Assembly: GCA_024280035.1 (NCBI GenBank)
Contig: JAJRQV010000072.1
Location: forward strand, 1 to 46,193
Source: Campylobacterales bacterium
Lineage (GTDB): Bacteria; Campylobacterota; Campylobacteria; Campylobacterales; Sulfurimonadaceae
Length of the DNA: 46,193 nucleotides
Direction: 5' to 3'
Under the pieces are notes generated by a model. That model saw nothing but the letters and a program-made list of their open reading frames with translations. It had not been told where the DNA came from and searched no databases. A program made the position numbers and the translations under genes. The first letter of the stretch is position 1. Every line of letters begins with the position of its first letter. Positions 1 to 46,193 of this stretch are shown piece after piece.

Positions 1-515
1 TATTGGGTACAAGTATGTCGTTTAGGAATACTTTGTAAATCTATTTTAACCTCTAAGTTTAGGTTTAATAGTTCACTATATTTCAAAACAATAGAAGCGA
101 TGATTTCAGGAACAGTTTTATCTTGGTATATCGCATACCGTTGGTTAAAAGAGAGATACTGTAGAGGTGAAACTACTTTTATCTGATAAAGTTTTTTTCT
201 TGCTACGCTTCCCTTCTCTTTAGCTTCTACAATCTTGCCATAAATTCTTTTTGACTTAAGCGGATTATTCTCATCTCTTAGATAAATTTCAGCATCAAGG
301 TCAGCTATCTCTTCTACGTTAATGGACTCCTCGCTTACAAAGTCTAAGGTATACAAGAAACCTTCTAGAACTTCACTTTCACCTTTTAGTTTATATACAG
401 AATAAGTGTCTCTTTCTGGAATAAAGGACTCCATAGGCTTATAATCTGCAATTTTCAATCGTGCTGTAATCTTTTGATGGATGAGAGAGTGTAAGGATAA
501 ATCGAGTTCAGACAT
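1..515 (-). CDS. Type VI secretion VgrG-like spike protein, N-terminal part (cut by window edge)
   Basis: Reading leftward from ATG at 513-515 gives an open frame of 171 codons that runs off the window. The later part contains the stretch YLSFNQRYAIYQDKTVPEII and, further on, IPKRHTCTQY. These match the VgrG/phage gpD-type pattern of an R-Y-x-I-x-Q-x-K-x-V-P-x-I-I segment followed by a Y/I-P-x-R-x-x-C-x-Q-Y segment. VgrG trimers form the tip of the type VI secretion spike and carry effectors. Only the start of the first gp27-like domain is visible; the gp5-like needle and any C-terminal effector lie outside. No other T6SS gene is in view. The family is fairly clear from the motif; whether it is an intact, working VgrG cannot be seen. 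Confidence 0.75.
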   Translation of the reverse strand, partial: MSELDLSLHSLIHQKITARLKIADYKPMESFIPERDTYSVYKLKGESEVLEGFLYTLDFVSEESINVEEIADLDAEIYLRDENNPLKSKRIYGKIVEAKEKGSVARKKLYQIKVVSPLQYLSFNQRYAIYQDKTVPEIIASIVLKYSELLNLNLEVKIDLQSIPKRHTCTQ

Positions 516-691
516 AAAAAAACCTTATTAGAAATTTAACTTAATTTAAATTTTATACCGTTTTATAACATATTTTGACATAGTAATTAATTAAAAATCA
601 CAAAAATAGCAGATTAAAGTGCACTATTCTTTTAGAATATGTATTGAATTATAGTAATTATGAGTTAATACAAAAACAATAAGATTATTTA

Positions 692-801
692 ATGGCTAAG
701 AAAAAGGGGTTGATATCGTTAAAAGAGTAGCTTCTCGTAAGACAAAATCACAAGCACTCCGTTATGAGCGGAGGGCTCTATTTGAATGCCTTATTATATA
801 A
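692..801 (+). pseudogene. Possible small basic ORF broken by a 1-nt frameshift
   Basis: ATG at 692 opens only 12 codons before a stop, MAKKKGLISLKE. If one A were added to the A run at 700-705 the frame would continue as VDIVKRVASRKTKSQALRYE and on to TAA at 799-801, giving a Lys/Arg-rich peptide of about 36 residues. No convincing Shine-Dalgarno sequence is seen and the 3' end overlaps the end of the opposite-strand gene. I do not recognise the peptide. It may be a real small gene with a sequencing deletion, a remnant, or chance. Confidence 0.2.
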
Positions 802-1624
802 CTTTTTGGTGTAAGTAAGAAATGCCTTCTTCATCAAGTTTCCCAGAAACAACCTTAGAAAAAATTGGGTTTTGACAATGAAGCAAACTGTCATAAAGTA
901 CAACAAAAACCTCATCTCCTTTTTCTAAAAAAGTCGTCTCACCATAAGTCGTATAACGTGTTGCTCCAATGCTAATAAGCATCTGAGAAGGGTAATTACA
1001 CTCTTTTAAATAGAGAGAAATGTCTTCTAAGGGTCCCTCTTCTTTTTGGGTATTGATTTTATCTTTAATCCACATAATTAACTGCTCGTTAAAGTAACTA
1101 TAACCCTTAATTTCAACATCTTCACCATAACGAAAAGTATTTCCATCACGTTTTAAAAATGAAGAGATTCGCCACATCTCAAGAGTTCCGCCCTCTTCAA
1201 ACTTATCAATAGGAACAAAGTTCTTGCTCATACCCTTAGTGTTTTCACCCCAGTTCTTCTTTTCAGAAATTTTTGAAGCCCCTTTAATACGGCGAGAGCA
1301 ATCATTATAGGCACCAAATGAGACAGGTTTTATAGTCACTACCTTTCCGTTTTCATAAGACAAGTCACATAAAAGAGCTACCTCAGGTTCAGCTTGAATA
1401 TTCTCTTCATAATTAATAAGCGCTTGTGTATCTGTAGAGAGGGGGTACTCAGAAAGTACGCCTCGAGAAGCCTTAGGAAGATAAAAAGGAAAGATTCCCT
1501 TAGGTGCATTTTCATCATCAACTTTAACATTTTTAAAGTCTTCAGCCTCACCAGCTTGGTCTAAATGCAGGGCAAAATTACCCGCAATGCCTAATCCAAT
1601 TACATCTTTAAAATCCATATCCAT
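794..1624 (-). CDS. DUF5718-like protein, possible fumarylacetoacetase-type fold
   Basis: A 276-residue soluble protein with no signal peptide or membrane segment. The N-terminus reads VIGLGIAGNFALHLDQAGEA, which I associate with the DUF5718 family common in Campylobacterota and Vibrio. The middle contains FGAYNDCSRR and GASKISEKKNWG, and later VPIDKFEEGG. The N-D-C-S-R run resembles the N-D-V-S-x-R motif of fumarylacetoacetate hydrolase-fold enzymes, so a related fold is possible, but the metal-binding E-x-E pattern is not evident to me. It ends 62 bp downstream of ybiT on the same strand. Substrate and role are unknown. Confidence 0.7.
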   Translation of the reverse strand: MDMDFKDVIGLGIAGNFALHLDQAGEAEDFKNVKVDDENAPKGIFPFYLPKASRGVLSEYPLSTDTQALINYEENIQAEPEVALLCDLSYENGKVVTIKPVSFGAYNDCSRRIKGASKISEKKNWGENTKGMSKNFVPIDKFEEGGTLEMWRISSFLKRDGNTFRYGEDVEIKGYSYFNEQLIMWIKDKINTQKEEGPLEDISLYLKECNYPSQMLISIGATRYTTYGETTFLEKGDEVFVVLYDSLLHCQNPIFSKVVSGKLDEEGISYLHQKVI

Positions 1625-1686
1625 TTCCTTTCTTTTTACTTTTTTAAGGAGTGAAGCATTCCCAAAATTAGGCTTTTTCTAATTTA

Positions 1687-3288
1687 TTAATGCCCGTGTA
1701 CTTCAGCAAACTCTTCATAAGTTCCTTTAAAATCTAGAAAAGTCCCATCTTCTTCGAGTCTAATAATTCTAGAAGCAAAAGCGTCTAATAATTCTCTATC
1801 GTGTGAGGTACATATAACATTACCTTTAAAGTCACGAAGCCCTTCACCTAAGGCAATAATAGCCTCAAGGTCAAGGTGATTGGTAGGTTCATCTAGTACT
1901 AAAAAGTTGCCCTCTTCTAACATCATTTTAGACAGCATCATACGGTGTTTTTCACCCCCAGAAATCTTCTCTACTGACTTCTCTTGTTGTTCACCATTAA
2001 ACAACATACGCCCTAAACAGTTACGAATCTCTGCGATTTCACGTTTAGGGTCAAAGGCTCTTAACCAGTCATACAGAGTTCCTGTACCCGTAATTGTTTC
2101 AACAGTATCTTGAGGGAAATATGAAGCTTCAATTGTTGCACCCCATTTTACTGTTCCCGAACTTGGCTTCATCTCTTCCATAATAATTTTAAGAAGGGTT
2201 GTTTTACCGATACCATTAGGACCAATGATGGCTACTTTTTCATCTGGATCAAAACGTAAGCTTATACCATTAAGTAGTGTTCCACCCCCTTCACCATAAT
2301 CATGAGAAATATCATTAATTTCAAGAGCTTCTCCACCCATTTGGCGTTTTGCTTTAAATACAATTGATGGATCACGACGAGAAGAAGGTTTTATATCTTC
2401 AATATTAATTTTTTCTAGCTGTTTCTGACGTGAGGTTGCCTGTTTTGCCTTAGATGCATTTGCAGAGAAACGACGTACAAAGGCTTCTAGTTCAGCCTTC
2501 TCTTTTTCTGCCTTAGACTTATCCACTTCAAGTTGTTTCATCATCACGGTTGAAGCAATATACCACTCATCATAATTACCTGTGAACTGACGGATTTTTT
2601 GAAAGTCAACATCTAAAATATGTGTCACTACTGAATTAATAAAGTGTCTATCATGGGAGATAACAACCAGTGTACCTTCATGACGCTTCAGTTCATTTTC
2701 TAACCAACCAATCGTGTCAATATCAAGATTATTCGTAGGTTCATCAAGAAATAACACTTCAGGTTTTGGGTAAAGAACCTGTGCTAAAAGTACCTTGATT
2801 TTAGTCGAAGACTCAACTGTTGACATCAGGTCATTATGAATTTCAGAAGGAATACCAAGGTTTTCTAAGATTTTAGTAATATGAACATCATACTCATACG
2901 TAGGATCTTCTTCAACACAGATAGTCTCTAATTCTGCTAAACGGTTATTGGTCTCATCAGAGTCAAAATCACCAGTTACATAAAGTTCTTCTTTTTCTTT
3001 AATGGCATCATACAGACGTCTGTTTCCATAAAGAACTGCGTCCATAACTGTGAACTCTTCAAAGGCAAATTGATTTTGTCCTAAAACACCAACTTTAAGA
3101 CCCGAACCAATTGAAACATCACCTTCAAACTCATCAATTTCTCCCGAAAGAATCTTTAAAAATGTTGTTTTTCCTGCACCATTTGCACCAATTAGACCAT
3201 AACGTTTATGTTGGTCAAGTTTTAAATTAACGTTATCAAAAAGAACACGTGAACCAAAACGCATAATTAGATTATTTACACTTACCAT
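1687..3288 (-). CDS. ybiT: ABC-F ATPase, YbiT-type
   Basis: A 533-residue soluble twin ATP-binding cassette protein without membrane domains. Cassette 1 has Walker A GANGAGKT (about residues 34-41) and Walker B VLFLDEPTNN. Cassette 2 has GPNGIGKT, signature SGGEKHR and LVLDEPTNHLD. Between them lies the charged linker with FSANASKAKQATSRQKQLEKI, which closely resembles the E. coli YbiT linker. As in YbiT, the first signature motif is degenerate (VESSTKIKVLLAQ instead of LSGGQ). ABC-F proteins bind the ribosomal E site and relieve stalled or non-productive translation; the precise role of YbiT is less clear than that of EttA. The start is supported by the family N-terminus and an RBS-like GGTAAAC sequence. 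Confidence 0.93.
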   Translation of the reverse strand: MVSVNNLIMRFGSRVLFDNVNLKLDQHKRYGLIGANGAGKTTFLKILSGEIDEFEGDVSIGSGLKVGVLGQNQFAFEEFTVMDAVLYGNRRLYDAIKEKEELYVTGDFDSDETNNRLAELETICVEEDPTYEYDVHITKILENLGIPSEIHNDLMSTVESSTKIKVLLAQVLYPKPEVLFLDEPTNNLDIDTIGWLENELKRHEGTLVVISHDRHFINSVVTHILDVDFQKIRQFTGNYDEWYIASTVMMKQLEVDKSKAEKEKAELEAFVRRFSANASKAKQATSRQKQLEKINIEDIKPSSRRDPSIVFKAKRQMGGEALEINDISHDYGEGGGTLLNGISLRFDPDEKVAIIGPNGIGKTTLLKIIMEEMKPSSGTVKWGATIEASYFPQDTVETITGTGTLYDWLRAFDPKREIAEIRNCLGRMLFNGEQQEKSVEKISGGEKHRMMLSKMMLEEGNFLVLDEPTNHLDLEAIIALGEGLRDFKGNVICTSHDRELLDAFASRIIRLEEDGTFLDFKGTYEEFAEVHGH

Positions 3289-3440
3289 TGTTTACCTTTG
3301 TGTAGCTAATAGACTTCTTGCTACTAAATATTGTCGCGATTATATCCAAGAAAATGTTAAGAATGGTTGAGTTTGTATCTCTTTGTAAAAGACTTGATTT
3401 TTTGTGGGTAATATTTTATCTATAAGCAACAGCTTTACTA

Positions 3441-3566
3441 TTAGCTATCCATTACACTTAAGGGTACACTTTCAATACTACCTTTATACTCTTTGTTTGA
3501 TTGTGTCTGAAAGTCTATAATTAAACTCCGTTTAGACTGTATACTTTTTAGCACATCTTCAAGCAT
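3441..3566 (-). CDS. Small protein (41 aa) after the WD40 gene
   Basis: ATG at 3564-3566 lies 3 bp after the stop of the upstream WD40/solenoid gene and is preceded by a TTAGGGT stretch that can serve as a ribosome-binding site. The frame runs 41 codons to TAA at 3441-3443. The product begins MLEDVLKSIQSKRSLIIDFQ and ends SVMDS. It is hydrophilic with no membrane segment. Tight coupling to the preceding gene argues that it is translated; no family is recognised. The remaining gap to ybiT (3289-3440) holds nothing I can identify. Confidence 0.45.
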   Translation of the reverse strand: MLEDVLKSIQSKRSLIIDFQTQSNKEYKGSIESVPLSVMDS

Positions 3567-3569
3567 ACC

Positions 3570-5564
3570 CTAATAACCAAAGATTTTTTGGTACTGCGAA
3601 AAGGCATGTTTTAAGATAGTATCTGTTTCACCTGCCGCGGCGGCTTGTTCAATTTGTGCCCAATATGATATTTTAATCAGATGTAAAATTGAAGGAATCT
3701 TTGACTTTATTTTAGAAAACTTATCCATCACTTTTTTAACCGCAGTAACATTACCCGAAGCAGCATAATTTTCTGCCTTTTCATAATAAGTTAAAAAACC
3801 TTTTTCTATATCTTGGGTAATCTTTGCCTCTTCAAGATAAGGATAAGACTCAATCATATTATAAACAGCTCCAAACTCTTTTTCAGCATAATATTGCATA
3901 GTTTCAGCATATACATTTGCTTTTTTTCTTAACCCCTCTGCAAACTCTTTTTGCGCAGGAAAATAGCTTAACACATCACATAATTTAACCGCATCATAAT
4001 ACTCACCTGAATTAAAAGTGTTTTCTGTATTATTTTGCAAAATTTCACCCATTTTTACAAGTTTTTTGTACTCATCAAACTCTTCTAAAAAAGGATACCC
4101 ATTAACCAATTTAAAGGCATTAAAATAGTCTTTTTCTTTAAGATGTTTTCTAAAAAGAATAAAAACATTTCTATTATTATATAAAGATTTGATTATAAGA
4201 TTTTTTCCAGGAATTACCATAAAAGGTTTAAATAACTGTTTAATCTTCTCTTCACTTGCTCTGTCATTAATAATGCGTTTAACTACTAATAAAATCTTAT
4301 TCCATTCATTTTCCATATGCTTATATTCAGGTGTCTCTTTAAGCGTTGAATACTCTTGTGCAAGAGAATATGCCATCATATATTTCCCTCCTCTTACTGC
4401 CTTAGAAAAGGTCTCAAAAAGGGCATAATCATTAAAAAGCTTTTGAATCAAAAGACGTTTAGAGCTAGAGGCTAAAAAATAATGTAAGGTCGTTTTTGCT
4501 TCTTGTGTTTTACTTTCTCTTAGCAGTGTTTTAGCATGTTCATATGAACGCTCAAAAAGTGTCTCCAAACGTTCATAAATTGATGAGTATAGCAAAAGAG
4601 GATTCTCTTCAGCCATCGTATAGCAACTATCAAAATCTTTATCTTGCATAAAATGTGAGAACTCTTTTTCTTGAGATTTTAGAAGATAAATTGGAATATG
4701 CCCATTACTAAGACCGAAAATTAACATGCTTTTTTCATTACAATACTTCATCTGTGTAATCCCTGCAAGCTGTTTTAAAAAGTCTATCTTTAAAAGTGTT
4801 TCTTCTTTTAAATTATAAAGCCCCACCATACCTGCGAGCCCAGCCACAAAAAGAAAGTTCTCTTTTTCATCTATACAAACAGCTGTAATATGTGAATTGA
4901 ACTTAGGTAAACGTGCAATTACAGAAGATTTCACAATATCCCAAATTAAAATCTCTCCATTTTTATCTGTGGAGAGCAGACGTTGAGAAGAGAGAAAACT
5001 TACTGTAGTGACAGGTTCTTGATGTGAAATGAGTTTATAATGATTTTTTCGAAATGAGCGGTTAAAGACTTTAATTACCTTATCATACCCTGCCGTAGCT
5101 ATCCATCTTCCATCTTTATGTGAGGAGATAGCCGAAACAGAGTCATGATGATGAGAAAGTGTGTCTACTTTTTTTCCTGTAGTGGCACTCCACATATACA
5201 AGCGCCCTTCCATTCCCCCTGTAATAATATACTTATTATCTTTAGTAAACTCCACCGTTTCAACACCCCCCGAATGGGCATTAATATCATGTGTAAAACT
5301 TTTAGTGTTTCTATCAAAAAGTGCCACCTCTTTAGATGTCTTATTATAAAATGCAAGATGTTTGTTATTGTTAGAAATAGCCATATTATTAATATAAAGC
5401 ACATTTCTATCAAACTTACTTTTAAAACCATCTTCTAAGTTAAATTCATTTAAATCATAAACTCTAAAGGTATTATTAACATCAATAACCCCTAATTTAT
5501 TCCCCTCTAAAAGCTCCATAGTATGAACACCATTATGAATATCAAACTGTTTACTAATTTTCAT
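3570..5564 (-). CDS. WD40 beta-propeller plus alpha-helical solenoid protein
   Basis: A 664-residue protein with no signal peptide or membrane span. Residues from about 1 to 310 form successive WD40-like blades, clearest in HSGGVETVEFTKDNKYIITG, HDSVSAISSHKDGRWIATAG and HQEPVTTVSFLSSQRLLSTD. From about 320 to the end it is entirely helical, with a recurring unit of about 65-75 residues around A-x-x-L-x-x-x-Y-P-x-L-E-E (for example FKLVNGYPFLEEF and NMIESYPYLEEA). The propeller-solenoid order resembles eukaryotic coat proteins only in architecture. Its start directly abuts the stop of ychJ (TAGATG), so it is translated from the pta-ackA-ychJ transcript. Likely a protein-interaction scaffold; partners unknown. 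Confidence 0.8.
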   Translation of the reverse strand: MKISKQFDIHNGVHTMELLEGNKLGVIDVNNTFRVYDLNEFNLEDGFKSKFDRNVLYINNMAISNNNKHLAFYNKTSKEVALFDRNTKSFTHDINAHSGGVETVEFTKDNKYIITGGMEGRLYMWSATTGKKVDTLSHHHDSVSAISSHKDGRWIATAGYDKVIKVFNRSFRKNHYKLISHQEPVTTVSFLSSQRLLSTDKNGEILIWDIVKSSVIARLPKFNSHITAVCIDEKENFLFVAGLAGMVGLYNLKEETLLKIDFLKQLAGITQMKYCNEKSMLIFGLSNGHIPIYLLKSQEKEFSHFMQDKDFDSCYTMAEENPLLLYSSIYERLETLFERSYEHAKTLLRESKTQEAKTTLHYFLASSSKRLLIQKLFNDYALFETFSKAVRGGKYMMAYSLAQEYSTLKETPEYKHMENEWNKILLVVKRIINDRASEEKIKQLFKPFMVIPGKNLIIKSLYNNRNVFILFRKHLKEKDYFNAFKLVNGYPFLEEFDEYKKLVKMGEILQNNTENTFNSGEYYDAVKLCDVLSYFPAQKEFAEGLRKKANVYAETMQYYAEKEFGAVYNMIESYPYLEEAKITQDIEKGFLTYYEKAENYAASGNVTAVKKVMDKFSKIKSKIPSILHLIKISYWAQIEQAAAAGETDTILKHAFSQYQKIFGY

Positions 5565-5993
5565 CTATTTTCCACAACATTTTTTATATTTCTTTTCTGA
5601 ACCACAGGGGCAGATCTCATTTCTTTCAATCTTAGATTCAAGTATTACACCCGCATCATATTTTAAACGCCCTGATTCTTTGATAAAAAACGAATGTTCT
5701 CGCAGTACTTGCACCTTGCCAGCATCTTTATAATAAGCCTTAAATGTGACCTCATTTTCAGTAAAACTTTCAATCTTTAACCTTAACCAAACAAGGCTGT
5801 CTAAGGCGTTAAACTTTACCTCAGCAACATTAGCAGTACTAGTATTATTAAGATACTCAGCATTTTTACTTACAAACGCACTATAACGGGAACGCATTAA
5901 TTCTTGTGCATCTGAAGATATCTCTTTTTTATCTAAAAATTTTTGACAACATAAAGCAAAACTTTTTCCACTTCCACAATAACAGGCACTCAT
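5565..5993 (-). CDS. ychJ: YchJ family SEC-C zinc-motif protein
   Basis: A 142-residue protein with two SEC-C motifs, the Zn-binding type found at the SecA C-terminus: CYCGSGKSFALCC at the N-terminus and CPCGSEKKYKKCC at the C-terminus. The central part (LMRSRYSAFVSKNAEYL, then VWLRLKIESF) matches the NTF2-like domain of the YchJ/UPF0225 family. Function is not established; metal or protein binding is expected. The start codon overlaps the ackA stop by 4 bp (ATGA) and the stop abuts the next start, so it is cotranslated in the acetate operon. Confidence 0.9.
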   Translation of the reverse strand: MSACYCGSGKSFALCCQKFLDKKEISSDAQELMRSRYSAFVSKNAEYLNNTSTANVAEVKFNALDSLVWLRLKIESFTENEVTFKAYYKDAGKVQVLREHSFFIKESGRLKYDAGVILESKIERNEICPCGSEKKYKKCCGK

Positions 5994-7174
5994 AAGAGTA
6001 ACTCTTTTGTCTGCAGGGCTATCTCGAGTTCTTCATCTGTTTTAATCACTAAAAGAGGGACTCTTGAATTGGTATGATGAAAAGAGAACTCTTTTTCTTG
6101 CTTAGAGTTGTTTTTTTCTGCATCTGTTTTTATACCAAAAACTTCTAAATCATTACAAATCATTTCTCTTATTTTTGAGGAGTGCTCACCAATACCCGCA
6201 GTAAAAACAAGAGCATCAACTCTTCCTAAAATGGCAAAATATGCCCCAATATATTTTTTAATACGATAGACAAAAATATCGACAGCCAATTGAAAACTTT
6301 TATCTTTATCTTTTTTATCTAAAATAAGTCGCATATCATTTTCACCACACACACCTAAAAGTCCACTTTTTTGATTTAAAAGGATATCTATCTCTTCTAA
6401 GGTATAAGCTTTTTCTTTATAAAGATAAAAAATAATAGCCGAATCAATATCTCCTGAGCGTGTCCCCATAACCAGACCTTCTAAAGGAGTAAATCCCATA
6501 GAAGTGTCCACGCTTAAACCCTCTTTTATTGCACATACACTCGCACCATTACCTAAATGAAGACTAATAATATTCATTTCATCACTGTTTTGATTTAAAA
6601 ACTTAGCCGTCTGTTTTAAGACATACGCATGAGAACTTCCATGAAAACCATAACGACGAATCTTATCCTTTTTATATAAGTCTATTGGTAAGGCATACAT
6701 ATAAGCCTTTGAGGGCATACTCTGATGAAAAGCAGTATCAAAAACAGCAACCTGTTTTAAATGGGGTGCTTTTTTCATCAGTGCTTCAATACCTAAGATA
6801 TTAGCAGGATTATGTAAGGGGGCTAAGGGAATAAGTGATTTTAGTCGTTGTATCATTACCTCATCTACTATACTCGCTTTTGTATAATATTCACCCCCAT
6901 GAACCACTCTGTGCCCTACCGCACTTAACTCGTCTAAACTTACAATCACACCCGAATCAAATAAGATATCAAAAATAACTTCTAAGGTATCATGATGGTT
7001 TTTAATAAAAAGTTTCTTATCTATTTTTTTTTCTTGATGAATACTGAATGAAATCAGCGATTGTACTTCTGCTATTTTCTCTATTAAGCCAGAACAGAAA
7101 CAGCTATTTGTAGTAAGATTAAAAAGCTTAAACTTTAAAGATGAACTTCCTGAATTTAGGACAAGCACTCTCAT
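5990..7174 (-). CDS. ackA: Acetate kinase
   Basis: A 394-residue member of the acetate kinase (ASKHA) family, normal length. Acetyl phosphate + ADP gives acetate + ATP, reversibly. Visible family features: N-terminal LVLNSGSSSLKF phosphate-binding motif, GHRVVHGGE (substrate Arg), AVFDTAFHQSMP (catalytic Asp region), YGFHGSSHAYV (catalytic His), HLGNGASVCAI and GTRSGDIDSA (catalytic Arg). It overlaps pta by 4 bp (ATGA) at its start and ychJ by 4 bp at its end. With Pta it converts acetyl-CoA to acetate with ATP gain, or activates acetate in reverse. The upstream pta is frameshifted, so acetyl-phosphate supply depends on whether that break is real. Confidence 0.97.
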   Translation of the reverse strand: MRVLVLNSGSSSLKFKLFNLTTNSCFCSGLIEKIAEVQSLISFSIHQEKKIDKKLFIKNHHDTLEVIFDILFDSGVIVSLDELSAVGHRVVHGGEYYTKASIVDEVMIQRLKSLIPLAPLHNPANILGIEALMKKAPHLKQVAVFDTAFHQSMPSKAYMYALPIDLYKKDKIRRYGFHGSSHAYVLKQTAKFLNQNSDEMNIISLHLGNGASVCAIKEGLSVDTSMGFTPLEGLVMGTRSGDIDSAIIFYLYKEKAYTLEEIDILLNQKSGLLGVCGENDMRLILDKKDKDKSFQLAVDIFVYRIKKYIGAYFAILGRVDALVFTAGIGEHSSKIREMICNDLEVFGIKTDAEKNNSKQEKEFSFHHTNSRVPLLVIKTDEELEIALQTKELLL

Positions 7175-8730
7175 GAAGAGATACCTGCTTGAATAGCCGT
7201 TATGGCTACAGTATTGACAATATCAGCTACCAAACAGCCTCGACTTAAATCATTAACTGGTTTTTTAAGTCCTTGTAAAACAGGTCCAATAGCAACGGCA
7301 CCTGAAGAGCGTTGAACTGCTTTATAGGTATTGTTTCCCGTATTTAAATCAGGAAAAATAAGTATGGTTGCTTCTCCTGCTACCTTTGAATTAGGTAGCT
7401 TTTTCATAGCAACACTGGGTTCAACTGCCGCATCATACTGAATAGGTCCCTCAATTAAAAATTCAGGTCGACGCCTTTTTACAAGTTCTGTTGCTTCTTT
7501 TACCTTTAAGACCTCAGCTCCCTTACCTGAACTTCCTGTTGAGTATGAAAGCATGGCAATTTTCACTTCTATACCAAAGGCTTTCGCGGTATCTGCTGAG
7601 GAGATAGCAATTTGAGCCAACTCTTTAGCACTAGGATCTTGATTGACAGCACAGTCTGCATATACTAAGACCTTTGTATCCATACACATAAAAAACAGAC
7701 TTGAGACTAAGTCAATATTCTCTTTCGTTTTAATAATTTGAAGAGCAGGACGAATAGTGTCTTGCGTAGTATGAATGGCACCAGAAACCATTCCATCAGC
7801 ATCTCTATTATGCACCATCATTGTGGCAAAATAAGTTGAATGTGCAATAGCATCTTTTGCAGCAAGAAGGCTTAAACCCTTATCTTTACGTAAATTATAA
7901 AAATCTTGTGCATACTTTTCTTGTAGGGGGGAGGCATGGGGTTCTATAATATTTGCCTTCGAGATATCAAGGTCTAAAGAGTTTGCCTTAAAACGTATAT
8001 CTTCTTCACTTCCTAAGAGTGTAATATCAACCACATCTCTACGCAGCAAGACCTCTGTTGCCCGTAAGATTCTCTCATCTAAACTCTCCGGCAAAACAAT
8101 ATGTTTTCTTTGCGCCCTTGCCTTTTCAAAAAGCCCATATTCAAACATTAATGGTGTGGTAATGTCAGACTTATACGCAAAAAATTTATCACTAAAGGTA
8201 GAGATATCAACACTGGCATTAAAAGCCCCCAATGCTAATGCAATCTTTCGCTCACTCCTAGGACGAATCTTAGCATGCACCTTCGAAATCTCTAATGCTG
8301 TAGAAAAGGTATCTTTTTGCGAAAGTAAGATAGGTACTGAAAAACTCTCATTTGCCCCTTCTAGAAGAGACATAATCTCTTTTGAAGGCATGACTCCTCC
8401 TGTTAACATTATTCCAGAAACCATCGCATGATGTTTTGAATAAGACGAGGCTAGAACACCTACTATTATGTCTGCCCTATCTCCAGGAACAATAACAAAA
8501 TCCCCATCTTGCATACGAGAAAGATAATGTTCTAAATTCATCGCAGCAATTTTTGCACGTTGAATATTTCTGCCTAAACTCTCTTCATTTCCAAAAAGTT
8601 TTTTACACTTAACACGCTGAATAATCTCATCTACACTGACTACGTCTAATTCATCAATCTCTTCTAAGGCAAAACTACTGCTTTCATTTTCAAGCCTCTT
8701 TTTAAGCTCTTTATACAGCCTCGTATCCAC
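7171..8730 (-). CDS. pta: Phosphate acetyltransferase, 3' fragment (DRTGG and catalytic domains)
   Basis: A 519-residue frame opening at a GTG (8728-8730). It carries the DRTGG regulatory domain (GDRADIIVGVLASS, then GIMLTGGVMPS) and the complete C-terminal phosphotransacetylase domain starting near IVLPESLDERILRATEVLLR, with DGMVSGAIHTT, MLSYSTGSSGKGAE and the terminal GCLVADIVNTVAITAIQA. The reaction is acetyl-CoA + phosphate to acetyl phosphate + CoA. Long Pta proteins are about 700 residues. The missing N-terminal P-loop-like domain is in another frame directly upstream (8664-9254). The open frame continues upstream of the GTG as DDCKHFASFINR, which shows the GTG is probably not the natural start. 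The catalytic domain is intact, so activity might survive if translation restarts here. Confidence 0.88.
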   Translation of the reverse strand: MDTRLYKELKKRLENESSSFALEEIDELDVVSVDEIIQRVKCKKLFGNEESLGRNIQRAKIAAMNLEHYLSRMQDGDFVIVPGDRADIIVGVLASSYSKHHAMVSGIMLTGGVMPSKEIMSLLEGANESFSVPILLSQKDTFSTALEISKVHAKIRPRSERKIALALGAFNASVDISTFSDKFFAYKSDITTPLMFEYGLFEKARAQRKHIVLPESLDERILRATEVLLRRDVVDITLLGSEEDIRFKANSLDLDISKANIIEPHASPLQEKYAQDFYNLRKDKGLSLLAAKDAIAHSTYFATMMVHNRDADGMVSGAIHTTQDTIRPALQIIKTKENIDLVSSLFFMCMDTKVLVYADCAVNQDPSAKELAQIAISSADTAKAFGIEVKIAMLSYSTGSSGKGAEVLKVKEATELVKRRRPEFLIEGPIQYDAAVEPSVAMKKLPNSKVAGEATILIFPDLNTGNNTYKAVQRSSGAVAIGPVLQGLKKPVNDLSRGCLVADIVNTVAITAIQAGISS

Positions 8731-9254
8731 ACGATTAATAAAACTTGCAAAATGTTTACAATCATCTTTTTTAAGGTTGCTTTATCTATTTTCAGCTCTT
8801 CTATAATCTCTTTAATACTTAAATCTTTTGCATTTAAAACAGAAATAAAAGGGGTTCCTAAGTTTTTACTCACAATAACATTCAAGTCAATTGCAATACT
8901 TTGAGAGAAGCTCTCTTGATTAAGCCCTTCACATAGAACAAAATCATACTTTTTTTGTAGATTTTTAAACTTCTGCATTAATTTAGAAAGTAAGTCTTGA
9001 ATCTTATTATTGGAGATAAGTTCTTCTGCTTCGTCAACATAAAAACCATATGTTTCTTCTATGTTCATCTCTAAGTTATAATATTTTAACATAAAATTAA
9101 TATCACTATCTATCTTATCTTTTTTCTCAATAAAAGGTCGAAAAAATGCCACTCTTTCAAAATGAGTTTTGAGCATCTGCATCATGCCCATACTTATAAT
9201 TAAACTCCCTGCATGCGGTTTTACAGAAGAGATATACAGAGCATCAATTTTCAT
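8664..9254 (-). CDS. pta: Phosphate acetyltransferase, 5' fragment (N-terminal BioD/CobB-like domain)
   Basis: A 196-codon frame starting MKIDALYISSVKPHAGSLII, matching the N-terminal P-loop-type domain of long Pta proteins (the family glycine-rich loop is modified to KPHAGS). FVLCEGLNQESFSQSIAIDL is the typical later segment. About residue 161 the frame leaves the family: adding one A to the six-A run (plus-strand T run 8767-8772) turns TTLKKM-like reading into KATLKKDDCKHFASFINRVD and fuses it to the 3' fragment, for a total of about 694 residues over 7171-9254. Everything after that point in this frame (from about residue 162) is out-of-frame sequence. A GGTGATTT ribosome-binding stretch precedes the ATG. 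Confidence 0.85.
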   Translation of the reverse strand: MKIDALYISSVKPHAGSLIISMGMMQMLKTHFERVAFFRPFIEKKDKIDSDINFMLKYYNLEMNIEETYGFYVDEAEELISNNKIQDLLSKLMQKFKNLQKKYDFVLCEGLNQESFSQSIAIDLNVIVSKNLGTPFISVLNAKDLSIKEIIEELKIDKATLKKMIVNILQVLLIVWIRGCIKSLKRGLKMKAVVLP

Positions 9255-9396
9255 AAATCACCTTAGTTTTTCATTTGAAAAGTTATATATAGGGTTTGTA
9301 GAGATGCCCTAGAGTTATTGTAGCAAAAATACCTTTGACTAGGCGACTCCTGTATTAAAATTTATTCTAAAATATCATCTCAAAGTTTGATAACAA

Positions 9397-9473
9397 ATAC
9401 TAATATTAGTTTAAGCTTATTTGTATTAGTATGTTTGCACGATATTCTTATATGTTAGTTACAGTTATATAAT
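9397..9473 (+). promoter_or_regulatory. Candidate promoter/operator of the RRM gene
   Basis: A TATAAT hexamer lies at 9468-9473, 30 bp before the GTG start of the RRM gene. Upstream is the perfect 12-bp palindrome ACTAATATTAGT (9399-9410), and ATACTAAT (9397-9404) is repeated in inverted form as ATTAGTAT at 9425-9432. Such symmetry would suit a regulator site or a hairpin. No -35 match at normal spacing is seen, as is common in Campylobacterota. The region also holds the promoter of the divergent pta operon. Function is inferred only. Confidence 0.35.
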
Positions 9474-9503
9474 AATCGTTCAAACTTTTCAACGGAGTGC
9501 AAT

Positions 9504-9776
9504 GTGAAACAGATTTACGTAGGGAATATCCCATATAGTAAAACAGAAGAGGATTTATCAGATTTATTTGCTACATTTGGCGAAGTAAATTCAGTAAAGT
9601 TTGTCAGTGACAGAGAAACAGGCAGATTTCGTGGATTCGGATTTGTAGAGATGGCCGATGGTAGTTCTGCAGATGAAGCGATTTCTGACTTAGAAGGCAA
9701 AGACTTTGGTGGAAGAACTTTACGTGTCAATGAAGCACGTCCTCGTCCCACACGTCCCCCGAGAGATACTTGGTAA
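9504..9776 (+). CDS. RRM-type single-domain RNA-binding protein
   Basis: A 90-residue protein that is one RNA recognition motif plus a short basic tail. RNP2 is IYVGNI (residues 3-8) and RNP1 is RGFGFVEM (about 43-50), with the family's SxxDLxxLFxxFGEV helix between. Such bacterial RRM proteins bind single-stranded RNA and are often cold- or stress-induced. The start is GTG at 9504: an overlapping ATG at 9502 is followed at once by TGA (ATGTGA), so it cannot be used, and GGAG at 9494-9497 is 6 bp from the GTG. The C-terminal tail (RPRPTRPPRDTW) is Arg/Pro rich. A UUCG-loop hairpin follows. Confidence 0.93.
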   Translation: MKQIYVGNIPYSKTEEDLSDLFATFGEVNSVKFVSDRETGRFRGFGFVEMADGSSADEAISDLEGKDFGGRTLRVNEARPRPTRPPRDTW

Positions 9777-9791
9777 AAGACACTTTGAATT

Positions 9792-9816
9792 AATTGAGCT
9801 TCGGCTCAATTGTTTC
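9792..9816 (+). terminator. UUCG-tetraloop hairpin after the RRM gene
   Basis: AATTGAGC (9792-9799), loop TTCG, then GCTCAATT (9804-9811) form an 8-bp perfect stem closed by a C(UUCG)G tetraloop, followed by GTTTCAT. It sits 15 bp after the RRM stop and 22 bp before the end of the convergent GGDEF gene, so it probably ends transcription of the RRM gene. The U tract is short, so efficiency is uncertain. Confidence 0.7.
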
Positions 9817-9833
9817 ATATCCTACTCACTATT

Positions 9834-11975
9834 TTAATAACTCACCCTATTACGACCATCTGCTTTTGACTTATACAAATTTTCATCAGACTCTTTCATA
9901 ATTGAATCCATACTACTTCCTTTATTATACACACCAATACCTATGCTCACTGTCACCTTTAACTCTTTATGAATTTCATTCAAATCCATAGATTCAATTT
10001 CTGTACAAATTCTTTGGGCAACTTCTATAGCCTTCTCTTTTTTTGTTGATGTTAAAAGAACTAAAAATTCTTCTCCACCTGTACGGGCTAAGTAATCAGT
10101 TGGACGTATTATCTTTTGTATGGTATCTGTAAAAGACTGTAAGACCTTATCTCCCACATCATGCCCATATTTATCATTTATTAATTTGAATTTATCTAAA
10201 TCAAGAGCTAATACACACATATACCCATGTGTATCTTGCGTTTTTATAAATTCTGTCTCATACAGCTCTCTAAATTTTCTACGATTTAAGGTATCGGTAA
10301 GAGGGTCAACATGAGACAGTTTTTCAAACTTATCAGTCTTATGCCCTTGAATATCCAGAAGAATATCATGCAGATCAGATTTGATTAAAGAGCGTCTAAA
10401 GTTTTCAAATGCGCTAATCATCTCTTTTATGGGGTCTTCTGCTTGATAAGTATAATTAAAAAAACTTTTATCTCCTCTTTGCAAACGTTTCATCGCTTTA
10501 GTAAAGGTTTCAATAGGTTGAACAATACTCTGCTTTAAGGCAAAACTTATCACAAATGCCACAACTAAAACAACAAAAAGTGAAATCCATAAAATCAACA
10601 TATAATTTAAAGCTTCCTCTTTTTGTCTTGAAGCATCTTCATTAATTCTCATCACAATTTTAGAGATAAGCTCTTTATACGACTCGATTTTTAAAGACAT
10701 TTTACTGAACCAAACTTTTGTCGTAATCATTGGGCTTCCCACTGATATTTCTGCTTGCATTGCTTCAAGATCTTGCGTACTTAAAGAGTTTTCAATACCC
10801 TGCATAATTTGAATAAATTCTTTTGTGCTTAAGATACTAAAGGTTTTTTGATAGGCTCTACTGGATGCTAGAAGATCTTTAAACTTTTGAAGTTTTGGCT
10901 CTTTTTGTGCTAAGAGAGAAAGCCCTTCTGCACGTAGAAGACCACTGTTTTCTTTTAAATGTAAACTTAATAAAAGAGATGCCTGGTTATGAATATGCCC
11001 CTTTGTTAATACCCCAATACTTTCAGCTAAATCCAAAAGATTAGAAATTAAAGAGGTGTAATAAGGCATCATATAAGACTTACTCATTTCACGATAAGTA
11101 ATTTTTTCCCGTACCTCGTCTAACCTCAAGCTCTCTTTGAAAAAAGTATCTAATAAAAGGTTTGTCGTCCTATCTTGATACTGATAAAGTTTCATTAATA
11201 CGACTCGGCATTCGTTAATACTTAAAGAACTAAGTTCTCTTTGAAGGGCTAACTCTTTTTTAAAATCATTATGGTTTGAAGAGATAAAACCACTACTTAA
11301 ACCCCTCTCTTTTTGTAAGTCATCCGTAATATTGTTGACACAGATATAAGATTTAGTTATTCCTACAATCTCCGCACGATTAGAATACTTTTTATACAAG
11401 TTATAACTTAAAAGTGAAGACAAAAGAAAAAGAGTAAGAAAAGGAATCAACAAAATAAGAAAGGCTCGAGTAGATAAGGGGATTTTATTATTAAGTTTAC
11501 GAACAAAACTCTCATAAAAGCTTAAAGAGGCCTCATCATTATTGTTTTTTGTATGTTTAAGAATATATTCTGTAAAAGAGAGGTCTTCTGTAACAATATG
11601 CTCTATTAACCAATTGGCTAAGTACTCAACCACTTCAAGTGCAAGGTCTTTAGATGAGGTATTAAAGATTTTTTTCTTAAGTTCAGGAATATCATTAAAA
11701 AAACGTTGGTGCTGTTTAACATGGGCATCAATATACGCTTCATCCTCAAAACTTGAACATTGGGCATACATTAATTGCTCTTCATGATCAAAATGATAAA
11801 CCGTATATTTTTCAAGTTCAGAAAATACAGACTCTAGAATGTTTTGTGAAGCACTGTTTTCTAGAGCATCTACAAGTTTGTTAATGATTGAAACCAAATA
11901 TTTATGGTCATCGTCAATAGCTTTTACCCCTACACTAAGGGCGTCACTCCATTCTATCTGATTCATATTCTCCAA
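9834..11975 (-). CDS. Haemerythrin-NIT-HAMP-GGDEF diguanylate cyclase
   Basis: A 713-residue membrane protein. Residues about 1-140 form a bacteriohaemerythrin domain with all expected di-iron ligands: H in DDDHKYL, H-x3-H-E in YHFDHEEQ, H-x4-H in HVKQHQRFF, and H and D in EHIVTEDLSF. A first membrane helix follows (about 165-190), then a periplasmic nitrate/nitrite-sensing NIT-like domain (DDLQKERGLSSGF), a second helix (about 465-490), HAMP, and a C-terminal GGDEF domain with active site GGEEF and an intact inhibitory site RPTD five residues upstream. Expected role: make cyclic di-GMP in response to oxygen (cytoplasmic haemerythrin) and a periplasmic ligand. It stands alone, convergent with the RRM gene. 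A second in-frame ATG three codons in (MNQIEW) is an alternative start. Confidence 0.93.
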   Translation of the reverse strand: MENMNQIEWSDALSVGVKAIDDDHKYLVSIINKLVDALENSASQNILESVFSELEKYTVYHFDHEEQLMYAQCSSFEDEAYIDAHVKQHQRFFNDIPELKKKIFNTSSKDLALEVVEYLANWLIEHIVTEDLSFTEYILKHTKNNNDEASLSFYESFVRKLNNKIPLSTRAFLILLIPFLTLFLLSSLLSYNLYKKYSNRAEIVGITKSYICVNNITDDLQKERGLSSGFISSNHNDFKKELALQRELSSLSINECRVVLMKLYQYQDRTTNLLLDTFFKESLRLDEVREKITYREMSKSYMMPYYTSLISNLLDLAESIGVLTKGHIHNQASLLLSLHLKENSGLLRAEGLSLLAQKEPKLQKFKDLLASSRAYQKTFSILSTKEFIQIMQGIENSLSTQDLEAMQAEISVGSPMITTKVWFSKMSLKIESYKELISKIVMRINEDASRQKEEALNYMLILWISLFVVLVVAFVISFALKQSIVQPIETFTKAMKRLQRGDKSFFNYTYQAEDPIKEMISAFENFRRSLIKSDLHDILLDIQGHKTDKFEKLSHVDPLTDTLNRRKFRELYETEFIKTQDTHGYMCVLALDLDKFKLINDKYGHDVGDKVLQSFTDTIQKIIRPTDYLARTGGEEFLVLLTSTKKEKAIEVAQRICTEIESMDLNEIHKELKVTVSIGIGVYNKGSSMDSIMKESDENLYKSKADGRNRVSY

Positions 11976-12053
11976 ACTAAGTTTTAATTGTCGAAGAATA
12001 CTACAATATTCATTAAATCATTATATAATGTTATATATCATTTTTATGATAAA

Positions 12054-12617
12054 CTATTCTTTTCCACCATTTATCATGCCAGATACAATGCCTTTTTCAT
12101 CTCTGTTTTCAGCCACAAAAACACCGGTAATATGAAGTACCACAAAAATCATCACTAAATTATAAAGCAGTTCATGTATCTCTTTAATGTCATGTGCTGT
12201 TGTTTTATCTAGACCTAAGTCTTGGTAAAAATGAATTATCAAACCACTGATACTCATAAAAGCCAATAAGGTATAAAGTCCGAGATAAGAAAGTTGAACC
12301 ATCTTTTTGTGCAGGCTTTGTTCTGCTTTATTCCTTTTATGAGTAAAGAAGAGAACCACTCGGTATAGTAATAAGCCCACCAGTGCATAACCCAAATAGA
12401 TATGCCAATCCCACATCGGTGCACGAATAGACTTGGCTAATATTTTTGCCTGTTCTAAACTTACTTCAATATCCATATCAAAGAGTTTTTCTATTAATAT
12501 CTCACTATTTGTCCGCCATGAAAGAAAGGTCTTTCTTAAAAATACTGTCCCCAATAGACCCAGTACCACCAAAGCATGTAACCAGTGCCATATTCTAAAA
12601 TCTATTCGCCATTGCAT
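12054..12617 (-). CDS. Cytochrome b561 family dihaem membrane protein
   Basis: A 187-residue protein with four hydrophobic helices and His residues placed as haem ligands: WHWLH in helix 1, WDWHIYLGY before helix 2, EIHELLYN and VLHITGVF near helix 4. This is the bacterial cytochrome b561/hydrogenase-type b subunit layout. It likely passes electrons between the quinone pool and a periplasmic partner, but no partner such as a c-type cytochrome or molybdoenzyme is adjacent. GGGGAAAGAG directly precedes the ATG as a strong ribosome-binding site. It lies upstream of the GGDEF gene on the same strand with a 78-bp gap that contains AT-rich promoter-like sequence. Confidence 0.88.
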   Translation of the reverse strand: MQWRIDFRIWHWLHALVVLGLLGTVFLRKTFLSWRTNSEILIEKLFDMDIEVSLEQAKILAKSIRAPMWDWHIYLGYALVGLLLYRVVLFFTHKRNKAEQSLHKKMVQLSYLGLYTLLAFMSISGLIIHFYQDLGLDKTTAHDIKEIHELLYNLVMIFVVLHITGVFVAENRDEKGIVSGMINGGKE

Positions 12618-12701
12618 CTCTTTCCCCTTCTACTTAACCATTAACAAGTATTTTAACACTTCTTTGTTAAAATACTGTTATTAAACACAAAGGTCGCATA
12701 C

Positions 12702-12905
12702 ATGCAATTTAAAATCACTGACGAATACATAGAACTTTACAAACTTATTAAGGTAGCTGACCTTGTTGACAGTGGTGCAGAAGCACAACAACTTATCGCA
12801 CAAGAGCATGTAAAACGTAATGGAGATCTTGAAACACGTAAACGTGCCAAGATTAAAGTAGGCGAGATAATTACCATTGGTGATGTCTCTATTGAAGTTA
12901 CTTAG
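12702..12905 (+). CDS. S4-domain RNA-binding protein (YbcJ/RlbA-like)
   Basis: A 67-residue protein consisting of a single S4 domain: YIELYKLIKVADLVDSGAEA, then the turn and strand HVKRNGDLETRKRAKIKVGE. It resembles E. coli YbcJ and its relatives, small proteins that bind structured RNA or ribosomal material. It is monocistronic, preceded by an AAAGGTCG ribosome-binding stretch, and diverges from the cytochrome b561 gene. The exact RNA target is unknown. Confidence 0.9.
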   Translation: MQFKITDEYIELYKLIKVADLVDSGAEAQQLIAQEHVKRNGDLETRKRAKIKVGEIITIGDVSIEVT

Positions 12906-12919
12906 TCGTAGTTTTAAGA

Positions 12920-12963
12920 GCCACAGATTAGAAGGATTAAGTAGATTTAAATCCTTTTAATCC
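12920..12963. repeat. CACAGATTA-type intergenic palindromic repeat, copy 1
   Basis: Starts CCACAGATTA, then contains GGATTAAGTAGATTTAAATC and TTTTAATCC. GGATTAA (12934-12940) pairs with TTAATCC (12957-12963). The reverse complement of the repeat near 46126-46150 shares CCACAGATTA and GATTAAGTAGATTTAA with this copy, separated by a 9-nt unit. It is non-coding and lies between two convergent genes. Possibly a dispersed repeat family of this genome. Confidence 0.5.
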
Positions 12964-12966
12964 GCC

Positions 12967-13026
12967 CTCACAAGCAGTGGTGGTCTGCGAAGCAGATGTG
13001 CTGAAGGTTTTTAGACTCTGAGTGAG
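12967..13026. other. Structured convergent intergenic region with nested inverted repeats
   Basis: CTCAC (12967-12971) can pair with GTGAG (13022-13026), AGCA (12973-12976) with TGCT (12999-13002), and TCTGC (12984-12988) with GCAGA (12992-12996) around a GAA loop. The stretch is more GC-rich than its surroundings. It may act as a bidirectional terminator for the S4 gene and the opposite DUF445 gene, or be a structured repeat. No coding potential was found. Confidence 0.4.
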
Positions 13027-13033
13027 ATAAAAA

Positions 13034-13747
13034 TTAAAAACTAAGAAAAATAAATGCTGAGATTAGACCAATGAGTCCTCCAAACACCCCACCCCAAACC
13101 ACTAACCAACCAAGGTGTTCAGAAATAATTTTTTGAACCATCTCTTTTACCATGGTGGCATTTAACTCATCCATACGTGAATCTATTGCAAATTCAATTT
13201 TTGCATTAATATCTTCACTTAATGATGAGCTTGAAAGTGTCTCATTTAAGTTTGCTTGAAAACCTTCACTTCTAGCAATCTCTTTTACTGCTGTTTTCAT
13301 TTTTGACTCAAAAGGCTCACGTAAAGCGTCTAAGGCTTTTTCTCCACCAAACATACCTAACATTCCTCCAAAAGAGGATTCCATTACTGTTTTAGAAAGA
13401 GCATTAAAAGCAGGAGCAAAGTCTGTTTTTTCAATAACAGGCTCTAAATCTAATTTTTGTTCTTCAACTTCTAAAAATTTCTTCATATTTTCTGCCGTAA
13501 AGAATTGATTCATCATTAACTCTTTAATACTGCGTTTAAAAGACTCAAAGTTTTTTTCAATTACACCCGAACCATATAATAATGGCACCTTTTCAAACAA
13601 CATATGTACCGCAAGTGCATTAGTTAAGGCACCTGAAAGGGCAAAAAGACCAGTGTAGAGTACGGGAGTACGAAAAGGTTCTACTAAGAAAAAGCCACCT
13701 ACGGCTAGAAGTAATGCTAATAAATTTGTAATCAAACCTTTGTTCAT
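13034..13747 (-). CDS. DUF445 family membrane protein
   Basis: A 237-residue protein with N-terminal hydrophobic helices (about residues 5-50, ending ALTNALAVHMLFEKVPLLYG) and a C-terminal membrane helix (about 213-236). In between is a long soluble helical region. The T-N-A-x-A-V-x-M-L-F motif followed by a glycine-rich turn is the DUF445 hallmark. The family is widespread and of unknown function; the long helical region suggests a membrane-anchored coiled domain. The gene is single and ends next to a structured intergenic element. Confidence 0.85.
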   Translation of the reverse strand: MNKGLITNLLALLLAVGGFFLVEPFRTPVLYTGLFALSGALTNALAVHMLFEKVPLLYGSGVIEKNFESFKRSIKELMMNQFFTAENMKKFLEVEEQKLDLEPVIEKTDFAPAFNALSKTVMESSFGGMLGMFGGEKALDALREPFESKMKTAVKEIARSEGFQANLNETLSSSSLSEDINAKIEFAIDSRMDELNATMVKEMVQKIISEHLGWLVVWGGVFGGLIGLISAFIFLSF

Positions 13748-13842
13748 AAAGAGTTTCCTTATATTATATTATTTTTTTAAGAGTGAAATTATACATTAAG
13801 TGTTATAAGTTCACCAATAAAATATTTTATAAAGCGAAAACA

Positions 13843-14304
13843 ATGAAAACTTTAAAAATTATGTTTGAAGAAAACAATGTAAAATTCTTAACCGATGCTC
13901 TCGAAGTCGGCTTAAAAAATAAAAACGAGTCGCCTCTATTTGCAGCAAAGGTCAGCCCTCTTGTAAAAGCTATCTATTCTGTTATTCTTCCTTTAAAAGA
14001 ACAAAACCTTCTTTTTAATCCAGAAGGGAAAAAAGTAGAACAGTTTAATTTTGATGAATTTTTACAATGGACAGACTTAGTCAGTTTGAAAAACCTTTAT
14101 TTTACCATTAAAGAGTCTAATGAAAAAGGCGAATTATGTAGAACAAGCCTTGATGGAAGTCAGTACAAGGCTATTGATCTTGAGGTTTTAACAGACTACA
14201 TTAAACGTTATAATATTCATGAAGAGTACGAAGAAGAGGACTTTCCTATTGCCCACTACAACCTCCATAGAGGTGTTGCGAGCGTGATTAAAGAGTTAAT
14301 GTAA
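13843..14304 (+). CDS. Conserved-looking hypothetical acidic protein
   Basis: A 153-residue soluble protein beginning MKTLKIMFEENNVKFL and ending VASVIKELM. The frame can be extended upstream to GTG at 13783, but that extension (MKLYIKCYKF...) is unlike the rest and has no ribosome-binding site; ATG at 13843 is preferred, with a further ATG at 13861 possible. Composition is helical and Glu-rich near the end (HEEYEEEDF). No known domain is recognised. It diverges from the DUF445 gene and converges on pepP. Confidence 0.6.
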   Translation: MKTLKIMFEENNVKFLTDALEVGLKNKNESPLFAAKVSPLVKAIYSVILPLKEQNLLFNPEGKKVEQFNFDEFLQWTDLVSLKNLYFTIKESNEKGELCRTSLDGSQYKAIDLEVLTDYIKRYNIHEEYEEEDFPIAHYNLHRGVASVIKELM

Positions 14305-14339
14305 GGATTCGTAAAATAGTAAATATACCTTTAAAGAGC

Positions 14340-15656
14340 TTATAAAAAGTCTTTATAATCTCTTTTGCACATGGCTTCAATTTCATCTACAGTTTTTGCA
14401 ATCTTATAAGAAAGGTTTTCATATCCCTCTTGAGTAACTAAGATATTATCTTCAATACGTATGCCTATGCCTCTAAACTCTTTGGGAATATCCTTATCAT
14501 CAAGAGGAAGATAAAGTGCAGGTTCTATTGTTAATACCATACCTGCTTCAAAAACAAGATCACTTCCATCTTCATTCTTATAGGGGCAGGTATCATGTAC
14601 ATCTAATCCCATCCAATGCCCTATGCCATGAGGATAATACTTTTTAAATGTTTTCTCTTCTACAAGTTTTTCAATAGGACCACTTAAAATTCCTAAATCT
14701 AGCATTACCTGGGTTAGAAGTTCTTCACTTCTATCTTGAAGTAACTGTTTTGTTATTCCTGGTTTTATTAAACTAATAATTTCTTGTTGCGCCTTTAAAA
14801 TTCTATTATAAAGAGCCTTTTGAGCTTCAGAAAATGTTCCACTAACAGGTGTTGTACGAGTAATATCACTGGCATAATAGTCCCATTCACAACCCGCATC
14901 AATCAGCATTAAATCACCCTCTTTAAGCGTATCAGAATTTTTAATATAATGCAGGGTATTTGCATTATTTCCTCCAGCTACAATACTCTCATAAGCATCA
15001 TGGCTTGAGCCCTCTTTTTTAAAGATATATTCTATCATCGCTTGTACTTCATACTCTTTTTTACCTGCACAACGCATCGCCATAGAGGCATGATGTGCTT
15101 TTTGAGTAATACTTATAGCTTTTTTAATCTTCTGTATCTCTTGCGGCTCTTTAATCAAACGAAGTTTTTCAATAATAGTATTAAGATGTAAAAAAGTGCG
15201 AGGAGAGATAGATACTGTTCGTGAATTAAAAAGTGCATTTGAAACTTTTTTAACTGACTCAATATACTTATGCTGACTAAAATTATCAACATAAAGTCTT
15301 TCATGGTTTTCTAAGAGTTTAGGAAGATGAATTTCAAGTTCATTAATATCATAAGCCTCATCTACGCCTAAAACTGCACAAGCCGCCTCAACACCTAAAA
15401 ACTTACCTATCCACATCTCCATTTCGGGATTACTTTTACGTAAAAAAAGTATACTTTTACTCTCTTTATCACTCTTGCATAAAAGTAAGAGTGCCTCAGG
15501 TTCATTAAACCCACTAAGATAATAAAAATTACTCTCTTGTCTAAAAGGAAATTCTGTATCATTACTGCGTACCTGCATAAAAGCCGAAGGCAGTACAGCA
15601 ACTCCTGAGACCATCTGTTTTAAAACTTTATTTCGTCTATTCTTATAAATTTTCAT
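14340..15656 (-). CDS. pepP: Xaa-Pro aminopeptidase (M24B)
   Basis: A 438-residue cytosolic metallopeptidase, close to the 441 residues of E. coli PepP, that removes N-terminal residues preceding proline. The pita-bread domain shows all five metal ligands: the two Asp of DAGCEWDYYASDITR, His of HGIGHWMGLDVHD, Glu of TIEPALYL and Glu of GIRIEDNI. The N-terminal domain has FPFRQESNFYYLSGFNEPEA. The start was set at 15656 (MKIYKNRRNK) because the longer frame to 15785 adds a 43-residue extension with no family match. The first 25 or so residues fit the normal PepP N-terminus. Confidence 0.93.
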   Translation of the reverse strand: MKIYKNRRNKVLKQMVSGVAVLPSAFMQVRSNDTEFPFRQESNFYYLSGFNEPEALLLLCKSDKESKSILFLRKSNPEMEMWIGKFLGVEAACAVLGVDEAYDINELEIHLPKLLENHERLYVDNFSQHKYIESVKKVSNALFNSRTVSISPRTFLHLNTIIEKLRLIKEPQEIQKIKKAISITQKAHHASMAMRCAGKKEYEVQAMIEYIFKKEGSSHDAYESIVAGGNNANTLHYIKNSDTLKEGDLMLIDAGCEWDYYASDITRTTPVSGTFSEAQKALYNRILKAQQEIISLIKPGITKQLLQDRSEELLTQVMLDLGILSGPIEKLVEEKTFKKYYPHGIGHWMGLDVHDTCPYKNEDGSDLVFEAGMVLTIEPALYLPLDDKDIPKEFRGIGIRIEDNILVTQEGYENLSYKIAKTVDEIEAMCKRDYKDFL

Positions 15657-15795
15657 ACACTTATTGTAGCCAATGTAAGCCAAGTAAAGCACAAAAAGCT
15701 TATATTTATTAGAAATCACCCAAGGGCTTAAGAAAAACACCTTACAAAACTCAGCTGTGTAAGTATGAACTTTTAAGAACCTCAAGCTATAGTAG

Positions 15796-15837
15796 TTTTA
15801 AAAATGTGATAATTACTTGATGTAAAACTGTTATAAT
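15796..15837 (+). promoter_or_regulatory. Promoter and candidate operator of the response-regulator gene
   Basis: The 17-mer TTTTAAAAATGTGATAA (15796-15812) is followed after 19 nt by TATAAT (15832-15837), 31 bp before the ATG of the response regulator. The same 17-mer with one difference (A to G) and the same 19-nt spacing to TATAAT occurs upstream of the efflux operon at 24530-24571. The -10 hexamer is convincing; a regulator-binding role for the 17-mer is inferred. Confidence 0.6.
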
Positions 15838-15868
15838 GACTACAGTATTTAGCTAATAAGGATAAAAA

Positions 15869-16633
15869 ATGGCTCACGAAAAGATTCTAATCGTTGAAGA
15901 TGACGAGGTTACCTCTTTACATCTAAAAATGGCACTTCCAAAACTCTCTTATGAAGTTGTTTCTATTGCCCACGACACTTTTCAAGCACGTAATAAGATA
16001 AAAATCTATGAACCTGATTTAATCTTACTGGACATCTCTTTAGAAGATGAAACTGATGGTATTAACTTAGCAACTTATATTAAAGACAAACATAATATCC
16101 CTTATATCTACTTAACCTCTCATAGTGAAGATGAGATACTTGATGAGGCGAAGATAACAGAACCTTATGGTTATATTGTAAAACCTTTTGATCCTAAAAG
16201 TCTTCATTCTACTATTCAAATGGCTCTGTATAAATTTCAAGAAGAGCACAAATTAAAAGAGAATGTAAGTGACCTAGAAGCCAAACGTGAACACTTAGAA
16301 AAACTGCTTTATAGCAAAAAAGTTTCAGATAAACCTCTGGTTCCTTTTGCAGGTGAATACCATCTTGATATTAGTACTTGTGAAACATTTTATCAAAACT
16401 CAAAAATCAAACTCACAAAAAAAGAGAATGCTTTTATTCGTATTTTAGTTTCTCAATTAGGACAGGTAGTGAGTTTTGAACAAGCCATGAATTATGTATG
16501 GGAAGATGAAGGTGCTACAGAAAACAGTGTTCGAACCTTAGTATGGAGATTACGAAAAAAACTTCCTTCTGACATTATTAATAATGCCTCAGGAATGGGT
16601 TATTATATTGACGCGGCAGATTCAGCAGAATAA
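15869..16633 (+). CDS. OmpR-type response regulator
   Basis: A 254-residue regulator. The receiver domain (about 1-120) has the acidic pair in VEDDEVTS, phospho-acceptor Asp in LILLDISLED, Thr/Ser in YLTSHSED and Lys in YIVKPFD. After a helical linker, the C-terminal winged helix reads LTKKENAFIRILVSQLGQVV, then VRTLVWRLRKKLP and GMGYYIDA, typical of OmpR/PhoB DNA-binding domains. AAGGAT lies just before the ATG. It converges with a hybrid histidine kinase 26 bp away, a plausible partner although the kinase is in the opposite orientation. Confidence 0.93.
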   Translation: MAHEKILIVEDDEVTSLHLKMALPKLSYEVVSIAHDTFQARNKIKIYEPDLILLDISLEDETDGINLATYIKDKHNIPYIYLTSHSEDEILDEAKITEPYGYIVKPFDPKSLHSTIQMALYKFQEEHKLKENVSDLEAKREHLEKLLYSKKVSDKPLVPFAGEYHLDISTCETFYQNSKIKLTKKENAFIRILVSQLGQVVSFEQAMNYVWEDEGATENSVRTLVWRLRKKLPSDIINNASGMGYYIDAADSAE

Positions 16634-16659
16634 GATCCTAGCCCTTATAAATTATTCAA

Positions 16660-19278
16660 TTATAATAATTCTGCCATAATTTGTTCCATCTCATCTAAGG
16701 CTGTTTTATAATCAAAAGCAGCCTCTTCATGCCGCGCAGCCAACTCCATAGACTTTGCTAAAACTTCTAAATTTTCAAATCTAAAGTTTGCAGATGAACC
16801 CTTAATAGAATGTGCTTCTAAGGATATTTTCTTATACTCTTTTTGATCCACAGCTGAAGAAAGAATAGGAAATGATTTTTTCATTTTGTCCATAAAGGTT
16901 TGAAGCAAGAGTCTAATCTCATTTTCATCTAACATTAACTCCTCTTTTAGGTGGCTTAAGTCAATTTTACTTGAAGAAAAGTTCTCTGGTATTATCTCTT
17001 TTTCTACACTACTGTGTTCTTCCAGATACTTCTGTAAAATGGCTTCAAACTCTTTAATAACAAGAGGTTTTCCTAGAAATCCATCATGCCCAAAATTAAA
17101 CTCTTCAGCCTCAGTCACATCAGCACTTAGACCAATAATAGGGGTATGTTTTTTATGCTCTTTTTTCTCATACATTAAGATATCTTTTGTGGCTTCTGTT
17201 CCATCTTTAACGGGCATCTGTTTATCCATAAAAATCAGATCAAAAGAGGCTATTTTAAAAGTCTGAACAGCCTCCAATCCATCTGAAGCAATATAATAAC
17301 TCAAGCCATATCTTTCTAAAATGATTTTAATAAACTCTTGATTAGCAACATTGTCTTCAGCCACTAAAACATGCCCATTAAAACGTCTTTGTTTATACTC
17401 TTGTACATATTTTTCATCATCTTGTGGAGTCATATGCAAGGCTTCAATAAAGGCGTGATACATCTTTTCACAATAAATTGGATAAACAAGACTGGTTATA
17501 TTTTTATCATTATCATAGGTCTTTTTAGGGGAACGAAGAAGAGCTATACTAGGAACATCTAAGCCTCTAATCGTTTCTATATCTTCATCTGTACTGTCCA
17601 TAAAAAAGAGTAAATCATAATCTGTCTCATCTAAGGTCTTAATACAAAACGAATTTAGATTAAAGGCATCAAAATATTGACGAAGATAAATGATTTCATT
17701 TTTATTATGACTACAAAACAGGGCAATACGAAGTTTCTTAAAAGGCGTAGGGTCAAAAGGAAAACTTTTAATATGAACGGGTTCATCGGCTTGAAAGTTA
17801 AACTCAAAGATACTTCCTTTTTCAACACCTTTTGTATAAGTAATGCTTCCTCCCATATGTTCAGCCAAATCTTTTGAAATTGATAAACCTAAACCTGTAC
17901 CTCCTTCAGTATCTCGATCTTGTTTAAAGGCATCAAATAAAATATTTTCATCACTAACGCCTCGACCATTATCACATATACGTATATTTACTCTCTCATT
18001 TTCATAACTAATACGTACATTAATTTCTCCCCCTTCAGGAGTAAATTTGACGGCATTAGAAAAAAGGTTAGAAAACACCTGTTTAATTCGTAAAGGGTCA
18101 GCAATCAATTCATACGGCATTTTAGGATCAATAAAAGAGCTAATAAAAATACTTTTTGCATAAGCATCCTGAGAAAACAGCTCTAAAACATATGCAAACT
18201 CATCATGCGGATTAAATATTTTTTTATCAATACTAAAGGCACCACTTCGAAGTTTTGAAAAGTCTAAGATATCATTAATAATACCTAAAAGACTCTGACC
18301 ACTATCATTAATAATTTTTAGATAAGAAGCATGGCGAGCATTACTTTCTTCTTCAAGTAAGATAGAAACAAATCCTAAAATGGCATTTAAAGGGGTTCTG
18401 ATTTCATGTGACATTGATGAGAGAAATAGTTCCTTAGCCTTTGAAGCAGCCAAGGCAGCCTGACGTGTTTCAATAAGTGTTGTCACCTCATAACCAATGG
18501 CAATAAATTCTGTTTTTTCTTTAATGGGATCAATCATTGAAATCACTGTAATATCTAAATAGTATGATTTCCCCTCTTTACTTAGGTTTTGAACCTGCCC
18601 TTTAAATATCTGCTCTTTTTCTAAGGTTTCACTCATTTCTTTGTAAAAAGTTTGGGGGGTATCAGGATGTTTAATAATAAAATGTGAATTTCCAAGAAGC
18701 TCATCTTGCGTGTAACCACTAATCTTACAAAAGTTTTTATTCACATGAGTAATCGTTCCCGATATATCTGTTTTAAAAACAATAGCTGACTCATCTAAGG
18801 CTTTTTTATACTCATTAAGAAGTTGTATATTTTTCTCAATTAATAGCTCTTTTTGATAGATGGTATCAGTATAGAGTTTTAAAACACCCGCAAAGTTAGC
18901 ATCAAAAACAAAAGATATTTCATCAAAAAGTTCTTTAGAATTGATATTAACATCATAAGAAAAATCAATGACTGCACGACGAAAATGACTACAAATTGTA
19001 AAAAGTTCATTTGCCGTGAAATCTCTATTTTTCAAATAAATCAAGAGTTCATGCATTACAGGGCAGTCGCCTAATTCTTTTGTTTTTCTAATAACATCCA
19101 TAAAATAATCAAACACGCCCGAGGCATAATATTCACAAAAATATCGACTGTCCACATCATGCAGAGCTAAGATAGCCTTAGGTTCATCATACTGCACCCA
19201 CTGCTTTAATATTTTTATCTTATTTTTTTCAAAAATTTTGACATTATTTTGGACTTCAACAAGTAAAGAGTTTTTCAT
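16660..19278 (-). CDS. Hybrid sensor histidine kinase with PAS, REC and Hpt domains
   Basis: An 872-residue protein without clear membrane helices, probably cytosolic. Order: an all-helical N-terminal region of unknown type (about 1-145), a PAS domain (GTITHVNKNFCKISGYTQDE), HisKA with H-box SHEIRTPLNAILGF, HATPase with N-box SNLFSNAVKFT and glycine box GGTGLGLSIS, a divergent receiver-like region, a true receiver (VAEDNVANQEF; phospho-Asp in LIFMDKQMPVKDG) and a C-terminal Hpt domain with LEAHSIKGSSANF. This is a full phosphorelay in one chain, so it likely needs a separate response regulator; the convergent OmpR-type regulator is the nearest candidate. Confidence 0.93.
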   Translation of the reverse strand: MKNSLLVEVQNNVKIFEKNKIKILKQWVQYDEPKAILALHDVDSRYFCEYYASGVFDYFMDVIRKTKELGDCPVMHELLIYLKNRDFTANELFTICSHFRRAVIDFSYDVNINSKELFDEISFVFDANFAGVLKLYTDTIYQKELLIEKNIQLLNEYKKALDESAIVFKTDISGTITHVNKNFCKISGYTQDELLGNSHFIIKHPDTPQTFYKEMSETLEKEQIFKGQVQNLSKEGKSYYLDITVISMIDPIKEKTEFIAIGYEVTTLIETRQAALAASKAKELFLSSMSHEIRTPLNAILGFVSILLEEESNARHASYLKIINDSGQSLLGIINDILDFSKLRSGAFSIDKKIFNPHDEFAYVLELFSQDAYAKSIFISSFIDPKMPYELIADPLRIKQVFSNLFSNAVKFTPEGGEINVRISYENERVNIRICDNGRGVSDENILFDAFKQDRDTEGGTGLGLSISKDLAEHMGGSITYTKGVEKGSIFEFNFQADEPVHIKSFPFDPTPFKKLRIALFCSHNKNEIIYLRQYFDAFNLNSFCIKTLDETDYDLLFFMDSTDEDIETIRGLDVPSIALLRSPKKTYDNDKNITSLVYPIYCEKMYHAFIEALHMTPQDDEKYVQEYKQRRFNGHVLVAEDNVANQEFIKIILERYGLSYYIASDGLEAVQTFKIASFDLIFMDKQMPVKDGTEATKDILMYEKKEHKKHTPIIGLSADVTEAEEFNFGHDGFLGKPLVIKEFEAILQKYLEEHSSVEKEIIPENFSSSKIDLSHLKEELMLDENEIRLLLQTFMDKMKKSFPILSSAVDQKEYKKISLEAHSIKGSSANFRFENLEVLAKSMELAARHEEAAFDYKTALDEMEQIMAELL

Positions 19279-19361
19279 AAGGCTTACTATAACAAAATTT
19301 TTCTTTTAAGTGTATCTTAGCTACAATAAAAAACTTTGACTGTGGGGGTGTGGTACATTAT

Positions 19362-21287
19362 ATGATTAAGTACTTTTTATCTTTTCTTTTTATCTGTGCC
19401 TCTCTTATAGCACATGATGAGCTCTCCTATAATTTATCATATTTAAGTGATAACACTAAAAAGCTTACTATAGACACTGTTCAAAATAAGAAATTTATTT
19501 CTAGTAATAGTAAAATGTTAAACCTAGGAATCACCAATAGTCCTCACTGGTTTAAACTTAAGTTTACCCTCTCTAATAAAGAACCCGTACACAGCTGGTG
19601 GCTGAAGATTGCCTATCCGCCTCTTGATTATATAGATGTGTATCTTTATGATGAAAACAACACCCAAATCTCTTCAGCATATACAGGTGAGTTACGTCCT
19701 TTTAAAGATAGAAGTGTAGCTGACCCTGCTTTTATTGAAGAGTTACAGCTTAGGCATGAAGGTAACTACACCCTGTATCTTAGAATTCAGACCGAAGGTG
19801 CCCTGCAAGTTCCTATAAAAATTATTAATTCAAATAAATTAATTAAAGAGCAATACCGCCCTATTCTTCTCTCTGGGCTTTATTATGGTCTGTTTATTAT
19901 TATCTTACTTTACAATATCATTTTATATTTCTACACAAGAGATAAGAACTATCTTTTATATATTGCCTTTGTTACTGTATTTGTTTTTTACCAACTCTCT
20001 TTAGATGGTATTGGAATAGCCTTTATCTGGGGAGATTATCCATGGATTATCCATAATGCTTCTCCCTTGGGTGCCTCAGGGTTTGCTATTCTTGCCATTG
20101 TATTTGCACGTAGTTTTTTACATACGTATAAATACAAGACCTTAGATAAGGTCTTAAAAATTCTTTTGTACTTAACCTATGGTATTTTAATCGCAGTTTT
20201 TATTTTTCCTTATCATTATGTTATTCAATCCATTGGAGCCTTTGCTATTATTGTTCCTTTTGTTCTTATCTTTTCTGGTTTTACTGCCTTAAAAGATGGT
20301 TATAGACCTGCACGTTTTTATGTTTTAGGTTGGGTTATGTTTCTTTTAGGCTGTATTTTCTTTTCACTTAATAAGTTTGCTATTATTGGCGGTTTTGAGC
20401 TTATGAGTAGAGCCATGCAAATTGGTTCTGCTATTGAGATGATTCTCTTATCTTGGGCATTAGGCGATAGAATTAAATCCATTAGAGATGAGTATTTAAT
20501 TAAATCAAATGAACTCAATAAGACCTTACAGCAACAAGTTAAGGTAAGTTTACTAAAAGAGCGTCAAAAAGATAAGATGATTATTCAACAATCTCGTCTT
20601 GCTGCCTTAGGAGAGATGATTGAACAAATTGCGCATCAATGGAGACAACCCCTTAATACACTAGCGCTAATTAACCAAAACCTCTATTTTAAATATAAAC
20701 TGGAATCTTTTAATGAAGAAGAGTTTGACAAGGCGCATGACCAGATCAATGAAAACTTGCAATATATGTCTCAAACCATTGATGATTTCAGAGGTTTTTA
20801 CAAAAAAGATCCTCAAAAAGAGAGTTATAATATTGAAGATGTCATCCACTCTTCGGTCTCAATCTCAGAATCCATGATAAAGTATGCAAAAATAAATATT
20901 TCAATCAATAGTAAGGCAGACTGTGTTGTTACTAATATTAGAAATGAACTGATGCAAGTAATTATGAACCTTATTAAAAATGCACATGATGCATTAATTG
21001 AAAACAAAATAGAAAATAGACAGATTAGTTTTGATATTTTTCAAAAAGAGAATAAGGTGTATCTCTGTATTGAAGATAATGCAGGGGGAATTTCTGAGAA
21101 AATCATAGAGAAGATTTTTAACCCATATTTCACAACAAAATCAAAAGAGACAGGAACAGGCTTAGGTCTGTATATGTCAAAGTCAATTATTCAAGAACAT
21201 ATGAAGGGTACGATTGAGGCAGAAAACACTAAAGAAGGTGCACGTTTCACCATTATCTTACCTCAGGCTAAACCAACCGTTACTTAA
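19362..21287 (+). CDS. 7TMR-DISM sensor histidine kinase
   Basis: A 641-residue kinase. A signal peptide (MIKYFLSFLFICASLIAH) leads into a periplasmic 7TMR-DISM extracellular domain (NSPHWFKLKFTL, then WWLKIAYPPLDYIDVYLYDE), seven membrane helices (about residues 170-370), and a kinase module with H-box LGEMIEQIAHQWRQPLNTL, N-box MNLIKNAHDA and glycine box TGTGLGLYMS. The HQWRQPL form of H-box is frequent in Campylobacterota. A GTG at 19350 is an alternative start, but ATG at 19362 gives the proper signal peptide. The 83-bp divergent gap to the hybrid kinase may carry both promoters. No dedicated response regulator is adjacent on this strand. Confidence 0.9.
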   Translation: MIKYFLSFLFICASLIAHDELSYNLSYLSDNTKKLTIDTVQNKKFISSNSKMLNLGITNSPHWFKLKFTLSNKEPVHSWWLKIAYPPLDYIDVYLYDENNTQISSAYTGELRPFKDRSVADPAFIEELQLRHEGNYTLYLRIQTEGALQVPIKIINSNKLIKEQYRPILLSGLYYGLFIIILLYNIILYFYTRDKNYLLYIAFVTVFVFYQLSLDGIGIAFIWGDYPWIIHNASPLGASGFAILAIVFARSFLHTYKYKTLDKVLKILLYLTYGILIAVFIFPYHYVIQSIGAFAIIVPFVLIFSGFTALKDGYRPARFYVLGWVMFLLGCIFFSLNKFAIIGGFELMSRAMQIGSAIEMILLSWALGDRIKSIRDEYLIKSNELNKTLQQQVKVSLLKERQKDKMIIQQSRLAALGEMIEQIAHQWRQPLNTLALINQNLYFKYKLESFNEEEFDKAHDQINENLQYMSQTIDDFRGFYKKDPQKESYNIEDVIHSSVSISESMIKYAKINISINSKADCVVTNIRNELMQVIMNLIKNAHDALIENKIENRQISFDIFQKENKVYLCIEDNAGGISEKIIEKIFNPYFTTKSKETGTGLGLYMSKSIIQEHMKGTIEAENTKEGARFTIILPQAKPTVT

Positions 21288-22096
21288 ATAATAAAATAAG
21301 AAAGAGCCGTTAATATACAGAGGTACAATAATGAGACAAGAGCTGTTCCGATAATATTTCCAATTTGGCAACTACTACATGATGAATAGGTTTTATCCTC
21401 ATATTGAGCATAAAAGAAATAAATTATTATGAAAGAAAGTGTCGCATACGCAAGATACGTCTGATAAACCCATAACGAAGAGAGCGTCTCTTTGTCAGAA
21501 ACAAATAGTGAAGCCATCAGTAAAACTAGCATAAAGACCATGATGATATTTGGTACTTTAAGAATTTTATCTCTAAAAAATGTAGTAGGACAACTCTCAT
21601 CTACCTTACCTGCATTTGAACCACTATCAAGTTTATTCTCAAACAGCTCTTTCTCTTTTTTTGTAAGTTTAGATAAAAAGGTAGAACCAAAGGTATAATC
21701 AATTTTTCGTTGAAGTAAGATACTAAGTTCACCCTCTGCCTTTAAAGACTGCTGAGTACCCTCTCTGTCTTGGTAAATAAGACTTATCTTCTCATACCGA
21801 GGAACTGCAGCTGTAAAGCCCGCAAAATAAGCTGTACTTTCCGTCACAATCTGTTTTCCACTATTACTCAAAATTCTTGGATTAATTAATTCTAGAAACT
21901 CTCCATCTTCTTTTTTAACCACAATAACATTAAAATAATTTTTTATCTGATAAGCAGCAAGACCTTCCATCTCATTTTCAATAATAGTATCTTTTAAATC
22001 TTGTATTAATGTGTGAATCTCTTCATTAAATATTCTTACATCTGTCCCGAATTCTACTCCTGGAGAGCTTGGATATCTTGTAATATCTCTAACCAT
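21284..22096 (-). CDS. Degenerate peptide deformylase-like domain fused to a three-helix membrane domain
   Basis: A 270-residue protein. Residues 1-150 align end to end with peptide deformylase: MVRDITRYP start, motif 1 EGLAAYQ (44-50), LELINPRILSNSG, AVPRYEKISLIYQDREG and the final LSKLTKKEKELF. The catalytic residues are gone: the motif 2 Cys (EGCLS) is Thr88 within TESTAY, and motif 3 HExDH is replaced by RKIDY (130-134). The C-terminal part adds about three membrane helices (182-200, 208-230, 245-268) and a C-S-S-C pair (240-243). It cannot deformylate by the known mechanism. A binding or sensing role at the membrane is a guess. Its stop overlaps the end of the convergent 7TMR-DISM kinase by 4 bp. 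Confidence 0.8.
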   Translation of the reverse strand: MVRDITRYPSSPGVEFGTDVRIFNEEIHTLIQDLKDTIIENEMEGLAAYQIKNYFNVIVVKKEDGEFLELINPRILSNSGKQIVTESTAYFAGFTAAVPRYEKISLIYQDREGTQQSLKAEGELSILLQRKIDYTFGSTFLSKLTKKEKELFENKLDSGSNAGKVDESCPTTFFRDKILKVPNIIMVFMLVLLMASLFVSDKETLSSLWVYQTYLAYATLSFIIIYFFYAQYEDKTYSSCSSCQIGNIIGTALVSLLYLCILTALSYFII

Positions 22097-22225
22097 TATT
22101 TGCCTTTTATTTTAACTGAACTTATATACGAATTATAAAATCAATTATTAACTTCACGAATTATACATACGTATATGATTAATGCCTAAGGTTAATAAGA
22201 GAGATATAGGGAGTTTCTTTGAAGG

Positions 22226-22260
22226 TGTCTACCCCCAGAAGAGATCTTCTAGGATAGACA
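22226..22260 (-). terminator. Hairpin downstream of the sqr operon
   Basis: TGTCTA (22226-22231) pairs with TAGACA (22255-22260), and AGAAG (22237-22241) with CTTCT (22246-22250), with C/G pairs between, giving a strong interrupted stem. It begins 7 bp after the stop of the 54-aa gene that follows sqr. There is no clear U tract in the minus-strand direction, so it may be a weak terminator or a 3' stability element. Confidence 0.4.
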
Positions 22261-22266
22261 GTAACG

Positions 22267-22431
22267 TTAGTGACTTTTACTGACTACCACTAACATTTTG
22301 ATATTAATTGCTAGAAATCTAAAAAACTGCCAAACAACATTTGTTCTTAAAGCTTTTGCAAATTTACCTGGAATCATTGTCAAACTGAATTGATCACTTT
22401 TTCCAAAGTTTACTTCTTCTTCTTTTTTCAT
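22267..22431 (-). CDS. Small protein (54 aa) following sqr
   Basis: ATG at 22429-22431 is 25 bp after the sqr stop and has AAGGAT six bases upstream, a good ribosome-binding site. The frame runs 54 codons to TAA at 22267-22269. The product starts MKKEEEVNFGKSDQFSLTMI and has the moderately hydrophobic, basic segment VVWQFFRFLAINIKMLVVV near its end. This could be one short membrane-associated helix. Position suggests a role with the sulfide:quinone oxidoreductase, which is itself a peripheral membrane enzyme. No named family is recognised. Confidence 0.65.
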   Translation of the reverse strand: MKKEEEVNFGKSDQFSLTMIPGKFAKALRTNVVWQFFRFLAINIKMLVVVSKSH

Positions 22432-22456
22432 TGTAAATCCTTATAATTTTTATTGT

Positions 22457-23926
22457 CTATTCTGGAATTAACGTCCAACCTGGTTTAAGCTGAGCTTTCC
22501 AAAGGAATAGGTGGTGAAGGATATGTTTAATCCAGTGACCAGCAAGACCAATTTCACCAAAGGTATAGTCTGTATCACGACCTGTACCTGGGTATTTTTC
22601 GAAGTCAGGAACAACAGGATAAACTGTCATAGCTGCTGCAGTTCCAGTGAAAACACCTTTACCTGCTGATGCAACACAGGCTGCACCCATATCTGCCATA
22701 GATGCTTCATGTAAGTGAGCATCTTCACCCTTAGTCATAAGGTCACATACTGAGTGTGCAACCGCTTTACCGATAATACCTGAAGGCATACCTGTACGTG
22801 GAGGAGTTGGATTAATTGGAGTTCCATTTGGAGAACTCATTGGTTTAGAGATAAGGTGTGGAGGTGCAAATGCAATACCAGCAGCAAACATATTTTTGTA
22901 TGTAGGATTTTGGTAAGTTTTAGGCCAATCTGATGCTTTCCAGTTTTCATAAGCACCCGCACCGTAGTTAGCATCCACTTTCATGAAACCATTTGGAGCA
23001 AAAACAGTTGAAGTAATATCTTCACCTGCTTTATCAAATGCTTTAATACCTACACCCGCAAATGGTGGAATAAGCATTGCAAAGTCAAAAGTTTCTTGAC
23101 CTGTAGTACCATCAAGAAGTTCATAATCAATTGAACCTGATTCTACTTTAGAAACGTGTGCACCAATCATCCAGTCAACATTTCTTTCAGCAAAAAGAGA
23201 CTCAGCAAATAGTTTAGAACTTACTGCATATCCGCCAACTTTCATATGAAGCCCACCCATACCAAAATCACCTAAGAATGATTCGTTAGAAATCCATTTT
23301 ATATCAGCCATATCACGAACACCCGCTTTGTTCAGTTCATGTTCAATGTTAAAGATGTACTCAAAAGCAGCACCTTGACATGTACACATACCGTGACCTG
23401 TACCGATTAAGAATTTCTGACGTTCGCCAGCTTTCATTTTTTCGATAGCTTTTGTTAACTCTTCACTTGCGTGAACAGCATGATCAGCTGTACATACAGA
23501 AACGGTATGCTCACCAAGACCATTAGCATCACCAAGACCTGGAGTTGCAGCAAAGTTAAGTTTAGGACCTGTTGCATTAACAATGTAATCATATGTTAAA
23601 TCTTCAGTTTCACCTGCTTTACCTTGACCTGTATACTCAATAGTAACAAAAGGAGTATCTGAATCAGCATTTCCTTCTGGGTTTAAAGATTTAGCTAAAG
23701 CTTGTTTATAAGTAATTCCTGCTTTTTTGTATACAGGGTCAAGGTCAAAAGTAACCTCTTCTTTACTCATTTGTCCAACACCAACCCAAATGTTTGATGG
23801 AATCCAGTTCCATTTTGCGTTTGGTGTTACAACGACTACTTCATGATTAGAACCTAACCATTTTGCAGCAAACGTAGCTGTCGTGTGTCCAGCCACACCA
23901 CCGCCAAGTACTATTAATCTTGCCAT
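22457..23926 (-). CDS. sqr: Sulfide:quinone oxidoreductase family flavoprotein
   Basis: A 489-residue FAD-dependent enzyme of the SQR/flavocytochrome c sulfide dehydrogenase group. The N-terminus IVLGGGVAGHTTATF is the FAD dinucleotide fold; IVNATGPKLNF is the second FAD motif; GHGMCTCQGAAFEY carries the redox-active Cys region, and further Cys residues occur in VSVCTADHAVH and MGAACVASAG. The C-terminal HHLFLWKAQLKPGWTLIPE is amphipathic and suits monotopic membrane binding at the quinone site. It oxidises sulfide and passes electrons to quinone. Which SQR type (I-VI) is not decided here. AAAAGGAGTAGAT precedes the ATG, a very strong ribosome-binding site, fitting high expression. A 54-aa gene follows. 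Confidence 0.88.
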   Translation of the reverse strand: MARLIVLGGGVAGHTTATFAAKWLGSNHEVVVVTPNAKWNWIPSNIWVGVGQMSKEEVTFDLDPVYKKAGITYKQALAKSLNPEGNADSDTPFVTIEYTGQGKAGETEDLTYDYIVNATGPKLNFAATPGLGDANGLGEHTVSVCTADHAVHASEELTKAIEKMKAGERQKFLIGTGHGMCTCQGAAFEYIFNIEHELNKAGVRDMADIKWISNESFLGDFGMGGLHMKVGGYAVSSKLFAESLFAERNVDWMIGAHVSKVESGSIDYELLDGTTGQETFDFAMLIPPFAGVGIKAFDKAGEDITSTVFAPNGFMKVDANYGAGAYENWKASDWPKTYQNPTYKNMFAAGIAFAPPHLISKPMSSPNGTPINPTPPRTGMPSGIIGKAVAHSVCDLMTKGEDAHLHEASMADMGAACVASAGKGVFTGTAAAMTVYPVVPDFEKYPGTGRDTDYTFGEIGLAGHWIKHILHHLFLWKAQLKPGWTLIPE

Positions 23927-24119
23927 ATCTACTCCTTTTGATTGTCTATATATATTTAAAAATTATAATTAATATTTGTTTTAAATATTACAGCTCACTA
24001 GAGACTATTATAGTCAAAGTAATATTAAAAATTTATCATGATATTAATATTTATAATAGGAGAGAGTTTTTTGGGAGATATGTTAATTTATGTAACAGTT
24101 TGAAGGCTTTTAGCAGGGA

Positions 24120-24410
24120 CTACTTAATATAGTCCACTACTTTAGCCCCTTCAGTGACCTCTTTTATCACATTTACGACTTCTAAATGCGCAGGATCTGT
24201 TGCGTATGTTGAAAGTGCTTTTTTATCGTTAAAAGTTGTTGTTAGTACTAAATCAAAAGAACGTTCACTCTTCATAAAGTCTAAACCCACTTCCATGCTT
24301 AAGAGACCTTCAATTTTAGAAGGAAGCCCTTCAAGTAACTCTTTCACCTTGTAAAGATTGTTTTTTCTGTTTTCTTCTTTAAATTTCAACATTACTATAT
24401 GTATAATCAT
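24120..24410 (-). CDS. Dabb (stress-responsive alpha-beta barrel) protein
   Basis: A 96-residue Dabb-domain protein: MIIHIVMLKFKEE at the start, GLDFMKSERSFDLVLTTTF in the middle and YATDPAHLEVVNVIK near the end, the usual H-x-V-x-F and Y-x-x-x-P-x-H pattern. These form dimeric alpha-beta barrels; most members have no known substrate. It sits alone between sqr and the efflux operon, transcribed away from the latter. Confidence 0.88.
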   Translation of the reverse strand: MIIHIVMLKFKEENRKNNLYKVKELLEGLPSKIEGLLSMEVGLDFMKSERSFDLVLTTTFNDKKALSTYATDPAHLEVVNVIKEVTEGAKVVDYIK

Positions 24411-24509
24411 TATATTCCTTTTGTATACGCTTTAAAAATGGTATTATACTTACTTCTCAAGACTTAATATACAAGTATAACATCTCTATTAAAAACAGAG
24501 CTCGAATTT

Positions 24510-24579
24510 TTATCACATTTTGAAGCTTATTTTAAAAGTGTGATAAGTTTGAGATAGATAAAGGTTATAATTTATCACA
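24510..24579 (+). promoter_or_regulatory. Efflux operon promoter with three TTATCACA-type sites
   Basis: TATAAT at 24566-24571 is a -10 box 25 bp before the ATG. TTATCACA occurs at 24510-24517 and 24572-24579, and inverted as TGTGATAA at 24539-24546. The third copy touches the -10 box; the inverted copy covers the -35 zone. The middle copy extends to TTTTAAAAGTGTGATAA (24530-24546), matching the response-regulator promoter in 16 of 17 bases and in spacing to the -10. The layout looks like repressor or regulator control of the efflux operon. GGAGAG before the ATG is the ribosome-binding site. Confidence 0.65.
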
Positions 24580-24596
24580 TTAAATAAGGAGAGTAA

Positions 24597-25937
24597 ATGA
24601 AAGTAATAATACCTATATTTTTTTATCTACTAACACTTAGCGCAGACCCCATAACCCTACCTCATGCCTTAGAGATTTTAAAACAACAAAATCTTGAAAT
24701 TAAGATAGCAGAGTATAACACTAAGTCTGCTGCGGAGTCTGAAGATATGGCTACAGCACAACATTATGGGCAGTTAAACTTTATTCAAAACATCTCACGT
24801 TCAGATGATGCAGGAAATGTTTTTGGTTTTAAACTCACCTCACGTGAAGCAAGTTTTAATGATTTTGGTTTTGCGGAATTTGGGCTTATTCCTATGGACC
24901 AACCTATACAAGGTCTAAATTACCCTGATACAAGAAACTTTTTTCAATCAAAGCTAAGGTATGAACTTCCTATCTACACAGGGAACAAAATCACAGCTTA
25001 TCAAGAGATGGCAAAAGGCATGAAACAGATTTCAAGCCTAGATGAGAAAAAGCAACTTCAAGAAAAAATTTATGAACTTAGAAAAAGTTATTATAATATG
25101 GCACTTCTGGAAAAATCATTAAAAAACTTACATCTTATTTTAAATAATATGAAAAGACTAGAAAACACTACTCAAAATATGATTGATGAGGGGTATGCAA
25201 AAAAGGTTGATATTTTAGAGGTGAAATCTAAAGAAGCTAATGTTAAACGTATTATTACAGAACTTGAAGCTAATAAAGAGTTACTGTATCACTACTTATC
25301 ATTCCTTCTTAATCAAGAGGTTAGTGAGATAACAACACCCTATACTAATCTTACTACACCAAATGTCTCAACCGAAGAAATTTTAAGTCAAAGCCTTGAT
25401 ATCCAAAAAGCACAAACAGCTCTAAATATTCATAAGAGTAAACTAATGGCTGAAGAGTCTCGTTACCTACCCACTATTGGAGCAATGGCTGAGATGCAAA
25501 CCGCTGATAACACTTTTCTTGGTGATGCTAGTGATCATAAATCTTATACTATTGGGGTGCAACTTAAATGGAATATTTTTGGTGGAGGGGGAGATAGTGC
25601 TGCTATCGAGCAAGCTCAAATAGACAGACTTAAGGGGCAAACCCAAGTTGAATTAGCAAAAAGAGGAATCGCTTTACGTATAAAAGAAATTCAGACAAAT
25701 ATCAGACTTGCTGATTCACAAATACAAAACCTTAAAATTGAGTTGAATTTAGCTCAGGCAATTTACAAAAACTATGAAGGACGTTACAAAGAGCAGTTAA
25801 TATCTATGAGTGATGTTATTATTAAACAAAGTATCTGGCTTGAAAATATTCTACAATTACTTAAAGCTAATAATGATCGTAACCAAGAGATTTTTGCCTT
25901 AGAAAAACTAGCACAATTAGGAGACACAAATGACTAA
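24597..25937 (+). CDS. TolC-family outer membrane efflux protein
   Basis: A 446-residue protein with a signal peptide (MKVIIPIFFYLLTLSADP) and the TolC/OEP layout: long helical hairpins with heptad character (residues about 140-240 and 340-440), each followed by strand-rich parts such as YTIGVQLKWNIFGGGGD. It would form the trimeric outer-membrane channel of a tripartite pump. It is first in an operon with a membrane-fusion protein and a two-part RND pump and overlaps the next gene by 8 bp. Drive comes from the TATAAT promoter with TTATCACA sites directly upstream. Confidence 0.9.
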   Translation: MKVIIPIFFYLLTLSADPITLPHALEILKQQNLEIKIAEYNTKSAAESEDMATAQHYGQLNFIQNISRSDDAGNVFGFKLTSREASFNDFGFAEFGLIPMDQPIQGLNYPDTRNFFQSKLRYELPIYTGNKITAYQEMAKGMKQISSLDEKKQLQEKIYELRKSYYNMALLEKSLKNLHLILNNMKRLENTTQNMIDEGYAKKVDILEVKSKEANVKRIITELEANKELLYHYLSFLLNQEVSEITTPYTNLTTPNVSTEEILSQSLDIQKAQTALNIHKSKLMAEESRYLPTIGAMAEMQTADNTFLGDASDHKSYTIGVQLKWNIFGGGGDSAAIEQAQIDRLKGQTQVELAKRGIALRIKEIQTNIRLADSQIQNLKIELNLAQAIYKNYEGRYKEQLISMSDVIIKQSIWLENILQLLKANNDRNQEIFALEKLAQLGDTND

Positions 25938-26679
25938 AATTTTCACATCACTACTACTTTTAACAGCAGTGGTATTTGCTGAAGCACTTACCCTTTCAGG
26001 GACTATAATCTCAGATAATGAGAAGATGATTACCTCTCGATTTATGGGTTTTGTTACACAGGTAAATGTTTCTGAAGGTGAAAAAGTAAAAAAAGGAACC
26101 GTCCTTTATACCATTGACTCACGTGAAGTTGACTCTGCAACACAACAGGCTGAACTCTCTTTACAGATGTATCAGAACCAATACACCAATGTAAAACTCA
26201 ATCTTGAGCGTCATAAACGCCTTTTGAAAAAAGATATGGTTTCACGTTATGAGGTAGAGAATTTAGAACTTGCCGCAAAAAACTTAGAAGATATGATTTC
26301 AATCGCGAGTGCCAGACTTACAGAGTTTAAAAATCAATACAAATACCTAAGAGTTGAAGCACCCAATGATGGTGTTGTTATTGCAAAACGTATTAAAGTT
26401 GGTGAGATGGCAATGCCAGGAATGCCGGCTATTATTCTTTCTGATTTAAGTCAACTTAAAGTGGCTATTGAAGTTGCAGAAAGTGAATTAGGTCGTCTTT
26501 CACACGGTAAAAAAGTTGAAGTAAACATTCCATCAATGAACTTAAAACTTGCCGGAAGAGTTAATGCAATTATTCCTTCATCAAATCCTATGACCCATAC
26601 CTTTAAGGTCAAAATCTCTATTCAAAAGGGCAATCATAGACTTTACCCAGGTATGTATGCAACGGTGATTATTAAATAA
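25930..26679 (+). CDS. Periplasmic membrane-fusion (HlyD/RND adaptor) protein
   Basis: A 249-residue adaptor with a signal peptide (MTKIFTSLLLLTAVVFA). It has the split lipoyl-like domain (GFVTQVNVSEGEKVKKGTVL and YLRVEAPNDGVVIAKRIKVGE), a helical hairpin between (about 75-130) and a beta-barrel domain (LKVAIEVAESELGRL). It ends at about the barrel with YPGMYATVIIK, so it is shorter than the common 350-400 residues and lacks the membrane-proximal domain. It links the TolC-type channel to the RND pump. The start overlaps the upstream stop by 8 bp. Confidence 0.9.
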   Translation: MTKIFTSLLLLTAVVFAEALTLSGTIISDNEKMITSRFMGFVTQVNVSEGEKVKKGTVLYTIDSREVDSATQQAELSLQMYQNQYTNVKLNLERHKRLLKKDMVSRYEVENLELAAKNLEDMISIASARLTEFKNQYKYLRVEAPNDGVVIAKRIKVGEMAMPGMPAIILSDLSQLKVAIEVAESELGRLSHGKKVEVNIPSMNLKLAGRVNAIIPSSNPMTHTFKVKISIQKGNHRLYPGMYATVIIK

Positions 26680-26712
26680 TGTTTATCTACAATTACAACA
26701 CAGGAAGATCTT

Positions 26713-28302
26713 ATGTCAGATAACAAACCTTATGTCCCTACGGATTATGCAGGAAGGTTAGCTAAAACTTTTATACGTAGCCCACTTACCCCTTTATTAG
26801 GTATCTTTTTGCTAATTTTAGGTTACCTTTCATTGCAAATCATGCCCCGTGAAGAGAACCCTCAGATGGTTGTTTCTGGCTCAACAGTTATCGTGGCACT
26901 TCCAGGTGCTAATGCTAAAGAAGTTGAAAAAATCATTGTTCAACCTTTAGAGAGAAAACTTAAAGAGGTAAAAGGAATTGAGCATATCTATTCTATGGCA
27001 ATGGATAATGTTGCTGTTGTAAATGCAGCCTTTTTTATTGGTGAAGAGAAAGAAGACTCAAATCTAAAAGTATATGATAAGGTTCTTCAAAATATGGACA
27101 TCTTACCTAAGGGTGCGATGCAACCTATTATCAAACCTCTTGATATAGATGTTGATATTCCTATTGTTTCTGTTGCTTTTTATGCTAATAAAAAAGATAT
27201 GCCTGCTTCAGAACTTTATGATAAGGTAAAGGCTATTCAACACCATATTAATGGTCTTGATAATGTTGCAGTAACAGATGTAAAAGGTGGGCACAAGCAC
27301 CAATTCAACATCAAAGTTGATCTTTTTAAACTTTCAGGGTACAACCTCTCTATGGGGCAGATTCTTAAAGCTGTACAGGCCTTATCTTACTCCGTTCCTA
27401 CCATTAAGAATGAGACTAAAGATAATGAAATTGTAATGCTTGGCATTAAAAATGCAATTGATAAGGCAGAAGATATTGGTAATATTATCGTCTCTTCTTA
27501 TATGGGCTCACCCATCTATTTAAAACAAGTTGCCGAGGTTACAAAATCTTATGATATACAAAACTTCAAATCTGCTCAGATCTCTTTGCGAAATAAAGAC
27601 GGGAAATTCACTCCCTTACAAGAGCAGGTAACACTTACCGTCTCAAAACTTCAAGGAACCAATGCTGTTCTTATTTCAGATGCAGTAAAAGAAGAACTTG
27701 AAAAATATAAAGAAGAGATTAACAAGGTGGGTATCTCTTATGTTATTACAAGGAATGATGGTCACAGAGCAGATGAGGCAGTAAATGAGCTTGTTTACCA
27801 CTTAGTTTTATCTATTGTCATTATTGCTATTTTACTAGTTTTTGTTTTAGGATGGAGAGAGTCTTTAATTGTTACCTTTACTGTTCCTGCTATCTTAGCC
27901 GTTACCCTTTTTGTAGCGTATATTACAGGGCAAACCGTCAATAGGATTACACTTTTTGCCTTCTTATTAAGTTTAGGTCTGCTTGTGGATGCTGCTATTA
28001 TTGTCATTGAAAACATTCATAGACACTTTCATTCAAAAGAGGCTCAAACTATGAATACAGATGAGCTAATGATAATGGCGACTGATGAAGTGGGTCCACC
28101 TACAAACATTGCCACCTTAGCGATTATTTTAACTATGGTACCGATGGCATTTGTTGGTCAGATGATGGGACAGTTTATGAAACCTATTCCTGCTAATGTC
28201 CCAGTAGCTCTTGTTGCATCTTTGTTTATTGCTTATATTTTCACCCCTTATTTAGCAACACGTTTACTTAAAAAACCTCATCATAAAGAGGAGGAGCACT
28301 AA
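26713..28302 (+). CDS. RND efflux pump, N-terminal half (six helices)
   Basis: A 529-residue protein equal to the first half of an RND pump of about 1,050 residues. It has helix 1 (LTPLLGIFLLILGYLSLQIM), the first large periplasmic loop (LPGANAKEVEKIIVQPLERK; YDKVLQNMDILPKGAMQP), then helices 2-6 in the last 170 residues. The helix 4 proton-relay motif is LLVDAAIIVIENI: Asp426 matches AcrB Asp407, but the neighbouring Asp408 is Ala427. The protein stops just after helix 6 (TPYLATRLLKK), exactly where the internal repeat of RND pumps ends. GGAAGATCTT precedes the ATG. Its TAA shares one base with the next ATG (TAATG). Confidence 0.92.
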   Translation: MSDNKPYVPTDYAGRLAKTFIRSPLTPLLGIFLLILGYLSLQIMPREENPQMVVSGSTVIVALPGANAKEVEKIIVQPLERKLKEVKGIEHIYSMAMDNVAVVNAAFFIGEEKEDSNLKVYDKVLQNMDILPKGAMQPIIKPLDIDVDIPIVSVAFYANKKDMPASELYDKVKAIQHHINGLDNVAVTDVKGGHKHQFNIKVDLFKLSGYNLSMGQILKAVQALSYSVPTIKNETKDNEIVMLGIKNAIDKAEDIGNIIVSSYMGSPIYLKQVAEVTKSYDIQNFKSAQISLRNKDGKFTPLQEQVTLTVSKLQGTNAVLISDAVKEELEKYKEEINKVGISYVITRNDGHRADEAVNELVYHLVLSIVIIAILLVFVLGWRESLIVTFTVPAILAVTLFVAYITGQTVNRITLFAFLLSLGLLVDAAIIVIENIHRHFHSKEAQTMNTDELMIMATDEVGPPTNIATLAIILTMVPMAFVGQMMGQFMKPIPANVPVALVASLFIAYIFTPYLATRLLKKPHHKEEEH

Positions 28303-29972
28303 TGTTTAAAAAATTCGAAAATGCTGTTTATAATGGCTTAAATAGTAAAGGTAAAAAAACTTTTATTCTTTTAGGGACTCTTTTAGGTTTTATTTTATCA
28401 TTAATGATGATTCCTTCTGAACTTGTTTTAGCAAAGATGCTTCCGGGTAAGAACAGCGATACTTTTAATATTTATATTGACCTTCCAACGGGTTCATCAA
28501 TTGCTCAGACTCAAGTCGTTAGCAACTGTGTTGTTAATTATGTGCAACAAGAAAAAGATGTACGTGATACAGAGGTCTTTTTAGGAATGGGAAGCCCCTT
28601 AGACTTTGCTGGATTAATTAAAGGCTCTCAATTTAAAAACTCCGAAAATGTTGCAGAAATTGTCCTTAACTTAAGTCCAAAACACCATAGAAAAGAGCCT
28701 TCATACTTAATGGTTCAACGTATGCGTAATGTGATTCAAAAAGGCTGTGATATTAATGGTGCTAAAATATCTTTTGTTGAACCTCCTGCAGGGCCTCCTG
28801 TTATGGCAGCTATTGTTGCAGAAGTTTATGGTAATAATGCAGAAGGAATTCGTCACCTTGCTAAGAAAATTGAAAATGTTTTTTCACATACTAAAGGTCT
28901 TGTTGATATTGATATTATGCAAGATGACATTTATGATAAGTTTGAAGTAAAAGTTGACAGCATTAAGATTGCACGTTCAGGTCTAAATGTAAAACAAGTT
29001 AATGACATCTTATATCTCGCTTTTGAGGGCATGGAAATAGCCGTAAAAAATTCACCTATTTATGATGACCAGATTCCTATCTTTTTAACCCTTTCATCAA
29101 AAACAAAGGACTTTACGAACAAGAGTAAGATGGCAATTCAGTCAAAAATGGCATCTTTGAAACTAATGAATACACGGGGCATGATGGTTCCTATCACTGA
29201 AGTAGTTAGTATTTCTGCTGTTAAATCTAATCCAATGATTATGGCAAAAAACCTTCATCAGATGGTTAATGTTATGGCAGAAACAGATATGGTTTCTCAA
29301 GTTTATCCACTGATGGACGCACGTAATGAAATTATTAACACCTTTAGTGATGCGTATGAAATTTCGAAAATCGGTCTGTTTAATCTTGAACTTAAAGATA
29401 AAAAAACAGCAAAAGTGTACCAACTTATTTGGGATGGTGAGATGGAAGTCACTTTAGACACCTTTGTTGAATTAGGTGCTGCTTTTATTGCTGCACTCGT
29501 TTTAATATTTTTGCTAATGGTAGTGTATTACAAAAGTTTTAAACTCTCCGGTATTATTCTTATAGGAAGTTTTTTATCTATTATTGGCGTCATTGTAGGT
29601 CATTTTATTATGGATGTTTTTATTGAAGGAACCTTTTTCTTAACGGCAACCTCACTTATTGGTTTTATTGCTTTAATTGGGATTTCCTCACGTAATTCTC
29701 TTTTACTTATTGACTTTACAAAGTCTTTAATGATTGAGAAAGGAATGGGGCAAAAAGCGGCTATCGCCTTTGCTACGGCAACACGGGCTAAACCTATCTT
29801 CTTAACTGCTGTGGCTATTATCCTTGCGTCTACTCTACTCGCTTCTGATGCCGTATTTGGTGGTTTAGGGGTTTCTCTTATTTTTGGAACGATTGCAGCA
29901 GTAGTTGCCTCACTTATTGTTGTCCCAATTTTAATGGACAACAGTAATTTACAAGAAGAGTTTAATAAATAA
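28302..29972 (+). CDS. RND efflux pump, C-terminal half (six helices)
   Basis: A 556-residue protein that begins with a short cytoplasmic segment (MFKKFENAVYNGLN) and helix 7, then the second periplasmic loop (ISFVEPPAGPPVMAAIVAEV) and helices 8-12. The helix 10 position equivalent to AcrB Lys940 is Arg464 in GISSRNSLLLIDF. It starts in a different frame from the first half with a TAATG overlap, so translational coupling should give equal amounts. The two halves would have to assemble in the membrane. Fission of an ancestral single gene, or a frameshift at the junction, are the alternatives; the clean start and position at the domain boundary favour real fission. Substrate is unknown. Confidence 0.92.
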   Translation: MFKKFENAVYNGLNSKGKKTFILLGTLLGFILSLMMIPSELVLAKMLPGKNSDTFNIYIDLPTGSSIAQTQVVSNCVVNYVQQEKDVRDTEVFLGMGSPLDFAGLIKGSQFKNSENVAEIVLNLSPKHHRKEPSYLMVQRMRNVIQKGCDINGAKISFVEPPAGPPVMAAIVAEVYGNNAEGIRHLAKKIENVFSHTKGLVDIDIMQDDIYDKFEVKVDSIKIARSGLNVKQVNDILYLAFEGMEIAVKNSPIYDDQIPIFLTLSSKTKDFTNKSKMAIQSKMASLKLMNTRGMMVPITEVVSISAVKSNPMIMAKNLHQMVNVMAETDMVSQVYPLMDARNEIINTFSDAYEISKIGLFNLELKDKKTAKVYQLIWDGEMEVTLDTFVELGAAFIAALVLIFLLMVVYYKSFKLSGIILIGSFLSIIGVIVGHFIMDVFIEGTFFLTATSLIGFIALIGISSRNSLLLIDFTKSLMIEKGMGQKAAIAFATATRAKPIFLTAVAIILASTLLASDAVFGGLGVSLIFGTIAAVVASLIVVPILMDNSNLQEEFNK

Positions 29973-29981
29973 ACTCTTCTT
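29953..29981 (+). terminator. Perfect 12-bp hairpin overlapping the end of the efflux operon
   Basis: AAGAAGAGTTTA (29953-29964), loop ATAAA, then TAAACTCTTCTT (29970-29981). The stop codon of the second RND half lies in the 3' arm. The 3' arm is pyrimidine-rich and runs into CACATTTC. Likely the operon's intrinsic terminator or a 3' end stabiliser. Confidence 0.6.
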
Positions 29982-30140
29982 CACATTTCATAAGACTATA
30001 TTTATAAAGTTTATAAAATAATCTCTTCTGCAGCTGTTATTCTTTATTCCAATTTGAAAATCGTCTTCAGTTAAGGGGAAAATTACAGACTTCAAGTCTT
30101 ATTCCTCTTGTATAACCTATACCTATTCAATTAGAAATTT

Positions 30141-31190
30141 TTAAAAACTGTAAATTATGCCTACAGTAGCCACATAAAGGGATTGATCATAAAAGTCAAT
30201 ATCTGAATCGCCCTTCGCTATAAAAGCATTTGCATTTAAAGACCAATGTTTCCAATTAAACACCTGTTTGTAGCTTACATTAATACCTAGATTTACTAAG
30301 TTAGTATCTTGTTTTTTTTGAAAAATAGGATTTTCTTTATTATAAAAAGCCTTTCCAAATGAGACTAAACTTGCTACTGTCCATTTTTGATTAATAAAGG
30401 CATAGCTAAGCTTCAAATCAGCCCTTGTATAATCTCGAGCCTCTCCATCTCTATTATCATCTGTAAATTTAATCGAAGGGATTAAAAAGTGTGACGGGTT
30501 TATATGCCAAGTATATAAACCTTCTATAGAGACCATATTCCCTTCACGTTCAAGAAGTGTTTGTTGTGCTGAAGTGATATACACTTCACCATTTGTACCT
30601 GCAGAAGTACCTGCATTAGCATTATCAATTAAAGATATTCCATTTCTATCCGTATCAAATTCAAACTTTCTTGCACGCACATCAACTTCAAAATTCGAAT
30701 CCATTATGCTTTCCCACTTAAACCCAAACCCTTTTGAAGTTCTGTCTGTTGAAGTACGTTCGTTTCCTATTAAAAGAGGGTCTTCCCAGACCTGCGTTGG
30801 TGTGGTTGAAAATAAAAAACGTATACCTAAAATACCAACACCCTCAAACTGATGTCGTGCTCCCATTGCTAAACTCATATCAAATCGTAAAAAATCTTCT
30901 AAACTATTACCGGCAAAAAGTTCTGTTTTTTTATCCTCTAGGGTATATTGTACCGTACCTGTTAACATAGGAAGAAAACCTGATTCCGTCTTTGCGGAAG
31001 ATCTATCTTGAATTGTTTTATGATCCAAATCAAGTATCTTAAGCCCTGAAATCTCAGAACTTTCATACGAAATTCCACCCCCACCCATAAGTGCAAATCC
31101 GCTCCAACCTGCCTCTTTTTTCATCGGTTCTAATGCCATTAAAGACGAAACTATTAATGACGTACTTAGTAATATTTTTACTATTTTCAT
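30141..31190 (-). CDS. Outer-membrane beta-barrel protein, DUF2860-like
   Basis: A 349-residue protein with a signal peptide (MKIVKILLSTSLIVSSLMAL), alternating amphipathic strands through its length and a terminal Phe (VGIIYSF), typical of outer-membrane barrels. Segments such as LFAGNSLEDFLRFDMSLAMG and TTPTQVWEDPLLIGNERTST resemble DUF2860 proteins known from Vibrio and relatives. Function is unknown. It lies 22 bp downstream of the interrupted pepN and may share its transcript. Confidence 0.75.
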   Translation of the reverse strand: MKIVKILLSTSLIVSSLMALEPMKKEAGWSGFALMGGGGISYESSEISGLKILDLDHKTIQDRSSAKTESGFLPMLTGTVQYTLEDKKTELFAGNSLEDFLRFDMSLAMGARHQFEGVGILGIRFLFSTTPTQVWEDPLLIGNERTSTDRTSKGFGFKWESIMDSNFEVDVRARKFEFDTDRNGISLIDNANAGTSAGTNGEVYITSAQQTLLEREGNMVSIEGLYTWHINPSHFLIPSIKFTDDNRDGEARDYTRADLKLSYAFINQKWTVASLVSFGKAFYNKENPIFQKKQDTNLVNLGINVSYKQVFNWKHWSLNANAFIAKGDSDIDFYDQSLYVATVGIIYSF

Positions 31191-31212
31191 CTTATTTCCT
31201 CATCCATTTATC

Positions 31213-32766
31213 TTAGCCTAAAATCTTTGAAACTATCTCATACACATTTTTAGACAGGTCTTTAGTATTAACAATCTTTTTTAACTCAATTTTCATTAAT
31301 GCCTTCGCCTTATCATTAAGTTTTCCATAATCTTTAAACACACCCGAAAGCCCTGAAGCAATTTGAGGATTCAGTTTATCAAGCTCTAAGACCTTATCCG
31401 CAATAAAGGTATATCCACTTCCATCAAGTGCATGAAAATGTAAAGAGTTTCTTGCAAATGAACCAATCAGTGAACGTACAAGGTTAGGTACTTTGATATC
31501 AAAAACCTCATCTTCTAAAAGTTTTTTAACATTTTCAGGTGTCTCTTTAAGTTCAGATGAGGCGATTACAGCTAAGTACTTATTCATTACGAGCGTATTA
31601 TTTTTATATTTATTATAAAAATCTGCCAATGCCTCTTTTTTCCCATCACCTCTTGAGTTTGATAAAACAGTTAAAGCAGAGAGTTTATCTGTCATATTAT
31701 TAGCATTTTTATATTGCTCTATCGCAAGGGTCTCATCTTTAAGTGAACCAAGGTAAGATAAAAGGGTGTTTTTAAGTTTTCTTCTCGCAATTTCATCTGA
31801 ATTGACTTCATACTCTTTATTAATATTTAATCGATCATACACCACACGTATATCAGCACCATATTCTCGAACTATCTCACGTTTTAAAAAGTTTCTTGCC
31901 ATATAAATAGCTTCAATATCTAAAACCTTTCTTGTTTGCATTAACATTGTGACAGACGGCAGCGTTAGCATATCTGCTTTTAAAGAGTTATCAATACGCT
32001 TATCATTAAGTACAGCTATAAAAGCATTAGCATAACTTTCACTCCCTTTCATGGGAGCATTATATTCAAGTGCATTAATCAGTTTACTCAACACCATTGT
32101 TGCTAGGGTTTGAGAAGCTTCAAAACGGTTAAATTCATCAGAATCAAAAGCCATTAAAAACGCATATTCATCAAAAGAGTAAGGCGTATTTAACTTAATA
32201 GGTGCTGAAAAATTTTGATTTAAAGAGAGGATAGGTGCCTCTAGTATCTCCTGAAAAACAAATTTTTGTTTCTCTTGTGAAATCAGAATAATTCCCCTGT
32301 CTATTAAGGCTTGATTTTTATCTTTTAACTTTAAAGTCAGCTTTTTTCCTTTTGCATCTAAAATAGCTAGTTTAAAAGGGAAAAAGTATGGTTTTTGATT
32401 GGTCTGTGTAGGTGAAAAGAAGGATTGCGTTAAACTGAGTTCTAAACTTCTCTTGTCTTCATTATAAATAGTTTTAACATCAACCTCAGGCGTACCTGAT
32501 TGAGAGTACCAAAGTTTAAAGTGTTCTAAATCAAATCCTGAGGCTTCTTGCATAGCCCAGAGGAAATCCTCTGTTCTTACGGCTTGTCCATCAAATGTTT
32601 TAAAATATAGATCCATTCCTTTTCTAAATGAGTTTTCACCAATTATCGTATGAATCATGCGAATAACCTCAGCACCTTTTTCATAAATGGTGGCTGTATA
32701 GAAGTTATTTATCTGCATATATGACTCCGGTTTAATAGGGTGTGATGTAGGGCTTGCATCTTCCAC
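31213..32766 (-). CDS. pepN: Aminopeptidase N, C-terminal fragment after an in-frame stop
   Basis: A 517-codon frame opening at a GTG, encoding the C-terminal part of the M1 aminopeptidase PepN. It carries the end of the catalytic domain with FYTATIYEKGAEVIRMIHT (including the Tyr that stabilises the transition state), YSQSGTPEVDV, and the helical C-terminal domains. It is in the same frame as the N-terminal fragment; 24 codons upstream are also open and read FSADLNSRSVQRIADVKALQ, normal PepN sequence. Only one TAA codon (32839-32841) separates the two. Without the N-terminal metal site this part alone would be inactive. Confidence 0.9.
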   Translation of the reverse strand: MEDASPTSHPIKPESYMQINNFYTATIYEKGAEVIRMIHTIIGENSFRKGMDLYFKTFDGQAVRTEDFLWAMQEASGFDLEHFKLWYSQSGTPEVDVKTIYNEDKRSLELSLTQSFFSPTQTNQKPYFFPFKLAILDAKGKKLTLKLKDKNQALIDRGIILISQEKQKFVFQEILEAPILSLNQNFSAPIKLNTPYSFDEYAFLMAFDSDEFNRFEASQTLATMVLSKLINALEYNAPMKGSESYANAFIAVLNDKRIDNSLKADMLTLPSVTMLMQTRKVLDIEAIYMARNFLKREIVREYGADIRVVYDRLNINKEYEVNSDEIARRKLKNTLLSYLGSLKDETLAIEQYKNANNMTDKLSALTVLSNSRGDGKKEALADFYNKYKNNTLVMNKYLAVIASSELKETPENVKKLLEDEVFDIKVPNLVRSLIGSFARNSLHFHALDGSGYTFIADKVLELDKLNPQIASGLSGVFKDYGKLNDKAKALMKIELKKIVNTKDLSKNVYEIVSKILG

Positions 32767-32838
32767 AAATTGACGTTCTTGCAGAGCTTTAACATCAGCA
32801 ATTCTTTGTACCGAACGAGAGTTTAAATCTGCTGAAAA

Positions 32839-33825
32839 TTATTGATCTCTAAAAACAGTAAGCCCTTCTTTAAGGGTTAATTGGAACCAATCTCTACAGG
32901 TGATTCGGTTTCCTGTCCAGTTATGAAAATATTCATGTCCTATCACGGACTCAATCCCCATAAAGTTTGAATCTGTTGCTGTGTCTGCTGAGGCTAAAAC
33001 ATAATGTGAGTTAAAAACATTAAGCCCCTTGTTTTCCATAGCCCCCATATTAAAGGAGTCTACAGCAACAATGTTATAGATTTCTAAATCATATTCACGT
33101 CCAAAACGATCTTCATCCCATTTCATTGAATTTTTTAATGACTCCATTGCAAAAGAGCATTTTTCTTCATTTCCTTTATCACAATAAATATTCAGTTCTA
33201 TCTCCTTCTTATTCATCGTGATAAAAGAATCATTAACCTTGCCTAAGTCACCTGCTACTAAGGCATATAGATAAGAAGGTTTTGGAAAAGGGTCTTTCCA
33301 GAGTGCATAATGTTTGCCCTCTTGTAAACTCCCCTTTTCGACTAAGTTTCCATTTGATAAAAGTACAGGATATTTTTCTTTGTCGGCAATAATTTTTGTT
33401 GAATACACAGACATAATATCGGGTCTATCAATAAAATAAGTAATACGTCTAAACCCTTCTGGTTCATTTTGTGTACAAAATATTCCTGATGATTTATACA
33501 AACCATCTAATGCTGTATTTGCTTCGGGATTAATAACATTCGTTATTTCTAAAATAAAGTTTTCACTGAGTTTATGCAGTGTTAAGGAAAAATTATCAAG
33601 TTCATATTCACTCTTATGAAGTTCACGTCCATCCAATACCACCGACTGTAATTGAAGTTCTTCACCATTTAAGACTAAAGACTCATCTTCATTTCCATGA
33701 CGTTCTATAACCATAGTGTTTTTCACAACCGTAACTGTATCATCTAAGTTAAATTCTAAATCAACTATTCTAATCTCAAAAGCGGGTTTTTTATAATCTT
33801 TTACATAGACTTTATTCATACTCAT
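32839..33825 (-). CDS. pepN: Aminopeptidase N, N-terminal fragment (metal site), truncated by TAA
   Basis: A 328-residue fragment with the beta-sandwich domain, the substrate motif GAMENKG, the zinc motif HEYFH and the third zinc ligand Glu in TLKEGLTVFRDQ. It then meets TAA where intact PepN proteins have a Glu or Gln (E. coli: FRDQEF). Reading through gives one 870-codon gene over 31213-33825, the same length as E. coli PepN. PepN is the main broad-specificity aminopeptidase of many proteobacteria. The start overlaps the upstream gene's stop by 4 bp (ATGA). A real nonsense mutation and a base-call error are both possible. Confidence 0.9.
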   Translation of the reverse strand: MSMNKVYVKDYKKPAFEIRIVDLEFNLDDTVTVVKNTMVIERHGNEDESLVLNGEELQLQSVVLDGRELHKSEYELDNFSLTLHKLSENFILEITNVINPEANTALDGLYKSSGIFCTQNEPEGFRRITYFIDRPDIMSVYSTKIIADKEKYPVLLSNGNLVEKGSLQEGKHYALWKDPFPKPSYLYALVAGDLGKVNDSFITMNKKEIELNIYCDKGNEEKCSFAMESLKNSMKWDEDRFGREYDLEIYNIVAVDSFNMGAMENKGLNVFNSHYVLASADTATDSNFMGIESVIGHEYFHNWTGNRITCRDWFQLTLKEGLTVFRDQ

Positions 33826-34325
33826 TTTATCTTCTCCAAAACTTCTTCTAAATTTCCATTAATTATTCTTGTTGACTCTGTAATCATTAGATTAAACATA
33901 CCTTCAAAGTCTTCTATCATTAGACCCTTTCCATCTAACCAAACACCTTCTGTGTTTTTGCAATTTTCATCACAGGCTTTTGTCTTTTCAAGCATGCTTT
34001 CTCTTGAATCCACATACACATACACCGCTTTACCCAAGGCAACCCCATAACCTATTTCAAACACCGTTCCTGCATCAGGCTCCCCATGTCTAAAAGCATT
34101 TAGGTTAACACATAAGATATCACTTTGTTTAATAAGTTCAATATTAGCCTCATAAATAACGCGACGCAGTTTCTCTTTTGAAAGGCTGAAATCTATTTCA
34201 TTATCTAAGGGGGCTAAACCTATAAAACCATACTTATCACAAAGTGCTTTTTTTTCATTTAAAATTTCTACTGCATTGGTATAAAAAACATCAAATCCAG
34301 CAAGGTATATTTTCTTCTTTTTCAT
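33822..34325 (-). CDS. Nucleoside 2-deoxyribosyltransferase-like protein
   Basis: A 167-residue protein of the nucleoside 2-deoxyribosyltransferase fold: IYLAGFDVFYTNAVEIL at the start (substrate loop), SDILCVNLNAFRHGEPDAGT and VFEIGYGVALGKAVYVY with the Glu used as nucleophile. These enzymes swap bases on deoxynucleosides or hydrolyse the bond. It overlaps pepN by 4 bp and heads the transcript with pepN and the outer-membrane protein. It diverges from the EAL/HDOD gene across a 128-bp gap. Actual substrate is not evident. Confidence 0.85.
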   Translation of the reverse strand: MKKKKIYLAGFDVFYTNAVEILNEKKALCDKYGFIGLAPLDNEIDFSLSKEKLRRVIYEANIELIKQSDILCVNLNAFRHGEPDAGTVFEIGYGVALGKAVYVYVDSRESMLEKTKACDENCKNTEGVWLDGKGLMIEDFEGMFNLMITESTRIINGNLEEVLEKIK

Positions 34326-34453
34326 ACGCGATTGTAACGCATAAAGATATATTTTACTATAAAGTCTAATTTATGGACTAAACATTGCTTTTATAAGATG
34401 AAAACAGTAAGATAAACATAAAGAAACAGTATCTATTTATATAAAGAGGCATA

Positions 34454-35683
34454 ATGTCTAACTTCTTATACATTGCAAAACAACCTATCTTTGATGTTGA
34501 GCAACACATTTTTGGATATGAACTTTATTATCGTAATGATGATAAAGAGATGACTCTTCCAGAGAAGCGTCTTGCAACTGCGTCCGTTCTTGTAAATGCA
34601 CTTAACCAGATGGGTTTAAATTCACTTGTAGGAAATGCCCTTGCTTTTGTAAATATTGATGCAAAAATTTTACTCACAGATATTATTTATACTATTCCAA
34701 AAGAACGTTTTGTTTTAGAGTTAAATGAAGATATTGTAATTAATCAAAAAGAGTATGAGTGTATTAAGGCTCTACATAAAGAGGGTTATAAATTTGCCTT
34801 AGATAATCTTGAGTTTACCGAAGAACACCTTTCTAATATTCAAAGAATTCTTCCGCATGTAGATTATATTAAAATTGACACTATTACAACAAATTTTGAA
34901 TTACTAAAAGAACAGATAGGGATTTTTGGTGGAAAACAACTTATAGCACAGAAAATTGAGTCTATTTTTGTTCATTCTGCTTATAAAGACATAGGATTTA
35001 ATTACTTCCAAGGTTTTTATTTAGGTGAACCTGAATTGATTAAAAAGAATAGAATTGATCCTCATCATTTAGGTGTAATTCGTCTTTTCAACCTTCTTCA
35101 AGGGACTATCTCAATGCGAGACATTTGTACTGAATTTGAACAGCATAATGAGATTATGCTTCAGCTCCTTCAGTTTGTAAACTCAGGTGGTTTTGCCTTT
35201 GAAACTACCCCTAAAAGTATTTGTGATGTTTTAGACTTTATTGGTAAAAAACCTCTGATGCAGTGGTTAATGCTTATTGTTTATGCTAAAGCGGGTAGAA
35301 CAGGTAACCAAGATTTAAATCCCTCTTCTATTCTTGTACAAAACCGTATTGATTTAATGTTAGGTATCTTACAACGTTTAGAAATCGACAGTGAAGAAAA
35401 CATTATGCAAGCCCGTTTTATCTCTTTACTGTCTCTCTTAGAGACCATATTTGAAATGCCTCTAGCGGTTATTCTTGATGAATTAGATGTAGAAGATATT
35501 ATTAAAAATGCCCTGCTTCATAAAGAGGGTGAGTTAGGAAAACTTTTTGCTCTTGTACTCGCTTTAGAAGAAGCTAATAAGGAGAGCGCAGAAAGACTTC
35601 TTTTAGCTTATGGCTTAAAGGCTGAAGACACCTGGCATATTATTGAAGAACACCTGGGTCATCCTGCACCAATAATACACTAA
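34454..35683 (+). CDS. Degenerate EAL plus HDOD signalling protein
   Basis: A 409-residue cytosolic protein of the CdgJ/YuxH type. The N-terminal EAL domain (about 1-200) is degenerate: the EAL motif is replaced in IFGYELYYRN, and FALDNLEF and AQKIESIFVHSAYKDIGFNY stand where catalytic metal ligands would be. The C-terminal HDOD domain (about 200-409) has NLLQGTISMRDI and LLQFVNSGGFAF. Such proteins usually lack cyclic di-GMP phosphodiesterase activity and act in motility or stress regulation through interactions. It is monocistronic, with AAAGAGG before the ATG. Confidence 0.9.
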   Translation: MSNFLYIAKQPIFDVEQHIFGYELYYRNDDKEMTLPEKRLATASVLVNALNQMGLNSLVGNALAFVNIDAKILLTDIIYTIPKERFVLELNEDIVINQKEYECIKALHKEGYKFALDNLEFTEEHLSNIQRILPHVDYIKIDTITTNFELLKEQIGIFGGKQLIAQKIESIFVHSAYKDIGFNYFQGFYLGEPELIKKNRIDPHHLGVIRLFNLLQGTISMRDICTEFEQHNEIMLQLLQFVNSGGFAFETTPKSICDVLDFIGKKPLMQWLMLIVYAKAGRTGNQDLNPSSILVQNRIDLMLGILQRLEIDSEENIMQARFISLLSLLETIFEMPLAVILDELDVEDIIKNALLHKEGELGKLFALVLALEEANKESAERLLLAYGLKAEDTWHIIEEHLGHPAPIIH

Positions 35684-35729
35684 AGTAAAAAAAATCCAGC
35701 CTTCCCTTTATAGCACATCCTTATAAAAA

Positions 35730-36461
35730 TTAAAGCTTTTTATATACTTTTTCTAAACTTTCATAAAGTTCATCTACCCCATATGCTGGATTTTTTGCCA
35801 TTATGTCTTGCATAACAACATTATCTTCATTTCCATTCCATATCTTAATATAAGTTCCCTCTTTATAACCATGGTCTTGACGAAATCGGTTTAAAATATT
35901 TTTACCAATATAAAGCGAATAAAGTACCTCAAGATTAACACCACAATTCAGTGCCATTGTAAAAAAATCTGTAATAAACTGGTCTAAATTAAAACTAGAT
36001 CTATCGGTCTGTGAAACAGAAGTTTCTTTAGTTAAATCGTCTGGTTTAAGTACGTCATACATCATATGCTCAACCATTTTAATAACTTCATACATGTTTT
36101 CATTATCTGTTTTTGCTTCAGAACTTGAAAAAGCCTTATACGCCTCTTTAGAAAAAATATATGAAGCTAAGTCCTCTAATGAGCCTAAATTTTGAAGTTT
36201 ATACTCTTGGAGTAAAAGAGACAAGACAAAATGCCAAATATCAATAGTTTCAACCTTAATATTGTCCCAATCAGGCGCTTGATCAATAGCCTTCCAATGT
36301 TTCCATGCAAAAGAGTCAATGAGTTCTGCTGATTCCATATAAATACATCGCTTCCAATCAATTACTTTACCATTTTTCGTTAAACCCTTTTCCCAACCTC
36401 TTCCATTCGTTGAGTCATTAAGTTCTTGTTGAAGTTTTACCATCTCTAAAATTTGTTGCAT
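35730..36461 (-). CDS. dut: Dimeric all-alpha dUTPase
   Basis: A 243-residue member of the dimeric dUTPase (MazG-like) family found in Campylobacter and phages, not the trimeric type. It hydrolyses dUTP (and dUDP) to dUMP, keeping uracil out of DNA. The magnesium motif E-x-x-E ... E-x-x-D is visible in YMESAELIDSF and VETIDIWHFVLSL, with the substrate segment LNDSTNGRGWEKG near the N-terminus and GVNLEVLYSLYIGKNILNRF further on. The gene is separate, converging with the EAL/HDOD gene. Confidence 0.93.
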   Translation of the reverse strand: MQQILEMVKLQQELNDSTNGRGWEKGLTKNGKVIDWKRCIYMESAELIDSFAWKHWKAIDQAPDWDNIKVETIDIWHFVLSLLLQEYKLQNLGSLEDLASYIFSKEAYKAFSSSEAKTDNENMYEVIKMVEHMMYDVLKPDDLTKETSVSQTDRSSFNLDQFITDFFTMALNCGVNLEVLYSLYIGKNILNRFRQDHGYKEGTYIKIWNGNEDNVVMQDIMAKNPAYGVDELYESLEKVYKKL

Positions 36462-36510
36462 ATTTATCTCTTAATTTTTATTTTGTAAGCTATTATATTA
36501 TAATGACGGT

Positions 36511-36675
36511 ATGATTAGAATTAATTGTAAACAATGTGTTTTTTATTTTGTAACTTGGCAAGCTAATCAACCTCATGGATGTAAGGCATATGGTTTTAAA
36601 TCCAAGCAGATTCCTTCTTTAGTAGTTAAAGGAAGTACGGGGCAAGCCTGTCAAAGTTTTCAAGCTAAGCATTAA
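36511..36675 (+). CDS. Small cysteine-rich protein (54 aa)
   Basis: ATG at 36511 opens 54 codons to TAA at 36673-36675. The product begins MIRINCKQCVFYFVTWQANQ and continues with PHGCKAYGFKSKQIPSL and GQACQSF. It has C-x-x-C plus two later Cys, suggesting one zinc or similar metal site. I recall closely similar short proteins in many Proteobacteria, often mislabelled uracil-DNA glycosylase. The codon pattern and motif support a real gene although the ribosome-binding site is poor; TATAAT-like sequence lies directly upstream. The last 11 bp overlap the convergent neighbour. Confidence 0.75.
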   Translation: MIRINCKQCVFYFVTWQANQPHGCKAYGFKSKQIPSLVVKGSTGQACQSFQAKH

Positions 36676-37093
36676 CTCTTTCCCAATACTCTTTTGTTCC
36701 AAAACCAAGCCTATTGTCTGTATATTTCAAGTGTAAAATTTTCATTTTCCAGACCTGCAACTTGGGCATTACACGCGCGTAAGGAAAGGCTTTTAAATAT
36801 AATTTTTTATCTTCTTCATCGGCTTTCAAGACCTCAGCCTTGATTTGTAATCCACGTATTGTTCCGACTTCTTTTGTCTCAAAATGAATAGAAGCAGACA
36901 CCATGTTTATCTTAGAAATATTTTGCATATGTTCTGTTTTTTCATCTGAGGCAAAAATAAGACTAAGTGTTTTTTCATTTAAAACATAAAAAACTGAACA
37001 CGAAAAACTCTCTTTTTTTTCATTTACTGTAGCTAAAGATAAAACATGATGTTCAGAAATAAAATCTATTATTTTTAAAGAAGGTTTATTCAT
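36665..37093 (-). CDS. UPF0306/YhbP-like flavin-binding split-barrel protein
   Basis: A 142-residue protein of the pyridoxamine 5'-phosphate oxidase-like split-barrel fold: HHVLSLATVNEKKESFSCSV, then FASDEKTEHMQNI and GLQIKAEVLK, with the ending LGFGTKEYW. It resembles the YhbP/UPF0306 group. Flavin or haem binding is expected; the reaction is not known. It overlaps the upstream ADP-ribosylglycohydrolase homologue by 8 bp and so is translated with it. Confidence 0.8.
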   Translation of the reverse strand: MNKPSLKIIDFISEHHVLSLATVNEKKESFSCSVFYVLNEKTLSLIFASDEKTEHMQNISKINMVSASIHFETKEVGTIRGLQIKAEVLKADEEDKKLYLKAFPYARVMPKLQVWKMKILHLKYTDNRLGFGTKEYWERVNA

Positions 37094-37988
37094 CTAATAT
37101 TCCAAGATACTTTTCTATTCTATTTTTATTATTTAAGCCGTTTATCCACTCTTTAGGAATAGCTTCTATTCCATTATAAGCACCCAATATCATACCCGAG
37201 ACCATACCTCTTGCAGCAGAGTCACCCCCTGCATATACATTTTGTTGCATAGCTTCTTTATAATCATCTTCATATTTTAAAATAAGATGCAAGGTTCCAG
37301 GGCAGCCCCCATTAACACTGCATGACTGTCCAAAAGAGTTAATTGCTTCAAGTGTATTATGCTCCACAGAAGCAAATGCCACCTTTATCCAATTTAAAAT
37401 ATTTTTATCTTCACTTTTAGCTTCAATTTCACTCATGGCAGCCCTTGGTGATTGACCTTGAAGAACACGATATAAAAGTTCTGTAAAAAACTGTGTTGCT
37501 AGAATTACCTTAAAGGAGTTGTGTGTTGTTTTCACTTGTAAAAGCGCATAACTAAGAAAGTCAGTATAATTATCACCATACACTAAAGCAAGAGGTGCTA
37601 TTCGGGAAACAACACTTAAGTCTTGTGAAAAAGAGCCCGCTTCAAGAGGTGACTTTCCCTTCTCTAGATTTTTCAAGGTAGCTGATGAAGCTCCATCTAT
37701 ATAACCTTTGTACTCTTTCATATACTCTTTCCATCGTAATGAGTAACTCGATAAAGAGAATTCATGTTCAAGAGAAAGCGATTCCAAAAGCCATAAACTT
37801 TGATCACCATAATGGGTAAAATCACCTGCTTTTTTATTATTATGATACGCCGTTAAAGGATTATGAAAACCATTAAGACTAGCAAAGGCAAGTTTAATCT
37901 CATTTACATCATATACCCAATGTCCACCTAGAGCAAAAGCATCTGCTACAAGGCTTCCATAGACTGCACCAAGAATCTTTGAGTTCAT
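37086..37988 (-). CDS. ADP-ribosylglycohydrolase family protein with altered metal motifs
   Basis: A 300-residue all-helical protein of the ARH/DraG family, cytosolic. ILGAVYGSLVADAFALGGHW is the family N-terminus. In typical ARH enzymes the metal site uses T-D-D-T near residue 60 and G-G-D-T-D-T near the end. Here the first is THYGDQSLW and the last is GGDSAARGMVSGMILGAYNG, so several Asp/Thr ligands are replaced. It may belong to a divergent subfamily with another substrate rather than removing ADP-ribose. It starts a pair with the YhbP-like gene and follows the sirtuin region on the same strand. Confidence 0.83.
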   Translation of the reverse strand: MNSKILGAVYGSLVADAFALGGHWVYDVNEIKLAFASLNGFHNPLTAYHNNKKAGDFTHYGDQSLWLLESLSLEHEFSLSSYSLRWKEYMKEYKGYIDGASSATLKNLEKGKSPLEAGSFSQDLSVVSRIAPLALVYGDNYTDFLSYALLQVKTTHNSFKVILATQFFTELLYRVLQGQSPRAAMSEIEAKSEDKNILNWIKVAFASVEHNTLEAINSFGQSCSVNGGCPGTLHLILKYEDDYKEAMQQNVYAGGDSAARGMVSGMILGAYNGIEAIPKEWINGLNNKNRIEKYLGILDE

Positions 37989-38035
37989 TATCTATCCTTA
38001 TTTTAGTGGATAGAGTATATCTAAAATCTTCCTAC

Positions 38036-38266
38036 TTATGCACTAATACGTGTAAGATTTACATACCAATCATCGCGAATATAGGTTCTATCACGACGAA
38101 GAGTTAGATGAAGTTCTTCATGACATAAGTTAATGGCTTTAAGATACTCATATGGAATTTCAAGTTCTTCTGCACAAAAATTTTTACCATCATTTTCAGT
38201 TTTAATATCTGGCCATTGCCATGTATTTTCTAAGTCTTTAATTTTAAATCGGGTTAAAAACTGCAT
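38036..38266 (-). CDS. Hypothetical small protein
   Basis: A 76-residue protein from ATG at 38266 (MQFLTRFKIKDLENTWQWPD), preferred because AAAAGG lies seven bases upstream. An ATG at 38305 would add 13 residues but has no ribosome-binding site. Later sequence includes FCAEELEIPYEYLKAINLCH and RDDWYVNLTRI. No family is recognised. It lies between the sirtuin and ADP-ribosylglycohydrolase genes on the same strand. Confidence 0.55.
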   Translation of the reverse strand: MQFLTRFKIKDLENTWQWPDIKTENDGKNFCAEELEIPYEYLKAINLCHEELHLTLRRDRTYIRDDWYVNLTRISA

Positions 38267-38336
38267 TTGAAAACCTTTTCTTGTTTTCATAAGAATACTT
38301 TTCATTTATAACACTTAGATTACGATTACAATTTTA

Positions 38337-39086
38337 TTACTGAAGTTCTTTAATAATACCTAAGAGTTCATCCATAGCTTCACCTGCATTTTTTTGAATA
38401 AAATAAGAAAAATACTCATCTATATACTTAGCAAAAGAGCCAAGACAAGCCAAAGCGGTCTGTGAAGCAGGTATTTCTTCAGTAAAAGAGGTCACATATT
38501 CTTCTCGTTTAGGATTAATCAAAATAGAGTGTTTAAATGCTGAAGCAATAGGAACAATATCAATCACCTGTCCACTTGTTCCTATAGCAATAAAAATATT
38601 ACAAGCATCTATAGCCTCATAAATTTTTTGATACATTGGTGCAGCTTCTCCAAACATCACTACATTATGACGAATATAATCACTTTGACAAGCAGGGCAA
38701 ACATCATTTTCATTTTGGGCATCATAATCTACATTCCATACATGCCCACACGCTTCACAACGTAAGTCTGTTAATGTTCCATGAAGGTGTATAACCTCTT
38801 TACATCCTGCTTTTTCTAGTAAGTTGTCTACATTTTGAGTAAGATTATAGAGTTGATAACTTTTTTCTAATTCTGCGAGTGTATAATGGGCAGGATTGGG
38901 ATTTTTGTCTTTTAAATCTTGTCGTCTTGCATTATAAAACTGCGTAACAAGTTCTCTGTCTGCCTCCCAACCCTGAGTCGAACAGACCTGCATTACATCA
39001 TAATCTTCCCAAAGCCCATCATGGTCTCTAAATGTTCTAATACCACTTTCTGCACTTAATCCTGCTCCTGAGATAATCATTATCAT
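38337..39086 (-). CDS. cobB: Sir2-family NAD-dependent protein deacylase (class III-like)
   Basis: A 249-residue sirtuin. NAD site: SGAGLSAESGIRTFR; TQNVDNL (residues 83-89); catalytic His102 in HLHG; four zinc Cys (C110, C113, C130, C133); GTSGQV for NAD. The FYNARR segment holds Tyr51 and Arg54, the Y-x-x-R pair that marks class III (SIRT5/CobB-like) enzymes able to remove succinyl or malonyl groups. It overlaps the upstream 79-aa gene by 4 bp (ATGA). It would tie protein acylation, such as that caused by acetyl phosphate from Pta-AckA, to NAD level; that link is inference. Confidence 0.93.
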   Translation of the reverse strand: MIMIISGAGLSAESGIRTFRDHDGLWEDYDVMQVCSTQGWEADRELVTQFYNARRQDLKDKNPNPAHYTLAELEKSYQLYNLTQNVDNLLEKAGCKEVIHLHGTLTDLRCEACGHVWNVDYDAQNENDVCPACQSDYIRHNVVMFGEAAPMYQKIYEAIDACNIFIAIGTSGQVIDIVPIASAFKHSILINPKREEYVTSFTEEIPASQTALACLGSFAKYIDEYFSYFIQKNAGEAMDELLGIIKELQ

Positions 39087-39322
39087 CGTGAAAGCTTCTT
39101 ATAAAGATAATCTTCTAAATCTTCAGGTCTTAAAATATCTCTTTTTTGAAGCATCATTTTTCCAATCTCATCCTCATCTAAAATATCAAAAACTTCAAAA
39201 GGAGAATTTTTATTATAAAAACTGCGTAAAAACTCAAGAAGTAATTTAAAGTTATCACTTTCTTCTCTATTTGCCATCTCTTTTTTATACTTCTTATACT
39301 CATCCCAATTAATCTTAGACAT
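39083..39322 (-). CDS. Hypothetical protein upstream of the sirtuin
   Basis: A 79-residue charged, helical protein (MSKINWDEYKKYKKEMANRE at the start, LRPEDLEDYLYKKLSR at the end). No known domain is seen. It overlaps cobB by 4 bp, so the two are translated together and it may be a partner of the deacylase. Confidence 0.65.
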   Translation of the reverse strand: MSKINWDEYKKYKKEMANREESDNFKLLLEFLRSFYNKNSPFEVFDILDEDEIGKMMLQKRDILRPEDLEDYLYKKLSR

Positions 39323-39421
39323 TTTAATTCCTATTTATTAATATCTTAAATATTAGCACAGTTTATGCCATGTGTTCATTAATCTTAAAAAAAGACGATA
39401 TTATATACAAAGGAGAATATA

Positions 39422-39553
39422 ATGGAAGCACTTATTAGACAGATACAAAAATCTCTCATCTCAGGTAAACCTGTAGATACCAAAACAGGAGAACTTGCAT
39501 CAAGGGTTCTTGATACAATTAAAAAAAGAAAAAAAGAATCTCAAGCCTCTTAA
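39422..39553 (+). CDS. Small basic protein (43 aa)
   Basis: ATG at 39422 is preceded by AAAGGAGAATATA, a near-ideal ribosome-binding site. It reads 43 codons to TAA at 39551-39553: MEALIRQIQKSLISGKPVDT, then TGELASRVLDTIKKRKKESQ. It is hydrophilic, helical and Lys-rich at the C-terminus. Its stop overlaps the stop of the convergent ovoB by 4 bp. No family is recognised; the strong translation signal makes it a likely real gene. Confidence 0.6.
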   Translation: MEALIRQIQKSLISGKPVDTKTGELASRVLDTIKKRKKESQAS

Positions 39554-40755
39554 AAGTATCGAGTCTTATAAGCGGAATGCAGTCTAGAAACAGCCTCTTG
39601 TACTGTAGAACGAGGTGTAGCAAGGTTAATTCGCATAAAACCTTGTCCCACTTCTCCAAACCCTATACCTGAAGAAAGACCTAACTTCGCATCCTTATAA
39701 AAAAACTTTTCTAAGGCATCTTGAGGAAGCCCAAGCCCTCTACAATCCAACCAAGCTAGATAAGTTCCCTCTGGTTTTGTCATTTTTATTAAGGGCATAT
39801 ACTCTTTTAAACAGAGGTCTAAATAATCAATATTTCCTTGTAAATGAGTAATCAAATCCCTTAACCAAAACTCACCCTGAGTATATGCCGCTTCAAATGC
39901 AATCTGCCCAAAAATTGTTCCATCTCCAAAATAAGTTGCTTCATAAGCTTTTTTAAATTTAACTCTTAACTCATCTGATGGAACACACACCGTGGAAGTT
40001 GCTAAACCTGCCATATTAAATGTTTTTCCTGGACCATAACAGCTAACTGTTCTTTTTTCTAATTCTTTTGAGATACTAGCAAGTGGAATATGCTTAAATC
40101 CCTTATATATCAAATCACTATGGACTTCATCGGCTACAATGATAATATCATGCTTAATACAAATTTCACCTAATCGTATTAGTTCATCCTTAGTCCATAC
40201 ACGCCCAACAGGATTATGAGGAGAACATAAAATTATCATCCTAGTTTTATTATCAATTTTAGCTTCTAAATCATCCAAATCCATACTAAAATAACCATCA
40301 TTTTCTTTAAGAGGATTGTCTAAAACAACTCTCTCATTATTGCTTACACTGGTATAAAACTTGGGATATACAGGTGACTGAACAATGATTTTATCCCCTA
40401 TTTCTGAAAAGGCTTTAATGGCAACATTAATGCTCCCCACCACCGAAGGCGACTGAAACATCCACTCCCTTTTCATCTCATAATCATCTTGTCTTTTAAA
40501 CCAATTAATCTGGGCTTCAAACATCTTATCACTGGCTTCTTCATATCCTAAAATAGGATGTTGTACCCTGTCTTTAATTGCATCCATAATAAAAGAGGGT
40601 GTTTGTATGTCCATATCTGCCACCCACATAGGAAGCACATCTTCTGATCCAAATAGTTTTTCTGTGTAAACATATTTTTCAGCATTAGTACTTCTTCTAT
40701 CAGGTGCCGTATTAAAGTCTATGTTCACTTCTTTTTCCACTACTTTTTTCTCCAT
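39550..40755 (-). CDS. ovoB: PLP-dependent C-S lyase of the PatB/MalY type, likely ovothiol sulfoxide lyase OvoB
   Basis: A 401-residue fold-type I PLP enzyme: LPMWVADMDIQTPSFIMDAI near the start, SPHNPVGRVW (Asn181), VADEVHSDLIY (Asp209) and PLP-Lys244 in CYGPGKTFNMAG. By sequence alone it would be called a PatB-like cystathionine beta-lyase. It overlaps ovoA by 16 bp, and ovothiol synthesis needs a PLP lyase to cleave the 5-histidylcysteine sulfoxide made by OvoA into 5-thiohistidine. The context therefore favours OvoB. A housekeeping cystathionine beta-lyase role is the alternative. Confidence 0.87.
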   Translation of the reverse strand: MEKKVVEKEVNIDFNTAPDRRSTNAEKYVYTEKLFGSEDVLPMWVADMDIQTPSFIMDAIKDRVQHPILGYEEASDKMFEAQINWFKRQDDYEMKREWMFQSPSVVGSINVAIKAFSEIGDKIIVQSPVYPKFYTSVSNNERVVLDNPLKENDGYFSMDLDDLEAKIDNKTRMIILCSPHNPVGRVWTKDELIRLGEICIKHDIIIVADEVHSDLIYKGFKHIPLASISKELEKRTVSCYGPGKTFNMAGLATSTVCVPSDELRVKFKKAYEATYFGDGTIFGQIAFEAAYTQGEFWLRDLITHLQGNIDYLDLCLKEYMPLIKMTKPEGTYLAWLDCRGLGLPQDALEKFFYKDAKLGLSSGIGFGEVGQGFMRINLATPRSTVQEAVSRLHSAYKTRYF

Positions 40756-42869
40756 ACCGATAACTGTGCAATTGTATGTTGATACTTCCGTGGTGTTTCA
40801 CGAATAACAAAAGCTAGATCTTCTGTATTTATTAATTCAAAGTTTTCTTCTAAAATATTTTTTAGCCCTTCTAAGGTAGAGACTTCATTTCCCTTTGCAT
40901 CTTTATAGCCACCTAACCAAAACTCTTTTTTTGTATATTCTTCAAGCCATGTATAAGGAGAAGTAAGGATTAAATACCCTTTTTCATTAATACGTTCATG
41001 CACCTTAGCTAAAAAGAGTTTAGGCTCATACAGTCTGTCTATAAGGTTTGTTGCCATAATCAAATCATAGTTTTTAAAATGTGCCTTTAAATTACAAGCA
41101 TCACCCTGCCAGAACTCAACCTTATTTACATCATTTTTAAAATCATAATCTTGTACATTAATTTCAAAACGCTGTTTTAAATCACCCTCACCTTTTTGAA
41201 TATAGGCTACTTTTCCATGTTTTTGCAATTCTACACCCACTTGAATAAAACGTACAGAAAAATCAATTCCAGTTACCTTATCAAAGGTTTTAGCTAATTC
41301 AAAAGAGGTACGTCCTGTTGCACAGCCTAAATCAAGGGCTGAACCTTGATGAATATCTTTTGTATATTCAATTGCTTTTAAAGCACAGGCTTTTGCAAAA
41401 TTTTCTACTGCAAAATTATTTTCACCATATTGAAAATCACAATACTGAGAAACTAACTCATCTGTTTCATATATATTTTCTTCTTTTTCCAATTCTTTTC
41501 CTATTACATATCTAAAACCCGCATGCTGATATAAGTGTCTTCTAAAAGCATAACGGGAGTGTTTCATTAAAGCATTACCATTAGTGGCCCATGAACCACC
41601 TTTCATTATATTATGCTTACCATCAAAGGTAGGGACTGAAAAATCATCATAGGCTGGATGGACTTTAAAACCATCTAAAGCATCCATATGTGATTCTGTC
41701 CACTGCCATACATTTCCCATTACATCATAAATATCACCAAAGGCAAAATGATTAACAGGGCAAGAAGATGCCCAATATCTAAAGTTTATATTTGCCTTTC
41801 TATCATCAAATTCAGGTACATCTTTTATGCCTGCTCTTTGATAAAGCCTGTACCATTCAGGCTCACTCAAGAGTCTGTAATTTTTGTTCTCTTTTTTTGA
41901 CTTCCATAAACAAAAGGCCTTGGCTTCTAAATAATTAACATCTACCGGCCAAGACAATGGCATATTAATCTCTTCAAGCATAGCTCGATATTTAAAATCA
42001 TTTTTATCTTTACGCCAAAAAGGGGGATATTTAATATTTCTACTTTCTAAAAACTCAAGACCTTCCTTATCCCAAAAATCTCTATTTTCATAACCACCCT
42101 CTTGTACAAAGTCTAAAAATTCTGCATTAGAGACTAAAAACTTAGATGCACTAAAACTTTGTACATCTATTTTTCTCTTGCCATACTCATTGTCCCATCC
42201 ATATAGGCAATGCTTCTTATCCTTACCTAAATGAATCAAACCCCCTTCAATAAGAACCATTTCATTTTTTAAAACAGGGGCATCTTCACTACATCTTGGA
42301 AAAAAACCACAATCATTAAGTTTATCAAGAGGAAGTTGTCTGTGCAGAACAGAAGAGGTCTCAATATGAATTCTTTCATGCTCAATACCCATTAGAATTA
42401 CCCACATAGGGTCTTCTTCTTTTATAGGAAGCGTTAAGGGAAGTTCCATAATTAAAGAGTCAACTTTCTTACGAAGTTCATCCCTATACTTTCTAACCTG
42501 AGCTACACTAGGCCAAGTATAATTACTGCTGTTCATATCATCCCAATTCATCTCATCTACACCCACAGCAAACATGGCTTCAAATTCTGGGTTCAATCGT
42601 TCATGAATTATATTTGAAACCATAAGTTTATTAATAAAAAAAGTTGCGGTATGCCCAAAATAAAAAATCATAGGATGACGTGTTGGTTCAGATTTTAGAT
42701 AAAAAACATCATCATCTTTAAAACACTCAAACAGCTTTTCAAAAAAAGTATAGGTATGATGAAAATATTTTCTTATCTCTTCACGTTTTTTTTCTATACT
42801 TTCACCTTCTAGGGTCGGAGGTAAAATATGCAAAGTTTGCATAGAAGTTGCATCAATATTATGTGACAT
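40740..42869 (-). CDS. ovoA: 5-histidylcysteine sulfoxide synthase / methyltransferase OvoA
   Basis: A 709-residue three-part enzyme matching OvoA. Part 1: DinB-like iron domain with His73 (YFGHTATFF) and the H-x3-H-x-E ligands His164, His168, Glu170 in GIEHERIHIETSS. Part 2: formylglycine-generating-enzyme-like domain (MVLIEGGLIHLG, NVWQWTESHM, KGGSWATNG, RYAFRRHLYQHAGFRYV). Part 3: SAM methyltransferase with LDLGCATGRTSFELA. OvoA joins Cys sulfur to His with oxygen and later N-methylates the thiohistidine to ovothiol A, an antioxidant. The C-terminal methyltransferase separates it from EgtB of ergothioneine synthesis. GAGGTAATCC precedes the ATG. Confidence 0.94.
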   Translation of the reverse strand: MSHNIDATSMQTLHILPPTLEGESIEKKREEIRKYFHHTYTFFEKLFECFKDDDVFYLKSEPTRHPMIFYFGHTATFFINKLMVSNIIHERLNPEFEAMFAVGVDEMNWDDMNSSNYTWPSVAQVRKYRDELRKKVDSLIMELPLTLPIKEEDPMWVILMGIEHERIHIETSSVLHRQLPLDKLNDCGFFPRCSEDAPVLKNEMVLIEGGLIHLGKDKKHCLYGWDNEYGKRKIDVQSFSASKFLVSNAEFLDFVQEGGYENRDFWDKEGLEFLESRNIKYPPFWRKDKNDFKYRAMLEEINMPLSWPVDVNYLEAKAFCLWKSKKENKNYRLLSEPEWYRLYQRAGIKDVPEFDDRKANINFRYWASSCPVNHFAFGDIYDVMGNVWQWTESHMDALDGFKVHPAYDDFSVPTFDGKHNIMKGGSWATNGNALMKHSRYAFRRHLYQHAGFRYVIGKELEKEENIYETDELVSQYCDFQYGENNFAVENFAKACALKAIEYTKDIHQGSALDLGCATGRTSFELAKTFDKVTGIDFSVRFIQVGVELQKHGKVAYIQKGEGDLKQRFEINVQDYDFKNDVNKVEFWQGDACNLKAHFKNYDLIMATNLIDRLYEPKLFLAKVHERINEKGYLILTSPYTWLEEYTKKEFWLGGYKDAKGNEVSTLEGLKNILEENFELINTEDLAFVIRETPRKYQHTIAQLSVWRKK

Positions 42870-43251
42870 GGATTACCTCTTATTTTTTAAACTCTTTTAA
42901 ACATCTTACTGTATTTAAAGAATTTAAATTTTTCTATTTTAACAAGTTTACTATTAAGGTATTTTACAAACCCTAAAATAAGATAAAATATTTTGTTTTT
43001 TGTCATTATTTGACACTATCACACTAATGAAAAACTAAAAAAAACAGATGAATCCTAGACTATTTTAATTTAATTTATTCATATTTTTTACTGTTATTAA
43101 TTTGGGAATGGTGTAAAGATAGGTTACATATCCTTTCTTAAGACAATATTTTAGTTTGTCTATCATAGATTAAGTGTAGTTAAAAATGTTAAAATTAACA
43201 GATAATATACATTAAGTTTTTTTATACTTAAAATATACTAAAGGAGATTTC
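42870..43251 (+). other. Intergenic region between ovoA and the 106-aa membrane protein
   Basis: A 382-bp, very AT-rich divergent gap holding no convincing gene. It includes an inverted repeat TGTCA (43001-43005) / TGACA (43011-43015), about 130 bp upstream of ovoA, and AGTGTGATAG on the minus strand nearby, resembling the TGTGATAA element of two other promoters but without a matching TATAAT. Near 43232 a TATACT precedes AAGGAG and the ATG at 43252. Promoters for both flanking genes are expected here. Confidence 0.4.
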
Positions 43252-43572
43252 ATGCAATCCACACCTCCCTTTTTAGCAGATGCTGTTATGCCTATTTATA
43301 AAGCAGCCCTTTTATTTGCCTTTATGTTAGGTATCGCTTCTGTTCTAACAGGCTTTGGATATTCTATTTTTACCTTTATTCAGACAGATATTTCAATAAG
43401 TGCTGCTATTTACAGTGGTTTCTTTGTTTTTCTAAAAGGTGCTGTACTCACCGCTTTTATTAGTTTTATCGGTTTTTTAGCGTTTTGGAAAAAACATCAA
43501 ATCCAATATAACAACTGTAAAGCATCTCCTTCTGCGCGCTGTAATGAAATAGGATTTTTTAACTTCGCTTAA
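43252..43572 (+). CDS. Small two-helix membrane protein
   Basis: A 106-residue protein with two hydrophobic helices (about residues 15-42 and 52-84), the first following PPFLADAVMPIYKAA, and a short soluble tail with two Cys (NNCKASPSARCNE). AAAGGAGATTTC is an excellent ribosome-binding site. Its TAA shares a base with the ATG of the next gene (TAATG), so it is coupled to the PgeF-like protein. No family is recognised. Confidence 0.65.
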   Translation: MQSTPPFLADAVMPIYKAALLFAFMLGIASVLTGFGYSIFTFIQTDISISAAIYSGFFVFLKGAVLTAFISFIGFLAFWKKHQIQYNNCKASPSARCNEIGFFNFA

Positions 43573-44324
43573 TGAGAAGTATTCAGAGTCATCTTTTTAA
43601 ATCTCAAGAAAATATACTGCACGCCTTTACTACCAAAAAAGGCGGTGTTTCTCAAGCACCTTATACAGGCAATAACCTCGCTTATCATGTTCAAGATAGA
43701 GTTCAAAATGTTCAAAAAAACCATTTTGAATTAGCCAAATTATTAAACTATCCCCTTTCTAAACTTGTACATATGAATCAGGTTCATGGAAACACTATTA
43801 TCAATATCACTAAAGAGTATAATCCTCAGAACAGACCTTATTGTGATGCACTTATCACCAACCAAAAAAACCTTCCCCTTATGGTTATGGTAGCGGACTG
43901 TATCCCTATTCTTCTTTATGATCCTATTAAAAAAGTTATTGCTGTCGTACATGCAGGAAGGGCTGGAATTTTTAATAAGATATTGCCTAAAACCATACAA
44001 AAAATGCAAAAAGATTATCTTTGTAATTCTAAAAATATTTTAATTACTTTAGGACCTTCTATTCATTCATGTTGTTATGAGGTAGGAGAAGAGATAAAAA
44101 AAGAAGCAGAGACTTTAGCCTATAGTTTTGCCATTAAAAAAAATAAAGATAATTATTTTTTGGATCTCATATCTATTGCAAAACAACAACTACTTGAAGT
44201 AGATATTGCACAAGAAAATCTAGAAATCTCACCTTATTGTACTTCATGTAATACTCAACTTTTTTACTCTTTTAGAGCAGAAAAACAGTGCGGACGTTTT
44301 GCTGGTCTTATAATGCTAAAATAA
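43572..44324 (+). CDS. pgeF: PgeF / laccase-domain purine nucleoside phosphorylase-like protein (YfiH/YlmD)
   Basis: A 250-residue member of the multicopper-polyphenol-oxidase-like DUF152 family. Metal ligands are seen as His in VHMNQVHGNT, Cys in MVADCIPILL and His in IAVVHAGRAG; LGPSIHSCCYEVG and FYSFRAEKQCGRFAG are further signatures. Members such as E. coli YfiH have been linked to purine nucleoside phosphorolysis and to peptidoglycan editing. The exact role here is not decided. It overlaps the upstream membrane-protein gene by one base. A hairpin covers its stop codon. Confidence 0.92.
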   Translation: MRSIQSHLFKSQENILHAFTTKKGGVSQAPYTGNNLAYHVQDRVQNVQKNHFELAKLLNYPLSKLVHMNQVHGNTIINITKEYNPQNRPYCDALITNQKNLPLMVMVADCIPILLYDPIKKVIAVVHAGRAGIFNKILPKTIQKMQKDYLCNSKNILITLGPSIHSCCYEVGEEIKKEAETLAYSFAIKKNKDNYFLDLISIAKQQLLEVDIAQENLEISPYCTSCNTQLFYSFRAEKQCGRFAGLIMLK

Positions 44325-44332
44325 TTTAGCAT
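44313..44332 (+). terminator. Hairpin across the stop codon of the PgeF-like gene
   Basis: ATGCTAAA (44313-44320), loop ATAA, TTTAGCAT (44325-44332): an 8-bp perfect stem with the stop codon at 44322-44324 in the loop. No immediate U tract follows; a T6 run occurs about 20 bp later. Weak terminator candidate. Confidence 0.35.
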
Positions 44333-44394
44333 AATATCACCCTATTTATACTTTTTTAACTTTATATAAGTAAAATAAACATTCAAGGACAAGA

Positions 44395-45228
44395 ATGCAT
44401 AGAATTTTCTTATTACTACTGTTAACAATGGCTTTAGATGCTGCTAATTTTGATAATAAACTCAGCTTTGGTCTTAAAACAACTGCTTATAACTATACAG
44501 AAAGAGATGATAAAGATCAAATACTTGATACCGAAGATGCAAATATTTTTGAAGTCAATGGTTTTTATGGAAGTTTTGAGTATAAATTACAAGAGTATTC
44601 TGCCATTTCGTACTATATTAACTTATATACCAGTATTAGCTATGGTGACACCGATTACACCGGATCCTTATTAGGGCCAGGAGCAAGTTATGGCTCATAC
44701 TCTTCTAAAACATCAAATGCGTTTTATGAGTTTCAAGTCAATTTAAAACGTAAAGTTCAGTATACTAAAAGCTCCACATATAGCATGATAGGGATAGCAT
44801 ACAAACGGTGGCAAAGAGACCTTTCAAGTAATCAAAAAGAGCGTTATTATTATTATTTTTTACAAGTAGTTCTAGGAGGAGAGACTAATATCTATAAAGA
44901 TTGGTCTCTTGTACTCGATTTAACAGGGCAACTTGCTTTTAATCCAAAAATGGATGCAGACTTTAAATCATCAACAGGACAGGTGCTAAATGAAACATTT
45001 AAACTAGGAACTGTTTATACCTACAAAATCGCAACACCTTTAGTTATTCCTATTAACGAGCAACTTAATTTTAATACAAAACTTGAGTATGAATTTACTA
45101 GTTATGGAAAATCTAATACCATTTATGTACCAAATTTTCCCAATACAGGAGACACAAGTAGTTACTTAGAGCCCAAAAGCCAACAAAAAAACTGGCACTT
45201 ATACGCAGGTTTTGAATTAATCTTTTAA
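44395..45228 (+). CDS. Putative outer-membrane beta-barrel protein
   Basis: A 277-residue protein with a signal peptide (MHRIFLLLLLTMALDAAN), aromatic-rich alternating strands (LSFGLKTTAYNYTER; EYSAISYYINLYTSISYG; YYYYFLQVVLGGE) and a terminal Phe in HLYAGFELIF. These are signs of an outer-membrane barrel of about 10-12 strands. It is not assigned to a family. AAGGACAAG precedes the ATG. The last 12 bp overlap the end of the convergent hydrolase gene. Confidence 0.7.
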   Translation: MHRIFLLLLLTMALDAANFDNKLSFGLKTTAYNYTERDDKDQILDTEDANIFEVNGFYGSFEYKLQEYSAISYYINLYTSISYGDTDYTGSLLGPGASYGSYSSKTSNAFYEFQVNLKRKVQYTKSSTYSMIGIAYKRWQRDLSSNQKERYYYYFLQVVLGGETNIYKDWSLVLDLTGQLAFNPKMDADFKSSTGQVLNETFKLGTVYTYKIATPLVIPINEQLNFNTKLEYEFTSYGKSNTIYVPNFPNTGDTSSYLEPKSQQKNWHLYAGFELIF

Positions 45229-45489
45229 AAAACTTTTATATATGTTATTAAACCTAGAGGGATACTCCCAAATAACAAAATGGTGAGCATCATCTATCTG
45301 AACAAACTCTGCTTGAGTCATTTTTTTCACCACACTCTTCTTATCATTAAAAATTTCATAATCAAACTCAGAACCAATCATAAGTGTTTTAACATTAACC
45401 TTATCAATACACTCAAGAACGTTCCAATTTTCTAAGGCATCAATAACCCTCACATAAGATTTACGATTAATAAAAGGAACTATTTTCAT
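45217..45489 (-). CDS. Alpha/beta hydrolase, C-terminal fragment
   Basis: A 90-codon frame with the second half of an alpha/beta hydrolase: VKTLMIGSEFDYEIF holds the likely catalytic Asp and QIDDAHHFVIWEYPSRF the catalytic His. It is in the same frame as the N-terminal fragment, with only TAA TTC between them. Read through, the gene 45217-45993 encodes 258 residues, a normal length. Alone this piece lacks the nucleophile. Confidence 0.8.
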   Translation of the reverse strand: MKIVPFINRKSYVRVIDALENWNVLECIDKVNVKTLMIGSEFDYEIFNDKKSVVKKMTQAEFVQIDDAHHFVIWEYPSRFNNIYKSFLKD

Positions 45490-45492
45490 GAA

Positions 45493-45993
45493 TTAAATAC
45501 GCAAGGAGGGGTTGTTAGGGAAAAGCTTTAAAGCCATGAAATAAGCAATCCATGACAAAGCTAAGGTACGAGAAACAATTTTACGTAGTAGGTAAAGAAA
45601 ACGCATTTTAAAGCTTTTTAACTTTAAAGAAGCCGAAGCATTGACGCAACATAAGGTACTTAAATAAGTACTATATCTAAGCGCAAATTCAAAGGCTATC
45701 ATTCTCCCTAAAGAAAATCCACAAAGATGAACTTTTTTTATCCCGAGTAAATCTAATAAAACAGCCATATCATCTGCACATAAGGCTAAAGTAAACTCCA
45801 CAGTACCTAAAGAACTCAAGCCATGCCCACGAAGATCAGGAATAATCAATCTATACTCTTCCCTAAAAACCTCCACCTGATACTCCCAAGAAGCCGCATT
45901 AGATCCAAGCCCATGTAAAAAAAGTATAACCTCCTCCCCTTCCCCAATATCATCATAATAAAGTTCAATACCATTTACATATTTACTCTTCAT
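45493..45993 (-). CDS. Alpha/beta hydrolase, N-terminal fragment with the nucleophile
   Basis: A 166-residue fragment: ILFLHGLGSNAASWEYQVEV with the oxyanion HG, IIPDLRGHGLSS, and the nucleophile elbow GFSLG with Ser94. An Arg follows the elbow where Gly is usual (GFSLGRM). The frame ends at TAA (45493-45495), where relatives carry a charged residue, and then reads on as normal hydrolase sequence. Substrate is unknown; esterase, lactonase or dehalogenase activity are all possible for this fold. A real nonsense mutation or an error may explain the stop. Confidence 0.8.
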   Translation of the reverse strand: MKSKYVNGIELYYDDIGEGEEVILFLHGLGSNAASWEYQVEVFREEYRLIIPDLRGHGLSSLGTVEFTLALCADDMAVLLDLLGIKKVHLCGFSLGRMIAFEFALRYSTYLSTLCCVNASASLKLKSFKMRFLYLLRKIVSRTLALSWIAYFMALKLFPNNPSLRI

Positions 45994-46047
45994 ATCACTA
46001 TTATATCAAAGATAAACAAGCACAAGTAAGCCAGCATGATTAGTCAA

Positions 46048-46153
46048 GATTAAAGAGCAGATCAAGAGCAAGTTATCCACAGATTAAACAGATTAAGCCG
46101 ATTAAAGAGCAAAGTAAAGAAGAATTCATTAAATCTACTTAATCTGTGGACAA
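46048..46153. repeat. CACAGATTAA intergenic palindromic repeat, copy 2
   Basis: TCCACAGATTAA (46076-46087) and TTAATCTGTGGA (46139-46150) form a perfect 12-bp inverted repeat around 51 bp. Inside the left arm, GATTAA recurs every 9 nt at 46082, 46091 and 46100, and once more at 46048. The outer ends read TTATCCACA (46073-46081) and TGTGGACAA (46145-46153), which equal or resemble DnaA-box 9-mers in inverted orientation. It is related to the copy at 12920. No origin genes are near, so replication function is not claimed. Confidence 0.6.
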
Positions 46154-46193
46154 AGAAAAAAAACAGTAATTATTTAAATAAAGCAATTAAACA

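Follow-up and report, generated by a model that had tools for sequence, protein, structure and literature searches.

Tandem TGTGATA repeats as predicted operators of a hybrid-kinase and response-regulator pair in a Sulfurimonadaceae genome

The window analysed here is the whole 46,193-nucleotide stretch of a Campylobacterales contig of the family Sulfurimonadaceae. It contains a response regulator gene of the OmpR/PhoB type, a hybrid histidine kinase gene that converges on it, a gene for a flavoprotein resembling sulfide:quinone oxidoreductase (SQR), and an efflux operon with an outer-membrane efflux protein (OEP), a periplasmic adaptor of the HlyD type and an RND permease in two halves. The coordinates of the genes and of the promoter elements are given in Table 1.

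Table 1. Genes and promoter features of the window
Feature	Position	Strand	Basis
Half-site 1 TGTGATAA, response-regulator promoter	15805..15812	+	Window rank 2 by the other-genera model
Half-site 2 CTTGATGT, degenerate, 11 bp after half-site 1, regulator promoter	15816..15823	+	Spacing from relatives
Putative -10 box TATAAT of the regulator gene, 19 nt past half-site 1	15832..15837	+	
OmpR/PhoB-type response regulator, proposed binder	15869..16633	+	PF00072, PF00486, alignment, AlphaFold2
Cytosolic hybrid histidine kinase, proposed phosphodonor, convergent with the regulator	16660..19278	-	Pfam, hydropathy, adjacency, fold
SQR-like flavoprotein (sulfide:quinone-oxidoreductase-like)	22457..23926	-	PDB sequence match 3hyv, E 3.2e-38
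Weak operator-like site and -10, SQR-like gene promoter	24007..24040	-	Score 13.7 vs 25.2 and 20.2; gap 20
TGTGATAA word 5' of the efflux operator	24510..24517	-	
Half-site 1 TGTGATAA, efflux-operon tandem operator	24539..24546	+	Window rank 1, other-genera model
Half-site 2 TGAGATAG, degenerate, efflux operon, 11 bp downstream	24550..24557	+	
Putative -10 box TATAAT, efflux operon	24566..24571	+	
TGTGATAA word immediately past the efflux -10 box	24572..24579	-	
Outer-membrane efflux protein (TolC/OEP type), pump operon gene 1	24597..25937	+	PF02321
RND periplasmic adaptor, short, 249 aa	25930..26679	+	PF16576; TIGR01730 above cut-off
Split RND permease, N-terminal half	26713..28302	+	PF00873 positions 2-498
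Split RND permease, C-terminal half	28302..29972	+	PF00873 positions 517-1016

The response regulator consists of a receiver, a long helix and a winged-helix DNA-binding domain. Its matches to PF00072 (6.1e-19) and PF00486 (Trans_reg_C, 3.8e-13) are both over the gathering cut-offs. The residues of the acidic pocket, the phosphorylatable aspartate and the lysine (D11, D12, D55 and K105) are invariant in 20 orthologs, and the recognition-helix region (ATENSVRTLVWRLR in most rows of the alignment) is strongly conserved among them. The AlphaFold2 model (mean pLDDT 84, pTM 0.54) has a long interdomain helix at residues 109-149. In the congener G001, the open frame that immediately precedes the regulator gene (L214 8198-8812) appears by eye to end in a Crp/Fnr-like helix-turn-helix.

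The hybrid kinase has a predicted globin-like N-terminal domain followed by PAS, HisKA, HATPase_c, receiver and Hpt domains. It has no membrane-spanning segment by hydropathy, as no 19-residue window scores above 1.6. The kinase gene adjoins the regulator gene convergently in the spans of eight relatives (L212, L213, L214, L216, L219, L220, L223 and L225), and in L217 (G013) no hybrid-kinase ortholog lies directly beside the regulator. The first 160 residues (window 18796-19278, minus strand) match no Pfam family. Residues 1-145 are predicted to adopt a globin-like fold (mean pLDDT 81), and the VIA matches listed for this model are mostly globins, phycobiliproteins and RsbR-type domains. The best Foldseek match has a probability of 0.97 at E 0.34, with no match at E<=0.001, and VIA gives Z 12.7 to the RsbR N-domain 2bnl (2.8 A over 126), in a range, below about 13, that helical bundles can reach by chance. 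Two cysteines, C72 and C96, are kept in 18 of the 18 relatives found, and His40 is invariant in the relatives aligned; the alignment, A3, leaves out L239:69-2669, which is an aminopeptidase-like protein and not a kinase. The initial annotation had drawn a signalling block from 15.8 to 21.3 kb. Only the regulator and the hybrid kinase of this block are conserved. The 7TMR-DISM histidine kinase (19350-21287), which lies after the regulator block and before the pump, is missing from the three congeneric loci that cover this interval (L212, L213 and L214).

The RND permease of the efflux operon is split into two frames that overlap by 1 or 8 bases. The split is found in 12 of the 12 loci in which both halves were mapped (the window and 11 relatives), and it is therefore not a frameshift of this assembly. 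A literature search on the split RND pump found nothing relevant.

Similar elements precede the regulator gene and the efflux operon. Read directly from the sequence, each consists of TTTTAAAA[A/G]TGTGATAA, 19 nt and TATAAT, starting at 15796 and 24530. The initial annotation had reported that 15796-15812 and 24530-24546 match at 16 of 17 bases and that exactly 19 nt separate each from TATAAT, and both statements are correct. The full TTTTAAAA[A/G]TGTGATAA-N19-TATAAT pattern occurs in the window at these two places only, and the looser TTTTAAAARTGTGATAA-N17-21-TATAAT has two matches in the window against none in 100 dinucleotide-preserving shuffles. The organism's own genome (2.51 Mb, 107 contigs) has no mismatch-free match to the 17-mer other than the two window sites, and a single further match with one mismatch, within an open frame; two mismatches give 16 places, compared with 13 matches for the reversed control pattern. 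The hexamers 17 nt back from each TATAAT, ATAATT and ATAAGT, match TTGACA at only two of six positions, and a good -35 element is therefore lacking from both promoters. The efflux promoter has two additional TGTGATAA words on the opposite strand.

What is conserved is not the 17-bp element as initially described but a tandem of TGTGATA half-sites, the second on the same strand 11 bp further downstream, with the -10 box 19 nt past the first. The first TGTGATA is read as half of a tandem repeat because a second, degenerate half-site lies 11 bp on at both places; the tandems are TGTGATAATTA with CTTGATGT before the regulator and TGTGATAAGTT with TGAGATAG before the efflux operon. The TTTTAAAA half was rejected as belonging to the conserved element, as it is common to the two window sites only and is absent from the congeneric orthologous promoters examined. 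Pooling 94 upstream regions of relatives (29 regulator, 30 OEP, 30 SQR-like and, from this genus, 5 ccoG) gives 30 same-strand TGTGATA pairs with 11-bp spacing and 11 with 22-bp spacing; every other spacing up to 44 bp has four or fewer. The 29 regulator-ortholog regions contain 79 TGTGATA words with at most one mismatch (30 in shuffles) and 12 same-strand pairs spaced by 11 bp (0.1 in shuffles). OEP pairs spaced by 9 bp (6 of 22) may stem from TATAAT-like words. The 19-nt spacing to the -10 box is fixed at most sites and recurs in the regulator promoters of G001 (TAGAAT) and G004 (TACAAT). Some SQR-like promoters have three repeats that run into the putative -10 box, and N19 counts there are partly inflated because the third half-site can mimic a -10 box. 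The computed spacing spectra include the direct half-sites about 11 bp apart that mark OmpR/PhoB-family operators, and by analogy the TGTGATA tandem with its -10 spacing has the geometry of such operators, with binding predicted.

The element is concentrated at a few promoters within the genus. The six genomes of the genus, G000 (the organism's own) to G005, contain 16 exact matches to TGTGATA-N20-TANAAT and 4 to the reversed control pattern. Ten of the 16 precede the response regulator (G000, G001 and G004), the pump operon (G000 and G001) or ccoG (G000 to G004). Four of the other six (two in G001 and one each in G003 and G004) lie within open frames of more than 240 codons, the match in G002 resembles by sequence a counterpart of one of these, and the match on contig 87 of G000 (G000:C87:243-275) is 36 nt before an open frame that the end of the contig truncates. 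The initial annotation had allowed that the element might be a general promoter part carried by many unrelated genes, or that orthologous promoters might lack it. The ten matches at three target promoters speak against the former, and G001, in which the regulator and efflux promoters both keep the element at the identical 19-nt spacing, speaks against the latter. The OEP promoter of G004 has a shifted version of the site only. G003 carries the site at its ccoG promoter and has no clear site at the OEP promoter or in the 98 nt examined between the regulator gene and the contig end. G005 has no regulator ortholog (best match E 9.5e-13) and no exact match, and no such site was seen in its OEP and ccoG upstream regions. 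The own genome has a further site, G000:C17:132193-132225, 61 nt before an OmpA-family gene.

The distribution of sites in the family follows that of the regulator. Scoring models were made for this genus and for other genera, each group was scored with the other's model, and p values came from 200 shuffles. At p<=0.01 and with the regulator present, sites are found at 13/29 regulator, 7/22 OEP, 15/22 SQR-like and 5/23 ccoG promoters; genomes without the regulator have 1/8, 0/8 and 0/7 for OEP, SQR-like and ccoG. Target promoters have a site in 27 of 67 cases where the regulator is present versus 1 of 23 where it is absent (Fisher p 0.0013, not corrected for relatedness). Among neighbouring control genes 5 of 134 pass, versus 40 of 96 target promoters; among the five are the G001 hybrid-kinase gene and, in G017, a gene that lies upstream of the pump. 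Counts by genome are inflated by near-identical genomes; of the genera examined in the family, 10/16 (regulator), 5/14 (OEP), 10/14 (SQR-like) and 1/16 (ccoG) have passing sites. The other-genera model places the efflux site first in the window (25.2) and the regulator site second (20.2), with the next at 15.4. A stricter tandem pattern (at most one mismatch) has 10 matches in 298 genomes of the order, compared with 1 for the control. Seven are in the family, all before predicted targets (the efflux operon and ccoG of G000 and five SQR-like promoters), and three are in genomes of other families.

Judged from these promoter sequences, the most consistent predicted target across the family is the orthologs of the linked SQR-like gene, a gene that the initial annotation had not connected with the element. 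In named Sulfuricurvum, Sulfurimonas and related contigs all 9 SQR-like promoters and none of the 13 regulator promoters pass at p<=0.01; one of these contigs, L134, is by its length G018:C7 and is counted both here and in the cross-validated genome set. The regulator and SQR-like genes are within 11 kb in 17 of the 23 genomes that have both (hand count). No significant site is present at the regulator promoter in 16 of 29 orthologs. Predicted efflux control is patchy outside the genus, and 15 of the 22 OEP promoters in genomes with the regulator are without a site. All five passing ccoG promoters belong to this genus; ccoG was rejected as a family-wide target, with 0 of 18 regulator-bearing genomes outside the genus passing p<=0.01, and most ccoG upstream stretches there resemble coding sequence of the preceding gene.

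The repeated element is a real regulatory site, and the two copies in the window are very likely operators of the regulator encoded beside the first of them, acting in a phosphorelay with the hybrid kinase on a predicted regulon that includes the pump, ccoG and the SQR-like gene. The initial annotation had proposed one regulator for both promoters, possibly the response regulator acting on itself and on the pump. Computation established the repeat architecture, the -10 spacing, the conservation at these promoters, the rarity elsewhere and the absence from the regulator-less congener G005. The conservation, the rarity and G005 support the proposal, and we infer that this regulator binds the tandem repeats and has the hybrid kinase as its partner. 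The proposal also widens, as the sequences support a hybrid-kinase and response-regulator regulon larger than two promoters. The element is most likely the predicted site through which a signalling protein switches its own gene and a drug-efflux-type pump, and in related species it most likely also serves to switch an enzyme of the sulfide-oxidising type and a respiratory-enzyme assembly gene.

The proposed mechanism is as follows. Phosphate would travel from the kinase to the regulator by way of the kinase's receiver and Hpt domains, and dimers of the phosphorylated regulator would bind the repeats head-to-tail. Each operator would be a direct repeat of two TGTGATA-type half-sites at 11-bp spacing, at about -39 to -21 and so at the -35 position, with the putative -10 box 8 nt past the second half-site. 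The bound regulator would control its own gene and the OEP/HlyD/split-RND operon, with a wider regulon of ccoG in this genus and the SQR-like flavoprotein gene across the family. The usual effect at promoters with two half-sites is probably activation, which is preferred because of the position of the site and the absence of a -35 element. The predicted targets (SQR-like and ccoG) and the modelled globin-fold, two-cysteine sensor tentatively suggest a redox, sulfur or gas cue.

Other binders have to be weighed. Another OmpR-family response regulator of the same genome could bind the repeats, the adjacent regulator being merely a target; the regulator has 40 matches within the own genome, many through shared receiver or DNA-binding domains, so that a paralogue could use the same half-site, and G031, a genome 80% complete, keeps a site before OEP with no regulator ortholog found. 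This is unlikely, however, as the sites track this regulator across genomes, G005 has neither the regulator nor the sites, and the regulator gene itself carries a site and is linked to the SQR-like gene. TGTGA is also the CRP half-site, and a protein of the CRP/FNR family might bind such words as halves of an inverted repeat, a reading with which the apparent Crp-type helix-turn-helix upstream of the G001 regulator would agree. The CRP-type arrangement TGTGA-N6-TCACA was nevertheless rejected: the inward distance of 9 occurs in 0 of 94 regions (7-mer, at most one mismatch), versus 30 for the direct 11-bp spacing, and no gene of this kind was noticed beside the regulator in the window, which makes such a binder very improbable. 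Lower still is the probability of a general sigma-70 promoter part or of a coincidental match in AT-rich sequence. The element reaches the -35 position and adjoins a canonical -10 box, and many weak matches appear at two mismatches, but it is rare genome-wide and concentrated at the same genes, and the shuffle, genome and neighbouring-gene counts refute this reading.

The same regulator could also act with the opposite sign, covering the -35 and spacer region to repress, with the extra TGTGATAA past the efflux -10 box adding a block. The TGTGATAA words on both sides of the core efflux promoter are in keeping with repression, as are the triple repeats of some SQR-like promoters and the OEP regions of G007 and G024, which carry the repeats in reverse orientation. 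Repression may act at sites that run into the -10 box; as the usual effect it is less likely than activation, since the fixed 19-nt spacing and the poor -35 hexamers fit activation of the PhoB type better.

Binding of the TGTGATA tandem by this regulator would place the pair in a known mechanistic class. PAS, HisKA, HATPase, receiver and Hpt domains also make up the hybrid kinase ArcB, and the pair described here is like ArcB/ArcA of Escherichia coli in combining such a kinase with an OmpR-family regulator and in its respiration-related predicted targets. It differs in its TGTGATA half-site and in a kinase that has a predicted globin-like domain and no membrane anchor, and that scores 237.3 against the ArcB equivalog cut-off of 838. 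The pho-box half-site is TGTCATA, which TGTGATA resembles. The regulator scores 77.7 against the PhoB equivalog (TIGR02154, cut-off 296.2), and it differs from PhoB in having no phosphate genes among its predicted targets and in the long interdomain helix of its model. The multistep phosphorelay layout is shared with TorS/TorR and BarA-type systems. BarA (288.6) and TorS (280.2) are the best NCBIfam scores of the kinase, and the regulator scores 78.3 against TorR, all far below the cut-offs of 890, 676.5 and 275. According to the portions of PMC3798270 used here, ArcA operators have two to five direct repeats at 11 or 22 bp, the spacings also seen here, and are compared with those of PhoB and OmpR. 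PMC3348028 describes a PhoB dimer on direct repeats that overlaps the -35 region, as the tandem operator does here.

Mechanisms of this class are known, and the literature searched contained no account of this regulon. The open-licence literature consulted, including parts of PMC7952632 and PMC6682613, described neither the TGTGATA motif nor a two-component regulator acting on an sqr gene. Tentatively, the pair may be an undescribed phosphorelay of the Sulfurimonadaceae. Its cytosolic kinase, with a globin fold and two cysteines, would sense sulfide, persulfide, nitric oxide or the state of electron carriers, and the OmpR-type regulator would couple sulfide oxidation (SQR-like), assembly of cbb3 oxidase (ccoG) and efflux through the RND pump, which is naturally split. 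If so, an Arc-like control circuit would exist in a group where the best-studied species reportedly expresses respiratory enzymes in a mostly constitutive way. A 2019 review (PMC6682613) describes Sulfurimonas denitrificans as having respiratory donor and acceptor complexes whose expression seems, so far, to be mostly constitutive, and as having only 53 putative transcription factors. With an operator sequence, a regulator-kinase pair and short lists of targets, the regulation of sulfide oxidation becomes directly testable in the family, and the half-site can be used for annotating the regulon across it.

Tandem sites also occur elsewhere. The two genomes of genus g7 (L243 159-623 and L241 3325-3837) have them 33-47 nt before small genes, one of which encodes a chemoreceptor zinc-binding domain, and both genes are possible further targets. 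In G044, which belongs to another family, three TGTGACAA-NNN-TGTGA tandems of similar geometry are present on contig C1 near 1075152, 1081206 and 1167035. They may be the operator of another OmpR-type regulator.

Follow-up and report, generated by a model that had tools for sequence, protein, structure and literature searches.

The locus analysed here raises the question of what a protein does that has kept the fold of peptide deformylase (PDF), has lost all catalytic residues of that enzyme and has a membrane domain fused to it. Its gene lies in a window of 46,193 nucleotides, by which we mean the whole stretch of DNA that was analysed, from a member of the Sulfurimonadaceae. We refer to the gene as pdfL, a label coined here.

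21284..22096, minus strand: pdfL, 270 amino acids, membrane-anchored peptide-deformylase pseudoenzyme

The PDF fold occupies residues 1-157 of PdfL. It is followed by a linker that contains C169 and by membrane helices at approximately residues 174-196, 202-236 and 238-269, the third of which starts with the motif C240-x-x-C243. A signal peptide ahead of the PDF domain was not found. The Pfam family PF01327 (Pep_deformylase) matches residues 5-149 with an E value of 2.4e-26 and 92.6 bits against a cut-off of 22.8, while the NCBIfam model TIGR00079 reaches 71 bits, which is under its equivalog cut-off of 104. When a model of PdfL, calculated with AlphaFold2 on a 30-row family alignment (mean pLDDT 89.3), was compared with the PDB using Foldseek, the top matches were all PDFs, with an E value of 4e-15 for 2ew5 and TM-scores, by target, of 0.84-0.87. 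The helices H174-196, H202-236 and H238-269 in this model are consistent with three membrane helices, in agreement with the earlier note on this DNA, which had counted about three from the sequence. By hydropathy, only helices 1 and 3 are clear, and helix 2 stays below the Kyte-Doolittle threshold of 1.6. Around residues 160-170 the pLDDT drops to about 51, and the placement of C169 relative to C240 and C243 is not fixed by the model.

The residues on which deformylase chemistry depends are gone. In the window protein EGCLS has become ESTAY, with Thr88 in place of the metal-binding Cys, and QHExDH has become QRKIDY (RKIDY at positions 130-134). The homology to deformylase and both of these replacements had been proposed before and are borne out by the Pfam match, the structure match and the sequence. 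The accompanying statement that motif I is kept needs qualification: PdfL does have GLAAYQ, yet Met43 stands where GxGxAAxQ has its first Gly, and the second Gly is likewise missing from most homologues. Among the hallmarks of an active PDF, the fold is thus retained, the Cys of EGCLS and the HExxH motif are not, and PdfL is predicted to be devoid of deformylase activity.

This state is common to the entire family. We aligned 121 distinct homologues, which come from Sulfurimonadaceae and other, related Campylobacterota and without exception share the architecture of a PDF-like domain plus membrane helices. In this alignment the position of the metal-binding Cys is occupied by T (105 copies), S (13), D (2) or N (1) and never by C. 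The position of the catalytic Glu (131) is taken by K, Q, H, M or Y and never by E, and that of the last His (134) by Y, F, M or L and never by H. RK stands in place of HE in 103 of the 121 copies, and positions 130-131 vary between RK, HQ, HH and QQ. N72, E86, R100, Q129 and D133 are invariant, and Q50 is nearly so (118/121). The two parts of the protein have median dN/dS values of 0.076 (PDF domain) and 0.11 (membrane domain). Apart from weak matches that contain stops and from fragments, at least one of which lies at the edge of a contig, the membrane domain occurs neither alone nor fused to other domains in 100 relatives. Intact soluble homologues of this copy are not found, because every family member is dead and membrane-fused. 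A canonical def gene with intact EGCLS and HEIDH resides elsewhere in the window genome (C17), as the earlier note had recommended checking, and this rules out pdfL as the sole def of the genome. We thus state with confidence that pdfL represents a conserved family under purifying selection and not a decaying copy; the earlier picture of a conserved fold with erased chemistry and an added membrane domain was correct, and the substitutions are shared by every homologue.

The gene immediately upstream of pdfL encodes a sulfide:quinone oxidoreductase (SQR), and the gap between the two genes holds a small open reading frame and a stem-loop.

22457..23926, minus strand: SQR, 489 amino acids
22267..22431, minus strand: small protein of 54 amino acids, directly downstream of SQR
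22226..22260, minus strand: stem-loop between the small ORF and pdfL

The identification as SQR is based on sequence: the best PDB match is 3hyv (Aquifex SQR, E value 3e-38), and the three redox or active-site cysteines of the solved SQRs from Aquifex (3hyv) and Acidithiobacillus (3sz0) align in this homologue in a phmmer alignment judged by eye. Its NCBIfam match is sub-threshold and does not provide a subtype. Further upstream of SQR, the window contains a gene for a Dabb-domain (stress-responsive A/B barrel) protein (24120-24410, minus strand).

Of 141 loci, 96 have SQR immediately upstream of pdfL and in the same orientation, with a gap of 183-575 bp. Among the 100 relatives, 56 have both pdfL and SQR, 16 have SQR alone and 28 have neither; in 55 of the 56 genomes SQR was detected by search, and in the remaining one (G031) it is present as a fragment beside pdfL (locus L060). 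The corresponding Fisher p value of 8e-14, for which genomes were taken as independent, is descriptive only, because the genomes are related and order-wide kinship inflates it. A further 27 genomes with pdfL, from families f1, f6, f9 and f18, all carry SQR (27/27), adjacent to pdfL by coordinates in 26 cases and at contig ends in one. This SQR therefore accompanies pdfL in 83 of 83 genomes (56 + 27). Five relatives from the window's own genus lack pdfL and lack this SQR as well.

Linkage of pdfL with SQR was observed in families f1, f4, f6, f7, f18 and f22. The remaining flanking genes are not the same in these families: the gene for aminopeptidase N (pepN) and a hybrid kinase in f1, and different genes in the other five. 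As the other neighbours change among families, SQR, the small ORF and pdfL are the sole shared members. Both pepN and the histidine kinase are missing from the linked loci of other families and were ruled out as core partners. Outside the 100 relatives, pdfL is also present in other families of the phylum, while f11 and f14, with many genomes, have canonical def only. A scan of named genomes for pdfL returned almost only records of Sulfurimonas, Sulfurimonadaceae and Campylobacterales. The trees of SQR and pdfL are compatible with a single early gain of pdfL beside SQR, after which the gene was lost in some cases (e.g., in G032) and, in some genera, relocated away from SQR. In family f16 (L182, L187), a thioredoxin-like gene (WCGPC in translation) takes the place of pdfL behind SQR and the small ORF, which fits a thiol-linked step following SQR.

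The window genome contains a second dead, membrane-fused paralogue (G000:C88:54449-55249; L002 1492-2298, L052) that is 49% identical to the window protein. It is situated 12 bp behind a gene of the DsrE family, and an AhpD-like gene precedes it by about 0.7 kb. This DsrE/AhpD-like context is repeated in the paralogue clade in Sulfurimonadaceae, and some paralogues reside beside none of SQR, AhpD and DsrE. The clade is widespread in Sulfurimonas.

Every one of the 96 SQR-pdfL gaps contains the small ORF, which shows a dN/dS of about 0.12 and has a ribosome-binding-like AAGGA. Its 54-aa product follows the consensus TMxPGxFAxxxRTCxIWQFIRFxxINxKMxxVVxKSH, in which P21, R29, Q35, R38, F39, N43, K45, M46, V49, V50 and the KSH motif are invariant, has no match in Pfam or NCBIfam and is predicted to form a single long helix. 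With this length it falls under a 60-aa ORF cut-off. Where pdfL is missing from a genome, the ORF still lies behind nearly all SQR genes of this type, at SQR identities as low as 51%. Across Campylobacterota, comparison of these loci identifies the 54-aa protein as a companion of SQR in its own right, with or without pdfL, and it is probably an SQR subunit or anchor. The stem-loop that follows (TGTCTA...AGAAGA / TCTTCT...TAGACA) has a raw minimum free energy of -19.2 kcal/mol here and a median of -15.6 over 90 loci, both values being without a shuffled control, and comparable hairpins are present 3' of the small ORF in sampled loci. A possible consequence is partial termination or mRNA processing, and the element perhaps sets the expression ratio.

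Three cysteines are conserved in the family. C240 and C243 are invariant (121/121 copies), while C169, just ahead of helix 1, is present in 87 of 87 SQR-linked copies and is missing solely in some unlinked ones; the 121-copy alignment contains no further conserved Cys. The earlier note had recognised the C240-x-x-C243 pair, which is real, but had missed the conserved third cysteine. The topology of PdfL was inferred from charge bias. On average, the segment ahead of helix 1 contains 3.0 K+R, the helix 1-2 connection 0.5 and the helix 2-3 connection 1.9. As positive charge is found ahead of the first helix and between the second and third, and not between the first and second, the PDF domain, the turn between helices 2 and 3 and C169, C240 and C243 are predicted to be on the cytoplasmic side, which would place the conserved cysteines at the cytoplasmic membrane face.

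Since pdfL occurs only together with one kind of SQR and is usually adjacent to it, it is probably an overlooked accessory of hydrogen sulfide oxidation. We give a probability of roughly one half to the reading that PdfL, a PDF pseudoenzyme anchored in the membrane, acts as an accessory part of a Campylobacterota SQR module consisting of sqr, the gene for the 54-aa protein and pdfL. The PDF-like domain would then be a cytoplasmic docking platform for a protein or ligand, and the three helices would hold it in the membrane beside SQR. C169, C240 and C243 would engage in thiol-persulfide chemistry, most likely by accepting or relaying the sulfane sulfur or polysulfide that SQR produces, or by sensing it. 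More tentatively, we propose that a dead PDF has been recruited as a membrane-bound acceptor or relay of sulfane sulfur via C169 and the CxxC pair, in a hitherto undescribed three-component SQR module with the 54-aa protein as a subunit. An accessory of this kind is not needed for SQR activity, as is evident from the 16 relatives that have SQR without pdfL. The stem-loop and the distance of about 180-575 bp between the genes imply that expression of sqr and pdfL may be uncoupled. The SQR of some bacteria faces the periplasm, and if this were also the case here, a cytoplasmic PDF-like domain would not touch SQR directly. We also considered, and rejected, binding of H2S at a metal site, for which the PDF of E. 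coli with hydrosulfide (4az4, 4al2) is the model, because the metal ligands are gone in PdfL.

The main rival to an SQR accessory is a role in kinase input. PdfL would then be a sulfide or redox sensor in the membrane, with the three cysteines as the detector of persulfide and the PDF-like domain as the part that signals to a soluble hybrid PAS kinase. Two kinase genes are located downstream of pdfL in the window.

16660..19278, minus strand: hybrid PAS histidine kinase, split from pdfL here by an inserted gene
19350..21287, plus strand: 7TMR-DISM membrane histidine kinase, the inserted gene that separates pdfL from the PAS kinase gene

The stop codon of the 7TMR-DISM kinase gene overlaps that of pdfL by 4 bases, and the position of this gene is not conserved. 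The hybrid kinase, which comprises PAS, HisKA, HATPase, receiver and Hpt domains, follows pdfL at a distance of 10-104 bp in many f1 loci and is predicted to be soluble, both in line with a signalling partner, and MerR-type regulators are found near pdfL paralogues. The kinase itself is a candidate sensor of the sulfide response. Its N-terminal region (FDYFxGVIxGxxxIGDCPVxxxFLxYLKDRN), unassigned to a known domain, recurs beside SQR with and without pdfL. However, the linked loci of f4, f6, f7, f18 and f22 are devoid of the PAS kinase, which is therefore not the general partner of pdfL, and in several genomes with SQR only, the kinase gene directly follows the small ORF where no pdfL is present. 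We consider a sensor function of PdfL as input to this kinase unlikely.

Still less probable is that the PDF pocket makes PdfL a receptor of formyl-Met peptides, nascent chains or N termini, which might serve to deliver SQR to the membrane or to assemble it. The earlier note had favoured a sensor of this type, for formyl-Met peptides or proteins at the ribosome exit. This proposal found no support in the genomic evidence, which consists of SQR adjacency, exclusive co-occurrence with SQR and the DsrE/AhpD-like context of the paralogues and thus points to sulfide metabolism as the specific partner, not to translation. It retains some plausibility because pocket-region residues persist, with Q50, E86, R100, Q129 and D133 in 118-121 of the 121 copies. 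The metal ligands and the general base, on the other hand, are gone, with RK for HE in most copies. Aminopeptidase N is often encoded upstream of SQR in f1, but this neighbour is not common to other families, and the genomic context holds no other tie of pdfL to ribosomes or formyl peptides. An enzyme that has turned the PDF pocket to a new kind of catalysis without metal appears just as improbable. It would be in keeping with the stronger constraint on the PDF domain than on the membrane domain and with the conserved T/S88, Y90, R130, K131 and Y134 that replace the metal site in most copies. However, the variation at positions 130-131 is unusual for a catalytic pair, and the place of the metal site is without a conserved Cys, Glu or His. 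A def duplicate decaying without function, as the loss of all catalytic residues alone might suggest, can be dismissed in view of the same loss in 121 distinct copies from several families, with intact reading frames and dN/dS of 0.08-0.11.

Accessory PDFs are common. Compared with the classical enzyme (def; H. pylori 2ew5, E. coli 4az4), PdfL has the same fold in residues 1-157, keeps Q50, E86, R100, Q129 and D133 and shows 29% identity in the structure alignment; it differs in that the window protein lacks the Cys, His, His ligands and the catalytic Glu, carries a fused membrane domain and is encoded in addition to a canonical def. In Staphylococcus aureus and Streptococcus pneumoniae, accessory PDFs of type 3 are described as inactive or weakly active, with substitutions in motifs I and II (PMC12690207). 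Like these, PdfL is an extra PDF homologue with substituted motifs beside an active Def. Unlike these, it is also without motif III, has gained three membrane helices and a CxxC motif and is tied to SQR. A membrane-fused PDF is not described in PMC12690207, in which the word 'transmembrane' is absent. Metallopeptidase pseudoenzymes, the subject of the review PMC11266112, are dead enzyme folds reused for binding or scaffolding, and PdfL fits this general principle. In the literature searched, we found no report of the PdfL family, in accordance with the earlier impression that no such system had been described, and no relevant description of an SQR with a deformylase-like membrane partner or of a PDF linkage in Sulfurimonas; a description elsewhere is possible. 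We know of no described SQR with such a partner and, to our knowledge, there is no deformylase pseudoenzyme that combines a membrane domain with linkage to sulfur metabolism.

These findings have a bearing on annotation as well as on sulfur metabolism. A PF01327 match can mark a pseudoenzyme with a non-translational role, and this matters when accessory deformylases are counted as copies of an antibiotic target. Among the major sulfide oxidisers of redoxclines, vents and seeps are Sulfurimonas and its relatives, and we are aware of no clear account of the fate of sulfane sulfur after SQR in these organisms. If PdfL and the 54-aa protein are indeed partners of SQR, two proteins that so far escape notice, one as a second 'peptide deformylase' and the other as a small ORF that is not called, would become testable parts of this pathway.
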